From: Pseudomonadota bacterium
GTDB lineage: Bacteria; Pseudomonadota; Alphaproteobacteria; UBA2136; JAPKEQ01
Direction: 5' to 3'
Length of the DNA stretch: 64,000 nt
NCBI GenBank assembly: GCA_036141575.1
Contig: JAYZXF010000011.1
Span: 205,021-269,020, forward strand
Shown: positions 1 to 64,000 of the stretch, piece after piece
Layout of the letters: every line of letters begins with the position of its first letter
How positions within the stretch are numbered: position 1 is the first letter of the stretch
The notes under the pieces: model-generated
What the model saw: only the letters and a program-made list of their open reading frames with translations
The model's database searches: none
What the model was told of the DNA's origin: nothing
Translations under genes and position numbers: made by a program

Positions 1-677
1 GCGCGGCCTTCTTCAGAGTATGTCACGTTAATTGGAATGTACTCAGCAATAAACTCAATTGTACGTTCACGCTCATCAATCAGATCGTTGGCGTTGGCAC
101 CGTTAATTGTGTTTGAGCTCACCGCAACAATTTGCTGGTTCAAATCTGAAATATTTTGAAGCGCATCATTTACTGATGTGAGTTCATCTTTAATGCGTTG
201 GTCAATTTGTAACTGAAGAGACTCGAGACCTTGTTGAATCTGGTTCACTGAATCCACAATAAACTGTCCAGCTGTTACCACACCGATACGCTGCGAGCTT
301 GAATCAGGGTAGTTTGCAAGGTTTGAAAGCTCATCAAAGAAGTTGTTCATCAGGCTTTCAATACCGTTTGAATTACCAGGTTGGCTAAAGAGAACTTCAG
401 CATTCTTTAGGTCGGCATAAAGTGTTTTGTTATAAGCAAGGTCACTCGTTTGGTCGACAAGGTTGTTCTGTAAAACACTGTCTACCGTACGGCGAATGCT
501 TGAAATATCTACACCAGAACCAAAGCCTGCAACAGCAGTAGCGCCTTGAATCACTTCTTGGCGTGCATAACCTGGTGTATTGACGTTAGAAATGTTGTGG
601 GAAATTGTTGATAAACCAGTCTGGCTCACTTGCATTGAGCGTACTGCCAATCCGAGGGTTGAGCTAAGTGATGGCAT
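1..677 (-). CDS. flgK: Flagellar hook-associated protein 1 (FlgK), 5' part
   Basis: FlgK forms the junction between the flagellar hook and the filament. The gene runs off the left edge of the window, so only about 225 N-terminal residues are visible. I translated it by hand. It opens MPSLSSTLGLAVRSMQ and continues with the rod/hook N-terminal signature (SHNISNVNTPGYARQ) shared by FlgK, FlgE and FlgG. A long helical region follows, of the kind expected in the D0/D1 domain (for example NQIQQGLESLQ). The ATG at 677 has a good ribosome site, TAAGGAG, about 7 nt upstream. A sigma-54 type promoter lies about 50 nt further up. The missing 3' part is presumably followed by flgL, but that cannot be seen here. 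Confidence 0.93.
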   Translation of the reverse strand, partial: MPSLSSTLGLAVRSMQVSQTGLSTISHNISNVNTPGYARQEVIQGATAVAGFGSGVDISSIRRTVDSVLQNNLVDQTSDLAYNKTLYADLKNAEVLFSQPGNSNGIESLMNNFFDELSNLANYPDSSSQRIGVVTAGQFIVDSVNQIQQGLESLQLQIDQRIKDELTSVNDALQNISDLNQQIVAVSSNTINGANANDLIDERERTIEFIAEYIPINVTYSEEGR

Positions 678-728
678 TTGGTTTTATCTCCTTAAGTTAC
701 ATTTGGGCACTTTTCCTTAAGGTGTACG

Positions 729-745
729 AGCAAAACGCATGCCAA
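729..745 (-). promoter_or_regulatory. Sigma-54 type promoter of flgK
   Basis: Read on the minus strand, the site is TTGGCATGCGTTTTGCT. It has the -24 GG and -12 GC dinucleotides separated by exactly 10 nt and closely fits the TGGCACG-N4-TTGC consensus. The start point would fall near 718, giving a leader of about 40 nt before flgK. Caulobacter-type flagellar genes are known to use sigma-54 with the FlbD activator. No enhancer site was identified. Confidence 0.75.
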
Positions 746-785
746 AAACGCATGAGAATTTAAAAATGTGTGATTTTTGCCAATT

Positions 786-1685
786 TTATGAAAGGTCAGG
801 TGCTGGCCAAGTTGGTGCTTCTAGGCCGTGGCTGAGATAGCTCGCATCAATGATATTCGTCATCAGAGAGGCAATTGTCATAGGGCCAACACCACCTGGG
901 ACAGGGGTCACAAAGCGTGCTTTTTTTGCACAATCTTGTGTCAGTATGTCGCCAGCAAGCTTGCCCTCATCTGTGCGCGTCGTGCCCACATCAATTAGAG
1001 AAGCGCCTTGCTTAATATGGTTGGCTGTAATCAGTCTCGGAACGCCGGCTGCGCTGATCACAATATCTCCAAGGCGTGTAAAGAAAGCTAGGTCGTCTGT
1101 CGCTTGGTGGCAAGTGATCACTGTTGCATCTGCATATGAGAGTAGGCTTGCCAGTGGGCGACCAACCACATTGGAACGGCCAATGACTGTTACGCTTTTG
1201 CCTTTAAGGGGTGTCCCTGTTGCTTCCAAAATGCGCATTACACCTACAGGGGTAGCGGGTTTAAGACCATTTAGAACACCATTTTCAAGGTTCCCTGCAT
1301 TGTGCGTTGTAAGGCCATCAATATCCTTTGATGGTGGAATCATATCAATAAGGTCTTGCTTGTGTGGCGTAAGATGCTCAGGTAGAGGCAATTGTAGCAG
1401 AATGCCTGATACATCGGTGGCTGCAAGCAGCTGAATCGTTTCTTTTAGGTTTTCAAAAGTGGTATCAGCTGGAAGTTGGTGAACAACCGCATCAATGCCG
1501 AGCTTTTCCGCCATAATCGTCTTATGTCTGACATATATTTTAGAGGCTGGATTCTCCCCAACAAGGATAATGGCCATGCTTGGGGTAATTCCCTTTTCTT
1601 TTAAAGCTTTACAATGGCTTTCAGCAAGGGTTGTGTAGTGCTCCGCAAGGGCACGTGTACGAAAAAGTCTCTTAGAAAAGTACAT
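786..1685 (-). CDS. folD: Bifunctional methylenetetrahydrofolate dehydrogenase / methenyl-THF cyclohydrolase
   Basis: FolD interconverts 5,10-methylene-, 5,10-methenyl- and 10-formyl-tetrahydrofolate in the cytosol, using NADP. The 299-residue length is normal. The hallmarks are present: YVRHK with the catalytic lysine (about residue 55), LLQLPLP, the PSKDIDG loop, the nucleotide-binding VIGRSNVVGRP, and the C-terminal TPVPGGVGPMT. The start at 1685 has an AGGAGC ribosome site about 10 nt upstream. The gene is transcribed divergently from the FAD oxidoreductase at 1784. A TTGACA box on the minus strand in the shared 98-nt spacer, with an AT-rich -10 region, could serve folD. Confidence 0.97.
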   Translation of the reverse strand: MYFSKRLFRTRALAEHYTTLAESHCKALKEKGITPSMAIILVGENPASKIYVRHKTIMAEKLGIDAVVHQLPADTTFENLKETIQLLAATDVSGILLQLPLPEHLTPHKQDLIDMIPPSKDIDGLTTHNAGNLENGVLNGLKPATPVGVMRILEATGTPLKGKSVTVIGRSNVVGRPLASLLSYADATVITCHQATDDLAFFTRLGDIVISAAGVPRLITANHIKQGASLIDVGTTRTDEGKLAGDILTQDCAKKARFVTPVPGGVGPMTIASLMTNIIDASYLSHGLEAPTWPAPDLS

Positions 1686-1783
1686 TGTTACTAGGTGCTC
1701 CTGCCGAGTTCAGTTAAAATAAAAGCATATAAGAAGAATATAAAAAGAGAAAGAGCCTTGCCTGTCAAGGTTTGTAAGAGAAT

Positions 1784-2920
1784 ATGACAATCGATACAGC
1801 AGATATATGCATAGTAGGTGGCGGAATTATCGGAATGTATGCGGCTTACCGTTTTGCCGAAGAGGGAAAAACAGTTCGCTTGATTGATAAACTCTACGCA
1901 GGGTCTTCTCGTTATAACATCGGTGATATTCTTCATGCTGGGCATGTTCCAAGCGTGACGCCTTTTATGAGGTATTCTTACGAAAAATGGCGCGAGGCGG
2001 GCGAAAAACATGAAGAGACGTTTGGTTTAGAGCGTCGTGGTAGTGTTTACTTTTCTCGTACAGAGTCTCAGCACATTAGCCTTTTGGCAGAATCAACAAA
2101 ACTTAAAGATGACGGTGTTGATTGTTTTTATGAATCAGATTTAGAAGCTCTTAAAGAGCATTTACAAGTAAATCGCCTGTCTGATGCGGTAAGAGGTGCA
2201 TTAATTGCCCCACGTGATGCAGCCATCAACAGCCGCCTTGCTGTAGATGCTCTTCGCAAACATATTACACAAGGTGGTGTAAAAATTTGGGGGAGTGACG
2301 CTGTTGAGGAGTTTATCTTTGATGGAGAAAACAAAATTATTGGCGTGAAGACAGATAGTGGGGAGGAGTGCCATGCAGGCACAACTATTATCACATCAGG
2401 CATTTGGTCTAACCGCTTCCTAACAAGTATTAAGGGTGAAGTGCCAATGCGCCCAGCGCGTTGTCATGTCATTCAAGCGTTTCCAAATGGAAAAGTGCCT
2501 CACCAAATGATTGGTTACCGTCTTAAGTATGGTGAAATCCTCGCAAAATACCTTGATGATGGTCGTATGTTGATTTCTTACACAGCCCTTAAAGATCCTG
2601 CACAAGCGACAGGCCGCACAGAAACAGACGACCATGCGGTTGAGTTTACAATGCGTAACTTTGCAGATCTCCTCACGCCTATGGAAGGTGCTAAACTGCG
2701 TGAAGTGAATGTGATGAGTACAGCTGTTACACCTGATTATGCACCATACCTTGGGCAGAGTGAGCAGTATGAAGGTCTTACATATGCCATTGGCTTTAAC
2801 GGTAAGAGTTATGCATATGCAGCAGGTGTTGCAGATGTTCTTTGTGATCTAACATCTGGCAGCGCCCCTAAAATTGACATTAGCGCCTTTTCACCACACC
2901 GAACTTTTGGTAAGAAGTAG
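1784..2920 (+). CDS. FAD-dependent oxidoreductase, DAO family (DadA/ThiO-like)
   Basis: This is a 378-residue member of the D-amino-acid oxidase / glycine oxidase superfamily. The N-terminus has the dinucleotide-binding fold DICIVGGGIIGMYAAYRFAE followed by the acidic end of the second strand (LIDK). The C-terminal FAD-contact region is near residues 335-350 (GFNGKSYAYAAGVADVL). The substrate is not readable from sequence; D-amino acids, glycine, sarcosine or a related amine are the usual choices. The gene is followed after only 2 nt by recJ, so the two are probably cotranscribed, although no functional link is obvious. The ATG at 1784 has only a weak purine-rich stretch upstream. Confidence 0.8.
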   Translation: MTIDTADICIVGGGIIGMYAAYRFAEEGKTVRLIDKLYAGSSRYNIGDILHAGHVPSVTPFMRYSYEKWREAGEKHEETFGLERRGSVYFSRTESQHISLLAESTKLKDDGVDCFYESDLEALKEHLQVNRLSDAVRGALIAPRDAAINSRLAVDALRKHITQGGVKIWGSDAVEEFIFDGENKIIGVKTDSGEECHAGTTIITSGIWSNRFLTSIKGEVPMRPARCHVIQAFPNGKVPHQMIGYRLKYGEILAKYLDDGRMLISYTALKDPAQATGRTETDDHAVEFTMRNFADLLTPMEGAKLREVNVMSTAVTPDYAPYLGQSEQYEGLTYAIGFNGKSYAYAAGVADVLCDLTSGSAPKIDISAFSPHRTFGKK

Positions 2921-2922
2921 GT

Positions 2923-4728
2923 ATGACATCACAACCTATTTCAGCAGAAGCAACAACTGCTCTCTCAGCGACTGGTAAACGTTGGTCTCGCAGGAGCGAT
3001 AACGACGAAGCCGTTTTTGATCTATCAAGTAAAACAGGCCTGCCTGAGAGTGTGGCGCACATTCTTGTTGGTCGTGGTATTACTGACCCTCAATCGGCAG
3101 TTTCATTCTTAGATGTCAATTTATCAGATTTAGAAGATCCGTCTCATTTGAAGGATATGGATAAGGCCGTTGAGCGCCTTGTTATAGCGCTTAAAAACAA
3201 GCAAACCATTGCTGTATTTGGTGACTATGATGTAGATGGTGGTTGTGCGAGTGCCATTCTTTTGCGCTACTTGCGTGCTCTTGGCGCTGAACCGCTCCTT
3301 TATATCCCTGACCGTATGACAGAAGGTTACGGCCCAAACCCAGAAGCGATGGATAAGCTGAAGGAAATGGGTGCAGAAGTTGTGATTACCGTAGACTGCG
3401 GAAGTGTCGCGTTTGAGCCTATGGCACGTGCTGCAGAAATTGGCCTTGATGTGATTATTACAGATCACCACCAAACTAAGCCTGAAAAGCCTGCTTGTGT
3501 TGCCTTTATTAACCCAAATCGGGTGGATGAAACATCACCATGCACAATGCTTAGTGGCGCAGGGGTCGCGTTTTATCTCGTGCTTGCACTGAACCGTGAA
3601 CTTCGCGGGCAAAAATTCTTCACTGAGAATGACCTTAAAGAGCCTGATAGTCGTGAACTTCTAGACCTTGTGGCCGTCTCAAGTGTATGTGATATGGTCC
3701 CGCTGATAGGTGTAAACCGCATCCTCACAAAGCGTGGCCTCCAAATGATGGCCTCTTATAAAAACCAAGGCCTTAAGGCTCTTGCAGAAGTGTGCAGCAT
3801 TACAGAACATCCCAATACGTACCATGCAGGGTTTTTGATTGGCCCTCGTATTAATGCGGGTGGTCGTATTGATTCTTGTGATCTTGGTGCCAGGTGTCTG
3901 TCTACAACTGATGAAAATGAAGCTCAAGCCCTTGCTGTGAAGCTTGATGGGCTGAACGTAGAGCGTAAACAAGTTGAAACAGAAGTTCTTGAAGATGCGA
4001 TTATTCGTATGGATCAAGTTTTCCGTGAGGGTGATAATGCTTTGGTGGTTGAAGCGGAAGGTTGGCACCCTGGTGTTGTTGGTATTGTGGCAGCACGTTT
4101 GAAAGAAAAAGTACACCGCCCAACCTTTGTGATTAGTGTTGAGGACGGTGTTGGTAAAGGGTCTGGCCGTTCTATTTCAGGAATTGACTTGGGTAAAGCG
4201 CTGCGTGATAGCGAAGACCTGCTACAAAAAGGTGGGGGCCACGCTATGGCTGCCGGTCTGACCATTGATGCAGATAAAATTCATGAATTCCGCAAACGTC
4301 TGGATCAGTTGGTTGGTGAGCAGGCTGAAAAAGCAGGGAGAGATGTCTTTACGCCTGTAACGAAATTTGATGGTGTGCTCTCTCTATCATCTCTCACATC
4401 TGATTTTACCAGCCAACTTGATAAGCTTGCGCCATACGGTATGGGCAACCCTGAACCTAAATTTGTATTTAACGGTGTGCAAGTGGTGCGCTCTAAAGCT
4501 GTTGGTAAAGATGGCTCGCATGTACAGGTTTGGCTTTCAGATCGGTCTGGGAAAACAATTAGCGGTATTGCATTCCGTGCCATGGAAAGTGATCTCGGCC
4601 CACTGCTGATGAGCCGCCAGCCTATGGGTGTTTCAATCCTTGGAAGTATTAAAAAAGATACGTGGCAAGGTCGCGAGCAAATTAAGATTCATGTAGACGA
4701 TGCCCGTCCCGGACAGTTCATCGGCTAA
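2923..4728 (+). CDS. recJ: Single-stranded-DNA-specific 5'-3' exonuclease RecJ
   Basis: RecJ degrades single-stranded DNA 5' to 3' in recombination, mismatch and base-excision repair. The DHH-family motifs are in order: FGDYDVDGG (residues 99-107), the PDRMTEGYG loop, VITVDCGS, ITDHHQ, and NPNR followed by LSGAGVAF. The DHHA1 signature GPRINAGGR, a GGGHAMAAG glycine-rich motif and a C-terminal OB-like domain follow. The 601-residue length is typical. The usual Thr/Ser after DYDVDG is replaced by Gly-Cys (DYDVDGGCAS). The TAA stop is the first base triplet of a large inverted-repeat structure, described separately. Confidence 0.97.
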   Translation: MTSQPISAEATTALSATGKRWSRRSDNDEAVFDLSSKTGLPESVAHILVGRGITDPQSAVSFLDVNLSDLEDPSHLKDMDKAVERLVIALKNKQTIAVFGDYDVDGGCASAILLRYLRALGAEPLLYIPDRMTEGYGPNPEAMDKLKEMGAEVVITVDCGSVAFEPMARAAEIGLDVIITDHHQTKPEKPACVAFINPNRVDETSPCTMLSGAGVAFYLVLALNRELRGQKFFTENDLKEPDSRELLDLVAVSSVCDMVPLIGVNRILTKRGLQMMASYKNQGLKALAEVCSITEHPNTYHAGFLIGPRINAGGRIDSCDLGARCLSTTDENEAQALAVKLDGLNVERKQVETEVLEDAIIRMDQVFREGDNALVVEAEGWHPGVVGIVAARLKEKVHRPTFVISVEDGVGKGSGRSISGIDLGKALRDSEDLLQKGGGHAMAAGLTIDADKIHEFRKRLDQLVGEQAEKAGRDVFTPVTKFDGVLSLSSLTSDFTSQLDKLAPYGMGNPEPKFVFNGVQVVRSKAVGKDGSHVQVWLSDRSGKTISGIAFRAMESDLGPLLMSRQPMGVSILGSIKKDTWQGREQIKIHVDDARPGQFIG

Positions 4729-4830
4729 AGCTTATATGCAGGATAACTTTTCCCTTTTGCTTCAGCTGAAGTAGTTGGTACTACTCTGCGCTTTGCAAAA
4801 AGAAAAATTTACCTCTGCCTATATGCTTTA
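4726..4830 (+). ncRNA. Large structured hairpin starting at the recJ stop codon (copy A)
   Basis: The region folds into one long, interrupted hairpin. Pairings seen directly: TAAAGC 4726-4731 with GCTTTA 4825-4830; ATAT 4734-4737 with ATAT 4821-4824; GC and AGG at 4738-4742 with GC and CCT at 4812-4818; CTTTTGC 4754-4760 with GCAAAAAG 4795-4802; AGC 4764-4766 with GCT 4790-4792; AGTAG 4770-4774 with CTACT 4781-4785 around loop TTGGTA. A second copy with the same layout but different stem bases lies after fumC at 59507-59599. There is no U-tract of the normal intrinsic-terminator kind. The function is unknown: 3'-UTR element, small RNA or palindromic repeat are all possible. Confidence 0.6.
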
Positions 4831-4856
4831 TAAAGAGCGTAGATTTTAAGAAAAAC

Positions 4857-5738
4857 CTACTCAGCCATTTCAATGCGGTTTCGGCCAGCTTCTTTCGCTT
4901 TGTAAAGGCCTTTATCTGCAACTTTAATCAGTTCGTCAGCGCTTTTATCGCCCGTTTCAGGATTTGTACAGATTCCACCACTCATGCTGACAGTATACTC
5001 TTCACTTTCAAAGGCTTTAAAGATCGCTTCACGCAAACGGTTCGCAAAGAGGAGGGCACCTGCTGTATCAACAGTTGGAAGAATAACAGCAAACTCTTCA
5101 CCACCGTAACGCGCTGCTACGTCAAGCATGCGGACTTGTGAGCGGATCACGTCAGCAACCCCTTTAAGGACACGGTCGCCTTCAGCGTGACCATAAGTGT
5201 CATTCAATTTCTTAAAATGGTCTAAATCAAACATGAGGAGAGACAGTGCACCACCATAACGAACTTGGCGCTCGAGCTCTTCTTTTAGGCGATATTTGAA
5301 AGTGGCTTGATCAAAGAGCCCGGTCAGGCCATCACGTGTTGCCACATTTGTCAGAGAAGCCATTTTGCTCTCTTCAATAACTGTCACTGACTTCATCAAG
5401 TTGGCAATATTTGTCAGGTAATCATGTGTAGCTACTGGAATGCCAACGTCACGTCCTAGTGTCTGTTTCATCGCTTGTCTGTGTGCGCCAATTTCATCCC
5501 AAAGATGTTTGGCTTGACGGGCAGGGAAGGAGCGGTGTGTGAGGGCGTAAAGGATGTCAGAGTAAATGCCTTCACCGCGCTCATTCATAAGGCGCTCTAA
5601 GATATGTTGTTCACGTGCATTCATGGCACGGTCACCAGCAATGGCACTCACCATGCGTACATCAAGATCTACACGACTCATAAGAGTTTCGCGTTCGTTC
5701 TCAAGTGTTGGCGGTGTTTGTGCTGCTGTAAAATTCAT
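4857..5738 (-). CDS. Diguanylate cyclase (GGDEF domain)
   Basis: This enzyme should make c-di-GMP from two GTP. The C-terminal GGDEF domain (about residues 140-293) is intact: the active-site signature is GGEEF (about residue 212), preceded by exactly five residues by an RMLD inhibitory I-site, so product feedback is expected. The N-terminal 130 residues show no membrane segment or known sensor; they look helical. A longer reading frame reaches a TTG at 5774. I chose the ATG at 5738 because a strong promoter (TTGTCG-N17-TATACT) sits over the upstream part and its start point would fall at or next to this ATG, making the mRNA leaderless. No Shine-Dalgarno site is visible. Confidence 0.9.
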   Translation of the reverse strand: MNFTAAQTPPTLENERETLMSRVDLDVRMVSAIAGDRAMNAREQHILERLMNERGEGIYSDILYALTHRSFPARQAKHLWDEIGAHRQAMKQTLGRDVGIPVATHDYLTNIANLMKSVTVIEESKMASLTNVATRDGLTGLFDQATFKYRLKEELERQVRYGGALSLLMFDLDHFKKLNDTYGHAEGDRVLKGVADVIRSQVRMLDVAARYGGEEFAVILPTVDTAGALLFANRLREAIFKAFESEEYTVSMSGGICTNPETGDKSADELIKVADKGLYKAKEAGRNRIEMAE

Positions 5739-5745
5739 GGGGCGT

Positions 5746-5774
5746 AGTATAGCGCTCTTTCTAAGAAACGACAA
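5746..5774 (-). promoter_or_regulatory. Sigma-70 promoter giving a leaderless start for the diguanylate cyclase
   Basis: On the minus strand TTGTCG (5774-5769), a 17-nt spacer and TATACT (5751-5746) are followed by 7 nt and then ATG. The predicted start point coincides with the start codon. Confidence 0.65.
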
Positions 5775-5860
5775 TTGATCTTGAGTTTTTCAGCCTGTTT
5801 TGTTAAATATGAATACAACTTAATCTTCTTTTCTTTTCTCAAAATGTACGAGGTTCTCTC

Positions 5861-6748
5861 ATGGGAGACATGGAAACTCTCTTTATTATTGGTGAGAACT
5901 TTTCCAAGGAAGGCGAAACATATAGCGGCGATGACTGGATTGCATCCCCGTTTAATGATGCCCGTGTTTGCGGTGTGTTTGATGGGGCGCGTTCCCCGCA
6001 TGCAGACCTAAAAACCGTTGCAGGCTTTCCGAGTGATAAGTTCGTATCTAACTGGTTGAAGCAAGAGCTGCTTCAACAACTTCTTGATAACCCTATGGCA
6101 CCGCTTGGTGCTTTGCTTCAAAGAACCAATTATGCTTATGGGGATATGTGGCCACAACTTCTGAGTAACGAAGGCATTAATACGCTTTTGAACCGGAAAG
6201 TGAATGCGCCTGCTTCTGCTTTTGCTGTGGCGATGGTGCGTGACGGTCTTCTGACTTGGGTGCAAGGTGCAGACTGTGTTCTATTTCTCATTCTTGCAGA
6301 CGGAAAAGTGATTTCTTTGGCAGGTGATCAGTTCAGTGATATTGATCCTGCAAAAAAGAAGCAGCAAACTTGGGTTTCTGCTGCCAAACTTTTGGAAGAA
6401 GGTCACTCTGTGCAGGAAGTGCTACGGCGCGAAAATGAGATGATCGCTCATAACCGTGCCCTGCTGTACAACCAGCACGGTGGTATTGCTGTTTTGAATG
6501 GTGAACCAACTATGGATGAGGTGCTTGTTGCCGATACTATGGATGTCTCTTACCACTTGGATACGGGTGCCAAAATTCTGGCTATGACAGATGGGTGCTT
6601 CCAAAAACTGGATGACCGCTCTGAGTTTGCAGCAATGACGGCAGCTCAGTTGGTTGTTCAGAAAGGTTTGGACGGTTTGAAAGAAGCTCTGCTTCTCAAA
6701 TCAAACCCGTTTCCAACAGATGCCACAGCTGTACTGATGGATCTGTAA
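5861..6748 (+). CDS. Divergent PP2C-family phosphatase-like protein
   Basis: This 295-residue cytosolic protein resembles PP2C-type metal-dependent Ser/Thr phosphatases. Motif 1 appears as GDDW (residues 23-26), motif 2 as VCGVFDGARSPH (about 36-47, with the metal-binding Asp-Gly), a central GADCVLFLI region matches the usual GDS.xY strand, ILAMTDG (about 235-241) matches the LLxxTDG motif, and the C-terminal DATAVLMDL matches the DNxTxxxV metal motif. The family is an inference from these spaced motifs; sequence around them is unusual. GAGG lies 7 nt before the ATG. The gene is monocistronic and closes with a strong terminator. No partner kinase or anti-sigma factor is adjacent. Confidence 0.6.
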   Translation: MGDMETLFIIGENFSKEGETYSGDDWIASPFNDARVCGVFDGARSPHADLKTVAGFPSDKFVSNWLKQELLQQLLDNPMAPLGALLQRTNYAYGDMWPQLLSNEGINTLLNRKVNAPASAFAVAMVRDGLLTWVQGADCVLFLILADGKVISLAGDQFSDIDPAKKKQQTWVSAAKLLEEGHSVQEVLRRENEMIAHNRALLYNQHGGIAVLNGEPTMDEVLVADTMDVSYHLDTGAKILAMTDGCFQKLDDRSEFAAMTAAQLVVQKGLDGLKEALLLKSNPFPTDATAVLMDL

Positions 6749-6760
6749 AGCGATTGTTGC

Positions 6761-6791
6761 AGACACCCCTTTTAGGGGTGTCTGTTTTTTT
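6761..6791 (+). terminator. Intrinsic terminator after the PP2C-like gene
   Basis: A perfect 10-bp stem (AGACACCCCT / AGGGGTGTCT) with a TTT loop is followed by GTTTTTTT. Confidence 0.92.
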
Positions 6792-6827
6792 GCTACAATA
6801 AACTATAGAGGAAAGACAGAAGAGTTC

Positions 6828-7379
6828 ATGAACCAAACAATTGATAGCAACGTAACGCAAACGGCTTATAACGCTAAATCTAGCGGCTTTTTCTCTTGGG
6901 GACTCTTTATGGTTCTTATGGGCGGTGTGTGTGCTGTGACCATTGCGATTGAGCCTGTTGCGCCATACGCCAGCAAAGTTGCTAAAGTCTCCTCTGTTGA
7001 ATGTTGTGCAGAAGGCCCTGTGCTTGTTGAGGAGCTTACAAGCTTGGATCGTGCTCTCTATACACTGGAAGATATGCAAAAGCAGCGTGAAGCGATGAAG
7101 AAGTTTAACTCTGTTAAAGATATACAGCTTAGTGCGCGTGATATTGCTGAACTAGAAGTCACCATGCGTCAAGCTGGTTTTAGTGAGGCCTATGTTTCTG
7201 ACTTTGTTGCTAAGAAAAAAGCAGAACTGGCTCTAAACGCTGAAGATGATACTGGCGAGTTTGCTAAGTCTATTGCGAAAGAAATTATTCGCGAAGAAGT
7301 GAACTCAGTTGTGCACCGCGTGGATATGGTGACCCGTGTTGGTGGGTTTATTATGCGTAAGGTTCAAAACTCTCAGTAA
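6828..7379 (+). CDS. Unknown protein with one N-terminal membrane segment
   Basis: A 183-residue protein of no recognised family. A single hydrophobic segment lies at about residues 21-43 (SWGLFMVLMGGVCAVTIAI). It is followed by a Cys-Cys pair near residue 60 and a long, charged, probably helical region. The C-terminus contains repeated Lys/Glu-rich helices (residues 80-170). The topology would be one anchor with the bulk either in the periplasm or the cytosol. AGAG precedes the ATG at 6828. The gene converges on the EAL gene with a gap of only 2 nt. Confidence 0.7.
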   Translation: MNQTIDSNVTQTAYNAKSSGFFSWGLFMVLMGGVCAVTIAIEPVAPYASKVAKVSSVECCAEGPVLVEELTSLDRALYTLEDMQKQREAMKKFNSVKDIQLSARDIAELEVTMRQAGFSEAYVSDFVAKKKAELALNAEDDTGEFAKSIAKEIIREEVNSVVHRVDMVTRVGGFIMRKVQNSQ

Positions 7380-7381
7380 GG

Positions 7382-9208
7382 TTAAGCAGCAGGCTTATAT
7401 GTTGGGCTTGCAGAAGGCTTAGCGATACCAAACCCTTGTACCAGTTCAATACCAATTTTTTGACATAGAGCAATAAACTGCTGATCTTCAACGCGCTCTG
7501 CAATAAGTGGAATGCCGACTTCTTTTGCTGTTTGAGCAATGATAATGAGCTCTTTCAGTTTCTCTCTGTCCGTGATTGGGAAGTGGAACGCGTTGACTTT
7601 GACAAAGTCTAGCTTAAGAGCTTTGGCAGCTTTAATGGTGTTAGCGCCACCACCAAAGTAGTCAAAGGCAAAGCGTACACCCATAGAGTGACACTCACGA
7701 ATAAACTTCATAACGTTCTTATCTTCAATGATTTCGCGAGAGTTCAATTCAAAGACAATCTTTTTGCTGAGGGCCGCATTTTTACCTGTAATTTTCTTCA
7801 TGAAGTTTTCTAGGAAGGCAATGTTCTCAAAGGTATCACCTGAAAGGTTAACTGAGAGAGGAACAGGAAGGCCTTGAGCTGAAAGCTTGAGGTGTTTATC
7901 AAATACTGTGTGAATGGCACCTTGGTCAATGAGGTGGACAATGTTCTCTTTGTGGGCAACAGGCATAAAAATATCTGGCGTCATTACATTGCCGTTCTCA
8001 TCAATAATGCGTGAGAACACTTCATACATAATTGGGCTACCTGTCTTTACATCCACAATTGGCTGGTATAGGAGCGCAAAACGTTGCTCTTTCATAGCGG
8101 TGCGGATGCTATAGGCAATAACATGTTCTTTATCTTTAAGATCTTTAGGGGCTTTATCAGGCCCTCTTTGAGGCTTTTTAGAGTCTGCTGCCGTTTGTGT
8201 GTATGAGCCACGAGATTCTGCGCCAAGCTTCTTGGTTTTTGCAATGCCTTGCTCAAGAAACTTGTCTTTAATAACCTCAATTGGCCCTTTACCTGGCCAT
8301 AAAATGATAAGGAGTGAAAGGAGTGTTGCAATGCTCCATGTGAGAATTTTGGCAAACTTGCTGTACCCAGCAAGAGCTTCTTCAGGAACAAATGCACTAT
8401 AGGCGATATGGTCAAATTCGTTCGGCTGAGATGTTTTTAGGAGGACTGTACCATGTTCTCCAAGCTCAAATGTACCTGGATTTTCAATGAAATCCTCATT
8501 GAGTGGTGAGTTGAAAATGGAGTTGAATGAATGTCCATGAATCACATCATCTTCAAATGAGAATGTAGCAAGGTGCTGTCCACCATGATGTTGGTGAACT
8601 TGGAAGAACATATCCTTACTGTGAGCTAGGTTAAAGACGTCTTTTTTGAGAGAGTCTAAAACAAGGCCTGCAGGTGTAAGGAAGAACGCATATCCTGTAG
8701 CTGTGCCTAGTTCTGTGGCAACCACTTGTCCAATAACAAAGTAAGGCGATGTACCCATATTTGTGATAAGGAAAAGCTGTTCTTTTTCTTGTGCTGCAAT
8801 CTTCTTTAAAATTTCTTGTGTCTCTTCTGGTAGGGGCATTGCAGAATCAACAGGAATAAAGGGTTGGTTCTTGCTAAGTAGAGAGTATGTGTAGAGGTTT
8901 TTGATGCCTGTAATATAACTAAACTGTTTAAGAAGAACCTTAATCCCATTGATTGATCCTGGGTTATCAGGCTCTGACATGTATTGTGAAAGTTCAGGCT
9001 TTTGGGCGAGGCCATCAATTTCTTTGGCTTGTTCTCTAATCCACTTGTTAAAGGCAAGCTCGCCAGCTTTACTATAAGATGCTGTGTGCTCAAGCCATTT
9101 GACGTGTGTATTTTGATTAAATGAAAAGTGAAGAAAGCTTGCAAATACCATGAAGATCAACGCGGTAAAAATGCGAGGAAGGTACACTTGAATTAGTTTA
9201 GATTTCAT
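7382..9208 (-). CDS. Membrane-bound EAL-domain protein with degenerate active site
   Basis: A 608-residue sensor-like protein: a membrane segment at about 8-29, a periplasmic domain of about 250 residues, a second membrane segment near 285-305, and a cytosolic EAL domain from about 370. The EAL signature reads MYEVFSR instead of EALxR. The metal-binding DDFG motif reads DYFG, ELTE reads ELNS, and the usual KID after it is KVN. These losses suggest it binds c-di-GMP or a protein partner rather than hydrolysing c-di-GMP; that is inference. It is the last gene of an operon with the small membrane protein and response regulator upstream (19-nt gap). Confidence 0.88.
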   Translation of the reverse strand: MKSKLIQVYLPRIFTALIFMVFASFLHFSFNQNTHVKWLEHTASYSKAGELAFNKWIREQAKEIDGLAQKPELSQYMSEPDNPGSINGIKVLLKQFSYITGIKNLYTYSLLSKNQPFIPVDSAMPLPEETQEILKKIAAQEKEQLFLITNMGTSPYFVIGQVVATELGTATGYAFFLTPAGLVLDSLKKDVFNLAHSKDMFFQVHQHHGGQHLATFSFEDDVIHGHSFNSIFNSPLNEDFIENPGTFELGEHGTVLLKTSQPNEFDHIAYSAFVPEEALAGYSKFAKILTWSIATLLSLLIILWPGKGPIEVIKDKFLEQGIAKTKKLGAESRGSYTQTAADSKKPQRGPDKAPKDLKDKEHVIAYSIRTAMKEQRFALLYQPIVDVKTGSPIMYEVFSRIIDENGNVMTPDIFMPVAHKENIVHLIDQGAIHTVFDKHLKLSAQGLPVPLSVNLSGDTFENIAFLENFMKKITGKNAALSKKIVFELNSREIIEDKNVMKFIRECHSMGVRFAFDYFGGGANTIKAAKALKLDFVKVNAFHFPITDREKLKELIIIAQTAKEVGIPLIAERVEDQQFIALCQKIGIELVQGFGIAKPSASPTYKPAA

Positions 9209-9227
9209 TTAAGTTTACAAGTCTTAT

Positions 9228-9647
9228 CTATTTATTTTTATTCAAAACTCTGATCGAAATTCTACCACGGAATGTTTCAACTGCCTCGTATAAATTTAAA
9301 AACATAAGCAAAAACATTGACATGTGAAACGCATTCACAACAGTTTGATCGATCTTAAAATTAAGAGCATAAGTTGTGCCAATAAAGGTTCCTAGAAGGA
9401 AAATATGTAAACAAATTCTTAAAAACAATTCTTTTACATAAGGTTTTGCATCAGGATTTCTTCTAATAAGTTCAATAATAAACAGAGTTAGGGTGATTAG
9501 AATGTAATAAGTAAGATTGCTCATGAACATTTGTAAGGCATGAGCAGCAAGGCATGCATGACTTGCTGCAAGGATTATGCGTGAGACCCATGATGCACCA
9601 GGGGTTGCAAGGGGATGCTCAAATTTAAGGTGAATACGTTTATTCAT
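9228..9647 (-). CDS. Small multi-pass membrane protein in a signalling operon
   Basis: A 139-residue protein with about four hydrophobic stretches (around 22-42, 44-62, 75-95 and 103-122), joined by short charged loops (for example IRRNPDAKPYVK). I do not recognise the family. Its ATG overlaps the stop of the response-regulator gene (ATGA), so the two are translationally coupled, and the EAL gene follows 19 nt downstream. The context suggests a membrane partner of the EAL protein or the regulator. Confidence 0.75.
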   Translation of the reverse strand: MNKRIHLKFEHPLATPGASWVSRIILAASHACLAAHALQMFMSNLTYYILITLTLFIIELIRRNPDAKPYVKELFLRICLHIFLLGTFIGTTYALNFKIDQTVVNAFHMSMFLLMFLNLYEAVETFRGRISIRVLNKNK

Positions 9648-10918
9648 GAGATCTGCTGTTTGATCTGCTGAACGTTGATGTTGTATTTTGCAATTTTTCT
9701 ATCAAGGGCAGGTCGTGAAATGCCAAGGGCTACAGCTGTATTGCTTTTATGCCCCTTGTTGTGCATAAGAGTTTCTACAATTAGGGTTTCTTCCATATCT
9801 TGGAGGTTTGCATTGGCATTGAGTGTCATGCTGCTTGTTTGTTGGGCTGTTTGCTCTGCTTTAACCTCTTTAATAGCTGTTTGAATGCTCTCTAGATCGA
9901 TAATGTGTGTTTTTGTAATCTGCAAAGCATGTGAAAGAACTGATTGAAGCTCTGCTGCGTTGCCGCGCCATTCTTCTTGTTCAAGCTGGGTAAACACATC
10001 TTTATGAATGCCAGTGACAGGGCTATTAAGGTTGTAAATCAGTTGGGCGGCAATATGGCTTGCTAGGGCAGGGATATCGCTTTCACGCTCTTTAAGGGCA
10101 GGAATATGGATTTGCATATCCATAAGCTTAGAGCAGAGTGGGTCTGAAATTTTTTGTTTGAGTTCGTGCGGGCTACAGCTTGATGTCGCAATGATCTTAG
10201 GCGTTGCCGCATCTTGCGAGAGTATCCAAGATTGAACGTAAGCTTGCATATGCTGAGAGAGCTTTTCTACCTGATCGAAAACCACAAATTGAGCGTGACT
10301 TGGGATGTTAAATTCGTCTGCACATTGAATATATGTCATTTGCGATTCTTCAGAGAAGTAATGTTGAATCACTCTTGATGCAAGACGTTTTCCGGTGCCT
10401 TGGTCACCATAAATATATACAGAGGATGTGTTATTGGAAGCGAGAGCAATTTTCTTAATTGTTTCAAGGATGACAGGGTGTGATCCTACAATTTTGGGGG
10501 TGAGTATACTCGGATTGGCTGCTTCAATAGCTATAATATGTTCAGTTTCAGTCGCTTTTTGGCTTTGAATATGGCTGCTAATGAGGTGGTCTAGGCTTTC
10601 CATATCCAGTGGCTTATGGATATAGTCGAGTGCGCCAAGGCGTAGGGCTTCAATGGCAAGGTCCATATCATGCTTACCTGTCATCATGATAATAGGGGCT
10701 GTTACCTGAGCATCTTTTAGTCTTTTTAGGAAGTTTAGACCAAGGCCATCGGTGAGATGGTGGTCGAGCAAAATCGCATCATAGTCATTGAAAGGCTTTT
10801 CATTTGCAGCAGCAATAGTATTGCACACATCTGCATAATAATCTTGATCTTCAAAGTGAAGAGCCAGCATTTCTGCAAGAGATGTATCGTCATCAATGAT
10901 TAATATTTTAGGGCGCAT
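9644..10918 (-). CDS. NtrC-architecture response regulator with inactive AAA+ domain
   Basis: The order is receiver, AAA+, Fis-type helix-turn-helix, 424 residues. The receiver looks functional: DDD at 9-11, phospho-acceptor Asp in AILLDHHL, Thr in MMTGK and Lys in HKP. The AAA+ part keeps a P-loop (GDQGTGKR) but has no GAFTGA loop, has FDQ in place of the Walker B DE, and GNAAEL in place of the sensor-II GNVREL arginine motif. It therefore should not open sigma-54 promoters and probably acts as a conventional DNA-binding regulator. The HTH is HKSNTAVALGISRPALDRK. No histidine kinase is adjacent. It is the first gene of a three-gene operon. Confidence 0.88.
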   Translation of the reverse strand: MRPKILIIDDDTSLAEMLALHFEDQDYYADVCNTIAAANEKPFNDYDAILLDHHLTDGLGLNFLKRLKDAQVTAPIIMMTGKHDMDLAIEALRLGALDYIHKPLDMESLDHLISSHIQSQKATETEHIIAIEAANPSILTPKIVGSHPVILETIKKIALASNNTSSVYIYGDQGTGKRLASRVIQHYFSEESQMTYIQCADEFNIPSHAQFVVFDQVEKLSQHMQAYVQSWILSQDAATPKIIATSSCSPHELKQKISDPLCSKLMDMQIHIPALKERESDIPALASHIAAQLIYNLNSPVTGIHKDVFTQLEQEEWRGNAAELQSVLSHALQITKTHIIDLESIQTAIKEVKAEQTAQQTSSMTLNANANLQDMEETLIVETLMHNKGHKSNTAVALGISRPALDRKIAKYNINVQQIKQQIS

Positions 10919-11020
10919 CTTTTTACTCGCGAGTTTTTCTCTAAAATTTATGGGATTCCGCGTAAATAGGATGGTAACATACCCGTCTTATTACTCGCAA
11001 AGCAAATTAGGAGAGATTAG

Positions 11021-11800
11021 GTGAGCCTTAGAGTTGCAACATGGAATGTAAATTCAATCAGAACACGTCTAGAGCATGCAAAAGCTTGGATTAAAGCGAA
11101 AAGCCCAGATATAATCTGTTTGCAAGAGACAAAAGTTGTGAATGAAGACTTTCCAAAAGCGTTCTTTGAGGAGTTGGGTTATACCTGCCATATTCATGGT
11201 CAAAAAAGCTATAACGGCGTTGCGTTTATTACAAAAAGAGAGATGACAAACATTCAGTGCGGATTTCCTGATGGAGACCTGAATGAGCAAACGCGTGTGA
11301 TTCGTGGTGAATGTGAGGGTGTGCAGATTATTAACCTGTATGTACCTCAAGGGGAGTCCGTAGATTCTGAGAAGTTTGTTTTTAAGGAAGCATTTTACGG
11401 CAAAATTATGGAGATGCTGAAGGGGGAATATGACCCTTCAAAAGATGTGCTTTTGTGTGGAGATATGAATATTGCACCGGCAGCAATTGATGTTTATGAC
11501 GTAGAAAAAGTAGGTGTGCGCTGCATGTTTACACCTGAAGAACATGGCTGGCTGGATGATATTAAAAACTGGGGTATGGTTGATAGCTTCCGTGAAAAAT
11601 ACCCTGAAGAGCCTGGTTTTAGTTGGTGGGATTATCGTCAAAACAGCTTTGCACGTAACAAAGGGTGGCGTATTGACCATATCTACCTGACGAGTTCTCT
11701 TATGGAGAAGGCTGAAGATGTGGCAGTTGATAAAGGGCCGCGCGGCGTAGAAAAGCCTTCTGACCATGTGCCAGTCTATGTGGACCTTAACGTGGGGTAG
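11021..11800 (+). CDS. xth: Exodeoxyribonuclease III
   Basis: This is a class II AP endonuclease and 3'-exonuclease of the base-excision repair pathway, 259 residues as usual. All hallmark motifs are present: WNVNSIRTR, CLQETKV with the metal-binding Glu, YNGVAF, LCGDMNIAP, FSWWDYR, RIDHIYLT and KPSDHVPV with the catalytic Asp-His. It starts at GTG 11021, supported by AGGAGA six nt upstream; no ATG is better placed. Confidence 0.97.
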   Translation: MSLRVATWNVNSIRTRLEHAKAWIKAKSPDIICLQETKVVNEDFPKAFFEELGYTCHIHGQKSYNGVAFITKREMTNIQCGFPDGDLNEQTRVIRGECEGVQIINLYVPQGESVDSEKFVFKEAFYGKIMEMLKGEYDPSKDVLLCGDMNIAPAAIDVYDVEKVGVRCMFTPEEHGWLDDIKNWGMVDSFREKYPEEPGFSWWDYRQNSFARNKGWRIDHIYLTSSLMEKAEDVAVDKGPRGVEKPSDHVPVYVDLNVG

Positions 11801-11817
11801 GGAAAACCTGCACATAC

Positions 11818-11847
11818 AAAAAAGCAGCCTAAAGGCTGCTTTTTTAA
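11818..11847. terminator. Bidirectional terminator between xth and rpmG
   Basis: AAAAGCAGCC and GGCTGCTTTTTT form a symmetric stem with A-tract and T-tract on the two sides, serving both convergent genes. Confidence 0.92.
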
Positions 11848-11862
11848 AGCTTGAAATAAGAA

Positions 11863-12063
11863 CTAGCTCTTAAGCTTAGTCTCTTTGAATTCAACGTGCT
11901 TGCGCACAACTGGGTCGTACTTGCGGAATACAAGTTTCTCAGTTGTGTTCTGACTACGTGGGTTCTTAGTTGTCACGTAGTAGTAGCCTGTTTTACGGCC
12001 AGTCGCTGGGTTAATCGCCGTTGATTCCAGCTTGATGTAAATCGCGTTTGCATTTCTACCCAC
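11863..12063 (-). CDS. rpmG: 50S ribosomal protein L33
   Basis: A 66-residue L33 of the cysteine-free type. The family core is present ([36 protein letters not shown]). I place the start at GTG 12063 because GGGAG lies about 8 nt before it and the family normally begins just there; an upstream in-frame ATG at 12096 would add 11 residues without family support. It carries a roughly ten-residue insertion ([10 protein letters not shown]) after the STA motif compared with the usual 55-residue protein. Confidence 0.93.
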
Positions 12064-12147
12064 GGGTCTTCTCCCTTTAAAAACATTTAAAAACACCTGT
12101 ATTTAGCCCATCTGGCAAATAAGTGCAAGTAAAAAAAGGCTTGTATG

Positions 12148-14124
12148 CTATTTTTTTGCAGAAGAGAGGAAGTTGATGATGATAATTAGACCAACAAATC
12201 CACCAAGAAGGGCAAAGAATGTTTGGATGGCTTCAAGGCGAGAACTGCTTGAGGCAACAGCAGTAAAGGTAATACCAGTTAGCGGTAGAAGGCCAAAATA
12301 GAACCACCAAAGTGTACGTACATGGTACTGCATTTTTCCAGAAAAGCCCTTTTCACCATCTTTCAGTTTCATGAAGTTGCTCTTCTTGAGTTTACGTTCA
12401 GCAAGCTCAATGCGTTTGGGAAGGCCAATCTCGTCATGTACCAGTACTTTACTGTGTCCAACGAATGCAGCAAAGATTTCATCAATGTTATGGAAGCCAC
12501 CTTTGCGAGCGCGCTGTCCAAGTAAAACCGATGGTGCAATGTTTGGTTCAGGATGTTCTCCTACAGTGGAAATATAATGGGAGGCTTCAGCAATATCTAC
12601 AGGGAAGAGTGCTTTCGCATTTTTACCTTTTGTTACCTCTAAGAGCCTGTTGTAAGAGAAAGGCGCTAAATACTCTCTAATTTCAGCAATGTTTTTAGGA
12701 GTAGCACGTTGCTCTTCGCGTTTTGCTTCCTCAAGGAGGGCACCAAATTTTTCATAAATAGGCAGAGAGAGAGCCACAAGTCTAAATGGGTAAGCATCAA
12801 TTCTATAGATGCGCTCATCCGCACAGATGCAGCTTGACCAGTTTCTCCAATAGCTAAAGTTAGGCATTTTGTTTTGTAGGAGAACTTCCTCAATACTTGC
12901 CGTTTGTGTAAATTTACGGCCATCTAGACTGCAGAATAGCATGATGTCGTAGAAATCTGGAATTGGGGCAATTTTAAAGATATCACGCACATATTTGTTT
13001 GTGAGGGTCCATACATCAGGCTTTTCAGCATATTGCTTGCAGGTATCAACGTAGCCTTTTATTTTTTTGTAATTTGTGTGAGCACGGGCAATGCTCTTTT
13101 CAATCTCACTGAAGATTTCAAAGGTCGGGTTTTTATTCTCGAGTTCCTTGAGAATGGCTTCCCTAAAGAAGAGTATATAAATAATCACACCAGATGGTAC
13201 ATGTTTTACAAGCTCAATAAGTTTACTCAGCTCATATGTTTGCCAGTACTTAGTTGGAATCTCAGAAAGGACAATAAAGCTTTTTAGAGCGACAGATTGA
13301 TCAGCTTTAAATCCTTCTTTTCCTTGCAGTGGTTCTGTATCAAGAATGTGATATTCCCTGATGTTTTCAAGCGTTTTTTCAGGGCTAAAGTTTGCTTCCG
13401 TAACAATGTTAATGTAGCGGTACTTATAAGAAACATCATGATCAAATTTGTCATTGTAAATGGCAGATTGTTTAGCGGCATTTCTTGCATCTGGAAGGCT
13501 GCTTGTATGTCCTGTAATAGCACGCCAGTAATGGAATTGGGCCGCAATAAAAGATGTGATACGGTTACTAAGCTGATCTTTGCTCACTTTACGCATAGAT
13601 GCCGTAGCTTCACCAAGGCGGAGTTCTCGAGCCATTTCTAAGGCGCGTGTAATCAATGGAATAGACTGTGTTTTAAGGCCAAGTCTTTTTGCGTTATTGG
13701 CGAGGTACTCAGCTTCTGCTTGAATTGTTTTAAATACTTCCTCTTGGTTGTCGTGAGGGGTTTGTGTTTTTTGCGCTCTTTGTGGTTTTTTATCTTTAGG
13801 ATTTGGAGCAGTTTCCTCTTCTTGTTCTGCCTTAAGATAAGAAGCCGGCTTCAAATTATTACTGTATTTTTTAAACCACATTTTAATGAAGGCTTGTTGA
13901 GGAACATACTCACCTACAGGACGAGGGGACTCGCTCAACCTTGTAATATCGTTTGCAATAATATCTTTTAGGTATTTCTTCAGGTCTTGATAGTGGCTTG
14001 GAATGTTATAAGCAGGGTATGGCGGTAGTTGAATACTTTCTGGAGCATTATAAATTGCCATCTCTGTCTTGAGAGCAGAAATATCGTCTTGAATGGTTTG
14101 GAGTTGGTTTTGAAATTGACTCAT
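12148..14124 (-). CDS. Large unknown protein with two C-terminal membrane segments
   Basis: A 658-residue protein I cannot assign. The N-terminus has a short coiled-coil-like helix (residues 1-25). A Lys/Pro/Thr-rich linker lies around 105-130. A long, mostly helical soluble region follows (about 130-590). The C-terminus has two hydrophobic segments near 600-620 and 630-650, so it is probably C-terminally anchored. Cysteines appear together in WSSCICADERIYRI. Its ATG overlaps the stop of the upstream DsbA-like gene by ATGA, so the two are translationally coupled. That suggests, without proving, a shared role at the membrane or in the periplasm. Confidence 0.75.
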   Translation of the reverse strand: MSQFQNQLQTIQDDISALKTEMAIYNAPESIQLPPYPAYNIPSHYQDLKKYLKDIIANDITRLSESPRPVGEYVPQQAFIKMWFKKYSNNLKPASYLKAEQEEETAPNPKDKKPQRAQKTQTPHDNQEEVFKTIQAEAEYLANNAKRLGLKTQSIPLITRALEMARELRLGEATASMRKVSKDQLSNRITSFIAAQFHYWRAITGHTSSLPDARNAAKQSAIYNDKFDHDVSYKYRYINIVTEANFSPEKTLENIREYHILDTEPLQGKEGFKADQSVALKSFIVLSEIPTKYWQTYELSKLIELVKHVPSGVIIYILFFREAILKELENKNPTFEIFSEIEKSIARAHTNYKKIKGYVDTCKQYAEKPDVWTLTNKYVRDIFKIAPIPDFYDIMLFCSLDGRKFTQTASIEEVLLQNKMPNFSYWRNWSSCICADERIYRIDAYPFRLVALSLPIYEKFGALLEEAKREEQRATPKNIAEIREYLAPFSYNRLLEVTKGKNAKALFPVDIAEASHYISTVGEHPEPNIAPSVLLGQRARKGGFHNIDEIFAAFVGHSKVLVHDEIGLPKRIELAERKLKKSNFMKLKDGEKGFSGKMQYHVRTLWWFYFGLLPLTGITFTAVASSSSRLEAIQTFFALLGGFVGLIIIINFLSSAKK

Positions 14125-14906
14125 GGTTGCGGATTCGTTTCCACTTGTTCAATTTCGTATCTGATGAAATCTTCTAGGTTTTCAAGAGTAAGAGCTGAAC
14201 CTACAGTCAGGCCGTTCACCATATAAAACGGTAGTTCGCCACGTACAACTGTTCTTGCTGCTGAGGCCTCTTCATCGAGCTGTTTGTAAAACTGTCTTGT
14301 GTTTTCTCGTAAGTTTTTACGAATCACAGAAATTGATACACCTTGATCTATCAAGAACTTCACCATGTCGGCATCGCTACGGCCTGACGCGGCAACCATA
14401 TCTTTTCTAAAGTCCCAAAAATTACCGCTGTTTTGTGCAATTTTACTGTAAAACGCGCTTGGGTTTGTTGGTGTGAATTTATCTGCTGGTGAGTGTACGT
14501 AGACACGTCTAATTTTGCCTTCAAACTCTTCTTTTGCAAGGATGCTATCAATCGTTTGCATCTTTGTACCGCATAATGAGCAACTTAAGTCTGCAAACTC
14601 ATAAACAGTAATTGGAGCATCCATTTTACCATTGGTTGGCGCTGATGCTGGCGGTGATACACTGTCTCGATTTCTAAGCGACCTCAGAAACATATCATTA
14701 CGTAAACTTTCAGGGAGAGCTTCCTTTGCAATACGCTCAGATTCTGCCACTTGCTGTGCACGTGTGAGCACTTTTTGTGCGCCAATCATCACAAAACCTT
14801 GAGAATCTGGCGTCGCTGAGAAGGTTTGAGGTGTTAAAAAGCTTGCAAACAGCACCAAACAGGCACCAAGTGCCAGTTTTCTTACTGGTCGCTGTTTTAC
14901 TGTCAA
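14121..14906 (-). CDS. DsbA-like periplasmic thioredoxin-fold protein
   Basis: A 261-residue secreted protein of the DsbA/DSBA-like thioredoxin (Thioredoxin_4) type. A signal peptide spans about residues 1-30 (KLALGACLVLFASFL... FSA). The active-site CxxC is CSLC in the strand-loop ADLSCSLCG, with the cis-Pro region ELPFYMVNG near the C-terminus and a final helix. Such proteins oxidise or isomerise exported cysteines, or release mature domains as copper chaperone-like proteins. The start is TTG 14906, the only start upstream of the signal peptide, with GAGAGG about 8 nt before it. It overlaps the following 658-residue gene by ATGA. Confidence 0.85.
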   Translation of the reverse strand: MTVKQRPVRKLALGACLVLFASFLTPQTFSATPDSQGFVMIGAQKVLTRAQQVAESERIAKEALPESLRNDMFLRSLRNRDSVSPPASAPTNGKMDAPITVYEFADLSCSLCGTKMQTIDSILAKEEFEGKIRRVYVHSPADKFTPTNPSAFYSKIAQNSGNFWDFRKDMVAASGRSDADMVKFLIDQGVSISVIRKNLRENTRQFYKQLDEEASAARTVVRGELPFYMVNGLTVGSALTLENLEDFIRYEIEQVETNPQP

Positions 14907-14918
14907 GGCTATACCTCT

Positions 14919-14947
14919 CTTATATACATTTATCCAGTATAGTTCAA
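14919..14947 (-). promoter_or_regulatory. Promoter for the DsbA-like gene
   Basis: On the minus strand TTGAAC, 17 nt and TATAAG. The predicted start point (about 14912) is only a few nt before the TTG start codon and would cut into the GAGAGG ribosome site, so either the true start point is different or the message is almost leaderless. Confidence 0.5.
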
Positions 14948-14994
14948 ATTACGTCTCTTAAAAACCTAACAGGCATTTATCTTGCGAGGGGGTG

Positions 14995-15024
14995 TTGCCA
15001 ATCGGCGCCTTATAGGAGTATAAG
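14995..15024 (+). promoter_or_regulatory. Promoter for fdxA
   Basis: TTGCCA, an 18-nt spacer and TATAAG, giving a leader of about 34 nt before the ferredoxin ATG. Confidence 0.5.
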
Positions 15025-15064
15025 GAATGTGTACTTTTTAGATATGGATAGGAGTTAAAGTGCT

Positions 15065-15409
15065 ATGACGTTTGTTGTGATTGATAAATGCATCAAATGT
15101 AAATATACAGATTGTGTTGAAGTGTGCCCTGTAGACTGTTTCTACGAGGGTGAAAACATGCTTGTGATTGACCCAGATGAGTGTATTGATTGTGGTGTAT
15201 GTGAGCCTGAGTGCCCAATTGAAGCCATTAAATCTGATGAAGAGCTTGGTGCTGGGGAAGAGAAATGGCTAGACCTGAATGCTAAATTTGCAGCGAGCTG
15301 GCCAAACATTACCAAAGCTAAAGAGCCTCTACCTGATGCTGATGACTGGTCAGATAAGGAGAATAAAGAGGATCACCTAAGCACGGCGCCTGGAACAGGT
15401 GACGAATAA
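15065..15409 (+). CDS. fdxA: 7Fe ferredoxin (FdxA type)
   Basis: A 114-residue low-potential electron carrier. The first cluster motif is [17 protein letters not shown] and the second is [12 protein letters not shown], the arrangement of 3Fe-4S/4Fe-4S ferredoxins of the Azotobacter FdI type. A C-terminal extension rich in acidic residues is typical of alphaproteobacterial FdxA. AGGAG lies about 10 nt before the ATG. A possible electron partner in this window is the large indolepyruvate ferredoxin oxidoreductase at 53.3 kb, but that link is inference. Confidence 0.95.
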
Positions 15410-15426
15410 AATCTTCTAAAAATGGA

Positions 15427-15455
15427 AAAGGGCGCCTTGGCGCCCTTTCTTTTAT
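15427..15455. terminator. Bidirectional terminator after fdxA
   Basis: AAAGGGCGCC-TT-GGCGCCCTTT with an A-rich left and T-rich right flank. It also overlaps the stop codon of the convergent HD-domain gene. Confidence 0.88.
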
Positions 15456-16279
15456 CTCGATTGCTCGGCCTGTGCTTCTTCCGCGCGGCGCGCTGCGACC
15501 ACAAGTTCCAAGTCTTCTTGGATGATGTTGTACAGCTCAACCTGTGCAGCAGGGTTACCTGCGGCTTCTAACATGTCTCTGCTGCTTGGAATGATAGATT
15601 CCAGTTTATCAGCATCAAAGCTCGGTGGAGAATTGTGCACGCTGTCGTAAGAGTTTGCTGTTTTATCAGCAATCTTTGTACGCTGAACGCGCTCTGGCAG
15701 TGTTTTGAAGTGTTCAAGCTGCCATTCTAGCTTTGTCATGCCGTTTGGGTATTCCTCAGGGTTGGTGAGGCCATCCATGTCTTCAACAACGCGTTCGCCG
15801 TCAAAACCGTGACTGCAGACCATATCTTTAATGTCTGCACGCACTTTTTCACGCATGTCGCGTTCATATTGGCGGCGGCTTTGTGAGGATTCTGCAATGT
15901 AAGCTTTGTAGCCTGTGTCACTGATGAAACCATCTTCTTTACCATCATGGCTGACAGCAGTGACGACAGTTTCAAAGTCAGCACCATCCAGTTGACGCTG
16001 TTTGGCAACCATATAGATATGGGGCAAATATTCCAGCGGAATAGGGCCTTTGCGTGCTTGCTCATGGTGAGCAGCTTCTAGGTAGCTCCAAACATCACGA
16101 AGACATTGCTCTTCAGTACTGTATTCTTCTTTGAGTGGAGTTTCGCCAGCATCTAGGCGGGCTTGAAATTCTTCTGTGCGATACGGGCGGCAAAGGTCAT
16201 CAACGAGTTCCTCTGATGTGGCCCTGTAAGCAAGTTTAAACGCTTGGAGAGATTCTTGTGCATAAGTTTCGGGTGTCAT
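15452..16279 (-). CDS. Stand-alone RelA/SpoT-type HD domain protein, putative small alarmone hydrolase
   Basis: The 275-residue protein matches the hydrolase half of RelA/SpoT enzymes and lacks the synthetase half. AHHEQARKG...LPHIYMVA corresponds to the family's AHxGQxRKSGxPYxxHP. Then come SHDGKED and KIADKTAN. All metal and substrate positions are filled: R76, H87, H111-D112, E115-D116, D205 and N209. The H87-H111 (24) and D205-N209 (4) spacings equal those of Rel enzymes. Expected activity, from the family, is Mn-dependent removal of the 3'-pyrophosphate of (p)ppGpp. Start at 16279 is favoured by GGAGG 5 nt upstream over an ATG 30 nt earlier. The rest of the sequence is very divergent. 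Confidence 0.7.
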   Translation of the reverse strand: MTPETYAQESLQAFKLAYRATSEELVDDLCRPYRTEEFQARLDAGETPLKEEYSTEEQCLRDVWSYLEAAHHEQARKGPIPLEYLPHIYMVAKQRQLDGADFETVVTAVSHDGKEDGFISDTGYKAYIAESSQSRRQYERDMREKVRADIKDMVCSHGFDGERVVEDMDGLTNPEEYPNGMTKLEWQLEHFKTLPERVQRTKIADKTANSYDSVHNSPPSFDADKLESIIPSSRDMLEAAGNPAAQVELYNIIQEDLELVVAARRAEEAQAEQSR

Positions 16280-16366
16280 AGTTACCTCCGTGCTCCCAGT
16301 GTTACGCATACAAGTTGTATGCAGTTATGTTATGGGGACTTGTGGGGTAAAGTCAACCTTTAAAGC

Positions 16367-17266
16367 TTAATAATCAAGCTCTTTGCTATGAATAATCTTG
16401 TGTTGTAGCCAGTTGTATAGTCCTGGTGTTCTATCTTGTAGTGGGCGAATAAACTTAAATAGGCGCTCTTTCCAAGATGGGTTTTGCCAGTCATTCATGA
16501 CTACGCCGTCTAGGTTGGCGCCTGCATCTTGAAGAATCTTCACACTCTTCTTAATAGCATCTAGCGGTGTTTTGCCAGAAAGGATCACGAGTGCGGTACG
16601 TGTTGCAGCACCACCAAGCATTGCACTATCTACGTTAAAGCGGTTCAGGGCTGTTACAGGCGTGGTATCCACTACAATGTGATCAAATTGACGCTCAAGC
16701 ACGTCAAAGAAGAATCGTGCGCGTTGAATATCACGTAGGAATTTTACACTCATGTCATCAGACGGAGCGCCCATAAAGTGTAGGTTCGGGTGCTCTTCTG
16801 TGGCATGTACAAGGTCTTCCAGCGTATCGTCTTGCGTGCGACCTGCAAGTCCCCAGTTTGTTGGCGTTTTACCCATAAGGGACGTGAGGAAGCTGTTACG
16901 CATGTTGAGGTCAATCAGAAGGGTCTTTTTGCCTGACTCAGCTGAGCGAAGTGCAAGCATGTGAGCAAGAACTGTTGTGCCTTCACCGTGGCGCGTTGCT
17001 GTGACAACCATGCTGCTACGACCTGCTGTCATAGCTGATTTATGCACACGGCTAATTTCAGTAAAGGATGTTGGGCGCAGGCTTGAGTTATCAATCGCTG
17101 CTTCAATTTTTGGTGCAGCTGCTTTAGGGGCAGCTTTGCGTGCCGTTGCTACTTTCTTTGCAGCAGGCTTTTTCGCTGGAGCCTTTTTCGCAGGTGATTT
17201 CTTTGCAGCCACTGTTTTGGTTGTTGTTTTCTTTTTAGCTGCTGGTTTCTTAGTCTCTGTTGCCAT
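16367..17266 (-). CDS. CpsD/CapB-like (BY-kinase-family) ATPase with histone-H1-like N-terminus
   Basis: A 299-residue protein. Residues 1-54 are a Lys/Ala/Pro low-complexity tail built of AKK/PAKK repeats. Residues 80-299 are a MinD/BY-kinase fold: a P-loop region TRHGEGTTVLA, the Walker A' strand TLLIDLNMR, and HIVVDTTP as Walker B. The P-loop lysine normally before Ser/Thr is missing (GEGTT for GEGKS), so ATP hydrolysis or autokinase activity is doubtful. There is no C-terminal tyrosine cluster, only scattered tyrosines. It follows the Wzz-like gene by 11 nt. Such pairs control polysaccharide chain length, but no other polysaccharide genes are nearby. Confidence 0.8.
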   Translation of the reverse strand: MATETKKPAAKKKTTTKTVAAKKSPAKKAPAKKPAAKKVATARKAAPKAAAPKIEAAIDNSSLRPTSFTEISRVHKSAMTAGRSSMVVTATRHGEGTTVLAHMLALRSAESGKKTLLIDLNMRNSFLTSLMGKTPTNWGLAGRTQDDTLEDLVHATEEHPNLHFMGAPSDDMSVKFLRDIQRARFFFDVLERQFDHIVVDTTPVTALNRFNVDSAMLGGAATRTALVILSGKTPLDAIKKSVKILQDAGANLDGVVMNDWQNPSWKERLFKFIRPLQDRTPGLYNWLQHKIIHSKELDY

Positions 17267-17277
17267 GACGCGTGCCC

Positions 17278-18255
17278 TTAGCTGTTTTTAGAATTTTGTG
17301 GTTTCAGATCAATAGACATTTTGCCTTGATCTACATGGATGTGCCCAAGGTTAGGAATGCGACCAAGGACGCGTACGCCAAGCCCTGCAAGTACATCTTC
17401 ATCACGTGTAATTGTTGTGTGCTTAAACTGGTTCCAAGTAATTAGGCCGAAGCTAATCATCAGACCAATAAGTGCGCCAAGAAGCGTGTTTTGTAGAATC
17501 ATCTCTTCTTTGCTTGGTGTTGCAATCATAATCGGTGCTTCTACAGGCCAGAGAAGGTCATTCGCGCCTGTAATTGTCATCGACATAAGTGGTTTCGCAT
17601 CTTCAAGCAGAATGTCGTAATCCTCTTGTGCAAGCTCCATTTGCGTAAGAGCGCGTTCAATCTCAAAGCGCGCAGCAATAATGTTTTGGTCATTAGAGCC
17701 GTTTTGCTTTTCATTTTCTAGGCGAATGCGGGCATTGCGCTCTTTGTTTGAGTAGTACTGCACTTGCTCAGCAAGTGTGGCAAGCTTTTGCTCAATGCGG
17801 AGTCTTTCTGGAGAAAGGGTTTCTTTAATAAAGGCGTAAGAAAGGGCTTCTAGATAATCTGTTACACCCTCAGATTTTGTGCCTTCGTAGTAAATTTGAA
17901 CCATTGCGTTATGTGGCACTTCCAGGAAAGTGCTGTCTGTAAAGCGTTTCACCATTTGCGCTTTCTCAAGTTCTGATGGGCTGCTGAAAAAGCCTGATTC
18001 TGTCAGGGCAGCTTCAATCACGCTTTCTTTTGTCAGTGTGTCATTCAAAATCTTTGTGTGCGTCTGTTCAGATGCATTTTGCAAAACAGGCGATGTTACC
18101 GCTTCTTTGTTGAGGTAAAGTGTTGTTTTGAAAGTATAAACTTCATCTTTTGATGCTGTGAGTGCAGCAAAGAGGAGGGCGCCAAAAAGCGTTGGCCATA
18201 ATAGTGTTGCCTTCTTTTCACTTAAAAAGCATAGAAGTTTTAAAAGCTTGATCAT
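17278..18255 (-). CDS. Wzz-like chain-length determinant protein
   Basis: A 325-residue inner-membrane protein of the Wzz/polysaccharide co-polymerase type: a membrane segment near residues 17-37 and another near 270-290, enclosing a periplasmic domain with a long coiled-coil region (about 150-230, ERLRIEQKLATLAEQ...). A short cytosolic tail follows (ITRDEDVLAGLGVRVLGRIP), which is the typical join to a BY-kinase. The start at 18255 is chosen because AAGGA lies about 6 nt upstream; a TTG-type start 27 nt earlier has less support. It is the first gene of a pair with the CpsD-like ATPase. Confidence 0.82.
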   Translation of the reverse strand: MIKLLKLLCFLSEKKATLLWPTLFGALLFAALTASKDEVYTFKTTLYLNKEAVTSPVLQNASEQTHTKILNDTLTKESVIEAALTESGFFSSPSELEKAQMVKRFTDSTFLEVPHNAMVQIYYEGTKSEGVTDYLEALSYAFIKETLSPERLRIEQKLATLAEQVQYYSNKERNARIRLENEKQNGSNDQNIIAARFEIERALTQMELAQEDYDILLEDAKPLMSMTITGANDLLWPVEAPIMIATPSKEEMILQNTLLGALIGLMISFGLITWNQFKHTTITRDEDVLAGLGVRVLGRIPNLGHIHVDQGKMSIDLKPQNSKNS

Positions 18256-18409
18256 GAAAATTCCTTCACTCTTTCTTTGCACTTTTCGGTAATTTCTACT
18301 ATATCTGATGCATGAAGGTTGGTAAACGCTTGAAGTTCACCTCTTATATCTTTGAGTGTCCACCTGTAGCAAAAAAGATGATATGACAATAAAAGATTAA
18401 GAAAACCCC

Positions 18410-19834
18410 ATGAGACAAAGACAAGCGCGTATTCTTGCAACCATCGGTCCAGCAAGCTCTTCAAAGGAAATGCTAAAGAAGCTGATTGAAGCTGGTGCAG
18501 ACGGTTTCCGCCTTAACTTCAGTCACGGGGATCACAAGATTCACAAAAAAACTTACCAAACAATTCGTGGCCTAGAAAATGACCTTGGTCGCTCAATTGC
18601 GATTCTGCAAGACCTTCAAGGTCCTAAAATTCGCCTTGGTGAAATGGCAGAGCCTGTAACGCTTGAGCAAGGTAACACTTTTATTCTGGATAGCAATGAA
18701 GAGGCTGGTCACGCTGAGCGCGCGCACTTGCCGCACCCAGAAATTCTAGAGCTTCTTAACGAAGGTCACCACATTTACATTAATGATGGCCTTGTAAAGC
18801 TCCGCGTAACTGAAAAGCTCGATTGCGGTAGCGTAAAATGTACGGTTCTTACAACGGGTGTTATTAGCTCTCGTAAAGGGGTAAATCTTCCAGATGTTGA
18901 CCTTCCAGTACGCGCAATGACTGAAAAAGACCGTAAAGATCTTAAGTTTGGTCTCTCTCTTGGTGTGGACTGGGTTGCTGTGTCTTTTGTTCAAAAGGCT
19001 GAAGACGTTCTTGAAGTGAAACAAATTGTAGACGGTCAAGCTGGTGTGATGGCGAAAATTGAAAAGCCAAACGCAGTGAACCGTATCGATGACATTATTG
19101 CGGTCAGTGACGCCATTATGGTGGCACGTGGTGACCTTGGTGTGGAAGTTCCACTGGAAGAAGTGCCGTCTATCCAAAAGCGTCTTATCCGTAAATGTCG
19201 TGAGCGTGGTAAGCCTGTTGTTGTCGCAACGCAGATGCTTGAGAGCATGATTAAGAATGCCTCTCCAACACGTGCAGAAGTTTCTGATGTCGCTAACGCA
19301 ACATATGAAGGTGCAGATACACTGATGCTTTCTGCTGAAACAGCATCTGGTGACCACCCAGTACAAGCTGTAGAAACAATGGATAGCATTATTCAGCGTG
19401 TTGAGCGTTCAAGTGCTTGGCGCCCTCTGGTTGATGCACGTGGTGTTAACGTTCAGCCAGTTGTACAAGATGCGATCTGTAATGCAGCCTTTGAAGTGGC
19501 AAACTCACTTGATACAGCAGCAATTGTGACTTTCACAGAATCAGGGACAACATCTGTACGTATGTCTCGTCAGCGCCCTGAAGCGCCAATTCTTGCGCTC
19601 ACACCGTATGAAACGGTGGCGCGCCGTATGGCTCTAACTTGGGGACTGAACACAATGGTCACAAGAAGTCCTGAGAATGACACGCAAATGTCTAAGGCAG
19701 CTGCGAGAGCTGTTCATGAAGCGGGCCTTGCGCACCGCGGTTCATTTGCTGTTCTTGTAGCAGGTGTACCATTCGGTATCACAGGTACAACTAACATGGT
19801 TTATGTGGTTCCTGTGGATGAGGAAAGTAAATAA
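18410..19834 (+). CDS. pyk: Pyruvate kinase
   Basis: This enzyme converts phosphoenolpyruvate and ADP to pyruvate and ATP in the last step of glycolysis. The 474-residue length is normal. Motifs: GADGFRLNFSHG, LQDLQGPKIRLG, MAKIEKPNAV with the catalytic Lys, MVARGDLGVEVP for Mg/K binding, and VVVATQMLESMI followed by the family signature. The C-terminal allosteric-type domain is present (TESGTTSVRMSRQRP). The gene is divergent from wzz. No strong Shine-Dalgarno is seen before ATG 18410, only AAGA. Confidence 0.97.
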   Translation: MRQRQARILATIGPASSSKEMLKKLIEAGADGFRLNFSHGDHKIHKKTYQTIRGLENDLGRSIAILQDLQGPKIRLGEMAEPVTLEQGNTFILDSNEEAGHAERAHLPHPEILELLNEGHHIYINDGLVKLRVTEKLDCGSVKCTVLTTGVISSRKGVNLPDVDLPVRAMTEKDRKDLKFGLSLGVDWVAVSFVQKAEDVLEVKQIVDGQAGVMAKIEKPNAVNRIDDIIAVSDAIMVARGDLGVEVPLEEVPSIQKRLIRKCRERGKPVVVATQMLESMIKNASPTRAEVSDVANATYEGADTLMLSAETASGDHPVQAVETMDSIIQRVERSSAWRPLVDARGVNVQPVVQDAICNAAFEVANSLDTAAIVTFTESGTTSVRMSRQRPEAPILALTPYETVARRMALTWGLNTMVTRSPENDTQMSKAAARAVHEAGLAHRGSFAVLVAGVPFGITGTTNMVYVVPVDEESK

Positions 19835-19862
19835 CGGTTTCCTTCTGTTTAGAGGAACTTTT

Positions 19863-19891
19863 AGAAGCTCTCTTTTTAGAGGGCTTCTTTC
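19863..19891 (+). terminator. Probable terminator of pyk
   Basis: AGAAGCTCTC and GAGGGCTTCT pair over 10 bp with one G-T, loop TTTTTA, followed by a short T-rich stretch (TTTCCC). Confidence 0.65.
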
Positions 19892-20028
19892 CCATGTGTA
19901 TCTTGAATTGTACCGTGTTTTGCGGCACGAGTTTAAACTCCCTAAAGAGAGACTCATCTGGTATTTTCACGAGCAACCTTTCATGTTGTATACATATGTG
20001 AGGTGGCACAAGGGATTTCAGGTATTGA

Positions 20029-20056
20029 TTGACATTCCTGTATTTCGAAGCATAAT
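20029..20056 (+). promoter_or_regulatory. Strong sigma-70 promoter for the 84-residue gene
   Basis: TTGACA, 16 nt and CATAAT, with a predicted start near 20063 and a leader of about 45 nt. The space between the pyk terminator and this promoter (19892-20028) shows nothing else I can identify. Confidence 0.65.
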
Positions 20057-20108
20057 TGACTCTTCTTCCTATCTGTAACTTTTCTTTTTTCTGAAATGGA
20101 GTCATTTT

Positions 20109-20363
20109 ATGTCTTATCAGTCCCTTTCTGATCAAGCAGAGCGTATTCTTGCTGACCCGGAGGCTTTTGAAGCTGGTTTTGCTGAGTTTTGTAGAAACTT
20201 CTCTAAAGGCGCTCCTTTTGCGTATGTTGAGGTTATTGGTGAAGTTGGTGTAGGTGGTAGCACATGGAATTCTTGGAGTTCAGGTAAATCTTGCCCAAGC
20301 TATTTGATTTCCGAAATGCTTATAAAGCTTATGCTGGAGGTTTATTCCAGAGAGGCTGAGTAA
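20109..20363 (+). CDS. Small orphan protein of 84 residues
   Basis: This is a soluble small protein with no family I recognise. The first 30 residues are an acidic helix (SLSDQAERILADPEAFEAGF). The middle is Gly/Ser/Trp-rich (GEVGVGGSTWNSWSSGKS), and the end is helical. It is a self-contained unit: strong promoter, TGGAG ribosome site and a strong terminator 8 nt after the stop. That makes it a convincing gene in spite of its size. Confidence 0.7.
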   Translation: MSYQSLSDQAERILADPEAFEAGFAEFCRNFSKGAPFAYVEVIGEVGVGGSTWNSWSSGKSCPSYLISEMLIKLMLEVYSREAE

Positions 20364-20370
20364 ATCGAAT

Positions 20371-20401
20371 AAAAAAGCCCTGCATGACGCAGGGCTTTTT
20401 T
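20371..20401. terminator. Bidirectional terminator after the 84-residue gene
   Basis: AAAAAAGCCCTGC / GCAGGGCTTTTTT with loop ATGAC; it also serves the convergent gene ending at 20413. Confidence 0.93.
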
Positions 20402-20412
20402 ATGAATGAAAC

Positions 20413-21309
20413 TTAGCTCGCAAGAACTTTATCGGCTGTCATGTTCATAAATGGCAGCTGGCTTTCTTCCTTGCGCGTGTTCAGGTCACGCATGTAGCGC
20501 ACAATACCAAGGTGAGTCTTAATAGAATCACTGTTGTAAATGTTACGTTCAGTTGAAAGCAGAAGATCCTCTACTTTTTCTAGGCTGCGGCAGCCATGTG
20601 TAAATGGATCTGGAGCAATAAGCGGCTTCCCTTTTTTGTCACAAGGGATACTTTCGTTGTAAATTGCGCCACTTACGTACACATCTTCTTTTTCGATGAT
20701 GGCACTTGGGTGCTCGTTTAGCGCTTGTTGCAGAGAAACACCTTTACCGATGAGGGCGCGAGCCATATCACGTGTAAGTGTCATCACGCTCAGGCGCTTA
20801 ATCACAAATTCACTTTCAAAGTGGATGAAATGAAGAAGGCCTGCTTCGTACATAACAAGTGTTTGTGGCTGAATCTGAATATCTTTAAGTGTGTCATCTA
20901 GAGCAGGCACTTGCAAAGCCACTCGTTTATCAAAGTAAAGAGCACGGCTTACTGGCAGGTCAGCACCAAAAGCACGGTCTACGTAATAGAACACACTTTT
21001 TGGTACAGCTTGTAGGCGATGGTCATCACCAAATAGAACACGCATAATCAGGTCTTTTCTACCTGTTAGGCGTACAACACCGTTATCATCTTCTTCTTGA
21101 ATGTCCACATCGTATGATTGGAGTTTAGTGGTAACACTGTTGCTTAAGTATCTGAAATTTTTTACAGAAATCATGGCGTAACCGCCATCCCCTGGGTAGG
21201 GGTGAATTTGCATCATTGTTTCCACTGGGCGGAAAGCAATGGCCTCGTCCGTATAAAAACTAGCGAGAAGTTCATCAAAGTTGAGTGTCTCTTGTGGAAT
21301 CACGTTCAT
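20413..21309 (-). CDS. Unknown 298-residue soluble protein
   Basis: No family recognised. The protein is mixed alpha/beta, has no membrane segment or signal peptide and contains only two or so cysteines (SIPCDKKGKP, THGCRSLEK). The middle region has several beta-like strands (RVALQVPALDD, QTLVMYEAGLLHFIHFE) followed by a helical stretch. GAGG lies upstream of the ATG at 21309. It is a single gene between a terminator and a 240-nt divergent spacer shared with the gene at 21550. A TTGTTC-N17-TTTATG pair on the minus strand is a weak promoter candidate. Confidence 0.7.
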   Translation of the reverse strand: MNVIPQETLNFDELLASFYTDEAIAFRPVETMMQIHPYPGDGGYAMISVKNFRYLSNSVTTKLQSYDVDIQEEDDNGVVRLTGRKDLIMRVLFGDDHRLQAVPKSVFYYVDRAFGADLPVSRALYFDKRVALQVPALDDTLKDIQIQPQTLVMYEAGLLHFIHFESEFVIKRLSVMTLTRDMARALIGKGVSLQQALNEHPSAIIEKEDVYVSGAIYNESIPCDKKGKPLIAPDPFTHGCRSLEKVEDLLLSTERNIYNSDSIKTHLGIVRYMRDLNTRKEESQLPFMNMTADKVLAS

Positions 21310-21475
21310 GGCTTTGAGTTGACCTCTTTTCTTATTCTTATTTTTTATGGAGATATCCTATCGCTATCCTCTTTAGGTGCAACATAAATATGTATTTTGG
21401 GTGTCATAAATAAAGGGAGTGGTGCGTGAACAACACGCTTTAGTATACGGCGTTTTTTAAGGTTGAATCTTTCCT

Positions 21476-21504
21476 TTGCAAGCAGGCCTTAAGTTCTGTA
21501 TGTT
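21476..21504 (+). promoter_or_regulatory. Promoter for the 227-residue orphan gene
   Basis: TTGCAA, 17 nt and TATGTT, leader about 40 nt. The remainder of the 240-nt spacer shows no further clear element. Confidence 0.45.
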
Positions 21505-21549
21505 GAGAGAATCTGACTCATCTATTTTTACTTTTCATGGAGAAAAACT

Positions 21550-22233
21550 ATGGCCAAGAAGAAGGGTTCTGTAGAACGCTTTGATGTGGGTGTTATTGTT
21601 GGTAAGCGAACTGCCGGCAAGTTTTTGGAAATTGTAGATGCTTGTGATTATGGTGATCTGAAGTTGAATCAAAGCCAAAAGCAATACCGTGCTCTTGTAG
21701 GGTGTATCCGCTTTATGTATGAAGTGGCAAAATCTTGGAAAGACGCGGATGACTATGCAGAAAAGCATACAGGCTACCGTAAATCAACGTTTAAAATTAC
21801 GGCAACACCAACACGGCAACCGCCTCATCAGCACAACTCTAACTATCCTGTGATTCCCGTTCTGAACGTGAAGGGAATTGAAGAGGATGATAAGCCTGTG
21901 CACTACAGTGAAAGGCTGTTGCAGCGTGATATTGCTTGTATGCTGGTTTTTGGTCGCTTTTTGGGTATTCATTTGACGATGAACGATGTTCTGAATCAAA
22001 CACGTGAAGCCAAGAAGAAGACTTCACTGATTATCAACACGATGATCTATTATGCACATGTGATCTTGATTGATCGTGGTAAGCGCAATATTCGTGATAT
22101 GGGCTTTGTGGTAAAAACCAATGAAACCCCAAGTTCCGAAGATTACCTGCCGCTGATCTGTACCTCGACGTGGAAGGACTTTATTGAAGAATTCCTTCGT
22201 CCCTTCTGCCAGGAAGTGTACTTCAAGCGTTAA
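21550..22233 (+). CDS. Unknown 227-residue basic protein
   Basis: No family recognised. The N-terminus is Lys-rich (MAKKKGSVERF). A His/Asn/Pro-rich loop lies near residues 92-100 (TRQPPHQHNSNYP), and the C-terminal half looks helical. No signal or membrane segment is seen. TGGAG stands about 8 nt before the ATG. It ends at a terminator shared with rnr. It may be a nucleic-acid-binding protein from its charge, but that is only a guess. Confidence 0.68.
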   Translation: MAKKKGSVERFDVGVIVGKRTAGKFLEIVDACDYGDLKLNQSQKQYRALVGCIRFMYEVAKSWKDADDYAEKHTGYRKSTFKITATPTRQPPHQHNSNYPVIPVLNVKGIEEDDKPVHYSERLLQRDIACMLVFGRFLGIHLTMNDVLNQTREAKKKTSLIINTMIYYAHVILIDRGKRNIRDMGFVVKTNETPSSEDYLPLICTSTWKDFIEEFLRPFCQEVYFKR

Positions 22234-22242
22234 ATCGAAATG

Positions 22243-22267
22243 AAAAAGAGCCTATTTGGCTCTTTTT
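22243..22267. terminator. Bidirectional terminator overlapping the 3' end of rnr
   Basis: AAAAAGAGCC / GGCTCTTTTT with loop TATTT. On the rnr side the stem overlaps the last Lys/Arg codons and the stop. Confidence 0.88.
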
Positions 22268-24573
22268 CTGTTTTTAGAGAATGGTTTTTTGCCGTCTTTC
22301 TTGCGGAAGCCTTCTTTCTTTTTAAAGGCTTTATCGCCAAAGCTTTTCTTGCCTTTGCCATACTGTGGACGCTCGCCTCTTGGCTTTTGTTGGTCTGCAA
22401 ACTCTGCAAGAACAAAGGTCAGTTTACCTGTTACCACATTACTTTCAGTGAGCTGAAGCTCGACTTCTTCACCAATTTTAAAGCTGCGTCCAGAGCGTTC
22501 ACCAGCAAGTACGAGTGATTTTTCATGGTAAACATAAAAGTCATCCATAAGCGTACGCGCAGGGACAAGGCCTTCTGCAGCTCCATCTTCAATACTCACA
22601 AAGAAGCCAAATTTCTGAACAGAGGTAATGTGCCCTTTAAAGCCAGTTCCAACTTTATCACCATAAAAGTCAGCAATTAGGCGGTCTTTCACTTCCCATT
22701 CTGCCATTTGGGCTTGGCGCTCAGTAATACTAATGTGTTCAGCTGTTTTGTTGAGTTCTGACTGTTTAAGCGAGTATGTACCCTTACCTGCCAGTTTTAA
22801 ATGCTTCACAAGGCTACGGTGTACCACAAGGTCACTATAACGACGAATCGGTGATGTGAAGTGTGCGTAATGGCTGAGCGCAAGGCCAAAGTGACCAATG
22901 TTTTGCGGGTCATAGCTTGCTTGCATTTGGCTGCGGAGCACCACAGTCATCAGCATTTCGGCTTCATCTTTTTGCTTAATTTGACGAATCACGCTTTCAA
23001 AGTCTTTCGGAACAACGCCAGCGCTTTTTGGTTTAAATGTAATGCCGTACTGATGAAGCGCTTGTTGCAGATTGTCTTTCTTCTCTGTGCTTGGCTCATC
23101 GTGAACACGGTATAGGCAAGGTGCACCAATTTTGCTGAGCGCCATGGCTGTCGCAACATTGGCTGTCACCATAAGCTCTTCAATTAATCGGTGACTATCA
23201 AGCCTGTCTCGCTTTTTAATTTCCGTAACATAGCCTTCATTCATCACAATTTGGCGTTCAGGAACATCTAGATCAATCGCACCACGTTTGCGCTTAGCCT
23301 CAGACAGGGCACGGTAAACACCAACAAGGTTAGAAAGTTCTTCTTTCAGTGGCTCTGTCTTTTCATCAAACTCACCATCGAGGGCTTTTTGCACTTGCTC
23401 GTAAATCAGGCGTGCATGTGAGTGGATAATCGCGCGTGTAAATTTGTAATCTTTCAGTTTACCATCACTACCAATTGTCATATGGCAAGCCATAACAGGA
23501 CGATCCTCAAGTGGGCGAAGTGAGCAAAGGTCATTACTCAAGCGCTCAGGCAGCATTGGTACAACCATATCTGGGAAGTAAACCGAGTTACCACGTTTAA
23601 TGGCTTCCATGTCGAGCGGGCTTTTTTCAGCCACGTAGTGAGCAACATCGGCAATGGCAACAATGACATGGAAATCACCGTTATCAAGCCTCTCTGCCCA
23701 TACGGCATCGTCAAAATCTTTGGCGTCGGCACCGTCAATGGTCACAATTGGAATGTGACGTAGGTCTTCGCGCTCTTTCTCTTCTTCTTCTGTAAGGCCT
23801 GCTTTCAGGCTTTCTGTATATTCCAACACTTCTTCTGGGAACACATGCGGAATGTCATGGTTATTAAGCGCAGCCATACTGTAAAGATGAGATTTTTTCT
23901 CACCAAGAAGTTCGTCAAAATCCGCAATAGGGCGCTTGCCCATTTGGTGAGGCTGAGGCGTTGCTTTAATCACGGCACCATTTTCGAGATCATCTTCTGG
24001 TGCGCCTTCAAGTGAGAAAATAAGGCCTTGGTGCTCTTTGCTAATTGGGCTGAACGTTGCAAATTTTCCGCGTTTTTCATAGATACCAACCAGTGCATGT
24101 GCACCGCTCTTTTCACGCTTTTGAACAACTTTAGCACTAAACTCACCTTTAGATGTTTCAGTGAGAACCACTTGTGCACGGTCACCTACATCTAGAGTGC
24201 TGTCGTCTGTAATGATGAGGGGGTAACGGCCCTGAAGTTTAGGGTTTGCTGTATTGCAGTACAGTTCGCCCTCATCTGTGAGGCCGGCCACAATCACTTC
24301 AATAATACGAGGCTTGCCTTTAGTAGACGTTTTATCTTCTAAATCAGGTAGGGAGATCGCATTACGGTTTGGCATTGTGATCTGGCCATTTTTAGCCATG
24401 TTATTGAGTAGAATTTTAAGATCTCTACGTGGCGCTTCACCTTTAATACCAATCATTTTGGCAAGGTCTCGCTTAGAGATGACAGTGCCTGCGCGCCCTA
24501 GAGCTTCGAGTACCGCTTCCGAAGTGATTTTCGTGACGCGACGTTTAGGCTTTCTTTGCACAGGCGTATTCAT
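22252..24573 (-). CDS. rnr: Ribonuclease R
   Basis: A 773-residue 3'-5' exoribonuclease of the RNase II/R family that degrades structured RNA. Domain order: N-terminal winged-helix-like region (MIGIKGEAPRRDLKILL), cold-shock domains, the RNB catalytic domain with IDGADAKDFDDAVWAE (metal-binding aspartates) and VAIADVAHYV, then an S1 domain (GTGFKGHITSVQKFGFFVSIE). The protein ends in a Lys/Gly/Phe-rich basic tail (about 735-773), as usual for RNase R. It follows topA by 21 nt in the same direction. Confidence 0.96.
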   Translation of the reverse strand: MNTPVQRKPKRRVTKITSEAVLEALGRAGTVISKRDLAKMIGIKGEAPRRDLKILLNNMAKNGQITMPNRNAISLPDLEDKTSTKGKPRIIEVIVAGLTDEGELYCNTANPKLQGRYPLIITDDSTLDVGDRAQVVLTETSKGEFSAKVVQKREKSGAHALVGIYEKRGKFATFSPISKEHQGLIFSLEGAPEDDLENGAVIKATPQPHQMGKRPIADFDELLGEKKSHLYSMAALNNHDIPHVFPEEVLEYTESLKAGLTEEEEKEREDLRHIPIVTIDGADAKDFDDAVWAERLDNGDFHVIVAIADVAHYVAEKSPLDMEAIKRGNSVYFPDMVVPMLPERLSNDLCSLRPLEDRPVMACHMTIGSDGKLKDYKFTRAIIHSHARLIYEQVQKALDGEFDEKTEPLKEELSNLVGVYRALSEAKRKRGAIDLDVPERQIVMNEGYVTEIKKRDRLDSHRLIEELMVTANVATAMALSKIGAPCLYRVHDEPSTEKKDNLQQALHQYGITFKPKSAGVVPKDFESVIRQIKQKDEAEMLMTVVLRSQMQASYDPQNIGHFGLALSHYAHFTSPIRRYSDLVVHRSLVKHLKLAGKGTYSLKQSELNKTAEHISITERQAQMAEWEVKDRLIADFYGDKVGTGFKGHITSVQKFGFFVSIEDGAAEGLVPARTLMDDFYVYHEKSLVLAGERSGRSFKIGEEVELQLTESNVVTGKLTFVLAEFADQQKPRGERPQYGKGKKSFGDKAFKKKEGFRKKDGKKPFSKNRKRAK

Positions 24574-24594
24574 ATCTGTCCTATCTCAGCGTTG

Positions 24595-26844
24595 TTACGC
24601 TGATTTTTTAGCTTTTGCAGCTGTTTTCTTTGGTGCAGCCTTTTTGGTTGCAGCTTTCTTTTTCGGAGCTGCTTTTTTAGCTGTTGCCGTTTTCTTTTCT
24701 GCCTTTGGTTTGCGCTTGGCACGCTCAGGAAGAGGTGGGTCTGCCCATTCACAGTTCGGGCAAACAATATGTGTGCCAGTCGCTTTGAGCGTCTTTTCTG
24801 TAAGGATTGGCCACTTACAGTTATCCTGAGGGCAAGTCTTTTCAATTGGTTTATCCCAAAGGGCGTAGTTACATTTCGGCCATCCGCCACACCCGTAGAA
24901 GATTTTACCTCTGCGAGATTTCTTCTCCATAATGTTCGCACTCTTACAAGATGGGCATTGGATACCTGTATCTTTTGGCTCTTCTTTCGGGCCGTCGCTC
25001 TCTTTCTTCTCAATGTATTTACATTCAGGGTAGCGGTTACAGCCTTTGAACTTACCGTAGCGACCAAGACGGTAAACAAGTTCACCTTCTTTACACTCAG
25101 GGCAGGTCTCACCTGTGCCTTCAGTGGTAATGTCGCTCTTCTTTACAGATTCAATTTTGTCATCCACGCGGTCTTTGAATGGCTGCCAGAAATCTTTCAT
25201 CACTGGAATCCAGTCTTTCTCACCACGTGAAATTTCATCCAGCGTGTTTTCAAGGTTCGCTGTGAAATCGTAATCAACATATGTATCAAAGTGTTGAGTG
25301 AGGAATTTATTTACAACCTTACCCACATCTTCTGGCATGAAGCGGCGCTTCTCTTGCTTCACATAGCCACGATCTTGAATCACGCCAATAATGCTGGCAT
25401 ATGTTGATGGACGACCAATGCTGCGTTCTTCAAGAGACTTTACAAGTGTTGCTTCACTGTAGCGTGGTGGAGGTTCTGTGAAGTGCTGGTGCGGCTCAAT
25501 CTGAGATGTTGTCATCTTCTCTCCATCGTTCATTGATGGGAGGAGCTTCTCATCATCGTCGCTTGCTTTATCGTCGTCACGACCTTCAATGTACACTTTC
25601 ATGAAACCATCAAAGGCAACAATAGAGCCGTTAGCAGCAAAGGCATGTTTGCCATCTGCAGATGTAATAAGTACGCGTGTTTGGTCAAGGATAGCCTTTT
25701 CCATTTGAGACGCCATAGTACGCTTCCAAATCAGAGAGTAGAGCTTCTTGCCATCCTCGTCTGAAATGCGTAGATCCGCAGGCGTGACACCTGGGTTGGT
25801 TGGACGAATAGCTTCGTGGGCTTCTTGAGCATTCTGGCTCTTTGTTTTAAACATGTTTGGTGAAGATGGAACGTACTCGTTACCGTACTGCTTACCAATT
25901 TGAGCGCGTAGTGCTTGGACAGCATCTGGCGCAAGGGCCACGCTATCTGTACGCATATAAGTAATAAGGCCGGCTTCATAAAGCTTTTGTGCAGCGCCCA
26001 TTGTGCGGCGTGCGCCAAAGCCCATCTTGCGGCTGGCTTCCATTTGAAGTGTAGACGTCATAAATGGTGCGCCAGGGCTACGACGTGTTTTCTTCTTCGT
26101 AATATCTGTAACGCTGTAGGTGCCAGCTTCTAGCGCTTTAACGGCAGCTGTTGCGTCTGCTTCATTTGTAATGCTGAATTTTTCAAGCTTGTCACCGTTT
26201 AGAGTGACAAGGCGAGAGGACACCTTCTTCTGCTGCTCTGTCATAAACTCAGCAGTGATGCTCCAGTATTCTTCAGCTTTAAAGGCTTCAATTTCTGCTT
26301 CACGCTCACAAATCAGGCGAAGTGCAACACTCTGTACACGTCCAGCAGAAAGGCCTGGGCGTACTTTGCGCCATAGAACAGGAGAAAGGTTAAAACCTAC
26401 AAGGTAGTCAAGTGCACGACGAGCCTGCTGAGAGTTTACCATGCTCATATCAAGCTCACGTGGGTTAGCAACAGCTTCTGTGATGGCTGTCTTTGTAATC
26501 TGGTTAAATGTCACGCGGTGAACTGTTTTCTCGGCAAGTTTTACGCGGCGGCGTTTCAGCTCTTCAAGTACGTGCCAACTGATCGCTTCTCCTTCGCGGT
26601 CCATATCGGTTGCGAGATAGATGGTGTCTGAATCTTTAGCGGCACTCACAATATCTTTAATATGCTTTTCGCTTCCCGTGCTGACTTTGTAGTTCATCTC
26701 AAAATCTTTTTCAGGGTCTACGCTACCATCTTTACTTGGAAGGTCACGGATGTGACCGTATGAGGCGAGAACTTTAAAGTCCTTACCAAGGTATTTGTTG
26801 ATGGTTTTTGCTTTAGCCGGTGACTCTACAATAAGTAATTTCAT
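24595..26844 (-). CDS. topA: DNA topoisomerase I
   Basis: A type IA topoisomerase that relaxes negative supercoils, 749 residues. Toprim domain: MKLLIVESPAKAKTI and LATDMDREGEAISWH. Active-site tyrosine in ITYMRTDSVA. Other landmarks: SAGRVQS and EAHEAIRPT. Three C-terminal zinc-ribbon repeats follow (CPEC..C..C, CPSC..C..C, CPQDNC...CPNC). It ends with a Lys/Ala-rich tail (KKAAPKKKAATKKAAPKK). It is shorter than many alphaproteobacterial TopA proteins, which have more C-terminal repeats. A 200-nt leader region lies upstream. Confidence 0.97.
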   Translation of the reverse strand: MKLLIVESPAKAKTINKYLGKDFKVLASYGHIRDLPSKDGSVDPEKDFEMNYKVSTGSEKHIKDIVSAAKDSDTIYLATDMDREGEAISWHVLEELKRRRVKLAEKTVHRVTFNQITKTAITEAVANPRELDMSMVNSQQARRALDYLVGFNLSPVLWRKVRPGLSAGRVQSVALRLICEREAEIEAFKAEEYWSITAEFMTEQQKKVSSRLVTLNGDKLEKFSITNEADATAAVKALEAGTYSVTDITKKKTRRSPGAPFMTSTLQMEASRKMGFGARRTMGAAQKLYEAGLITYMRTDSVALAPDAVQALRAQIGKQYGNEYVPSSPNMFKTKSQNAQEAHEAIRPTNPGVTPADLRISDEDGKKLYSLIWKRTMASQMEKAILDQTRVLITSADGKHAFAANGSIVAFDGFMKVYIEGRDDDKASDDDEKLLPSMNDGEKMTTSQIEPHQHFTEPPPRYSEATLVKSLEERSIGRPSTYASIIGVIQDRGYVKQEKRRFMPEDVGKVVNKFLTQHFDTYVDYDFTANLENTLDEISRGEKDWIPVMKDFWQPFKDRVDDKIESVKKSDITTEGTGETCPECKEGELVYRLGRYGKFKGCNRYPECKYIEKKESDGPKEEPKDTGIQCPSCKSANIMEKKSRRGKIFYGCGGWPKCNYALWDKPIEKTCPQDNCKWPILTEKTLKATGTHIVCPNCEWADPPLPERAKRKPKAEKKTATAKKAAPKKKAATKKAAPKKTAAKAKKSA

Positions 26845-26903
26845 GAATTATCCGTAAATCTCTCTCGTTCTTCTCGTGCGCCAAAAAATCACTTTGCAGC
26901 GCT

Positions 26904-26925
26904 TATGTACAGAAAAAAGTACATA
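26904..26925 (-). repeat. Inverted repeat in the topA leader
   Basis: TATGTAC and GTACATA form a 7-bp stem around an 8-nt loop, about 60-80 nt upstream of the topA start codon. It might be a leader hairpin or an operator. Confidence 0.45.
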
Positions 26926-26986
26926 TTTTTCTTCATATCTCGTCATTTAATGTGCTTTTCCCTCTAAAGGTAATAAGCCCTTTTAA

Positions 26987-27015
26987 GGATTAGGGAGGTT
27001 GAGCTTATGTGTCAA
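26987..27015 (-). promoter_or_regulatory. Candidate topA promoter
   Basis: On the minus strand TTGACA, 17 nt and TAATCC. The leader would be about 135 nt and include the 7-bp inverted repeat. Confidence 0.45.
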
Positions 27016-27047
27016 TGGGTAAAATCACGCCCCCGCGTTTTTCACCT

Positions 27048-28145
27048 TTAAGATGTGACTTTCATTACCGAGTTTGGTCCATGGCGAGTCACTTCACCTT
27101 GCAGCTCTAGCATGGCAATGGCTGTACTTACGTTGATAAAGTCTGCACCAGTTTGCTCACAGAGCTCACCAATCAGAGTTGGTGTATTGGTGAGAAGCTC
27201 TAAGATTTGCCCCTCTAAAGAGAGTGGAGCTTGAGGTGTGGAGTTTTCTTCTCTCTCGTTAAAAAGGCTCATTTCCTCCTGAGCTGTTTTTTGTGGCTCT
27301 TGTTTGTGGAAGTAAAGGGCATCACTTGGTTTTTCTAACCAGTAGGCTCCTTGTTGAAGAAGATGGTTAGGCCCTGCTGAACGTGGATCTGTTGGATGGC
27401 CCGGTACAGCAAAGACATCCCTACCTTGCTCTAGAGCAAGTTTAGCGGTGATCAGAGAGCCTGACTTAATGGTGCACTCTGTAACGCACAATGTTTGAGA
27501 GAGACCTGAAACAATACGGTTCCTACGTGGAAAGAGGGGGGCGATATGCTCTGTATATGGCGGCATCTCACTGATGAGAAGTCCATCATTTGTAACAATA
27601 TCTTCCGCAAGTTTTGTATGTTCTGGTGGGTAAATTTTACCAAGTCCACCAGCAAGAACAGCAATGGTACGCCCCTGTGTGGTGAGGGCGCCTTTATGCG
27701 CAGAAGCATCGATACCGCGAGCAAGTCCGCTGACTGTGCAGTACCCCTCTTGACCAATGTAGCGTGCAAGTTTTTCAGTAAACTTAAGGTTATTCATAGA
27801 TGCGTTTCTTGTACCAACAATGCTGATACACTCAGACTGGAGAAGGTTGATATTCCCTTTAAGGTAAAGCACGTGTGGTGCATCTGGAATATTCTTTAAA
27901 GCTGCTGGGTAATCAGGGCTATCTATAAAGAGAAGGTCAATATTGTTCTTTGCACAGTCTTCTAGCACCTTTTCAACGGTCTGCTCAGTTGCGGCAGAAA
28001 TGGTTTTGAGTTTTGAAGCTTGGACTGCACTCAGGGCGCTTGCATAGGTTTGGTATTTTTCAAGGCCTTTATTCATGCGCACAGGACCAATGCCATCACT
28101 GAGAGATAGCTGGAGGCATGCGCGTTGTTCGGCTGTGAACTGCAT
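27048..28145 (-). CDS. dprA: DNA processing protein DprA
   Basis: DprA loads RecA onto incoming single-stranded DNA in natural transformation. The Rossmann-like core is present: SIVGTRNAS, SGLARGIDASAHKGAL and TIAVLAGGLGKIYPPEH. A C-terminal winged-helix domain (DML1-like) covers about 310-365. The 365-residue length is typical. Its ATG overlaps the stop of the upstream PlsY-like gene (TAATG), so the two are coupled. The plsY-dprA-topA order is common in alphaproteobacteria. Confidence 0.95.
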   Translation of the reverse strand: MQFTAEQRACLQLSLSDGIGPVRMNKGLEKYQTYASALSAVQASKLKTISAATEQTVEKVLEDCAKNNIDLLFIDSPDYPAALKNIPDAPHVLYLKGNINLLQSECISIVGTRNASMNNLKFTEKLARYIGQEGYCTVSGLARGIDASAHKGALTTQGRTIAVLAGGLGKIYPPEHTKLAEDIVTNDGLLISEMPPYTEHIAPLFPRRNRIVSGLSQTLCVTECTIKSGSLITAKLALEQGRDVFAVPGHPTDPRSAGPNHLLQQGAYWLEKPSDALYFHKQEPQKTAQEEMSLFNEREENSTPQAPLSLEGQILELLTNTPTLIGELCEQTGADFINVSTAIAMLELQGEVTRHGPNSVMKVTS

Positions 28146-28684
28146 TAAGCTGTAATAAGTTCGTTTTTATGCATGCCCAGCATCATGAGGGCGATTGCCA
28201 GTGAGATCAAGCCTGTTGCGGTAGAAACTGTGATGGTAAGCCAAATAGGCGCAAAGATAAAAAGGGCAAGCGCAGCAATTTTAAAGCTTACAGGTTTGAA
28301 AATGAAGGCACCTATGAAGAGTAGAAGGGGAATCCACGCTGATGTGCTGTGTCCGACAATGTAAGCAAGGAGTGGGATAAGACTAAGCTGTGTTTGGAAT
28401 GGTCTTGGAGATTGAATCTGGCAACCCAGCACAAAACCAATATGGCTTGCATGAACAGGAAGGAAGTTAAAAATAAGCAGACTGTAAAAGAGCTGGGCAC
28501 CCATAACAATGTAAGCGCTTTTCTTTTCACCAATATCCAATAGTGTTTGAGGCATAAGTTTGAGTGGAAGTGTTGTCGGGCTTTTTAAATGAGCGGTTCT
28601 GAGTGCCATAAGTCCAACAGGAAGGAGACCAGCCACAAGGCCTAAAAATCCATATAATAACCAGCTGAGTACACTTTCCATCAA
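28145..28684 (-). CDS. Multi-pass membrane protein at the plsY position, PlsY-like but lacking catalytic motifs
   Basis: A 179-residue protein with five or so hydrophobic segments. Position (directly before dprA) and outline (GLVAGLLPVGLMALRT like the first PlsY helix) suggest descent from acyl-phosphate glycerol-3-phosphate acyltransferase. However, the diagnostic GSGNIGATN and FKGGKGVAT motifs are absent, so acyltransferase activity is not expected. It could also be an unrelated membrane protein. A true plsY should exist elsewhere if PlsX/Y is the pathway used. Confidence 0.6.
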   Translation of the reverse strand: MMESVLSWLLYGFLGLVAGLLPVGLMALRTAHLKSPTTLPLKLMPQTLLDIGEKKSAYIVMGAQLFYSLLIFNFLPVHASHIGFVLGCQIQSPRPFQTQLSLIPLLAYIVGHSTSAWIPLLLFIGAFIFKPVSFKIAALALFIFAPIWLTITVSTATGLISLAIALMMLGMHKNELITA

Positions 28685-28765
28685 ACTTACTTCTTATTTT
28701 GAAACAGGTTTTGCTCTTCTGTGCTACCATACTTTTTATTCGTAAAACAAGGATATAAAAGAATT

Positions 28766-29056
28766 ATGACAAAAGTAGCACCTCTTTCAGTTGAGCAAGT
28801 TCAAGAGTTTATTTCAGGGCAAGAAGTTTGGGAGTATCGCGACGATGCCTTTTATGGTGCTTTTAAGTTTAAAAATTTTGTAGAGGCCTTTGGTTTTATG
28901 AGTCAGGTGGCCATTGTGGCAGAAAAGCTGAACCATCACCCAGAGTGGGATAATGTTTATAACCGTGTAAACATTAAACTTACAACGCATGATGCAGGTC
29001 ATAAAATTTCAGAGTTAGATATCAAACTCGCAAAACGCATTCTTAAGTTTCTTTAA
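28766..29056 (+). CDS. Pterin-4a-carbinolamine dehydratase family protein
   Basis: A 96-residue protein of the PCD/DCoH family, which recycles tetrahydrobiopterin-type cofactors. The signature [22 protein letters not shown] contains the conserved His-His and the later His-Asp. The start at 28766 is preferred over an upstream alternative start at 28721 because it gives the usual family N-terminus. No phenylalanine hydroxylase is nearby, so the physiological pterin is unclear. Confidence 0.9.
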
Positions 29057-29070
29057 GCTATAAACGTAGA

Positions 29071-29097
29071 AAAGACCGCATAAAGCGGTCTTTCCTT
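29071..29097. terminator. Terminator after the pterin dehydratase gene
   Basis: AAAGACCGC / GCGGTCTTT with loop ATAAA, followed by CCTTTT. It lies between convergent genes. Confidence 0.85.
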
Positions 29098-29111
29098 TTA
29101 TCGTTTGAGTC

Positions 29112-29921
29112 TTAGGTCGCCGAAGCTTTACCCGAACCGAATTTTTTCCAGCCCCATTTGCCGACGCCATATACGGCCCAGCCGACAGGACCCAGCATCC
29201 AGCTCCAGTTGACTTTGCGACGCAGGCCGAACTGAGCGAACGGCACGTACATGCAGATCAGCTGAATCAGGCAGATAACGCCAATGCCGATGCCATTCCA
29301 TACCAGGGTGGGGAAGCTGAAGTAGCCGACGTCACCAGTGATGACGTTTGCTTTGCGATCATCATCCAAGGCCTCATAGACTGCGGGGTCGGCAATATAT
29401 TCGTGCAGACGGATGATATTGCTGTTGATGCCACCTTCCAAGAATCGGTTGAAAACAGCCAGGCGCAGGCCAGTTTTGATGACGACAGCTTTGTCGTTTT
29501 CACCACGCGAACCTTGGCGTTGCAGAGCGTTTGCATCACCTTCAACGGTGTTGCTGTCCGGCTTGTAGAACTGCACCGAATCCGTGTTGTACAGCACTTC
29601 ATTGTTGCCGTCAGCCCAGGTGACCGAAACCGACTTCTGCTCGACAAGCTTGCGCTCGCCAATGATGCGGTCGGTCAGCGAACATTTGTGGTTGTTCGTT
29701 TCGACGCAGGGCACGAAGTCATAGGCGGTCAGTTTGCCGGTGTCAGTGACAGTGGCAATATGAACGCCGCTGGCAAAGGTTGTCACGCCGAAGTAGGCGC
29801 GTTGGGCAAAGCCTGACCAAAGGCCAAAGGCGATAACCGCCAAAAGTCCGAAGACAAGGCTGGCACGACCCAGCCATTTACGGCCTTTGCTGGCGATGTT
29901 ATTCACAGTATCGTTGGACAT
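29112..29921 (-). CDS. Unknown membrane protein, GC-richer than its neighbours
   Basis: A 269-residue protein with a membrane segment at about 22-42 and a second hydrophobic region near 205-230 (GIGIGVICLIQLICMYVPF). A shorter one follows near 245-255. Between them lies a domain of about 150 residues with a Cys pair (VPCVETNNHKCSL) that is probably periplasmic. No family recognised. Codons end more often in G/C (GAC, GGC, AAG) than in flanking genes, which suggests acquisition or a different history. Start 29921 has GGAGG 5 nt upstream; an earlier in-frame TTG at 29933 is less likely. Confidence 0.75.
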   Translation of the reverse strand: MSNDTVNNIASKGRKWLGRASLVFGLLAVIAFGLWSGFAQRAYFGVTTFASGVHIATVTDTGKLTAYDFVPCVETNNHKCSLTDRIIGERKLVEQKSVSVTWADGNNEVLYNTDSVQFYKPDSNTVEGDANALQRQGSRGENDKAVVIKTGLRLAVFNRFLEGGINSNIIRLHEYIADPAVYEALDDDRKANVITGDVGYFSFPTLVWNGIGIGVICLIQLICMYVPFAQFGLRRKVNWSWMLGPVGWAVYGVGKWGWKKFGSGKASAT

Positions 29922-29939
29922 GCTGTCCTCCAAAGGTTG

Positions 29940-29954
29940 GCCCCGAATTGGGGC
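29940..29954 (-). repeat. Hairpin in the leader of the GC-richer membrane protein gene
   Basis: GCCCC and GGGGC separated by 5 nt, located about 20 nt upstream of the start codon and within the predicted transcript. Confidence 0.5.
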
Positions 29955-29990
29955 TAGGGAACGTTACGAAAGATCTTTACGATCGACTTA

Positions 29991-30019
29991 TGTATAGGAA
30001 TAGGGAGATGTAATGTCAA
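29991..30019 (-). promoter_or_regulatory. Strong promoter for the GC-richer membrane protein gene
   Basis: On the minus strand TTGACA, 17 nt and TATACA. Predicted leader about 60 nt, containing the GCCCC/GGGGC hairpin. Confidence 0.7.
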
Positions 30020-30054
30020 GGATTGAATACAGTTTTTATGAAAGAAATTGATAT

Positions 30055-30531
30055 TTAAAACATTTTAAATGAAAGCTGGTCGAGGGTGCCTTGTAGAATC
30101 ATTGCGGCAGCAACGCTATCTACTTGAGCTTTCACATCTTTTTTACTGGCGCGTTTTTGGCGGCCTGTACGCTGTTCAAATAGGGCACTTTCAGCGCTTT
30201 TTGTAGTCAGGCGCTCATCCCAAAGTAGGGTTGGGAGTTTAAGCTCACTTGCAAACATATTGGCAAAGGCGATGCATGCATCTGTTTGTGGGCTATGTGA
30301 GCCGTCCATAGAGAGAGGCAGGCCCACTACTGCGCCAACAATATTGTACTCTTTGATAAGGGCTTCAAAATGAACCTTATCCTTGCCCCATTTTTGCCTT
30401 TGCAGCGTTTTGTTTGGTGATGCAATGGTACGAGTGCCATCTGAAATGGCAATACCTATTGTTTTTGCACCAAAATCTAGGCCAATTAAGCGGCCTTTTG
30501 CTGGGAGTTCTTGCGCAGTCTTTACAATCAT
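30055..30531 (-). CDS. ruvX: Holliday junction resolvase-like protein RuvX/YqgF
   Basis: A 158-residue RNase-H-fold protein linked to 16S rRNA 5' maturation and possibly Holliday junction resolution. Motifs: RLIGLDFGAKTIGIAISD with the first catalytic Asp, VVGLPLSMDGS and LWDERLTTKSAE. A putative TATTGT -10 element ends 6 nt before the ATG, so the message may be leaderless. It is divergent from gatC. Confidence 0.93.
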   Translation of the reverse strand: MIVKTAQELPAKGRLIGLDFGAKTIGIAISDGTRTIASPNKTLQRQKWGKDKVHFEALIKEYNIVGAVVGLPLSMDGSHSPQTDACIAFANMFASELKLPTLLWDERLTTKSAESALFEQRTGRQKRASKKDVKAQVDSVAAAMILQGTLDQLSFKMF

Positions 30532-30575
30532 GGTAGGACAATACCAGCTTTTATATAAATTGTGTAAATAATCGA

Positions 30576-30604
30576 TTTAGTTCGCTTCCGGCATCGTTTA
30601 TAAT
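30576..30604 (+). promoter_or_regulatory. Promoter of the gatCAB operon
   Basis: A consensus -10 TATAAT at 30599-30604, 17 nt after a weak -35 (TTTAGT). Leader about 55 nt to the gatC start. Confidence 0.6.
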
Positions 30605-30665
30605 GCCTGCGTTCTTGTATGTAAGAGCAACGAAAAATACTCGAGATGAATATAAGGTGACAAGC

Positions 30666-30956
30666 ATGTCAATTGATCTAAAAACTGTGGATAAACTTGC
30701 GACGTTGAGTCGTTTGTCTTTTGATGAGACTGAAAAACAAAAAATTGCTGATGAGCTAACGAAAATTCTAGAATTTGTATCCCAGTTGCAGGAAGTCAAT
30801 ACCGACGGCGTAGAGCCGATGACAAGTACTGTCGGAAGTGACGTAACACCAGAGCGTGACGACGAGACATTGATTGAACACTCACGTGAAGCATTGCTTT
30901 CTAATGCACCAGCAAGCGAGATGGGCTTCTACGTTGTACCACGTGTTGTTGAATAA
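30666..30956 (+). CDS. gatC: Asp-tRNA(Asn)/Glu-tRNA(Gln) amidotransferase subunit C
   Basis: A 96-residue subunit that stabilises GatA in the amidotransferase making Gln-tRNA(Gln) and Asn-tRNA(Asn). The family pattern is present: VDKLATLSRLSFDETE, ...EILEFVSQLQEV, VEPMTST and a C-terminal FYVVPRVVE. Start 30666 has AAGGTG upstream and is preferred over an upstream alternative at 30603. First gene of gatC-gatA-gatB. Confidence 0.95.
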   Translation: MSIDLKTVDKLATLSRLSFDETEKQKIADELTKILEFVSQLQEVNTDGVEPMTSTVGSDVTPERDDETLIEHSREALLSNAPASEMGFYVVPRVVE

Positions 30957-30985
30957 GAATTTTGTGAAGTAAAGAGACTTAAATT

Positions 30986-32440
30986 ATGAGTGAACTTGTA
31001 AAACTGGGGCTTAAAGAAGCTTCTGAAAAAATCAAAAACCGAGAAATCTCGTCTGTAGAGCTGACAACAGCTCTGCTTGAGCGTATTGATGCGCGTAACG
31101 ATAACATTAACGCTTACGTTGAAGTGACGCATGAAAAAGCGCTTGAGATGGCTGAAGCCTCTGATAAGCGTATTAAAGATGGTAACGCCCGCCTTATGGA
31201 AGGTGTTCCTCTCGGTATTAAAGACCTTTTCTGTACAGCTGGCGTACCTACAACGGCATGTTCAAACATTCTAAAAGGTTTTACACCTGCATACGAATCA
31301 ACAGTGACAAAGAACCTGTGGAACACAGGTACAGTTATGTTAGGTAAAACAAACCTAGACCAATTTGCGATGGGCTCATCAAACGAAACATCTGCTTTTG
31401 GTACGGTTAAAAACCCATGGGACGAAGCACGTACACCGGGTGGTTCATCAGGTGGTAGTGCAGCAGCTGTTGCTGATTACATGTGCTTTGGTGCAACGGG
31501 TACAGATACGGGTGGTTCAATCCGTCAGCCTGCAGCATTTAGCGGTATTGTTGGTCTTAAGCCAACATACGGGCGTTGCTCTCGTTGGGGGATCGTGGCG
31601 TTTGCTTCAAGCCTAGACCAAGCAGGTCCAATGGCACGTAGCGTTGAAGATACGGCTCTAATGTTCCGTGGTATGAGTGGTTACGATCCACTAGATACAA
31701 CAAGTGCGGATATGCCAATTGAATCTTTTGATGAAAACTTAGAAAACCTAAGCCTTAAAGGTCTAAAAATTGGTCTACCAAAAGAGTACTTTGTAGACGG
31801 TATGGACGACGGCGTGAAGAAAGCGACAGAAGACGCTGTTGCACGCTTTAAAGCTGAAGGTGCTGAGATTATTGATATCAGCCTGCCTCACACAAAATAC
31901 GCTGTGCCGACTTACTACATTGTTGCACCTGCTGAAGCGGCTTCTAACCTAGCACGTTACGACGGTATGCGTTACGGCCAACGTGTAGAAGGTGAAAACC
32001 TATCTGATACGTACACGAAGACACGTACAGCTGGCTTTGGTGAAGAAGTGAAGCGTCGTATTATGATTGGTAACTACACGCTTTCTAGCGGTTACTACGA
32101 TGCGTATTACTCGAAAGCACAAAAAGTACGTGCGTTGATCGCACAAGACTTCAAAAACGCATTTGATAAAGTTGATGTAATTCTTACGCCAACTGCACCA
32201 ACACCAGCCTTTAAAACTGGTGAAAAGGTGAGTGACCCAATTCAAATGTACCTGAACGATATCTTTACAGTGGCAACATCACTTGCGGGCCTTCCTGGTA
32301 TTAGCGTACCAAGCGGCATGGTTGATGGTATGCCTGTAGGTGTTCAGTTTATTGGTAAAGCCTTTGATGAGAAGCATCTTCTCAAAGTGGCGTTCGCACA
32401 TGAGCGCATGACAGGCTTTAAACCACTCGAAGTGAAATAA
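30986..32440 (+). CDS. gatA: Asp-tRNA(Asn)/Glu-tRNA(Gln) amidotransferase subunit A
   Basis: A 484-residue amidase-signature enzyme that releases ammonia from glutamine for transamidation. The catalytic Ser-cisSer-Lys triad is visible: GIKDLF with Lys near residue 79, then the [10 protein letters not shown] loop with the cis-Ser and [10 protein letters not shown] with the nucleophilic Ser. Follows gatC by 29 nt. Codon use here is strongly biased to CGT, GGT and AAC, as in highly expressed genes. Confidence 0.97.
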
Positions 32441-32470
32441 GAATTAAGACAGAAGTAAAAGGGTAAATAA

Positions 32471-33913
32471 ATGGATCCCCGTTATGAAATGGTAATCGGC
32501 CTTGAAGTCCACGCTCAAGTGAACGTGAAATCAAAGCTTTTCAGTGCATCTCCAACTGATTTTGGTGCAGAGCCTAACGCTCAAGCAAACGAAATTGATA
32601 TGGGTATGCCAGGTGTACTTCCTGTTCTTAACCGTGACGCAGTAGATGCAGCGATTAAGCTTGGTCTTGGTATTAAAGCGCGTATTAATCGTACAAGTGT
32701 GTTCTCTCGTAAGAACTACTTTTACCCTGATCTACCAAAAGGCTACCAGATCTCTCAGTTTGATCTGCCAATCGTAGAGCACGGTACACTTACAATTGAC
32801 CTTGATGATGGTTCAAGCAAGGACATCGGTGTAACGCGTATTCACCTAGAAGAAGATGCAGGTAAGTCTGTTCACGATTTTGGTGATGAGAAACATTCTC
32901 ACGTAGACCTTAACCGTGCAGGTGTTCCACTTGTAGAAATCGTATCTGAGCCAGATATTCGTACACCAGAAGAAGCGGGTGCTTACATGAAGAAGATGCG
33001 TGCGATTGTACGTTTCCTTGATGTGTGTGACGGTAACATGGAGCAGGGTAGCATGCGTTGTGATGCCAACGTTTCTGTACGTCTAAAAGGACAGAAAGAG
33101 TTTGGTACACGTTGTGAAATTAAAAACTTGAACTCAATCCGTAACGTGATGCGTGCCATTGAGTTTGAAGCCAACCGTCAAGTTGCAATTATTGAGCATG
33201 GTGGTGAAATTGAACAGCAAACACGCCTGTGGGATGCGAACAAGAACGAAACACGTGCCATGCGTTCTAAAGAAGATGCGCATGACTACCGTTACTTCCC
33301 AGACCCAGACCTTCTGCCACTTAAGTTGACAGAAGAGCGTATTGAGGCGGCTAAATCTACAATGCCTGAGCTTCCAGATGAAATGAAAGAGCGTTTCATT
33401 AAGGAATACACGCTTTCTGCTTATGACGCATCTGTACTTACACTTTCACGTGCGGGTGCACATTACTTTGAAACACTTGTTGCCGGCACGCGTGATGCTA
33501 AGAAGTGCGTAAACTGGATGACAGTTGAGCTGTTTGGTGCCCTCAACAAAGAAGGCCTAGACATTAGCGATAGCCCAATCTCTCCAGATCACCTTGGTGA
33601 GCTTGTAGACCTTATTGAAGATGCAACAATCTCTGGTAAAATTGCCAAAACAGTCTTTGAAGAGATGTGGTCATCTGGTAAAGCACCGAAGACAATTGTT
33701 GAAGAGAAAGGTCTTGTTCAGATTACAGATTCAAGCCTTCTTGAAAGGATAGTCGATAAACTAATTGAAGGTAACCCAGAAAACAGCGAACAGTTTAGAA
33801 GCGGTAACGACCGTGTACTTGGCTGGTTTGTTGGTCAGGTGATGAAAGAGACGCAAGGTAAAGCAAACCCACAAATGGTGAACGAAATCCTGCGCGGTCG
33901 TCTTCGTCCGTAA
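32471..33913 (+). CDS. gatB: Asp-tRNA(Asn)/Glu-tRNA(Gln) amidotransferase subunit B
   Basis: A 480-residue subunit that binds the mischarged tRNA and activates its side chain with ATP. Motifs: [38 protein letters not shown] and the [13 protein letters not shown] signature. The C-terminal tail domain (GatB/YqeY-like) ends the protein. Last gene of the operon, followed by a strong terminator. Confidence 0.97.
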
Positions 33914-33930
33914 GTTTTTCTAACTTCATT

Positions 33931-33960
33931 TAAAAGGGGGCAGTATTGCCCCTTTTTTTT
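33931..33960 (+). terminator. Terminator of gatCAB
   Basis: AAAAGGGG-GCA / TTGCCCCTTTT with a GTA-type loop and a run of eight T. Confidence 0.93.
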
Positions 33961-33981
33961 ATGTAAAAATCATGAAGATGC

Positions 33982-34010
33982 TTGCATGTGTTTCATGTAT
34001 ACAGTATAGG
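33982..34010 (+). promoter_or_regulatory. Promoter for the 271-residue orphan gene
   Basis: TTGCAT, 17 nt and TATAGG, giving a leader of about 80 nt. Confidence 0.5.
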
Positions 34011-34045
34011 TGGGTGAATTTTGTATCTGTGTTAAGTTTTAATCA

Positions 34046-34064
34046 GTTGCCGTGGTTTGGCAAC
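34046..34064 (+). repeat. Hairpin in the leader of the 271-residue orphan gene
   Basis: GTTGCC and GGCAAC pair around a 7-nt loop, about 35 nt before the start codon. Confidence 0.45.
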
Positions 34065-34096
34065 ATCTCTCCCTTAACCCTCTTTGGAGTTCTTTA

Positions 34097-34912
34097 ATGA
34101 CCCAGAAATCAACTGCTTACTGCCCCGCTGTTATTGCCGCTGCATTCAATGAGCTGACTGGCGATGTCACCTGTTCCAATGAGTTCCAAGAATGGTTCTT
34201 TGGTCGTTTTGGTGATATGGATCTGTCTGCGTTGAGCGACAACCTGTGGGCCATGGCTGGCGCGGCTGCAGATATCAATGCCTTCTTTGAAGAGAAGGGT
34301 TTTCCGGAAATCAAAGTCGACATGCCTGGTGTGGCTGCTGTTTTCAAGCTGGCTGTAGAATGGGCAAACCAAGGCCAGAAGAGCTTTATGTTCTTGGATG
34401 AAGGTACTTTTCAGGGTGCTGAATTTGATGTGGACGATGAAAATGTCCAACTTCTGAGCGTGGAAGGCCAGGAGTATCCGGTTCTGAAACTTGCAACCAA
34501 GGACGAAGGCTGGAATGTCTACATTCAGGAAATGCCTGAATTTGACGGCGCGTCCTCTGAGCTGCCTGATATTGCTCAGCAAATTGTTGCCTCGTCCAAA
34601 GGTGCTGTGCCTCACCGTGCAGGCGCCGTTATGGTACCGGCATCTTCCATTGATACAGATGTGGATGTGGATGACTTTGTCGGCCTGGAAAAAGATTGGC
34701 TGAAAGTTGGTGCAGCTGTGAAGAAAGTTCGTTTTGAATTTGACCACAAAGGCGCCAAGGCCGAAGCAGCTTTTGCAGCGGTGCTGGAATCTGCTATGGG
34801 GCCTCAGCCCTATCAGGTGACCAAGTCTTATGTCGCTGTTTTCCAACATGATGACATGGCTGAGGCTGCCTTTACTGCGTTTGTCACGCCTGAGTCGTGG
34901 ACGCGTATGTAA
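34097..34912 (+). CDS. Unknown GC-richer protein with faint serpin-like C-terminus
   Basis: A 271-residue acidic protein without signal peptide or membrane segment. Its last 60 residues resemble the end of serpins: VRFEFDHKGAKAEAAF (about 211-226) can be aligned with the hinge pattern of a strand followed by E-G-T-E-A-A-A-A, and QHDDMAEAAFTAFVTP resembles the final serpin strand pair. A complete serpin is about 370 residues, so this would be a reduced form; similarity is by eye only and could be chance. Start ATG 34097 has TGGAG upstream. Base composition is GC-richer than the flanking gat genes. Monocistronic with its own promoter and terminator. Confidence 0.6.
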   Translation: MTQKSTAYCPAVIAAAFNELTGDVTCSNEFQEWFFGRFGDMDLSALSDNLWAMAGAAADINAFFEEKGFPEIKVDMPGVAAVFKLAVEWANQGQKSFMFLDEGTFQGAEFDVDDENVQLLSVEGQEYPVLKLATKDEGWNVYIQEMPEFDGASSELPDIAQQIVASSKGAVPHRAGAVMVPASSIDTDVDVDDFVGLEKDWLKVGAAVKKVRFEFDHKGAKAEAAFAAVLESAMGPQPYQVTKSYVAVFQHDDMAEAAFTAFVTPESWTRM

Positions 34913-34927
34913 AAGCAATCGAAATTA

Positions 34928-34955
34928 AAAAAGGTGCCCTTATGGGCACCTTTTT
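34928..34955. terminator. Terminator after the 271-residue orphan gene
   Basis: AAAAAGGTGCCC / GGGCACCTTTTT with loop TTAT, between convergent genes. Confidence 0.93.
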
Positions 34956-34967
34956 GCATGGGTAAAG

Positions 34968-35549
34968 TTAGTACTTTACACTGCAGCCGTATGGCTTAGA
35001 TGTTGCTGTTGCAATCGCAGTTCCGCTGCGTAGTGCGTTCACAGCAGATGCAACATAGTTTTCAGCTTTTTCAACATCGCTAGAGCGGTATGAAGGGATA
35101 CTATCAATCGCGCCTTCGTAAACAATCTCACCTGACTTTACAACAAACATATGTGGTGTTGTTTGTGCGCCGTAAAGTTTACCAACTTTACCATCAGTAT
35201 CTCGTAGGTAAGCTGTTGAGCCTTTGTAGTCAGATTCAAAAAGCTTGAGAGCGCCTTCCATATCAACATGGCCTTGCTTGCCTTCTGCGCTAGAGTTAAT
35301 AGATAGCCAGACAAGATCATCACCAGCAATGGCTTTTTTAATGTCTACCATATGACCTTCATCGTAAAACTTTCGCACGAATGGGCACTGGCGGTTTGTC
35401 CATTCAAGAACAACAATTTTATCTGAGAAGTCAGACAGTGAAACAGGGTTACCTGTTGTATCCATGAGTGTAAAGTCTGGAGCTGGGCGTGCAAAAGCAG
35501 CAGTTGATACAGCAAGTGCGCCCATAAGAACTGTAGAAAAGAGTTTCAT
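34968..35549 (-). CDS. Exported redoxin/AhpC-TSA-type thioredoxin-fold protein
   Basis: A 193-residue secreted protein. Signal peptide at 1-21 (FSTVLMGALAVSTAAFA). The redoxin core follows, with RPAPDFTLMDTTGNPVSLSDF and VVLEWTNRQCPFVRKFY, where a single Cys replaces the CxxC. The C-terminus ends KPYGCSVKY, a second conserved Cys typical of this thioredoxin-family subgroup. It probably works in periplasmic thiol redox chemistry; the substrate is unknown. Confidence 0.88.
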   Translation of the reverse strand: MKLFSTVLMGALAVSTAAFARPAPDFTLMDTTGNPVSLSDFSDKIVVLEWTNRQCPFVRKFYDEGHMVDIKKAIAGDDLVWLSINSSAEGKQGHVDMEGALKLFESDYKGSTAYLRDTDGKVGKLYGAQTTPHMFVVKSGEIVYEGAIDSIPSYRSSDVEKAENYVASAVNALRSGTAIATATSKPYGCSVKY

Positions 35550-35626
35550 ATTTTTATTCCTTGTATTGCTTCGGTAAGGGTAGTAGACGCCTCTCTGTAA
35601 ATCTTGTCAAGCAGGATGCAACAAAG

Positions 35627-35655
35627 AACACCCTGCATTGCTGCAGGGTGTCCTT
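35627..35655 (-). terminator. Terminator after the 137-residue gene
   Basis: ACACCCTGCA / TGCAGGGTGT with loop TTGC; in the minus direction a short T-rich stretch (TTCTTTG) follows. Confidence 0.75.
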
Positions 35656-35665
35656 AAGTTTCGCT

Positions 35666-36079
35666 TTAGTTCGCGGCTTCCTTCTTTTTCGGAATCGGGC
35701 CGCATGGGATGATGCAGCACTCTTCGCTATCTGTGCTGTAGTACACGACAATCTCTGTGAGGATGTTGCCGGTGAAGCCGAGGCCAACGTTGGCGCCTTC
35801 GCGTCCTTCGTTGAGGGCCTGCAGAGCTTGGTTCGGCATGTCCTTGGGCATGCGGAACTGGGCCGTGAACAGATCACCTTTGGACTTGCGCCAGATGCCT
35901 CCTTTGCTTTTCTGGCGCAGGAAAGGTTTTTTGCCTTCAATATTGTTGAGATCTTTGAGCGACAAAGCCACTTCAATGGTGCCTTTGTAGCCTTTGAACT
36001 CTCCGTCAGGGCCCTTCTTTTGTGCGCGACGGACGCGACCAGAGACGGAAACAGTCGGGGTGTTTGGGGTATCAGCCAT
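35666..36079 (-). CDS. Unknown basic 137-residue protein, GC-richer
   Basis: No family recognised. The N-terminal half is rich in Lys/Arg/Gly (RVRRAQKKGPDGEFKGYKG). It seems to be mostly beta strands (VSVSGRVRR, GTIEVALSL, ILTEIVVYY). A Cys-Cys pair and a later Cys lie near the C-terminus (EECCIIPCGPIP), followed by KKKEAAN. AGGAG lies 9 nt before the ATG. With the genes at 29112 and 34097 it forms a set of GC-richer, single-gene units. Confidence 0.7.
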   Translation of the reverse strand: MADTPNTPTVSVSGRVRRAQKKGPDGEFKGYKGTIEVALSLKDLNNIEGKKPFLRQKSKGGIWRKSKGDLFTAQFRMPKDMPNQALQALNEGREGANVGLGFTGNILTEIVVYYSTDSEECCIIPCGPIPKKKEAAN

Positions 36080-36135
36080 GAGATATCTCCTAGATCTATG
36101 CCAAGTACTGGCAGGCTGTGAATAAGAAACGAGAG

Positions 36136-36162
36136 CGGGAGGCGCGCAAGCGCATGCTCCCG
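36136..36162. repeat. GC-rich hairpin between the 137-residue gene and flhB
   Basis: CGGGAG-GCGC, a GCAA tetraloop, GCGC, bulge ATG, CTCCCG. On the plus strand the loop is of the GNRA type. There is no U-tract. The rest of the 165-nt spacer shows no clear promoter for flhB. Confidence 0.55.
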
Positions 36163-36244
36163 AATGGGTGAATAATTAAGATATGGTGGTTAAAAACTCT
36201 CTTTTCAAGAGGTGGAGCAGGATAAGTTGTGCTAAGGTTGAAAA

Positions 36245-37321
36245 ATGGCTGATGATGAGGATAAGAGCTCCAAGACCGAGGAGGCCTCGCCCCGAAAACT
36301 GCAAAGGTTGAAGGACGAAGGTCAGGTTCCAAAGTCGAGGGAGGTAAATAACTTCGCGATGATGCTCGCGATGCTTCTTGTGCTGTTCTTAACTTTCCCT
36401 CTTGCTATGGATGGTCTACTTGAATTTACAGGCTCTATCTTGTCACAAGCAGGAACTCAACGTGCAGGCACGGGACTAGATGCCGCTTTTGCTTTAGAGC
36501 AAGGTCTTGTGAACGAGCTTCTTAAAATTTTACCAACCTTTTTAGTGCTTATGGCCTTTGCTTACTTTGGTGGTGTGATCCAAACAGGGCCCATTTTTAG
36601 CCATAAACCAATTGTGCCTAAACTTTCTAAAATTTCTCTTATCAAAGGTTTTGAGCGTATGTTTAGCACGCGTTCGCTTATGGAGCTTTTGAAATCTATG
36701 ATTAAGCTATTTGTGATCGGCTTTATCTCTGTCTTGATTATTTTTATGTACCTGCCAGAGATCCTTCTCTTGAATGATAAAAATGCCTTTGCGGCTGTGA
36801 GTACAACGCTTGAAATCTTGCTACGTATTATGGCTGCTGTTGTTGCCATTGCATTTGCCCTCTCCATTATTGATTTCTTGTTCCAACGTATGAAATTTCT
36901 TGAAGAGCAAAAGATGAGCCGTCGTGAGCTTAAAGATGAACTCAAAGAACAAGATGGTGACCCATATGTTAAAGGGCGTCAGCGTCAGATTCGTGAACAG
37001 CGTGCCCGCCAACGTATGATGGCAGACGTGCCTAAGGCGAGCGTGGTAGTGACGAACCCAACCCACTATGCTGTGGCTCTTTCTTACGATGAAGAGGTGG
37101 ACGCTGCGCCGAGTGTGGTTGCCAAGGGTACAGATCTTATTGCACTTCGTATCCGTGAGATTGCGCAAGAAAATGATATCCCTCTTTATGAAGACCCTCC
37201 GCTTGCGCGCCAGCTCCATGCAGATGTTGAGATTGGTGAGACCATTCCACTAGAGCTGTTTGAGGCTGTTGCGAAAGTTGTAGCGTACATCTTCTCTCTT
37301 AAAAAGAACAAAGCCAGCTAA
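36245..37321 (+). CDS. flhB: Flagellar export apparatus protein FlhB
   Basis: FlhB switches the flagellar type III export gate from rod/hook to filament substrates. The 358-residue protein has a charged N-terminus (EDKSSKTEEASPRKLQRLKDEGQVPKS is typical), four membrane segments, and the autocleavage motif NPTH in VVTNPTHYAVAL at about residue 263. The C-terminal cytoplasmic domain includes PLARQLH. It stands alone, not beside fliR/flhA. Only a weak AAGG ribosome site is seen. Confidence 0.96.
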   Translation: MADDEDKSSKTEEASPRKLQRLKDEGQVPKSREVNNFAMMLAMLLVLFLTFPLAMDGLLEFTGSILSQAGTQRAGTGLDAAFALEQGLVNELLKILPTFLVLMAFAYFGGVIQTGPIFSHKPIVPKLSKISLIKGFERMFSTRSLMELLKSMIKLFVIGFISVLIIFMYLPEILLLNDKNAFAAVSTTLEILLRIMAAVVAIAFALSIIDFLFQRMKFLEEQKMSRRELKDELKEQDGDPYVKGRQRQIREQRARQRMMADVPKASVVVTNPTHYAVALSYDEEVDAAPSVVAKGTDLIALRIREIAQENDIPLYEDPPLARQLHADVEIGETIPLELFEAVAKVVAYIFSLKKNKAS

Positions 37322-37334
37322 AAGCTGGCTTTGT
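37307..37334 (+). terminator. Possible terminator overlapping the end of flhB
   Basis: AACAAAGCCAGCT / AGCTGGCTTTGTT with the stop codon in the loop. The U-tract is poor (TTTGTTGC), so efficiency is doubtful. Confidence 0.55.
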
Positions 37335-37346
37335 TGCTATCGTTTT

Positions 37347-37610
37347 CTATTGCAGAAGGTGCAATTCAATCGTGTAATTTTTGCCATCTTCTGTTTGTTT
37401 ATCTTGTCGCGTTCCAACTGCTGTGGCTGTATGATTTTCATCAAGTGCACACAAAACGCGTGCTTTAGTAGGGGCAGGGCTTTCTTGCATAACCTGATCA
37501 ATCAGATAGAAAGCATCTTGACAAGAAAACATGCCGTGTGTGCTTTCTTGAGCTTGAAGAGGAAGTGTAAATGCAAGTGCGGCAGGCAATGCCAAAAGAA
37601 TACGTTTCAT
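37347..37610 (-). CDS. Small secreted protein of 87 residues
   Basis: A signal peptide at about 1-20 (KRILLALPAALAFTLPLQAQ) leads to a 67-residue mature protein with two cysteines (FSCQDAF, VLCALDE), possibly one disulfide. No family recognised. GGAGG lies 7-8 nt before the ATG and a good promoter is directly upstream, so the gene is credible. Confidence 0.75.
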   Translation of the reverse strand: MKRILLALPAALAFTLPLQAQESTHGMFSCQDAFYLIDQVMQESPAPTKARVLCALDENHTATAVGTRQDKQTEDGKNYTIELHLLQ

Positions 37611-37651
37611 ATTGAAACCTCCAAAAAGGAAAAGAGAGTAGAATTAGAGTG

Positions 37652-37679
37652 AGTATAGATGTGTATACAGTAAAGTCAA
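37652..37679 (-). promoter_or_regulatory. Promoter for the small secreted protein gene
   Basis: On the minus strand TTGACT, 16 nt and TATACT, just past the pgi stop codon. Confidence 0.65.
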
Positions 37680-37683
37680 GAGT

Positions 37684-38826
37684 TTACTTGAGATACTGAG
37701 ATGTGCGAACTTTAGCATGTTCTACGGCAGGTTGATCCCATGGATTAATATTCATAAAGGTGCTCATGCAAACTGTTTCAAGCATCAAACTCATGAGTGC
37801 CCCTCCAAGCTTTTCTGGTGATGTTTCAAGCATGCGAACACTACGTTCAGCATTTTGTAGGGCTTCAAATGTCCCTTCGGCTTGGTAATAAAGCAGATCA
37901 CCCATATCAAGGTTCTTTAGGAGAGGGGACTTAAGTGTGTCTGCCCAAGGCTTTTCTAAAGCTGTGCCGCTTTTACGGCTATCTTCTCGTATAATTGTGA
38001 TGAAGCTGTTATTTACGCCATCCATCATCATTTGTAAGCATGCGTGCTGGTCGCTGGCACCGCGCGCTACAGATGGCCAAAGCCCTTGTGACTCTTTGCC
38101 AAGGCTTTCTGCCCAAAGCTGTACAAACCAATCCCCAATGTATTTGAGGCGGTCACCGTAAGGCATGAGAATATAGTTGGTCAGATTTGAGTTATGGAGA
38201 ACTCTCGCTGTTTTATAGCTTGCATGCTCCTCAGGGTTTTTGATGAAGCGTTCTAGTTCATTTTGTGCTGACGCTATAATAGATGCTCCGTTACCATTTT
38301 GAATGGCAAGTGCAAGTAGCCCAACAATGCTAAAGATACTAAAACGGCCACCGACATTTGGGTCATGTGCAATGCGCTCTCCCATCACGCTTTCGCATAA
38401 GGTAGTAAGGGGGCTATCCTTCTCTTCTGTAATGGCAAAAAACTTACCATGAGGGCTGATGCTTTTTGCATTCATAGCTTCCAGAATAAGGGTTGCTGTA
38501 AGCAATGTTTCAATTGTTCTACCGCTTTTGCTGACACAAACAAGAGCTGTTTTCTCTAAATTGACAGTTTTAAGGGTGTGCTCAACAGTGATGGGGTCAC
38601 TATTATCTAAATAGATGATGCGGCCATTATGAGGTGTGAGGACTTTTGTAAGCACTTGCGCACCAAGAGTGGAGCCACCCATACCAATCCAAAGGACATG
38701 TTCAAAGCTTTGCAATTTTTCAGCATGCTTTTGTGCGTCTTGCCATGTTTTATCATTCAATACAGAAGAAAATGCAGGGCGCTGGCCAGTTTGGGTTTCA
38801 GATAAGAATGTTTTCAGCGCATCCAT
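37684..38826 (-). CDS. pgi: Glucose-6-phosphate isomerase, short form
   Basis: This enzyme interconverts glucose-6-phosphate and fructose-6-phosphate. Sugar-phosphate-binding motifs are clear: LWIGMGGSTLGAQV, LVCVSKSGRTIETL and VGGRFSIFSIVGLL. With 380 residues it is shorter than the 450-550 usual in the family, as in the short forms of some alphaproteobacteria. It follows the GGDEF/EAL gene by only 5 nt, an unusual operon partner. Confidence 0.9.
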   Translation of the reverse strand: MDALKTFLSETQTGQRPAFSSVLNDKTWQDAQKHAEKLQSFEHVLWIGMGGSTLGAQVLTKVLTPHNGRIIYLDNSDPITVEHTLKTVNLEKTALVCVSKSGRTIETLLTATLILEAMNAKSISPHGKFFAITEEKDSPLTTLCESVMGERIAHDPNVGGRFSIFSIVGLLALAIQNGNGASIIASAQNELERFIKNPEEHASYKTARVLHNSNLTNYILMPYGDRLKYIGDWFVQLWAESLGKESQGLWPSVARGASDQHACLQMMMDGVNNSFITIIREDSRKSGTALEKPWADTLKSPLLKNLDMGDLLYYQAEGTFEALQNAERSVRMLETSPEKLGGALMSLMLETVCMSTFMNINPWDQPAVEHAKVRTSQYLK

Positions 38827-38831
38827 GAAGC

Positions 38832-40928
38832 TTAGCTTCCAATAGGTTCCGGACGGCCTATGGCGTAGCCTTGTACATAATCAATGCCGAGTGTACGAAG
38901 CTTTTGCATCGTATCTTCACGCTCTACCATTTCCGCGACAATTGTAAGCCCCATTTTACGGGCAATATCGCGTAGCGCACGTACAAAAATTTCATCTGTT
39001 GAGCCGCGGTGAAGATCTTTAATGAACTTACCATCAATCTTAATGATATCTAGCGGCATGTCGCGAATCATGTGAAGAGAGGCTTGGCCTGCGCCACAGT
39101 CATCGAGGGCAATTTTAACGCCAATGCTTTGTAGTTTAAGAAGGTTGTTGCGCACTGTACCAAAGTTGAGGATTGGGCATGTTTCAGTGAGCTCAATGCA
39201 GAGCTGACGGGCAACACCAGCGTCTTCAATAAGATCGATAATTCTCTCTACAGCGTCGTTCTTTTCAAGAGTGCGTGGAGAGAGGTTTACGCTAAAGACA
39301 GATGTTTCAGGCTCTTTAAGAAGCTCTTTAACAACGTTTTCAGTCACCCATAGATCAATATCAATACTCAGGCCGTGGTCATTTGCTACATCAATGTGGT
39401 GTGCAGCTGTGCGCCATGTGCCATCTTTAAGAACACGGAGTAGAATCTCATGGTAACCTTTGCTTGAGCTTCCAAGTGGCTCAATTGGTTGCTTGTAAAG
39501 TTTAAAGATTTTGTCAGCCTTATGCAGGCCCGTTGTCAGCTCAGAGACCATTTCCACACGTTTTTTTAACATAGCATTGTGTGGGTTGAGGTTGTGGTAT
39601 CTGCAAATACGGTTTTTACCAAGATGCTTTGCTTCATTAAGGGCAAGCATTGTGTTTTGGAAGAGGGCGCCATGGTTGCGCGCATATTTGCTTTCCGCAA
39701 TACCAATAGACAGTGTAAGTGGTTCTGTTGGCCAGTCTGATGCGCGTGTCATGTTAAGAAATGCTTCTTGGATCTCTTCCGCTTGCTTCCATGCGCTTTC
39801 TTCAGTGCTATCATCAAAGAGAATCGCAAAGGTGTCTCCGCCAAGGCGTGCAACAATATCTTTTTTACGGCAGAAAATACCAAGGCCTTCAGCCATCTTT
39901 TCAAGAATCATATCACCCATTTCAGGGCCATGAATGCTATTGCTTACATGGAAGCAATCAATGTTAAGAAGGGCCATGCACACAGAGCTTTCTTCCTGCA
40001 TGCGGTCTTCAAGGGTTTTCATGAAGGCGCCACGGTTCAGCAGGCCTGTTAGCATGTCCGTATCACGTAGGTTTTGAACTTTGTCCTTAAGGCGTACGTT
40101 TTCAGAGCGATCAATCCCGTGGATGTAATAGCCTTGCACCTTACTTTGCTTTTGAATTGGCGTTAGGCGGAGCTCATACGTGCTGATACGGTTGGGTGTT
40201 TTAAGAGCTGCTGTTTCAAATGTTTTGCTTTCTGGAAGAAGAACGCCAGACATGAAAATCTCTTTCCAGTTGTCGCGCTCCGTTTCAGGGATGCAAGAAA
40301 TGAAGTTGTGGCCAACTTTGTTTTTAAAGCTATCTGCTTTACGACCATGTACTGTTTCAATCATGCCAGAAGTGTTCACTTCTAGGTGCAGGTCATACAG
40401 GGTATCAATTTGGAAAGGTTTGTTACTGGCTTGTGCTGTACCACTCTTTTTAAGAGCATGGTGCTGCTGCGCCATGGCTTCGCTAAGCTCAAGGATGTTG
40501 CGAATGCTATCTGCGCTCTGTCCTTTCAGGTGGAAACTTACAATACCGCCAGCATATTTAAATTTTTGGACAGTCTCAGGTTTGTCTGAAAGTAGAACAG
40601 GGTATAGCGTTTGGCCATGCTTGGCCGACATCTGGTGACCAATAGAGCTGAGTGTCACATCATCAAGTTCATCAGCAGCAATCAGCCAGACAGTCACTGT
40701 GCTCTGTGAAGAGCTGTTTTCAGTGGGTGCAAATGTTTTAAGGAATGGCACCTTACTGAGCTCAGGATCATCAGTCTTGAGAATTTTTTGAACGTCTGAA
40801 CCGTTTTCACCGTATAGCCAAAACTCAGTCGTGAGAAGGGTGTGTCCCCCTTCACTTGCTATATGGTCATCAGTTTCAAAAAGGAGCAGTTCTGCGTTAC
40901 TTGACAACACAGCCATTGCCCTTTTCAC
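38832..40928 (-). CDS. GGDEF-EAL protein: degenerate cyclase, probably active phosphodiesterase
   Basis: A 698-residue cytosolic protein. The N-terminal 150 residues look like a degenerate receiver-type domain, then a PAS-like region (about 170-290). The GGDEF domain has GGDTF in place of GGDEF (about residue 371) and is probably inactive. The EAL domain has EIL for EAL but keeps ELTE, the metal-binding DD (ALDDCG), KIDG and AEMVE, so c-di-GMP hydrolysis remains possible. The start is GTG 40928; ATG 40916 is an alternative. It overlaps the upstream GGDEF gene by 32 nt and lies 5 nt before pgi. Confidence 0.87.
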   Translation of the reverse strand: MKRAMAVLSSNAELLLFETDDHIASEGGHTLLTTEFWLYGENGSDVQKILKTDDPELSKVPFLKTFAPTENSSSQSTVTVWLIAADELDDVTLSSIGHQMSAKHGQTLYPVLLSDKPETVQKFKYAGGIVSFHLKGQSADSIRNILELSEAMAQQHHALKKSGTAQASNKPFQIDTLYDLHLEVNTSGMIETVHGRKADSFKNKVGHNFISCIPETERDNWKEIFMSGVLLPESKTFETAALKTPNRISTYELRLTPIQKQSKVQGYYIHGIDRSENVRLKDKVQNLRDTDMLTGLLNRGAFMKTLEDRMQEESSVCMALLNIDCFHVSNSIHGPEMGDMILEKMAEGLGIFCRKKDIVARLGGDTFAILFDDSTEESAWKQAEEIQEAFLNMTRASDWPTEPLTLSIGIAESKYARNHGALFQNTMLALNEAKHLGKNRICRYHNLNPHNAMLKKRVEMVSELTTGLHKADKIFKLYKQPIEPLGSSSKGYHEILLRVLKDGTWRTAAHHIDVANDHGLSIDIDLWVTENVVKELLKEPETSVFSVNLSPRTLEKNDAVERIIDLIEDAGVARQLCIELTETCPILNFGTVRNNLLKLQSIGVKIALDDCGAGQASLHMIRDMPLDIIKIDGKFIKDLHRGSTDEIFVRALRDIARKMGLTIVAEMVEREDTMQKLRTLGIDYVQGYAIGRPEPIGS

Positions 40929-41622
40929 GCGCCTCAGAAAGCTTTTGGTCTGTTACGTAGAGCAGGCCAGCCATGTCGCTTACCGCAGGGTCGCTACTTT
41001 GGATAATACCGCCGTTCACAGTAATCTTCAGTTTGCCAGATTGTGTATCGTAAGACTTATCAATCGCTTTGCGGATACGTTCAGCAAGGATGTAAGCTCC
41101 TTCGTTATCTGTTTCTGGCAGAAGAATCATGAACGTGTACTCACTTGTACGGCCTGGGCTATCACTATCACGGATAAACTTACGGACCACACGAGCAGCT
41201 TCACCAACAATCAGGTTGCTGTCTTCATGGCGGATGTGCGTCATCTTACCGTCAAGTTGTGGTTCAAGCTCAAGAGCAATCACACTAAAGTGTGTGCCAT
41301 AGCGGTTTGCACGGTAAAGCTCTTTCTCGAGTAAATGGAAAATGTAGCGACGAGAGAACATTTGAGAGATCTCATCGTAAGCCATTAGTTCACGTAGGTA
41401 TTTTACAGCAGACTCAAGGGCTTTTCCGCTGCGTTCAAGAGTGACAACAAGGTCTGTAATTTTTGCCATCTCTTCCTTAGAGATAGAGATCGCACCGTCG
41501 TTCAAAGTTAGGCGAACTTTGTTGGATTTAACCCGACTGATAAACGCTTCTGCGTCTTCTAGTGAGGCTTCAATGTCGCGAATTGTGCGAATATCCTGCA
41601 AAATGCCAGGTGCGTCTTTCAT
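40897..41622 (-). CDS. Degenerate GGDEF-domain protein
   Basis: A 241-residue protein. The first 95 residues are a helical, coiled-coil-like region, and the rest is a GGDEF fold. The GGDEF signature reads SEYTF (RTSEYTF), and the entry motif reads DEISQMFSRRY rather than DxLTGLxNRR. It is therefore not expected to make c-di-GMP and may regulate its neighbour. Start 41622 has AAGGGA 8 nt upstream; an in-frame start 81 nt earlier is less likely. First gene of a three-gene operon with the GGDEF-EAL protein and pgi. Divergent from flgF. Confidence 0.85.
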   Translation of the reverse strand: MKDAPGILQDIRTIRDIEASLEDAEAFISRVKSNKVRLTLNDGAISISKEEMAKITDLVVTLERSGKALESAVKYLRELMAYDEISQMFSRRYIFHLLEKELYRANRYGTHFSVIALELEPQLDGKMTHIRHEDSNLIVGEAARVVRKFIRDSDSPGRTSEYTFMILLPETDNEGAYILAERIRKAIDKSYDTQSGKLKITVNGGIIQSSDPAVSDMAGLLYVTDQKLSEAREKGNGCVVK

Positions 41623-41782
41623 GAGATTCCCTTGTTTCTTCTTATGTTTTGTTTGGGCATTGGTTGTTTCTATTGTGACCCTTCTATATAGGGGGCGCAA
41701 CAAAAAGTCACTTTACATGCTGACTCTTCCACGTGTGATGGAACAATTTAGCAACAGGTCTGCTCTGGGTGTTTTTAAATTT

Positions 41783-41799
41783 GGCACGCCTTATGCAAC
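41783..41799 (+). promoter_or_regulatory. Sigma-54 type promoter of the flgFGAH operon
   Basis: TTGGCACGCCTTATGCA has the -24 GG and -12 GC spaced by exactly 10 nt. Start near 41810, leader about 75 nt. The remaining part of the 262-nt divergent spacer shows no clear enhancer motif. Confidence 0.78.
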
Positions 41800-41884
41800 G
41801 AAGTTTATGGGAAGAGATACGCAGACGCAGGGAAGCTCCCTGAAAATGCGGAAAAAACGAAAATGGGAAGTATAGGGTAAGACA

Positions 41885-42607
41885 ATGAAACCCGTATATA
41901 TTTTAACATCAAACCTGATTGGTCAGCGCCAGAAGATGACGCTTGCAGCAGATAATGTTGCAAACCTCACGACGCCTGGTCATAAGGGGCTTGATATTGA
42001 TTTCCGTGAACTTGTAGCAACTAAGAAGAACACGGAAGTTGGATCTTTTAACATCAACCGTGGCACACGCTACGATATGATGAACGGTGCGTTTGAAAAA
42101 ACGGATAACCCGCTAGACCTTTCCATTCAAGGTGAAAACACCTTCTTCGGTATTCTTGTAAACGGCCGTGTGCAGTACACACGTAATGGTCACTTCCAGC
42201 TTGATGGTGCAGGAAACGTAACAGATGATCGTGGTAACCCGCTTGTTGATTTAAACGGTGGCGCGATTAACATTCCAGCAGAAACTGAAGTGATTCAAAT
42301 TACAGCAGACGGGACAATCGCCGGGAATGATGGCCCGATTGCAAACATTGGTTTGTTTGAGTTTGATAACCCGCAACGCCTACTCAGAGCTGGTGGATCG
42401 TACATCACACAAGATGGTGATGAGCCAGTTGTTTCACTTGAGGCACAAGTTTTGCAAGGGTTCCTAGAGAGCAGTAACGTAAGCCCTGTAGAAGAGACTG
42501 TTCGCATGACTCAGCTCGCACGTGCCTACCAAAGTGCTCTGAGAACTGTACAAGGTGTTGAAGAACTAGAACAAAGAACGGTTCGCGAACTCGCGAGACT
42601 ACCGTAA
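41885..42607 (+). CDS. flgF: Flagellar basal-body rod protein FlgF
   Basis: A 240-residue proximal rod subunit. The N-terminus has the rod-protein helix motif (NLIGQRQKMTLAADNVANLTTPG), a central region with GRVQYTRNGHFQLDGAGNV, and a C-terminal helix with SNVSPVEETVRMTQLARAYQ. First gene of flgF-flgG-flgA-flgH, behind a sigma-54 promoter. Confidence 0.95.
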   Translation: MKPVYILTSNLIGQRQKMTLAADNVANLTTPGHKGLDIDFRELVATKKNTEVGSFNINRGTRYDMMNGAFEKTDNPLDLSIQGENTFFGILVNGRVQYTRNGHFQLDGAGNVTDDRGNPLVDLNGGAINIPAETEVIQITADGTIAGNDGPIANIGLFEFDNPQRLLRAGGSYITQDGDEPVVSLEAQVLQGFLESSNVSPVEETVRMTQLARAYQSALRTVQGVEELEQRTVRELARLP

Positions 42608-42636
42608 AAAGATTTGAAATAAGGAGAACCTAAATC

Positions 42637-43419
42637 ATGATGCGCGCACTGAAAATTGCAGCAACGGGTATGTCTGCACAGCAGATGAACGTTGATGTGC
42701 TTTCAAACAACATTGCCAACATCAACACAACTGGTTTCAAACGCCAACGTGCAGCCTTTAGAGATCTGATCTACCAAGATCAAATCGTCGCAGGTTCTGC
42801 AACGTCAGCAGCAGGGAACATTTCACCTGCCGGTGTACAAACTGGTCTTGGTGTGAACATTGGTTCAACATACGATATCCATGAGCAGGGGCCTCTGCAG
42901 AGAACTGAAAGCTCTCTAGATTTTGCGATCTCTGGACGTGGTTTCTTCGAGATTACTTTGCCGGATGGTACAGCTGCTTATACACGTGATGGTTCTTTCC
43001 AAGTGGATAACACGGGTACAATTGTAAACATTGATGGTTTTGAGCTTAACCCCGGCATTGTGGTGCCTGAAGATGCTGTGAACCTAACTGTAACAAGTGC
43101 TGGTATTGTGAGTGCGCAAGTTGGAGACGACGTTCTTGAGCTTGGCCAAATTCAACTATCCATGTTCCAAAACGAAGCCGGTCTTCGTAACATTGGTGAC
43201 AACCTCTTTAAAGAAACAGAAGCGTCTGGTGTAGCAAACGCAACCAACCCAACTGAAAACGGTTCAGGCCAGATTGAACAGTTCTTTGTGGAAGCGTCAA
43301 ACGTAGACTCTATTGAAGAAGTAACAAACCTGATTACAGCACAGCGTTCATTTGAGTTGAACTCACGTGTCATCACAACGGTTGATGAAATGTTAAACGC
43401 GATTAATCAGATTCGATAA
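42637..43419 (+). CDS. flgG: Flagellar distal rod protein FlgG
   Basis: A 260-residue distal rod subunit. The N-terminus MRALKIAATGMSAQQMNVDVLSNNIANI is nearly canonical, followed by GLGVNIGSTYDIHEQGPL and AYTRDGSFQVDN. The C-terminal rod helix NVDSIEEVTNLITAQRSFELNS is intact. AAGGAG stands about 10 nt upstream. It follows flgF by 29 nt. Confidence 0.97.
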   Translation: MMRALKIAATGMSAQQMNVDVLSNNIANINTTGFKRQRAAFRDLIYQDQIVAGSATSAAGNISPAGVQTGLGVNIGSTYDIHEQGPLQRTESSLDFAISGRGFFEITLPDGTAAYTRDGSFQVDNTGTIVNIDGFELNPGIVVPEDAVNLTVTSAGIVSAQVGDDVLELGQIQLSMFQNEAGLRNIGDNLFKETEASGVANATNPTENGSGQIEQFFVEASNVDSIEEVTNLITAQRSFELNSRVITTVDEMLNAINQIR

Positions 43420-43445
43420 TAGTTAGATAGAAGAGGAGAAGACAG

Positions 43446-43883
43446 ATGAAAAAAATACTGATCACAGCTTTGCTACTCGGCAGTGCAGCGGCACATAGCT
43501 CTCCAATTCTTGATATCCCAGTATTGAGCGCAAAAATTCAAAAAGGTGTTGTTATTACAGAAGATATGATTGCTTCAAAGCCAATGCCAAAAGGCCGCCT
43601 TGCAAGTACGGTCATTCTAAACCCTGAAGAAATTGTTGGTTTGGAAACTTTGCGCCCAATGCGCCCAAACGTGCCAATCTATGGGAACCAACTCCGCATG
43701 CCACCAGAGGTGCATCGTGGGGATCAGGTGACCGTGATCTTTAAAAGTGGTACTATGGTGTTGAAGCTTGGTGCGAAAGCACTTGAAGATGGCTACGTTG
43801 GGGATTCTATTAAAGTGACAGGCGCAAGCAATAATACAATTATGGCAACCATCACTGATGGCGGCGTATTGACAGTAAACTAG
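43446..43883 (+). CDS. flgA: Flagella basal body P-ring formation protein FlgA, short
   Basis: A periplasmic chaperone for P-ring assembly. The signal peptide is at 1-19 and the SAF domain follows (VLSAKIQKGVVITEDMI ... RPNVPIYGNQLRMPPEVHRGD). With 145 residues it is shorter than the 220-residue E. coli protein, lacking the N-terminal domain, as in many alphaproteobacteria. It lies between flgG and flgH in the operon. Confidence 0.92.
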   Translation: MKKILITALLLGSAAAHSSPILDIPVLSAKIQKGVVITEDMIASKPMPKGRLASTVILNPEEIVGLETLRPMRPNVPIYGNQLRMPPEVHRGDQVTVIFKSGTMVLKLGAKALEDGYVGDSIKVTGASNNTIMATITDGGVLTVN

Positions 43884-43895
43884 GGGAAGTTTGAC

Positions 43896-44612
43896 ATGAA
43901 AAAAGCATATATCTTAATGGTCGGAGCTTTGATCTCTGCGTGTCAACCTCCTGCTGTTCGCCCTGAAATGACATCAGTTGGGGATGGTATGAAGGAAAGT
44001 ATGGGCAGTAGGCCTGTACAAACTTCAGGTGTTGCCCCACTTCCAGATAGCCGTGCACCGGGTAGTCTTTGGCAAACCAATAACAGTAAATTCTTTAAAG
44101 ATAGTCGTGCCAGTAAAATTGGTGACATTGTAACGGTTATTGTAAATGAAAATGCACAGGCAGAGGTTGATGCTGCAACAACAACAAACCGTCTGAGTGC
44201 AAAAAGTAGCGGGATTACCAATCTACTTAACCTAGAAGGTGTTTTGACAAACCGTGGTATTGCGCCAGGGGCTCGCTCACTACTTGATACAAACGCCAAC
44301 CGCCAGTTTGATGGTGAAGGCACAACAGACCGTGAAGATACGTTAACAGCACGAGTGGCTGCGGTGGTGACTCAGGTTCTACCAAACGGTTACCTTGTGA
44401 TTCAAGGTACGCGTGAAATTATGGTGAATTATGAAAAACAGCAAATGCGTATCAGTGGTGTGATCCGTAAGGATGATATTAACCCTGATAACACGATTGC
44501 CTCTGAAAAAGTTGCAGAAGCACGCATTGTGTATGCTGGTAGCGGCCTTGTGGATGAAAGCCAGACACCTCAGTATGGCGAGAGATTTCTTGATAAATGG
44601 CTTCCGTTTTAA
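43896..44612 (+). CDS. flgH: Flagellar L-ring protein FlgH
   Basis: A 238-residue outer-membrane lipoprotein that forms the L-ring. The lipobox is LISAC near residue 17. The family core is present: GSLWQTNNSKFFKDSRASKIGDIVTVIVNE, DTLTARVAAVVTQVLPNGYLVIQG and ISGVIRKDDINPDNTI. AGG lies upstream. Last clear gene of the flagellar operon; no terminator is seen before the next secreted protein gene. Confidence 0.96.
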   Translation: MKKAYILMVGALISACQPPAVRPEMTSVGDGMKESMGSRPVQTSGVAPLPDSRAPGSLWQTNNSKFFKDSRASKIGDIVTVIVNENAQAEVDAATTTNRLSAKSSGITNLLNLEGVLTNRGIAPGARSLLDTNANRQFDGEGTTDREDTLTARVAAVVTQVLPNGYLVIQGTREIMVNYEKQQMRISGVIRKDDINPDNTIASEKVAEARIVYAGSGLVDESQTPQYGERFLDKWLPF

Positions 44613-44647
44613 GAGTCCTAAACTAACATAGGTTCCCATAAGTAAGC

Positions 44648-45175
44648 ATGAAAACACTCTACATCATTCCATTGTTTTTCATGCTTCTTATGTTTGGAGC
44701 TAATGCGCACGCGCAATGTGCAGACCCTCTGTCTGATAAATGTGGCCGTGTGACTGGCATTGTTGACGTTGATTTTGGTGTAGACGACTTTACAGGTAAT
44801 GAAATTCATGATGAAAGTATTTGTGTTTATACTCAGGCTGATGGTGATGGTCGTGCGCGGGTTCGTAATACGGGTGGCAGTACGCAGTTAACGGCAGATA
44901 CGCGCCGCTTTGCGGTAACGGATGGGTTTGGAAATGAAATTCAAGTACGGGCACAGTTTAGCGGGTCTGTTGATACAACATTCAGAAATATTGTTGCTAG
45001 TTCTGGTTATCAAAATAAAATTCGTGATGTGGGGGAACACCCAACAGAAGATGAGACGTGCAGCTTAGGTGGGGATACGAACACACTCCGTACTCGCATT
45101 AATCGGGCATGGATTGGCGCAGCTATCCCTGGTGTTTACACTGGTTTTATTGAAATGCAGATGAGCCCTGACTGA
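44648..45175 (+). CDS. Secreted protein, tandem paralog 1
   Basis: A 175-residue protein with signal peptide (1-22, ends ANAHA) and four cysteines at CADPLSDKC, SICVYTQ and ETCSLGG. It ends in PGVYTGFIEMQMSPD, a strand pattern (PGxYTGxxxVxVxP) found in spore-coat-U and pilin-like immunoglobulin folds. The gene just downstream encodes a close homolog with the same cysteines. It lies 35 nt after flgH in the same direction, so it may be cotranscribed with the flagellar genes. A surface or periplasmic role is inferred only. Confidence 0.8.
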   Translation: MKTLYIIPLFFMLLMFGANAHAQCADPLSDKCGRVTGIVDVDFGVDDFTGNEIHDESICVYTQADGDGRARVRNTGGSTQLTADTRRFAVTDGFGNEIQVRAQFSGSVDTTFRNIVASSGYQNKIRDVGEHPTEDETCSLGGDTNTLRTRINRAWIGAAIPGVYTGFIEMQMSPD

Positions 45176-45261
45176 TCTTTCAATGAGTCTTTAAATTAGT
45201 TCTTATTCAATTTTTCAGTTGGTGATAAACTGTATCTCTAATAAAAACGAGATAGAATTTC

Positions 45262-45789
45262 GTGAAGTTTATATTCTTATGTATAGGAGTAATGGTTCTG
45301 CTTTTGAGTGGAAATTTTGCCTATGCGCAATGCGCCAACCCTGCAACGAATAAATGTGCGCGGGCCACGGGTCTTGCAGATGTTGACTTTGGGACGGATG
45401 ATTTTGCTGGAGACGAAATTGATATTCAAAGTGTCTGTATCTATACGCAAGCAGATGGTGATGGTCGTGCGCGTGCAAGAAATTCAGGCGGCAGTACTGT
45501 TCTCACTGCAAATACTCAGCGTTTTGCAGTGGATGACGGAGCCGGAAACGAGCTTCAGGTAGATGTGGAGTTTAGGGGAACTGTAAACACCACATGGCAA
45601 AATCTTCGTGCGGATCAAAATTATCTCAATAAGTTTTTTGATGTTGGTGAACACCCGGCAGAAGATGAAACATGTAGTATTGGTGGGGATACCAATGATA
45701 TTAGAACCAGTATATTAAGGTCGTATATTGGGGCCGCTTTGCCTGGCGTTTATACGGGTACTATTTCTGTAGATGTTCGGCCAGACTAA
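45262..45789 (+). CDS. Secreted protein, tandem paralog 2
   Basis: A 175-residue paralog of the preceding gene with the same length, signal peptide (ends NFAYA) and cysteine pattern (CANPATNKC, SVCIYTQ, ETCSIGG). Shared blocks include CxYTQADGDGRAR, VGEHPxEDETCS and PGVYTG. It starts at GTG 45262; an ATG 30 nt later would truncate the signal peptide. The pair is a local duplication whose copies have diverged. Confidence 0.78.
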   Translation: MKFIFLCIGVMVLLLSGNFAYAQCANPATNKCARATGLADVDFGTDDFAGDEIDIQSVCIYTQADGDGRARARNSGGSTVLTANTQRFAVDDGAGNELQVDVEFRGTVNTTWQNLRADQNYLNKFFDVGEHPAEDETCSIGGDTNDIRTSILRSYIGAALPGVYTGTISVDVRPD

Positions 45790-45818
45790 CAAATTTTCTT
45801 GCGCTTTAAGCATGCTCA

Positions 45819-45824
45819 TATAGT
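45819..45824 (+). promoter_or_regulatory. -10 element immediately upstream of mutL
   Basis: TATAGT ends 9 nt before ATG 45834. The -35 region (TTCTTG, 17 nt upstream) is weak. Confidence 0.4.
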
Positions 45825-45833
45825 ATGGCACTC

Positions 45834-47678
45834 ATGTCACAAATTCATATTTTACCAGATGATCTCGCTAACCGGATTGCGGCCGGTGAGGTGGTTGAAC
45901 GCCCTGCAGCTGTTGTTAAAGAGCTTGTTGAAAATGCTGTGGATGCAGGCGCAAGCTGGATTCAAGTTTCTGTAGAAGAAGACGGTACAAAACGTATTGA
46001 AATTAGTGACAACGGTAAAGGGATTGAAAAAGAAGACCTCACCCTTGCGTTGCACCGTCATGCAACTTCTAAAATTTCTAGCACAGATGATCTGTTTAAT
46101 ATTCATACGCTTGGTTTTCGTGGAGAAGCTCTTCCTTCAATTGGTTCGGTTTCTAAACTCACCATTACATCGCGCACACCAGATGAAGATAGTGCGTGGC
46201 AAGTTGTATGTCATGGGGGTGGCATTGGTGAAATTGAACCCTCAGCAAGAGAGCAGGGCACAACAGTACTGGTTGAAAATCTCTTCTTTAATACGCCGGC
46301 TCGTAAAAAGTTTCTTAAAACAGCACGTACTGAAAAAGAACTTGTGAAAGAGACGGTAACCAAGCTTGCACTTGCGCATCCAGGTATCGAGTTTGTTTTC
46401 TTGCAAGATGGCCGTGAAACGTTTCGTCTCAATCAAGCACAAGGCGCATTGCTTGAAGATATGCTGCCGCGGGTGGCAGGCTTCCTTGGCCGAGAATTTT
46501 CTGAAAATACAGTGCCTGTAGATTTTGAACGTGATGGCATGAGCATTAAAGGGTTTGTGTCTTTGCCAACTTATCATATTGGGAATAACCGTAAACAATT
46601 CCTGTTTATTAATGGTCGCCCTGTGAGTGACCGTGTGCTTGTTGGTGCCTTAAAAGGCGCTTATCACGATATGCTGCACCATGGTCGTCACCCTTTGGCG
46701 TTGCTATTTGTAGAAGTGCCTACTGGGGAGTTGGATGTGAACGTACACCCAACAAAGGCAGAGGTTCGTTTTTCCAACAGTAGTTCTGTTTATGGTTTTG
46801 TTCATACTGCAATTCGCAGAGCGCTTGCACCACATACAACAACGGTGAGTACAACACCTGCTGAAGAGGCCCTTGCAAAGTTCCAAAACGCTATGCCTGC
46901 ACATCAACCTGTTTCTGATTACCCTGCTGCGCTGCGTCCGCAAGGTGGAGCACCAGTAGCAGTGCCTTATGTACCACGTGTTCATACGTCAGCGCCTGTG
47001 CGCCAGTCTGCATTTATTCATGATTTGAATGCGACGCCACAAATGATGGTCTCTGAAAATATTCAGCAGGAAAGTACGGAAGATTACCAAAGTTTTCCTC
47101 TTGGGGCAGCTGTGGCACAGGTTCATAAAACATACATTGTGGCGCAGGCTGATGACGGGCTCGTTGTGGTGGATCAGCATGCAGCTCATGAGCGCCTTGT
47201 GTATGAAAAATTTAAAACTCAGATGGCAGAACAGGGTGTGGAGCGTCAGGCTTTGCTTGTTCCTGATATCGTGACTCTAAGTGAAGCGGATGTAGAAGCT
47301 CTGCTGAAGCATGAAGAGGCACTGGCTAAACTTGGGCTTGAGGTTGAGGCTTTTGGTGTGAATGCTGTTTCTGTACGTGCAACACCAGCAGTGCTGGGCA
47401 GCGTAAATGTCAAAGACTTGATTGAAAATTTGGTTGAAGATGTGCGAGAGCTGAAATCTACAACAGTTCTTCAAGAAGATCTTGAACACCTTCTTTCTAC
47501 AATGGCATGTCATGGGAGTATCCGTGCTGGACGCAAACTTTCTCATATCGAAATGAATCAATTACTCCGTGATATGGAAAATACGCCAGGGAGCGCTCAA
47601 TGTAACCATGGCAGGCCAACATCCATTAAGTTACAACTTAAAGATATTGAGAAATTATTCGGCAGACGCGGTTATTAA
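45834..47678 (+). CDS. mutL: DNA mismatch repair protein MutL
   Basis: MutL links MutS recognition to strand incision. N-terminal GHKL ATPase motifs: ANRIAAGEVVERPAAVVKELVENA (Glu/Asn), EISDNGKGI, ATSKI and TLGFRGEALPSI. The linker is about residues 340-420. The C-terminal dimerisation domain keeps CHGSIRAGRKL, NTPGSAQCNHGRPTS and QHAAHERLVYEK, so the endonuclease-type DQHAAHERI motif is present. ATG 45834 is preferred to the in-frame ATG 45825 because a TATAGT -10 element ends at 45824, which suggests a nearly leaderless message. Confidence 0.96.
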   Translation: MSQIHILPDDLANRIAAGEVVERPAAVVKELVENAVDAGASWIQVSVEEDGTKRIEISDNGKGIEKEDLTLALHRHATSKISSTDDLFNIHTLGFRGEALPSIGSVSKLTITSRTPDEDSAWQVVCHGGGIGEIEPSAREQGTTVLVENLFFNTPARKKFLKTARTEKELVKETVTKLALAHPGIEFVFLQDGRETFRLNQAQGALLEDMLPRVAGFLGREFSENTVPVDFERDGMSIKGFVSLPTYHIGNNRKQFLFINGRPVSDRVLVGALKGAYHDMLHHGRHPLALLFVEVPTGELDVNVHPTKAEVRFSNSSSVYGFVHTAIRRALAPHTTTVSTTPAEEALAKFQNAMPAHQPVSDYPAALRPQGGAPVAVPYVPRVHTSAPVRQSAFIHDLNATPQMMVSENIQQESTEDYQSFPLGAAVAQVHKTYIVAQADDGLVVVDQHAAHERLVYEKFKTQMAEQGVERQALLVPDIVTLSEADVEALLKHEEALAKLGLEVEAFGVNAVSVRATPAVLGSVNVKDLIENLVEDVRELKSTTVLQEDLEHLLSTMACHGSIRAGRKLSHIEMNQLLRDMENTPGSAQCNHGRPTSIKLQLKDIEKLFGRRGY

Positions 47679-47689
47679 AATTTCTCCTC

Positions 47690-47717
47690 TTGGCAAAGTC
47701 TGTCAGTTGTGTAGAAT
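47690..47717 (+). promoter_or_regulatory. Promoter for the class I amidotransferase gene
   Basis: TTGGCA, 16 nt and TAGAAT, leader about 25 nt. Confidence 0.5.
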
Positions 47718-47749
47718 CCTTTTCCATCTTCTAAAGGATATAAGTTTAT

Positions 47750-48454
47750 ATGAAACGAAAAAACATATTGGTATTTTGCCATGGCGATGTACCAAGGCTC
47801 GCAATTTTTGAAACGCTACTGCCACGTCTCGGTTTTGACGTGACAGTTGTGCATACGCGCGGCGGTGATGCGCTTCCAGAAATTCCATCTCACTATGACG
47901 GTCAGATCATTATGGGTGGTGCCTGTTCTATTCGTGATATTGAAAATATTCTCTGGCTGAAAAATGAAGCAGAGTGGGTTAAGCGCTCTATTGATCAAGG
48001 TATGCCAACATTTGGAATTTGCTTGGGTGCACAAATGCTTTCACATGTGCATGGTGGTGTTGTAACACGTGGCCAATCGCATCCTTCTGCTGGTTTTGCT
48101 GAGCTTAAAATGAACCACCATGATGAAGTATTTGGTGATGAGCTTTGCGGCAAGCACGTCGCGCTTTGGCATGAAGATGTTTATACAAGACCAGAAGGTG
48201 CTCTTCATTTGATGGGTGGCTCAAAATATACAGAGCAAGCTGCTAAATATGCGGATCATGTTTATGGTGTACAGTTCCACCCAGAAGCGATTGAAGCTTC
48301 TGTTGAGCGTTGGTATAAAGAGGATATTCTATCAGGGCGTTGGTTAACTGCGCAGGCTGTAGAATGGGAAACGATGTTAAAACAAGCTCGCGACCATTTA
48401 CCAGGTACGCATGAATGGCTTGAAGGTTTTGTTGAGCGTCTTTTTAAAGGTTAA
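47750..48454 (+). CDS. Class I glutamine amidotransferase-like protein
   Basis: A 234-residue protein of the GuaA-N/GATase1 type. The nucleophile elbow GICLGAQ carries the catalytic Cys, and FHPEA supplies His and Glu. The fold is a stand-alone glutaminase-like domain with a C-terminal helical extension. Proteins like this hydrolyse glutamine or gamma-glutamyl compounds; the partner synthetase, if any, is not adjacent. The second amidotransferase-like gene (49010) is close but of another subfamily. Confidence 0.88.
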   Translation: MKRKNILVFCHGDVPRLAIFETLLPRLGFDVTVVHTRGGDALPEIPSHYDGQIIMGGACSIRDIENILWLKNEAEWVKRSIDQGMPTFGICLGAQMLSHVHGGVVTRGQSHPSAGFAELKMNHHDEVFGDELCGKHVALWHEDVYTRPEGALHLMGGSKYTEQAAKYADHVYGVQFHPEAIEASVERWYKEDILSGRWLTAQAVEWETMLKQARDHLPGTHEWLEGFVERLFKG

Positions 48455-48489
48455 GTCCCAAACTTACCCCAAATAAGCCCTGTACTTTC

Positions 48490-49017
48490 CTATTGTTGTT
48501 CTAAAAGCCAGAATGCACTTTTACCAAAAGTTTTGTATTTGTGAAGGGTGAATCCTTCTGGCACGTTTAGGTTGTGAGAACTTGCTTCTTCAAGGGCCCA
48601 CAAGGTGCCTTTTTCACCAAGATATTTATGGTTTTCTAAAATTTTTTCAAGCAAGTTTTCTCCGTATGGCGGGTCAGCAAAAACCACATCAAACGGGCCT
48701 GAGCTGTATGTGGCCGCATCTTGTTGTTGAATAGTATAACTGCTGTTTTCAGCATTTAAATTCTTTAGATTCGTTAGTGTGTATTTGGTATTGATGTCTA
48801 CAAACATGCAATGGTCTGCACCACGTGAAAGAGCTTCAATACCAAGCGCCCCGCTGCCGCAGCAGAGATCTGCCACTTTCATGTTTTGCCAGTGTAAGCG
48901 GCTTTCTACACTATTGAGCATTGCCATACGTGTACGGTTTTTAGTTGGGCGCACCGAAAGGTCATCTGCTGTTTCAAGCTGTCTCCCTTTATATTCTCCA
49001 GCTGTTACTTTAAGCAT
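48490..49017 (-). CDS. rsmD: 16S rRNA (guanine966-N2)-methyltransferase
   Basis: A 175-residue SAM-dependent methyltransferase. It has the AGEYKGRQLE start and RPTKNRTRMAMLNSVE. The SAM-binding loop is VADLCCGSGALGIEALSRGA, and the catalytic motif is DPPY (VVFADPPYGENLL). It overlaps the upstream PuuD-like gene by 8 nt. Confidence 0.94.
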   Translation of the reverse strand: MLKVTAGEYKGRQLETADDLSVRPTKNRTRMAMLNSVESRLHWQNMKVADLCCGSGALGIEALSRGADHCMFVDINTKYTLTNLKNLNAENSSYTIQQQDAATYSSGPFDVVFADPPYGENLLEKILENHKYLGEKGTLWALEEASSHNLNVPEGFTLHKYKTFGKSAFWLLEQQ

Positions 49018-49747
49018 GCTTATGTTCCTCTACAGCCTTAATGAAGGCTTTAAAAATTTGCATGTGCGGGTTCTTTTCATTCTCTAAAAAGAACTCTGGA
49101 TGCCATTGAACACCTAGACCAAAAGGGTGATCTTTCCATGCAATGGCTTCAATAACACCATCCGGTGCAATGGCACAAAGCTCGGCGCCAGAAGGGCAAT
49201 CGACAAGGGCTTCTCTATGGGCGGTATTTACACTTATTTCATTGGCATGAATAAGATTGGAGAGCATATTGTCTGCAAGAATTTCAATGTTATGTGCCAC
49301 TTCCTCAGCAGGCTTGGCATTGAGGTGGTCAAAGTTTGTTGGCAGTTCTTTAGCCACGTCGCGATAGAACTTTCCACCTAAAACGCCTGCCATAACTTGC
49401 ATGCCCGCACAAATACCCAGCGTTGGGATTTTGCGTTCATGAAGCTCTTTGGTGAGTGTTTTGTCATACTCTCGGCGAGGGTTTGGGGCAAGTTTAGATT
49501 CTGTTTGGGGTTTATCCATGTACCAATCATCAGAAAACTTGTATGTGCCTCCAGGAAGAAAAAATCCATCACATATCGCAAGGTGGTCTTCAATACTGTC
49601 TAGGTCTAAAGGAAGACCAAGAGGGATAGCTCCCCATGTTTTAATGGCATCAAAATAATGAGTCCTTAACGCGTAGTGAGGGCGTGAAGAAAAACTTCCG
49701 CTCTTCTCAAAATCAAGAGGGATGCCAATAACTGGTTTAGAATTCAT
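49010..49747 (-). CDS. Gamma-glutamyl-gamma-aminobutyrate hydrolase family peptidase (C26)
   Basis: A 245-residue class I amidotransferase-fold hydrolase. Motifs: IGIPLDFE, FFLPGGTYKF, the nucleophile GICAGMQVMAGVLGG and GVQWHPEFF. In PuuD these cleave gamma-glutamyl-GABA. The start at 49747 has AGGTAA upstream; an ATG 45 nt earlier is less likely. It overlaps rsmD by 8 nt and is divergent from the desuccinylase-like gene. Confidence 0.88.
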   Translation of the reverse strand: MNSKPVIGIPLDFEKSGSFSSRPHYALRTHYFDAIKTWGAIPLGLPLDLDSIEDHLAICDGFFLPGGTYKFSDDWYMDKPQTESKLAPNPRREYDKTLTKELHERKIPTLGICAGMQVMAGVLGGKFYRDVAKELPTNFDHLNAKPAEEVAHNIEILADNMLSNLIHANEISVNTAHREALVDCPSGAELCAIAPDGVIEAIAWKDHPFGLGVQWHPEFFLENEKNPHMQIFKAFIKAVEEHKHA

Positions 49748-49804
49748 GGGTTTACCTACACTTTTTTGGTTTGTTTGCAAAAAATGTCGCATACAAAGGT
49801 TGAC

Positions 49805-50842
49805 ATGGTCTCAGGAAAGTCTGACATTAAAAGGCTAGAAGCAAAAGGTTTTGGGGGTTTTTACGTGAATTTTGCGCCAACTAAAAGTGATTTAAAAGCA
49901 ACTTTCGACTGGTTGAAGGGCCAGTCTTATAATGGTGTGCAAGGCGTTTACTGTTTTGATTCTGGAAATAGCGGCCTGACTTTTGGTGTGACAATTCATA
50001 CCCACGGTAATGAACCATGTGGTTTAGCATCTCTTTGGGCGTTTCAAAAGCTGCAAGAACTCGGTACTCCTTTTAAGGGGCGTATTATTTTTTCTTTGAA
50101 TAATGTAGAAGCGGCTGAAAAGTACTGGCAGCCAGAAAATGACCCTGCTGAATTTAAGTATCGATTTTTAGATGCCAATATGAATCGAGTTCCTAAAGGA
50201 TTTGACCCTGATAATGGTAAATATACTGAGCTTGAGTTTCAGCGCGCCCAGGAGCTTTGCCCTATCTGGAGAGAGTTTGATACGGGTGTTGATTTCCATA
50301 CGACGTCTCAGGATGCACCTGCAATGATTATTGCGAATGAGAAATTGCCGCTTGAGAATGTTTCTGCTTTGCCAATACAACACTATCTCGAAGGCATGGC
50401 CTGTGCAGTAGAAAGCCAATTTTTAACCCAGCTTTATGGTGATGGTGCAGGTGATATGTACATGATTGAATGTGGTCAGCACGAGGCATTAGAGGCGTTT
50501 GAATGTGCGGCTAAATGTTTCTTAAGTTTGTCTCAGTCTTATGGGCTTGTTGAAGATGTTTATAAGCCATCTTTATCAGAAGATTTGATGGTTTATGATG
50601 TAACGGAAAGCTGCTTCTTCCCGGATGGTAGTTATGAACAGATTGAAATTTTCAAAAACTTCGCATCTATGAAAAAAGGCCAGCTGCTTGCTAAAGGAGA
50701 TGGGGCACCTGTTATTGCGCCATTTGATGGCCATATCTTAATGGCACCCAATGTGAAAAAGCCTGCATACCTAAAAGAAGAAATGTATTTCTTTTCTAAG
50801 CCTGCAGTGCCTGTGGCACGTAAAGGGTGCGGTTGTGCATGA
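49805..50842 (+). CDS. Succinylglutamate desuccinylase/aspartoacylase family zinc hydrolase
   Basis: A 345-residue carboxypeptidase-like zinc enzyme. Zinc ligands are visible in IHTHGNEPCG (HxxE) and VDFHTTS (distal His). The catalytic Glu is in MIECGQHEA. The substrate-binding region DANMNRVPKG corresponds to the family's DLNR motif. The C-terminal 60 residues form a beta domain and end in GCGCA. The start at 49805 has AAAGG about 6 nt upstream; ATG 49784 is an alternative. It overlaps tadA by 8 nt. The acylated amino-acid substrate is not readable. Confidence 0.85.
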   Translation: MVSGKSDIKRLEAKGFGGFYVNFAPTKSDLKATFDWLKGQSYNGVQGVYCFDSGNSGLTFGVTIHTHGNEPCGLASLWAFQKLQELGTPFKGRIIFSLNNVEAAEKYWQPENDPAEFKYRFLDANMNRVPKGFDPDNGKYTELEFQRAQELCPIWREFDTGVDFHTTSQDAPAMIIANEKLPLENVSALPIQHYLEGMACAVESQFLTQLYGDGAGDMYMIECGQHEALEAFECAAKCFLSLSQSYGLVEDVYKPSLSEDLMVYDVTESCFFPDGSYEQIEIFKNFASMKKGQLLAKGDGAPVIAPFDGHILMAPNVKKPAYLKEEMYFFSKPAVPVARKGCGCA

Positions 50843-51281
50843 AGATATGATGCAGCGCGCATTAGAGCTTGCGCGTGAAGCATCTGCTTCTGCAGAAGTA
50901 CCTGTTGGCGCAGTGATTTATTCTAAAGATGGTGAAATTATTGGCGAAGGTCGTAATTTTGTTATAGATTCCAATGACCCAACGGCACATGCTGAAATTG
51001 TGGCCCTGAGACATGCCTCTCAGGCATTAAAATCAGCAAGGCTTGATGGGTTGATGATGGCGGTTACACTTGAGCCTTGTGCAATGTGTGCGCAAGCCAT
51101 CTCTCATGCAAGAATAGCGGAGCTTCGTTTTGGAGCTTTTGATGTAAAAAGTGGAGGCGTACAAAATGGCGCGCGTATTTACGACCATAAAACCTGTCAT
51201 CATAAACCTGTTGTCTATGGCGGGCTCATGGAAACAGAGTGTGCTGAAATTCTTCAGGCCTTCTTTAGAGGGAAACGGTAG
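50835..51281 (+). CDS. tadA: tRNA-specific adenosine deaminase
   Basis: A 148-residue zinc deaminase that makes inosine at the wobble position of tRNA-Arg(ACG). Catalytic motifs: TAHAEIVAL (zinc His and proton-shuttle Glu) and EPCAMCAQA (zinc cysteines). The start is GTG 50835, backed by AAGGG about 8 nt upstream; ATG 50847 is an alternative. It overlaps the gene before it by 8 nt and the next by 65 nt. Confidence 0.93.
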   Translation: MHEDMMQRALELAREASASAEVPVGAVIYSKDGEIIGEGRNFVIDSNDPTAHAEIVALRHASQALKSARLDGLMMAVTLEPCAMCAQAISHARIAELRFGAFDVKSGGVQNGARIYDHKTCHHKPVVYGGLMETECAEILQAFFRGKR

Positions 51282-51828
51282 TTTCTGGCGTCAAGACCGC
51301 CTTTCTTTTTGGGTTCAAGAGCTGAGAAAGGGTGAGGTAGTTGTTGCGCCTGCAGAAGGTGTGTATGGATATTGTTGTGACCCATTTAATGAGGCTGCTC
51401 TTAGAAAGCTTATGGCAATTAAAAATCGCCCTGTTGATAAGGGGGTCATTATCCTTGTTGGTAGTATGAAGCAGCTTGATCGATTTGTAGATCGCAGCCG
51501 TTTTAATGCGGCGCACCGTGAAGCGATTAAAAAGTACTGGCCAGGTGCATATACTTTGATTCTCCCTGCGAAGCCAGAGCTTCCTGATTTGATTACAGGG
51601 AATAGAGATACCATCGCAGTACGTATGCCTGAACCTATTTATATGAAAGAGTATTTACGTGCTTGGTCTAAAGGGCTTGTGTCTTCTAGCCTAAACGAAA
51701 GCGGTGAGGAGCCTGTGCGTGATGCAGAAGACATCCCGCATGGTCCAGTTGCCCTTGAAATGTCTCGCCCGTTACGTGGTGGTTCATCTAAGATTTATGA
51801 CCCCGAAAAGAATGTGTGGATTCGATAA
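51217..51828 (+). CDS. tsaC: L-threonylcarbamoyladenylate synthase (TsaC/YrdC domain)
   Basis: This YrdC/Sua5 domain makes threonylcarbamoyl-AMP for the t6A tRNA modification. Core motifs: VVAPAEGVYGYCCDPFNE, LMAIKNRPVDKGVIILV, WPGAYTLILPA, TIAVRMP and SSSLNESGEEP. It is the short TsaC type without a Sua5 C-terminal domain. The start is uncertain: ATG 51217, within tadA, gives 203 residues; the domain itself begins at about 51300. Confidence 0.88.
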   Translation: MAGSWKQSVLKFFRPSLEGNGSFWRQDRLSFWVQELRKGEVVVAPAEGVYGYCCDPFNEAALRKLMAIKNRPVDKGVIILVGSMKQLDRFVDRSRFNAAHREAIKKYWPGAYTLILPAKPELPDLITGNRDTIAVRMPEPIYMKEYLRAWSKGLVSSSLNESGEEPVRDAEDIPHGPVALEMSRPLRGGSSKIYDPEKNVWIR

Positions 51829-51853
51829 AAAAGCGCCCAATGGGCGCTTTTTT
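51827..51853. terminator. Bidirectional terminator between tsaC and greA
   Basis: AAAAAAGCGCCC / GGGCGCTTTTTT with loop AAT. The left arm overlaps the tsaC stop codon. Confidence 0.93.
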
Positions 51854-51865
51854 GATTCTAATGAA

Positions 51866-52351
51866 CTAATCTTTGATTGGCACAAACATGACTTCAATAA
51901 CTTCGTATGTATGTGTACCGTTTGGCGTTTTCACGACCACTTCGTCACCTTCTTCTTTACCGATCATGGCGCGGCCAACAGGTGAACTTGTTGAAATAAG
52001 GCCTTTATCAATGTTGGCTTCATCTTGGCCAACAAGTGTATAGGTTACTTCTTCTTCAGTATCATCATTGATAAGTTTAACTGTTGCGCCAAATACTGCG
52101 CGTTCCCCTGAAAGTTTTGTAGGGTCAATTACTTCAGCACGAGCTGTTTTATCTTGAAGCTCTGCAATACGGCCTTCAATAAAGCCTTGCTTCTCTTTTG
52201 CGTATTGGTATTCAGCATTCTCAGAAAGGTCACCGTGTTCACGTGCTTCTTCAATGGCTTTTGTGATAGCTGGACGCTCAACCTTGATCAGGTTGTCTAG
52301 TTCTTCCATAAGCTTATCGTAACCATGGTTTGTTATTGCTAAACGATCCAC
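51866..52351 (-). CDS. greA: Transcription elongation factor GreA
   Basis: A 161-residue factor that rescues backtracked RNA polymerase. The N-terminal coiled coil (GYDKLMEELDNLIKVERPAI, REHGDLSENAEYQYAKEKQ) has the tip acidic residues, and the FKBP-like C-domain has SPVGRAMIGKEEGDEV. Divergent from ung. Confidence 0.96.
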   Translation of the reverse strand: MDRLAITNHGYDKLMEELDNLIKVERPAITKAIEEAREHGDLSENAEYQYAKEKQGFIEGRIAELQDKTARAEVIDPTKLSGERAVFGATVKLINDDTEEEVTYTLVGQDEANIDKGLISTSSPVGRAMIGKEEGDEVVVKTPNGTHTYEVIEVMFVPIKD

Positions 52352-52457
52352 GTGTCGTTTCTCCTTCTTCTATCTATAAAACGAACGGCGAGATTACACC
52401 TAAAAGCGTCTCTTTGCAAGAGGTTAGCTTCTGCTTTTCTATTCTATATCTCTGCGC

Positions 52458-52463
52458 TATACT
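52458..52463 (+). promoter_or_regulatory. -10 element placing the ung transcript start at its ATG
   Basis: TATACT followed by GCGGCC and then ATG. The context GCGCTATACT matches the diguanylate cyclase promoter (GCGCTATACT). No clear -35 box and no Shine-Dalgarno. Confidence 0.5.
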
Positions 52464-52469
52464 GCGGCC

Positions 52470-53165
52470 ATGACACAGAATTCGACACTTGACCATGTAA
52501 AGCTTCCAGAATGTTGGAAATCACACCTTGCTCAGTCGCTTCAAAGTGAGCGTATGCAAGGCTTACGTGCATTTTTATCTGAAGAGGTGAAAAAGGCGCA
52601 AGTTTTTCCACCGTCTTCTCTTTGGTTTCATGCGCTCAATACCACAAAGTTTGATGATGTGAAGGTTGTGATTTTAGGGCAGGACCCGTACCACGGAGAA
52701 GGGCAGGCGCACGGCTTAAGCTTTTCTGTGCAAAAAGGTATTAAGCCGCCGCCATCACTTAAAAATATGTATAAAGAGCTGTCTGATGATGTAGGGTTTC
52801 AGGCGCCTGAGCATGGCTGCTTAGAGGAATGGGCAGATCAAGGAGTGCTCCTTCTTAATAGTGTTCTTACAGTTGAAAAGTCAAAACCTGCAAGCCATCA
52901 GAAGCGTGGATGGGAAGAATTTACCGATGATATTATTCAGGAGCTATCTGAAAAAAGAGAGGGGCTTGTCTTTATTTTATGGGGTGCTTATGCACAGAAG
53001 AAAGGCGCTATCATTGATGCTTCAAAGCATTTGATTCTTCAGTCTCCGCACCCGTCTCCATTTTCAGCAAGGCATGGCTTCTTTGGGTGTAAGCACTTTT
53101 CTAAAACCAATGCGTACCTTGAATCTATTGGAAAAACCCCAATTAACTGGCAGTTGAGCCCTTAA
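52470..53165 (+). CDS. ung: Uracil-DNA glycosylase
   Basis: A 231-residue family 1 uracil-DNA glycosylase that starts repair of uracil in DNA. Motifs: the water-activating GQDPYHGEGQAHGLSFSV, LLLNSVLTV, and HPSPFSARHGFFGCKHF with the minor-groove loop. The message may be leaderless. The gene is followed by the tRNA-Met promoter. Confidence 0.96.
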   Translation: MTQNSTLDHVKLPECWKSHLAQSLQSERMQGLRAFLSEEVKKAQVFPPSSLWFHALNTTKFDDVKVVILGQDPYHGEGQAHGLSFSVQKGIKPPPSLKNMYKELSDDVGFQAPEHGCLEEWADQGVLLLNSVLTVEKSKPASHQKRGWEEFTDDIIQELSEKREGLVFILWGAYAQKKGAIIDASKHLILQSPHPSPFSARHGFFGCKHFSKTNAYLESIGKTPINWQLSP

Positions 53166-53172
53166 ATTCACC

Positions 53173-53201
53173 TTGTATGGGGCGTTTAGAGGTGATATAA
53201 A
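53173..53201 (+). promoter_or_regulatory. Promoter of tRNA-Met
   Basis: TTGTAT, 17 nt and TATAAA; start near 53208, four nt before the mature tRNA. Confidence 0.7.
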
Positions 53202-53211
53202 TTCAGCCAGT

Positions 53212-53288
53212 GGGCGAATAGCTCAGTTGGTTAGAGCAGAGCACTCATAATGCTTTGGTCGGGGGTTCAAGTCCCTCTTCGCCTACCA
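53212..53288 (+). tRNA. tRNA-Met (anticodon CAU), elongator type
   Basis: A 77-nt cloverleaf: acceptor GGGCGAA/TTCGCCT (first pair G-U), D arm with AGCTCAGTTGGTTAGAGC, anticodon loop CTCATAA with CAT at 53246-53248, T arm GGGGGTTCAAGTCCCTC, and encoded CCA at 53286-53288. A C1-A72 mismatch, as in initiator tRNA, is absent. A CAU anticodon also occurs in tRNA-Ile2, which is edited to lysidine; overall sequence favours elongator Met. The next gene starts 31 nt later, so the tRNA may share its transcript. Confidence 0.88.
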
Positions 53289-53319
53289 CTAATTAAATAA
53301 AAGCCAAGGTGAATAGGGT

Positions 53320-56300
53320 ATGGTAAAAACCGCTCTGAAAAGCGATGTAACACTTGACGATAAATATGTACAAGAAGACGGTCAGGTGTTTATTACAGGT
53401 ACCCAAGCTCTTGTACGTCTCCCTCTTGAAATTCGTAAATGGGATAAAGCTGAAGGCCGCAATACTGCGGGTTTTATTTCTGGTTACCGTGGTAGCCCGC
53501 TTGCGCGCTATGACCAACAGCTTTGGCAAGCAAATAAGCATCTTAAAGAACACCATATTACATTTACGCCGGGTATTAATGAAGATCTTGGTGCAACAGC
53601 TGTTTGGGGGTCTCAGCAAACAAAATTCCAAGGTAAAAATAAGTACGATGGCGTGTTTGGTATTTGGTACGGTAAAGGTCCTGGTGTGGACCGTTCTATG
53701 GATGTGTTCCGTCACGCCAATGCTGCTGGGACTGACCCGCAAGGTGGTGTAATTGCCCTTATGGGCGATGACCATGGGTGTGTATCTTCTACACTTGGTC
53801 ACCAGAGTGAGCAAAGCATGGAAGCGGCACATATTCCAGTGCTTCACCCTGCAAGTATTCAGGAATACTTAGACTGGGGTGTGAAAGCCATTGCGATGAG
53901 CCGTTTTAGTGGTGCATGGGTTGGTTTTAAATGTGTGACTGAAATTGTAGAGAGTAGTGCGACAGTAGATATTCGCCCTGACCGCTTTAAAGTTGAAATG
54001 CCAGATTTTAAACCTGCTGAAAACTTACATGCACGTTTAGGCGATGATCGTTTAAAGCAAGAAGGTCGTCTATACGAAAAGTTAAAGGCTGTGAAGGCTT
54101 TTGCCCGTGTAAATGGATTTGACCAGACGGTTTATCAAGGTAAAAAAGATAAATTTGGTATCTTAACAACGGGTAAATCTTACCAAGATACCCTTCATGC
54201 ATTGCGCTCACTAGGTTTAGATGAAAAGGCTTGTAATAAGCTTGGGATTCGCCTTCATAAAGTGGGGCTTGTATCTCCACTTGAAGAAACAAGCATTCAA
54301 GAGTTTGCTAAAGGTCTTGATGAAATCCTTGTGGTTGAAGAGAAGCGCTCTCTGCTTGAGCGTCAGCTTAAGGAAATTCTGTTTGATGCAGGTATGACTT
54401 GCAAAGTCACAGGTAAATATACTGCTGAAGGTAAAGAGCAGCTTCAGTCTCATGGAGAACTTTCTCCTGTGCAGATTGAGCGCGTGATTGCTGAGCATAT
54501 TCCTGAAGTAAAGAGTGAAAAACCTATTAAAGAGCGTCTACGTTACCTTGAGGCTAAGCGTAAACAGTATGAAACATACAGTGCGAAAATTGCGCGTTTG
54601 CCATACTACTGTGCAGGTTGCCCGCATAATACATCAACAAAGGTGCCAGAAGGGAGCCGTGCCGTCGCAGGGATTGGTTGTCACTTTATGGTGCTATGGA
54701 TGGATAGAGAAACTAAGAGCTTTACTCAAATGGGTGGTGAAGGTGTCACTTGGCTTGGTGAAGCGCCATTTACAGATGAGAACCACATTTTCTCTAACCT
54801 TGGTGATGGTACATACGAGCATTCAGGCCTTCTTGCCATTCGTGCAGCTGTGGCGGCTGGGGTGAATATCACCTATAAGATTCTTTACAATGATGCTGTT
54901 GCCATGACGGGTGGTCAGCCTGTTGAAGGTTCACTTACAGTCGATATGATTGCTCGCCAAGTTGCTGCAGAGAATGTGGCTAAGGTTGTTGTCGTGAGTG
55001 AAGAGCCGTCAGATTATAAAAAATCTCTGTTCCCTGCGGGAACGGTATTTGAGCATAGAGACCACTTTGAGGCTGTGCAGTGTGACCTGCGTGAAGTGGC
55101 GGGAACAACGGTTGCGATTTATGACCAAACTTGTGCTGCTGAAAAGCGTCGTCGCCGTAAGAAAGGTGAATTTCCTGATCCTGATACACGTGTATTTATT
55201 AATGATCGTGTATGTGAAGGTTGTGGTGATTGTTCAGCTAAGTCTAACTGTGTAGCTGTGGAGCCTAAAGAAACAGATTACGGACGCAAACGTCAAATTA
55301 ACCAATCCAGTTGTAATAAAGACTTTAGCTGTGTGAAAGGCTTCTGCCCGAGTTTTGTAACTGTTGACGGCGCGCGTATTAAGAAATCTAAAGCAGGTGC
55401 TGATTCAGGCCATATGTTTGCCGACTTACCTGCACCAAAGATGCCGAAGTTTGACGGTGCGCATAGCACAATTATTACCGGTATTGGTGGGACAGGTGTT
55501 GTGACCATTGGTGCGATTATGTCTATGGCGGCGCATATTGAGGGGAAAGGTGCGACTGCTCTGGATCAGACGGGTCTTGCCCAGAAAAATGGTGCTGTAA
55601 CCTCTCACCTGAAAATTGCCAAAACACCAGAAGAGATTGATACGGTACGTATTGATGAAGCGGAAGCAGACTTGCTGCTCGGTTGTGATCTTGTGGTTTC
55701 TGCAGCGCCAAATGTGATGAAGCTTTACGATAGTGAACGTACAAAAGGTGTGTTGAACACTGCTCTTGTGCCGCATGCAGGCTTTGTGATGGATACGACA
55801 GTGAGCTTCCATGAGCAAGAAACGCTACATGCTGTGAAGTATGCTTTTGAGAAGGATAGCTTAAGCGTGGTTGATGCAACACGTATTGCGACTAAGCTTA
55901 TGGGTGATGCAATTGCAACAAATATGTTCATGCTTGGCTATGCTCTGCAACAAGGGTGGGTGCCACTGACGTTTGAATCCATTCAGAAAGCAATTGAGTT
56001 GAATGGCGTTGCCGTGAAGGCAAACCTAGCCGCACTTAACTGGGGGCGTTTGATGGCGCATGATCGTGAAAAAGTGCTCAAGCTTGTGGTATCAGAAAAG
56101 CCTAAGCTAGATGAAAGCTTGGATGCGCTGATTGCGCGTCGTGCAGAAGATCTAATCGCTTACCAGAATGATGCCTACGCAAATGTGTATAAGTCTCTTG
56201 TTGAGAATGTACGTGAGATTGAGTCTCAAGGATTTAATGATCAAGAAGTGCTCACAAAAGCAGCTGCTCAAAGTGCCTATAAGCTTATGGCTTATAAGGA

Positions 56301-56802
56301 CGAATATGAAGTGGCACGCCTTTACACTAATGGTGAGTTTTTAGAAAGTTTGAAAGCCGAGTTCTCTGATTGGCGTAAGATGAAATTCCACCTGTCTCCA
56401 CCGCTCTTCGCGCGCAAAGATAAAGTAACGGGTGAACCGAAGAAATATAAGTTTGGCCCTTGGGTGTTTACAGCCTTTAAGGTGCTTACAAGGCTAAAAG
56501 GCCTGAGGGGCACCGTTTGGGATATCTTTGGGTATAGTTTAGAGCGTAAAACAGAGCGTAAGCTGATTCATACATACTTTGATGTGTGTGAAGAGGTGAT
56601 GACAAACTTGAAGCCTGAAAATTACGATGTAGCGATTGATCTACTTAAGTTCCCTGAAATGATTAAAGGGTACGGTCCTGTTAAAGAGCGTAACGTTGAG
56701 CGTGCACTGAAAAAGCTGGAAAGAGATATGAAGGCTTTTAAAGGGGCGAAAGAAGATAAAAAAGAGGCGAAGCCTCAAAAACTTAAAGTGGCAATTTCTT
56801 AA
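53320..56802 (+). CDS. Indolepyruvate ferredoxin oxidoreductase, fused alpha and beta subunits
   Basis: A 1160-residue enzyme that oxidatively decarboxylates aryl- or branched 2-oxoacids to acyl-CoA with ferredoxin as acceptor. The N-terminal part corresponds to IorA: pyrimidine-binding region near the start, GCPHNTSTK and the thiamine-binding NLGDGTYEHSGLLAI with ILYNDAVAMTGGQ. A 4Fe-4S-type CEGCGDCSAKSNC lies near residue 635. The IorB part has ITGIGGTGVVTIG. The fused form is common in alphaproteobacteria. AAGGTG lies before the ATG. The following acyl-CoA dehydrogenase suggests amino-acid catabolism. Confidence 0.93.
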   Translation: MVKTALKSDVTLDDKYVQEDGQVFITGTQALVRLPLEIRKWDKAEGRNTAGFISGYRGSPLARYDQQLWQANKHLKEHHITFTPGINEDLGATAVWGSQQTKFQGKNKYDGVFGIWYGKGPGVDRSMDVFRHANAAGTDPQGGVIALMGDDHGCVSSTLGHQSEQSMEAAHIPVLHPASIQEYLDWGVKAIAMSRFSGAWVGFKCVTEIVESSATVDIRPDRFKVEMPDFKPAENLHARLGDDRLKQEGRLYEKLKAVKAFARVNGFDQTVYQGKKDKFGILTTGKSYQDTLHALRSLGLDEKACNKLGIRLHKVGLVSPLEETSIQEFAKGLDEILVVEEKRSLLERQLKEILFDAGMTCKVTGKYTAEGKEQLQSHGELSPVQIERVIAEHIPEVKSEKPIKERLRYLEAKRKQYETYSAKIARLPYYCAGCPHNTSTKVPEGSRAVAGIGCHFMVLWMDRETKSFTQMGGEGVTWLGEAPFTDENHIFSNLGDGTYEHSGLLAIRAAVAAGVNITYKILYNDAVAMTGGQPVEGSLTVDMIARQVAAENVAKVVVVSEEPSDYKKSLFPAGTVFEHRDHFEAVQCDLREVAGTTVAIYDQTCAAEKRRRRKKGEFPDPDTRVFINDRVCEGCGDCSAKSNCVAVEPKETDYGRKRQINQSSCNKDFSCVKGFCPSFVTVDGARIKKSKAGADSGHMFADLPAPKMPKFDGAHSTIITGIGGTGVVTIGAIMSMAAHIEGKGATALDQTGLAQKNGAVTSHLKIAKTPEEIDTVRIDEAEADLLLGCDLVVSAAPNVMKLYDSERTKGVLNTALVPHAGFVMDTTVSFHEQETLHAVKYAFEKDSLSVVDATRIATKLMGDAIATNMFMLGYALQQGWVPLTFESIQKAIELNGVAVKANLAALNWGRLMAHDREKVLKLVVSEKPKLDESLDALIARRAEDLIAYQNDAYANVYKSLVENVREIESQGFNDQEVLTKAAAQSAYKLMAYKDEYEVARLYTNGEFLESLKAEFSDWRKMKFHLSPPLFARKDKVTGEPKKYKFGPWVFTAFKVLTRLKGLRGTVWDIFGYSLERKTERKLIHTYFDVCEEVMTNLKPENYDVAIDLLKFPEMIKGYGPVKERNVERALKKLERDMKAFKGAKEDKKEAKPQKLKVAIS

Positions 56803-56846
56803 AGAAAGAAGCCCTTAAATAACACAATAAAATAGGAAGAGAGAGC

Positions 56847-57992
56847 ATGAACTTTGGACTATCAGAAGACCATATCATTCTAAGAGATGCGATCCGTAAA
56901 TTTGCAGAAGATGAAATTGCGCCGCATGCAATGGAGCTGGATGCAAAAGAGGAATTCTCAGTTGAGATTACGCAGAAAATGGGTGAAATGGGCTTGTTTG
57001 GCATGTATGTACCAGCAGAGTATGGCGGTCAGGGCATGGACATGCTTTCTTACGTGATTGCAATGGAGGAACTGTCTCGTGTTGATGGTTCTCATGCAGC
57101 AACAGTTACAGCGCACAACTCGATTGGTGTGGGTCCTATTCTTAATTTTGGTACTGACGCGCAGAAGCAAAAATATCTTCCTAAAATGTGTACAGGTGAA
57201 ATGCTTTGGGGCTTTGGCCTTACTGAGCCGAATGCGGGAAGTGATAGCCGCGGTACGCAAACCACAGCTAAGAAAGATGGCGATGAGTGGGTCATTAATG
57301 GGTCTAAAATCTTCATTACAAACGTAAGTAACCCACTTGCGGGTGGTTTGACTGTGCAAGCTAAAACAGGTGAAAAAGACGGCAAGCCAGAGCTTACGTG
57401 TTTCTTGATTGATAAAGAGACTGAAGGTCTGAGTGTGAAAACGATGCATGGTAAACTCATGTGGCGTGCTTCTGATACAGCTGAAGTTTATCTGGATAAT
57501 GTGCGTGTAAAAGACGATGCAATTGTAGGTGAAATTGGTAAAGGGAGCTCTCAAATGCTGACAGCTCTAGATGCTGGTCGCCTTGGTATTGCAGCCATGG
57601 GTCTTGGCGCAGCGCAGGGTGCATTTGAAAGAGCTGTTGAGTACTCAAAAGAGCGTAAGCAGTTTGGTAAGCCAATTTCTAAGTTCCAAGGTATTTCTTT
57701 CAAACTTGCTGATATGGCGATGGAAATTGATGTGGCAAGAAGTTACTTGTATCAAGCGGCGCGCATGAAAGATGCTGGTGTACCATTCACGAAAGAGGCT
57801 TCTATTGCTAAGCTTTACTGTACTGAAGTGGCTGGCCGCGTAACGGACTGGGCGATTCAGGTGCATGGTGGTTACGGTCTTATGCAAGAGTATGACGTTG
57901 AGCGTTTTTGGCGTGACCAGCGTATTCTTCAGATTGGTGAGGGGAGCTCAGAAGTGCAGAGGATTGTGATTGCAAGGCAACTGGGTTGTTAA
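56847..57992 (+). CDS. Acyl-CoA dehydrogenase
   Basis: A 381-residue flavoenzyme that forms a trans-2 double bond in acyl-CoA. Signatures: FGLTEPNAGSDSRGTQTTA, ERKQFGKPISKFQ, VHGGYGLMQEYDVERFWRD and ILQIGEGSSEVQRIVIARQL, where the Glu in GEGSSEVQR sits at the usual catalytic-base position. The closest relatives are short/branched-chain forms; the chain length is not readable. It has AGGAAGAG upstream and lies 44 nt after iorAB, likely in one operon. Confidence 0.93.
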   Translation: MNFGLSEDHIILRDAIRKFAEDEIAPHAMELDAKEEFSVEITQKMGEMGLFGMYVPAEYGGQGMDMLSYVIAMEELSRVDGSHAATVTAHNSIGVGPILNFGTDAQKQKYLPKMCTGEMLWGFGLTEPNAGSDSRGTQTTAKKDGDEWVINGSKIFITNVSNPLAGGLTVQAKTGEKDGKPELTCFLIDKETEGLSVKTMHGKLMWRASDTAEVYLDNVRVKDDAIVGEIGKGSSQMLTALDAGRLGIAAMGLGAAQGAFERAVEYSKERKQFGKPISKFQGISFKLADMAMEIDVARSYLYQAARMKDAGVPFTKEASIAKLYCTEVAGRVTDWAIQVHGGYGLMQEYDVERFWRDQRILQIGEGSSEVQRIVIARQLGC

Positions 57993-58013
57993 GTATCTCT
58001 TGTAAATGAATGC

Positions 58014-58048
58014 GAAAAGGCTGTTACAATGAGTGACAGCCTTTTTGT
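58014..58048 (+). terminator. Terminator after the acyl-CoA dehydrogenase gene
   Basis: AAAAGGCTGT / ACAGCCTTTTT with a loop of about 11 nt, then TTTTTG. Confidence 0.85.
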
Positions 58049-58102
58049 TTGGGTTTATGATGGTGTTTCAAGTTTAAAGAAAACAACAAAACGGTACATG
58101 TA

Positions 58103-59509
58103 ATGAGCGATAAGAACCAGCAGTTTAGATCTGAACAAGATACAATGGGAACAGTAGAAGTTCCTTCTGAGGCGTATTGGGGTGCTCAAACCCAGCGTTC
58201 ATTGCATAACTTTAAAATTGGTACGCAGAAATTTACACCGGATTTTGTACGTGCTTACGCATACCTTAAAAAAGCATGTGCTACAGTCAATGCTGACCTT
58301 GGTAAGTTGGAGCGTGAAAAGGCGGATGCGATCTGTCGTGCGGCGACTGAGGTTGTTGAGGGTAAGTTTAATGACCAGTTTCCTCTTGCTGTTTGGCAGA
58401 CAGGTTCAGGTACGCAAACAAACATGAACGTCAACGAAGTGATTGCAAACCGCGCAATTGAAAACGAAGAAGGTGTGATCGGTTCTAAAGACCCAATTCA
58501 CCCGAATGATCATGTGAATATGGGCCAATCAACAAACGATACATTCCCAACTGCAATGCATATTAGTGCAGTGCTTGCGGTAGAGGAGAAGCTTCTTCCA
58601 GCCCTTAAAAAGCTACAAACGGCTCTGCATGAAAAGTCTGAGTCATTCCGCCACATTATTAAAATTGGTCGTACGCACCTGCAAGATGCAACACCTTTGA
58701 CGCTTGGCCAAGAGTTCAGTGGTTATGCAGCGCAGCTAACAAAAGGCATTGAGCGTGTGGAAGCAATTCTCCCAGAGCTTAAGGAGCTTGCGGTTGGTGG
58801 TACAGCTGTAGGGACAGGTATTAATACGCACCCAGAGTTTGATGCGCGTGTGGTGAAAGAAGTGTCTCGCCTAACAGGGCATGATTTTACTGTGGCGATG
58901 AATAAGTTTGAAGCGATTGCAACGCATGATGCAATTGTAAACGGAAGTGGTGTTCTAAACACGATTGCAACGTCATGCATGAAAGTTGCGAACGACATTC
59001 GTCTGCTTGCATCTGGCCCTCGTTGCGGTATTGGTGAATTGAATCTTCCATCAAACGAGCCGGGCAGTTCAATTATGCCAGGTAAGGTAAACCCAACGCA
59101 GTCTGAAGCTCTTACAATGGTATGTGCTCAAGTTATGGGGAACCATGTAGCAGTTACCGTTGCAGGGTCTAATGGTCATTTTGAGCTAAATGCATTTAAG
59201 CCTGTGATGATTCATAACTTCCTTGAGTCAGTTGATATCCTGAGTGATGCAATGGTGAGTTTTGCAGATAACTGTGTGGTTGGTATTCAGCCAAACCGTG
59301 AGAAGATTGACCATAACCTGACAAACTCTCTCATGCTTGTAACAGCACTGAACCCTGTGATTGGTTACGATAACGCAGCCAAGGTTGCGAAAAAGGCCCA
59401 TGCTGAGAACACGACTCTGAAAGAATCTGCAATCTCTATGGGGCTTGTGGATGAGGTGACATTTGACAATGTTGTGCGTCCTGAAACAATGGTTGAGCCT
59501 CAGAAATAA
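58103..59509 (+). CDS. fumC: Class II fumarate hydratase
   Basis: A 468-residue enzyme of the TCA cycle that hydrates fumarate to malate. Motifs: [53 protein letters not shown] and the superfamily signature [13 protein letters not shown]. The TAA stop begins a large hairpin (described separately). The ribosome site is weak. Confidence 0.97.
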
Positions 59510-59599
59510 TTAAGCAATTAGCAGCTTTACTTTTTTCAAGCTCAAGTAGATGGACTACTACACGCTTTTCAAAAAGATAAACCTGCTAAACCTTAATTA
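59507..59599 (+). ncRNA. Large structured hairpin starting at the fumC stop codon (copy B)
   Basis: Pairings seen directly: TAATTAAG 59507-59514 with CTTAATTA 59592-59599; AGCAG 59520-59524 with CTGCT 59583-59587; TTTA 59526-59529 with TAAA 59578-59581; CTTTTT 59530-59535 with AAAAAG 59571-59576; AGC 59539-59541 with GCT 59564-59566; AGTAG 59545-59549 with CTACT 59555-59559 around loop ATGGA. The inner AGC..AGTAG..CTACT..GCT core and flanking C-T-tract/A-tract match copy A after recJ; the outer stem differs in sequence but is again fully paired. Confidence 0.65.
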
Positions 59600-59621
59600 T
59601 TTCTGTGTATAGGTTATAGTT

Positions 59622-60191
59622 ATGAATAAGCTTTTTTATCCATCTCCAAATCACGAGCCTCGCACAGAGGATATAAAGTACATTGTTGTACACGGGACAT
59701 GGATGGAAAGTGATAAAGAGGCGCTTGAGCGCCTCTCATGCCCTCAGGCGAAGGTGAGTTGCCATTACTATATTGATCAGCAAGGCCAGCTTATTCAAAT
59801 GGTGGCGGAGACCCAAGTGGCGTGGCATGCAGGTGTGAGCGCGTGGCGAGATGATGTCAGCTTGAATAAAAATTCAATCGGTATTGAGGTGTCTGTTCTG
59901 CCTCATCAAAAATTCCATGAATGCCAATATGAGACGCTTGAATGGCTCCTTAAAGACTTGAGGGAGCGTTATGCGCTCTCTACGGATGTTGTACTTGCAC
60001 ATAGTGATATTGCGCCGAACCGTAAAGATGATCCGGGGCGTGGTTTTGATTGGGGGCGCTTAGCCTCTCGGGATTTGGTTTTAAATAAACCTGAGTCTTT
60101 AGATGTAACAAATCCTGAAAGCCTGCGTGCGTTTGGCTATGTGGGCGAGGATGCTCATATCCTTAAAGCAGCAAAGTTGCGCTGGGGCTAA
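59622..60191 (+). CDS. ampD: N-acetylmuramoyl-L-alanine amidase (AmpD-like)
   Basis: A 189-residue amidase_2-family zinc enzyme that cleaves the muramyl-peptide amide bond in wall recycling. Zinc ligands and catalytic residues: IVVHGT (first His), VAWHAGVSAW, NSIGIEVSV (Glu) and VLAHSDIAPNRKDDPG (second His and the Lys/Asp of the catalytic loop). No signal peptide, so it is cytosolic. It lies downstream of the fumC hairpin. A neighbour of rnpB and mraZ, as often in alphaproteobacteria. Confidence 0.9.
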   Translation: MNKLFYPSPNHEPRTEDIKYIVVHGTWMESDKEALERLSCPQAKVSCHYYIDQQGQLIQMVAETQVAWHAGVSAWRDDVSLNKNSIGIEVSVLPHQKFHECQYETLEWLLKDLRERYALSTDVVLAHSDIAPNRKDDPGRGFDWGRLASRDLVLNKPESLDVTNPESLRAFGYVGEDAHILKAAKLRWG

Positions 60192-60674
60192 TTACTCAGT
60201 TTTGTGAGCGCGCTTAATAAATTTCATCGCTTTTCTTGAAAATTTTCCAGCTGATACAAATGGCATGACTTTAGAAATAAGGGGCATGATCCATCCGTGA
60301 ATCTGTAGGAAAAAGGCACCAAGGTATGTGCTCCCAAGCCATGCAAGCATGGCTGTAAAAAGATTAATAATGAAAATAACAATTCCAGCAAAAAATCCAT
60401 AAATAGCTGTAATGAGGCTGGTGATACCCAGTGCGCTCATAATGCCAAGGAGCCATGTGATGATAGGTGTAATGATGGCAGCAAAGAATCCCCAAATGCT
60501 AACAGCAAGTGCACTGGTGAGCATAAAGGCCCATAGGTAAAGGCTGAAAGCGAGTACGAATATGATGGCGATCACATAAATAAAAATGCGCAAGACCTTG
60601 TTCTTCGGCAGCAGGCTGTGCGCTTGCTTGAGTTTTGCTTTAAAGATGCTAAAGAATTTTTGAATGTATTTCAT
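60192..60674 (-). CDS. Unknown multi-pass membrane protein downstream of rnpB
   Basis: A 160-residue protein with three or four hydrophobic segments at about 28-52, 54-78, 83-105 and 106-120. Charged basic ends (KAKLKQAHSLLPKNK, KFSRKAMKFIKRAHK) flank them. No family recognised. The ATG is only about 9 nt beyond the 3' end of RNase P RNA and there is no obvious Shine-Dalgarno. It converges on ampD with no gap. It may be cotranscribed with rnpB. Confidence 0.65.
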   Translation of the reverse strand: MKYIQKFFSIFKAKLKQAHSLLPKNKVLRIFIYVIAIIFVLAFSLYLWAFMLTSALAVSIWGFFAAIITPIITWLLGIMSALGITSLITAIYGFFAGIVIFIINLFTAMLAWLGSTYLGAFFLQIHGWIMPLISKVMPFVSAGKFSRKAMKFIKRAHKTE

Positions 60675-60683
60675 ATTTTAAAA

Positions 60684-61021
<338 letters not shown>

Positions 61022-61028
61022 GGGCGAC

Positions 61029-61034
61029 AGTATA
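61029..61034 (-). promoter_or_regulatory. -10 element of rnpB
   Basis: TATACT on the minus strand, about 7 nt before the RNase P RNA 5' end. The -35 region is weak (TTCTTG at 17 nt). Confidence 0.5.
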
Positions 61035-61079
61035 TGACTCTGATAAAAACTCAAGAAAATTCTACTTACTCATTGCTGC

Positions 61080-61158
61080 AAATATTTTATGTCTTCCGAT
61101 GCTTGACTTATGTACGTCTTGGTACATGGCGCCTTCGCTTCTCAGTTATAAAATATTT
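61080..61158. repeat. Interrupted inverted repeat upstream of mraZ
   Basis: Outer arms AAATATTTTAT 61080-61090 and ATAAAATATTT 61148-61158 are perfect complements; an inner ATGTAC 61110-61115 pairs with GTACAT 61122-61127 around GTCTTG. Confidence 0.55.
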
Positions 61159-61186
61159 TCACGGATGATTAAGCGAATTTGTGCCA

Positions 61187-61201
61187 TGGGATTCTCTGGG
61201 A
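61187..61201 (+). promoter_or_regulatory. Two phased TGGGA boxes (possible distal MraZ site)
   Basis: TGGGA at 61187 and 61197, exactly 10 nt apart, in the orientation opposite to the proximal cluster. Confidence 0.4.
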
Positions 61202-61231
61202 TTTTTGATGATTTTCGTGGGTTTTGAGCAG

Positions 61232-61252
61232 TTATTCACAAAGTTATCCACA
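61232..61252 (+). promoter_or_regulatory. Two tandem DnaA boxes
   Basis: TTATTCACA (61232-61240) and TTATCCACA (61244-61252); both fit the TTATNCACA consensus, 12 nt apart start to start. Confidence 0.6.
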
Positions 61253-61293
61253 GGCGGACACGGCAGAAATATTAAGAAAAGTGCAAATTGGTG

Positions 61294-61336
61294 TTGCGTT
61301 ATCCCATATTATCCCATAAGATTCCATTGTGTCCCA
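61294..61336 (+). promoter_or_regulatory. mraZ promoter overlapped by a four-box MraZ operator
   Basis: -35 TTGCGT (61294-61299), 17 nt, -10 TAAGAT (61317-61322). TCCCA at 61302, 61312 and 61332 and TTCCA at 61322 lie on an exact 10-nt period, the reverse complement of the TGGGN-N5 direct repeats bound by MraZ. Two boxes fall in the spacer, one on the -10 and one at the start point, so autorepression is expected. Confidence 0.78.
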
Positions 61337-61430
61337 AATATCACCATGAGCGAACCAAATGTGAGGGATGCGAGAGAGAAAAGCCCATTTTTTATAGGGC
61401 TTGATGCAAAAAAGAGAGGCATGGAGAGAC

Positions 61431-61886
61431 GTGACGGTATTTCTGTCTACATACGTCAATAACATTGATAAGAAAGGGCGGGTAAGTGTACCTGCTCCTT
61501 TCCGTGCCGAAATGATGGCGCAGTCTCGCCAGTCTGTTGTGATTTTTCCGTCTCGCAAAGAGGGCTTCCTGTTTGTGTGGGGGTATGATGATTTTCTCGC
61601 ATTTGCTAAACGCATTAACAGTCTTCCTCCAATGTCTAAAGAGCGCCAACGTTTGAGCCGTACAATTCTTGCTGCATCTAAAAACATTACTTTAGATGGT
61701 GATGGTCGTATGATTCTTCCTTCTGATCTTCTGGAAGTGGCTAAGGTTGAGGATAAGCTTCTATTCGCAGGTCAGGGTGAGTACTTCACGCTTTGGAATC
61801 CTGAGCTATACGAACAGTGTCAGACTGCTGACGAAGAGCATTATGATGATGATCTAGAGACTCTATCAGAAGGGTGGGCGATTTAA
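61431..61886 (+). CDS. mraZ: Transcriptional regulator MraZ
   Basis: A 151-residue double AbrB-fold repressor of the division and cell-wall cluster. The first half starts VFLSTYVNNIDKKGRVSVPAPFR, the second has NITLDGDGRMILPSDLL, the two SpoVT/AbrB-like repeats. The start is GTG 61431, where family alignment begins and GGAGAG lies close upstream; the ATG at 61401 would add an unsupported ten residues. Its stop overlaps the rsmH ATG (TAATG). Confidence 0.94.
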   Translation: MTVFLSTYVNNIDKKGRVSVPAPFRAEMMAQSRQSVVIFPSRKEGFLFVWGYDDFLAFAKRINSLPPMSKERQRLSRTILAASKNITLDGDGRMILPSDLLEVAKVEDKLLFAGQGEYFTLWNPELYEQCQTADEEHYDDDLETLSEGWAI

Positions 61887-62800
61887 TGCATGATCCTGTA
61901 ATGCTCACTGATGTGTTGAATTCAGCTGGAGAGCTTTCAGGGAAACGTGTTGTGGACTGCACTTTTGGTGGTGGCGGTTATACGAAAGTCTTTTTGGATC
62001 GTGGTGCTTCGGTTGTGGCGATTGATAAAGACCCTTCAGCTATTGAACGTTCAAAGGAATTTGTATCTGAGTATGGTGATAAGTTCCGTATTCATCACGG
62101 TAGTTTTAGAGAGTTGGATGATGCGCTTGCAGGTGAGGTTGCAGATGTGATTGTAGCGGACCTTGGCATTTCTTCATTTCAAATTGATCAAGCTGAACGT
62201 GGTTTTTCTTTCATGAAAGATGGGCCTTTGGATATGCGCATGTCTGCTGATGGTTTAAGTGCTGCAGATGTGGTTGCTGACTTTGAAGAGGAGCGTCTCG
62301 CAAATATTATTTACATGTACGGGGAAGAGCGTTTGTCTCGCCGTATTGCGAAAGCCATTGTAAGGGCGCGCAGTGAATCTCGTATTGAAACAACAACAGA
62401 GCTTGTAAAGGTTATTGAGTCTGCTGTTGGTCGCCCGAAGGGTAAAAAATCTAAGCATCCTGCTATGCGCACATTTATGGCATTGCGCCTGTTTGTAAAT
62501 CAAGAATTAGAAGATCTGGAAGTCTTGCTGGAAAAGGCTATGCATAGCCTAAGCGAAGATGGAAAGCTTATTATCGTAACGTTTCACTCTCTGGAAGATC
62601 GTATTGTGAAACAGTTTATGCACCGTTTTAAAACAAAACCTGCTCAGGTGTCTGAAGTTTGGCCAGAGGCGGCAGCCTCTTTGCTGGATAAGGTTTTTGT
62701 TTTGCCAACACGCAAAAGCGTCAAAGTCTCAGAAGAAGAAGTTAAAAATAACCGTAGGGCAAGAAGTGCGCAAATGCGTGTTTTGGAAAGGGTTGCATGA
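61886..62800 (+). CDS. rsmH: 16S rRNA (cytosine1402-N4)-methyltransferase
   Basis: A 304-residue SAM-dependent methyltransferase. Motifs: HDPVMLTDVL, VVDCTFGGGGYTKVFL (SAM loop), IVADLGISSFQID, ERGFSFMKDGPLDMRM and LIIVTFHSLEDRIVKQF. The start at ATG 61886 overlaps the mraZ stop and is preferred over an upstream GTG 61874. Second gene of the dcw cluster. Confidence 0.96.
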   Translation: MHDPVMLTDVLNSAGELSGKRVVDCTFGGGGYTKVFLDRGASVVAIDKDPSAIERSKEFVSEYGDKFRIHHGSFRELDDALAGEVADVIVADLGISSFQIDQAERGFSFMKDGPLDMRMSADGLSAADVVADFEEERLANIIYMYGEERLSRRIAKAIVRARSESRIETTTELVKVIESAVGRPKGKKSKHPAMRTFMALRLFVNQELEDLEVLLEKAMHSLSEDGKLIIVTFHSLEDRIVKQFMHRFKTKPAQVSEVWPEAAASLLDKVFVLPTRKSVKVSEEEVKNNRRARSAQMRVLERVA

Positions 62801-63078
62801 ATATTAAGTTGATGGATGTATGTATCGTCCTCTTCACTGGTCTATCATTTATCGCCATGGTGCATATTAAAACTGATGTGCAAGTGATGAAAGATAAGCG
62901 TGAGCGTTTGCTTGCAAGTGAGCGTGCCCTTAAAGATGAACTTCGTGTGCTAAAAGCAGAGTACTACCACGTTTCTCGTCCTGAACGTCTGGAAGCTGTT
63001 GCACGTCAAATTGGTATGGTGCCAATGGATATGGATCAGGTGAAACGTATCTCTTTTGATGGAGGCGAGCGTTTCTAA
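62797..63078 (+). CDS. ftsL: Cell division protein FtsL-like
   Basis: A 93-residue bitopic protein: one membrane segment at 7-24 (VCIVLFTGLSFIAMVHI) and a coiled coil (about 30-58) followed by RPERLEAVARQIGMVPMD, the usual FtsL/DivIC ending. Assigned by position between rsmH and ftsI plus this architecture. ATGA overlap with rsmH. Confidence 0.88.
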   Translation: MNIKLMDVCIVLFTGLSFIAMVHIKTDVQVMKDKRERLLASERALKDELRVLKAEYYHVSRPERLEAVARQIGMVPMDMDQVKRISFDGGERF

Positions 63079-63081
63079 TCT

Positions 63082-64000
63082 ATGGCAAGGCGTCGCACAA
63101 AAAACAAGAATAAGCTCACCGATTTTCAGGTGAGGTTTTTCGTTTTTAAAGCCGTTATTGTTCTATGTTTTGTTGGTCTTTCTTATAAAGTTTTGGAGCT
63201 TGGTTTAGATAGTGCACGTGAGCCTAAGGCACCAAGTAACTTCGCGCAAAATACATTTGTTGAGCGTGGTACGATTTATGATCGTAATGGAATTGAACTT
63301 GCGCTGACTTTAGATGTTCATTCTCTTTATGCTGACCCTAAAATGATGCTAGATCATGATGAAGCCATTGCTTCTTTGAAAACACTCTTTCCTGATTTGA
63401 AGTGGGAAAAGCTTGAGGCACGAATTAAAACGCCAAAGCGTCGCTTTGTGTGGCTGAAGCGCAAGCTGACACCAGTGGAGGTTAAGGCTGTTTACCGTCT
63501 TGGTATTCCGGGGCTTGGCTTTAAAAAGGAAAAAGTGCGCTTTTACCCACATGAAAACCTATATGCTCACATGGTTGGTGGTGTGAATAATGCTGGTCAA
63601 GGTGCATTTGGTTTGGAGTACTACCAAAATAAACGTCTGTCTGGTGGTGAAGATTTAACTCTGACAATTGACTCTCGTTTGCAGGAACGTTTGCACTCTT
63701 CGCTTGCAAAAGTTATGGAGCAAGAAGGGACTTTTGCAGTGTGGGGCGTTGCTCTAAATGCAAAGACGCGTGAGGTTTTGGCAGCTGTGAGCATGCCTGA
63801 TTATGATCCGAATGCGCTTGGTGATGCGAGTGAAGATGTTTTGAGAAACCGTTTTGCGCAGGGTGTATATGAGATGGGTTCTACGTTTAAAGTGTTCACA
63901 CTTGCGCAAGCTTATGAGTTGGGTTTGATTGATGATGAGACAGAAATTGATGCACGTAAGCCAATCAAAATCTCTCGCTTCACAATTAAAGACTCTCACG
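63082..64000 (+). CDS. ftsI: Peptidoglycan transpeptidase FtsI (PBP3), 5' part
   Basis: Translated by hand; the gene runs off the right edge, about 306 residues visible. It has a basic start (MARRRTKNKNKL), one membrane anchor near 20-40, the N-terminal dimerisation region (VERGTIYDRNG), and the transpeptidase domain beginning DLTLTIDSRLQERL. The catalytic SxxK is GSTFKVFT near the end of the visible part. It synthesises septal cross-links together with FtsW. Gap to ftsL is 3 nt. Confidence 0.95.
   Translation, partial: MARRRTKNKNKLTDFQVRFFVFKAVIVLCFVGLSYKVLELGLDSAREPKAPSNFAQNTFVERGTIYDRNGIELALTLDVHSLYADPKMMLDHDEAIASLKTLFPDLKWEKLEARIKTPKRRFVWLKRKLTPVEVKAVYRLGIPGLGFKKEKVRFYPHENLYAHMVGGVNNAGQGAFGLEYYQNKRLSGGEDLTLTIDSRLQERLHSSLAKVMEQEGTFAVWGVALNAKTREVLAAVSMPDYDPNALGDASEDVLRNRFAQGVYEMGSTFKVFTLAQAYELGLIDDETEIDARKPIKISRFTIKDSH

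Follow-up and report, generated by a model that had tools for sequence, protein, structure and literature searches.

A family of DNA hairpins with covarying arms and replication-tied orientation in Alphaproteobacteria

Described systems and the hairpins behind recJ and fumC

Integron attC sites are imperfect hairpins of ~60-140 nt that lie after genes and are defined by their structure and their unpaired bases. KOPS and Chi are duplex motifs of ~8 bp oriented from origin to terminus, and the Rickettsia palindromic elements are palindromic repeats, of a size similar to that of the hairpins described below, which occur in Alphaproteobacteria and are known inside reading frames. REPINs are mobile hairpins, again of similar size, that carry no genes of their own (PMC3116915), while the orientation of IS200/IS605 elements follows replication because the lagging-strand template serves both as donor and as target (PMC5371812).

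The hairpins described here are self-complementary repeats of ~90-115 nt that lie between genes. They share with the RAYT-associated REPIN/REP sequences a size of ~100 nt, an intergenic multicopy hairpin, compensatory changes and tandem clusters, but here the apical core is conserved and the outer arms vary, whereas REPINs consist of two terminal REP motifs with a variable spacer. They also differ from REPINs in their strict replication polarity and in that no RAYT (Y1_Tnp, PF01797) is found in 18 genomes of the order. The same absence of PF01797 matches separates them from IS200/IS605 elements (IS608, ISDra2), with which they have the orientation along replication in common and, in the IS, the recognition of hairpins; the element contains no transposase gene, and it forms one large hairpin in place of small subterminal ones. 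Integron attC sites are imperfect hairpins of similar size that likewise often follow genes, but the terminal GTTRRRY/RYYYAAC boxes are lacking here (alignments A6 and A7 and the G123 set, inspected without an attC model), and the copies are scattered beside housekeeping genes, with no cassette array at the inspected loci. Polar orientation is also a property of KOPS and Chi, and one orientation flip here, at the origin region on contig C18 of G123, would fit it while a second, on C12, does not; those motifs are, however, ~8-bp duplexes and not ~100-nt hairpin repeats. Rickettsia palindromic elements are set apart by description, without comparison of sequences, given that the copies here are intergenic. 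The family is REPIN-like in kind, and the chance that it is something new is fair. The f2-type element had no match in collections of phages, plasmids and viral contigs, and no description of the family was found in the open-licence literature.

The window, i.e., the whole stretch of 64,000 nucleotides that was analysed, carries two members of the family (Table 1). The two matching large hairpins that had been noticed at 4726-4830 (copy A) and 59507-59599 (copy B) are indeed present, with folding energies of -29.9 kcal/mol (z -3.75) and -24.7 kcal/mol (z -5.29), respectively, and none of 200 shuffles of either sequence folded as well. Their outer stems start at the TAA of recJ and fumC, and in copy B the pairing runs five bases further, into the fumC coding sequence (AGAAA/TTTCT). 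In the orthologue of copy B in a second species of the genus (G001, the MAG 'Alphaproteobacteria bacterium isolate ANT-120'), this stem is kept with an AAG codon and a matching change on the 3' side. The cores of the two copies are ~87% identical (mean column identity over 53 columns), an agreement that is far above chance for unrelated gene ends 55 kb apart. The signature of the family is an asymmetric internal loop, TGA/CTGC in copy A. Further along the window, a bacterial RNase P RNA of class A is found at 60680-61021 on the minus strand (304 bits).

Table 1. Hairpin features and adjoining genes, in positions of the window
Feature	Position	Strand	Basis or remark
Copy A, full nested hairpin	4726..4830	+	outer stem TAAAGC/GCTTTA, first bases are the recJ stop; fold z -3.75
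Copy A, stretch matching the 87-position family model R2	4735..4821 (G000:C11:209755-209841)	+	75.7 bits, E 1.8e-12
Copy A, conserved apical core AGC-TGA-AGTAG-loop-CTACT-CTGC-GCT	4764..4792	+	sequence and alignments
Copy B, full hairpin	59502..59604	+	extended outer stem AGAAATAATTAAG/CTTAATTATTTCT, takes in last fumC codon (AAA) and stop
Copy B, stretch matching R2	59517..59590 (G000:C11:264537-264610)	+	44.7 bits, E 1.6e-5
Copy B, conserved apical core AAGC-TCA-AGTAG-ATGGA-CTACT-ACAC-GCT	59539..59567	+	sequence, fold, alignment
recJ, upstream of copy A	2923..4728	+	TIGR00644, E 2e-166
GGDEF diguanylate cyclase, convergent with copy A	4857..5774	-	TIGR00254 / PF00990
fumC, upstream of copy B	58103..59509	+	TIGR00979, E 2e-230
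N-acetylmuramoyl-L-alanine amidase (AmpD-like), downstream of copy B	59622..60191	+	PF01510

Further copies and covariation of the stems

Plain blastn of copy B against related genomes gave no clear homologues, and covariance models were therefore needed; the exact core pattern of the two copies matches only these two among 61 genomes. A core model built from copies A and B, as the earlier note had proposed, retrieved ~14 more copies in the genome of the window (G000), from E 3e-7 downwards in score, and seven in G001. With the 87-position model R2, which includes the outer stem, 56 candidate copies were examined in G000, those below ~35 bits being less certain; more were found in relatives. 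The 298-kb contig C17 of G000 holds a single weak match.

Covariation, suspected from outer stems that differ between A and B and still pair, is strong across the family. In an alignment of 21 sequences, 67 cells were changed on both sides of a pair (shuffled mean 26; 0 of 500 shuffles as high), and the covariation score was 0.335 versus 0.09-0.15 for slid partners. This set was picked with a structure-aware model and leans towards structure, but a second alignment, from another genus, agrees more strongly. The shared consensus core is GCYTA-nGTAn-loop-nTACn-CNNC-GC with the asymmetric internal loop, and the unpaired loops are conserved inside well-paired stems in both alignments. It is clear that the hairpin, which the earlier note did not recognise, belongs to a real covarying family; neither of the outcomes that the note had named as refuting it, a lack of further copies or stems that do not covary, has come about.

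In G001, the copy of element A behind recJ (L059:4804-4890) lacks its 3' half and is joined to the end of the GGDEF gene; judging from the sequence, this half was apparently lost by deletion between two CTACTCAGC repeats. The element behind recJ is dispensable in this species, given that its 3' half is gone.

The second alignment comes from genus g2 of a sister family (G002, G013, and G015), where a hairpin of ~111 nt is almost perfectly paired, at about -40 to -80 kcal/mol, and carries the same core, GGC-TTA-TGTAC-loop-GTACA-CNGC-GCC. In this genus, covariation is seen at 25 of 40 pairs and double changes number 97, a value that 0 of 500 shuffles reached. A second subtype in this genus (L227:2010-2120, L221:2005-2110, L151, L241, L245, L253, and L254) differs in its middle and outer stems (GGTGCTTTTT...AAAAATCCCTC), and some of its copies keep the same core. 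At L239, L250, and L226, further conserved small palindromes lie downstream of the hairpins (GACGGCGCTGCGCGCCGG; TTGGCGC...GCGCCAA), an arrangement that is mosaic as in BIMEs.

Related cores occur elsewhere in the order and in ~10 other alphaproteobacterial families, with at least 30 copies in G002 and 60 in G123. Of 385 genomes sampled from the class, 12 contained the core pattern, and ten of these lie outside the order, while a reversed control pattern gave isolated matches only. Most, not all, of the core-pattern matches fold into same-core hairpins; those at L303 and L312, for example, give poor folds and may have arisen by chance.

Orientation along replication

In G000, 54 of the 56 copies agree in orientation within their contig, whereas 20000 simulations of chance gave a mean of 40 and at most 49. 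The G-rich strand, i.e., the one on which local GC skew is positive, carries 50 of the 56 (p 1e-9) and, among the best copies (at least 55 bits), 20 of 21; for genus g2 the figure is 37 of 37. In G002, all 30 listed places are on one strand (+) of two contigs, rows for the minus strand being mirror matches at those same places. These copies concentrate at C2:578-1018 kb and C1:4-75 kb, where GC skew peaks, and ~1 Mb of this genome is nearly devoid of them. Almost everywhere it was sampled along C1 and C2 of G002 (~1.5 Mb), GC skew is positive; this would be unusual in a chromosome replicated in both directions, other than through the orientation of the contigs or replichores of very unequal length.

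In G123, an unrelated genome, the 60 copies are uniform within most contigs: C2 (9 plus), C7 (11 minus), C11 (8 minus), and C19 (8 plus). On C18, five minus copies are followed by five plus copies, and the flip interval (65.6-127.8 kb) holds hemE, mnmG/gidA, parB, and gyrB. The order hemE-gidA-parB-gyrB is the usual neighbourhood of the alphaproteobacterial origin, which this interval presumably represents. Since the orientation changes across these genes, the copies to either side of the origin region point away from it. An independent check of polarity by GC skew is precluded in G123, where the skew is too weak. A second flip from minus to plus, at C12:10198-39832, is not explained by a single origin, and is possibly due to an inversion or a misassembly. 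Nearly every copy points along fork movement, which suggests that the element spreads or acts as DNA, on the strand that the fork leaves single, and is not an RNA signal for the ends of genes.

Mobile hairpins and alternative readings

Several properties of the copies bear on how they spread. Five copies in G125, at unrelated loci, are nearly identical over the inner ~82 nt, and their outer arms of 8-12 bp vary from copy to copy and are mostly complementary within each. The copies of G123 have sharp ends at TAGGATTG...CAATCCTA with unrelated flanks, and some are arranged in tandem, in arrays of 108-117 bp. In G015, a stretch of 7 kb holds three nearly identical copies, adjoining ordinary chromosomal genes. 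Subfamilies are lineage-specific, and at some orthologous positions related species carry intact hairpins of different sequence, which means that turnover is rapid. Copies with identical or nearly identical inner sequence at unrelated loci, together with their sharp ends and their tandem arrays, indicate that the repeat is mobile.

We give a probability of about one half to a family of non-autonomous mobile DNA hairpins, of ~90-115 nt, that enter the lagging-strand template. The conserved apical core, the covarying arms, the dispersed and in part tandem copies and the replication-tied orientation are observed directly. Under such a mechanism, the strand that reads along fork movement would be exposed as lagging-strand template and would fold into the hairpin, a putative enzyme would recognise the conserved internal loop, and the hairpin would insert into the same exposed strand; all copies would point one way because insertion targets that strand. 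Insertions just past gene ends would survive best, and replication template switching, selection for folding or a combination of the two may keep the arms complementary. Template switching is the simplest account of the compensatory arm differences between near-identical copies.

Against mobility count the second flip on C12 of G123 and the persistence of orthologous positions between species, with stems diverged but intact, which fits a host function as well. The mobilising enzyme was not found either: a search for Y1_Tnp, confined to the order, was negative in all 18 of its genomes, and the control was positive in 5 of 14 known genomes. No unequivocal pair of empty and occupied sites was found, the one candidate, for the second element of L248, being suggestive only. 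In G002, the place taken for an empty site of the first L248 element turned out to hold another subtype. Inspection by eye revealed no target-site duplication.

The main rival of the mobile hairpin is a polar site used by the host, KOPS- or Chi-like, that a translocase, fork or segregation protein reads from origin to terminus, with selection fixing both orientation and folding. The polarity of the G123 copies on both sides of the origin region agrees with this, as do positions conserved between G000 and G001 and among G002, G013, and G015 despite sequence turnover, and the unpaired loops conserved in well-paired stems. Nonetheless, we consider it unlikely: near-identical copies restricted to single lineages, tandem arrays and sharp ends have the look of recent dispersal, ~1 Mb of G002 and nearly all of C17 in G000 would be left without sites, and a length of ~100 nt far exceeds that of KOPS or Chi.

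The earlier note had also considered a structured RNA, which would here take the form of an element in 3'-UTRs or of genes for small RNAs that run in the direction of replication. Covariation and high fold stability are in line with this, and copies often lie just past stop codons and ahead of terminators, but strong stem covariation alone does not prove a functional RNA. The neighbouring genes of the 56 copies in G000 are arranged at random (17 > <, 16 > >, 12 < < and 11 < >), single contexts possibly being wrong as they come from simple longest-ORF calls. For 23 copies the left-hand gene is on the opposite strand, and 12 copies are antisense to both neighbours. A start flush with the stop codon, as claimed for A and B, holds for these two, and is not the rule: it is confined to copies whose left-hand gene runs in the same direction, and of these 33 copies ~27 start within 20 nt of the stop. 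In well-paired columns of three sets, G-T mismatches number 7, 6, and 14 versus 15, 19, and 28 for A-C (27 versus 62 in total), so that the sense strand has no excess of G-U. In tRNA acceptor stems from the examined loci, used as control, the counts are 10 and 0, with the reservation that tRNA detection itself favours G-U and that cells are not independent. Rfam 15 gave no match on the element at the gathering threshold and nothing credible at relaxed thresholds, where weak terminator-type leaders appeared on adjoining terminators only. Random gene context and the lack of a surplus of G·T over A·C mismatches weigh against a 3'-UTR RNA, and an orientation that follows replication and ignores gene direction speaks against a processed small RNA also. 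An RNA folded from the complementary strand would still fit, since an A-C mismatch reads as G-T in the opposite strand. Overall, the RNA reading is quite improbable. What the note had proposed as a palindromic repeat inserting at stop codons is retained as a palindromic repeat, for which insertion at a stop codon is a frequent consequence.

We regard as very unlikely that the hairpins are a purely mutational product, created and perfected by template switching at the fork (quasipalindrome correction), with a strand bias producing the polarity and no need of mobility or function. Template switching creates and repairs hairpin stems (PMC8794818), and in E. coli it is reported to be strand-biased (PMC7202029). 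In its favour are arms that differ in a compensatory manner between copies of nearly identical inner sequence, the few mismatches, and a 3' arm of copy B that mirrors fumC coding sequence. It does not explain the shared core in many families, the retention of specific unpaired loops, or the dispersed near-identical copies and tandem arrays, and as an origin it is at odds with dispersed G123 copies that share ends and core by descent. As an added process that maintains the arms, template switching may well operate. Intrastrand triplex repeats (PMC4666352), brought to mind by the T and A tracts, were rejected since only two strands are available and no third tract is conserved.

Beyond the mobile hairpin as such, we put forward tentatively, as possible rather than probable, a new class of replication-polar single-strand DNA hairpin present across several alphaproteobacterial families, either mobilised at forks by a putative non-Y1 recombinase or put to use as a signal that reads from origin to terminus. 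While dispersed palindromes of small size are common, a covarying hairpin of ~100 nt with strict replication orientation that flips at the origin region would tie the spread of a repeat, or a function of the chromosome, to the replication fork. For unfinished genomes, the family would offer a natural marker of replication direction. Its copies are independent cases in which template switching and selection in stem pairing may be set against each other, and the family may provide a lead to a putative enzyme acting on single-strand DNA.
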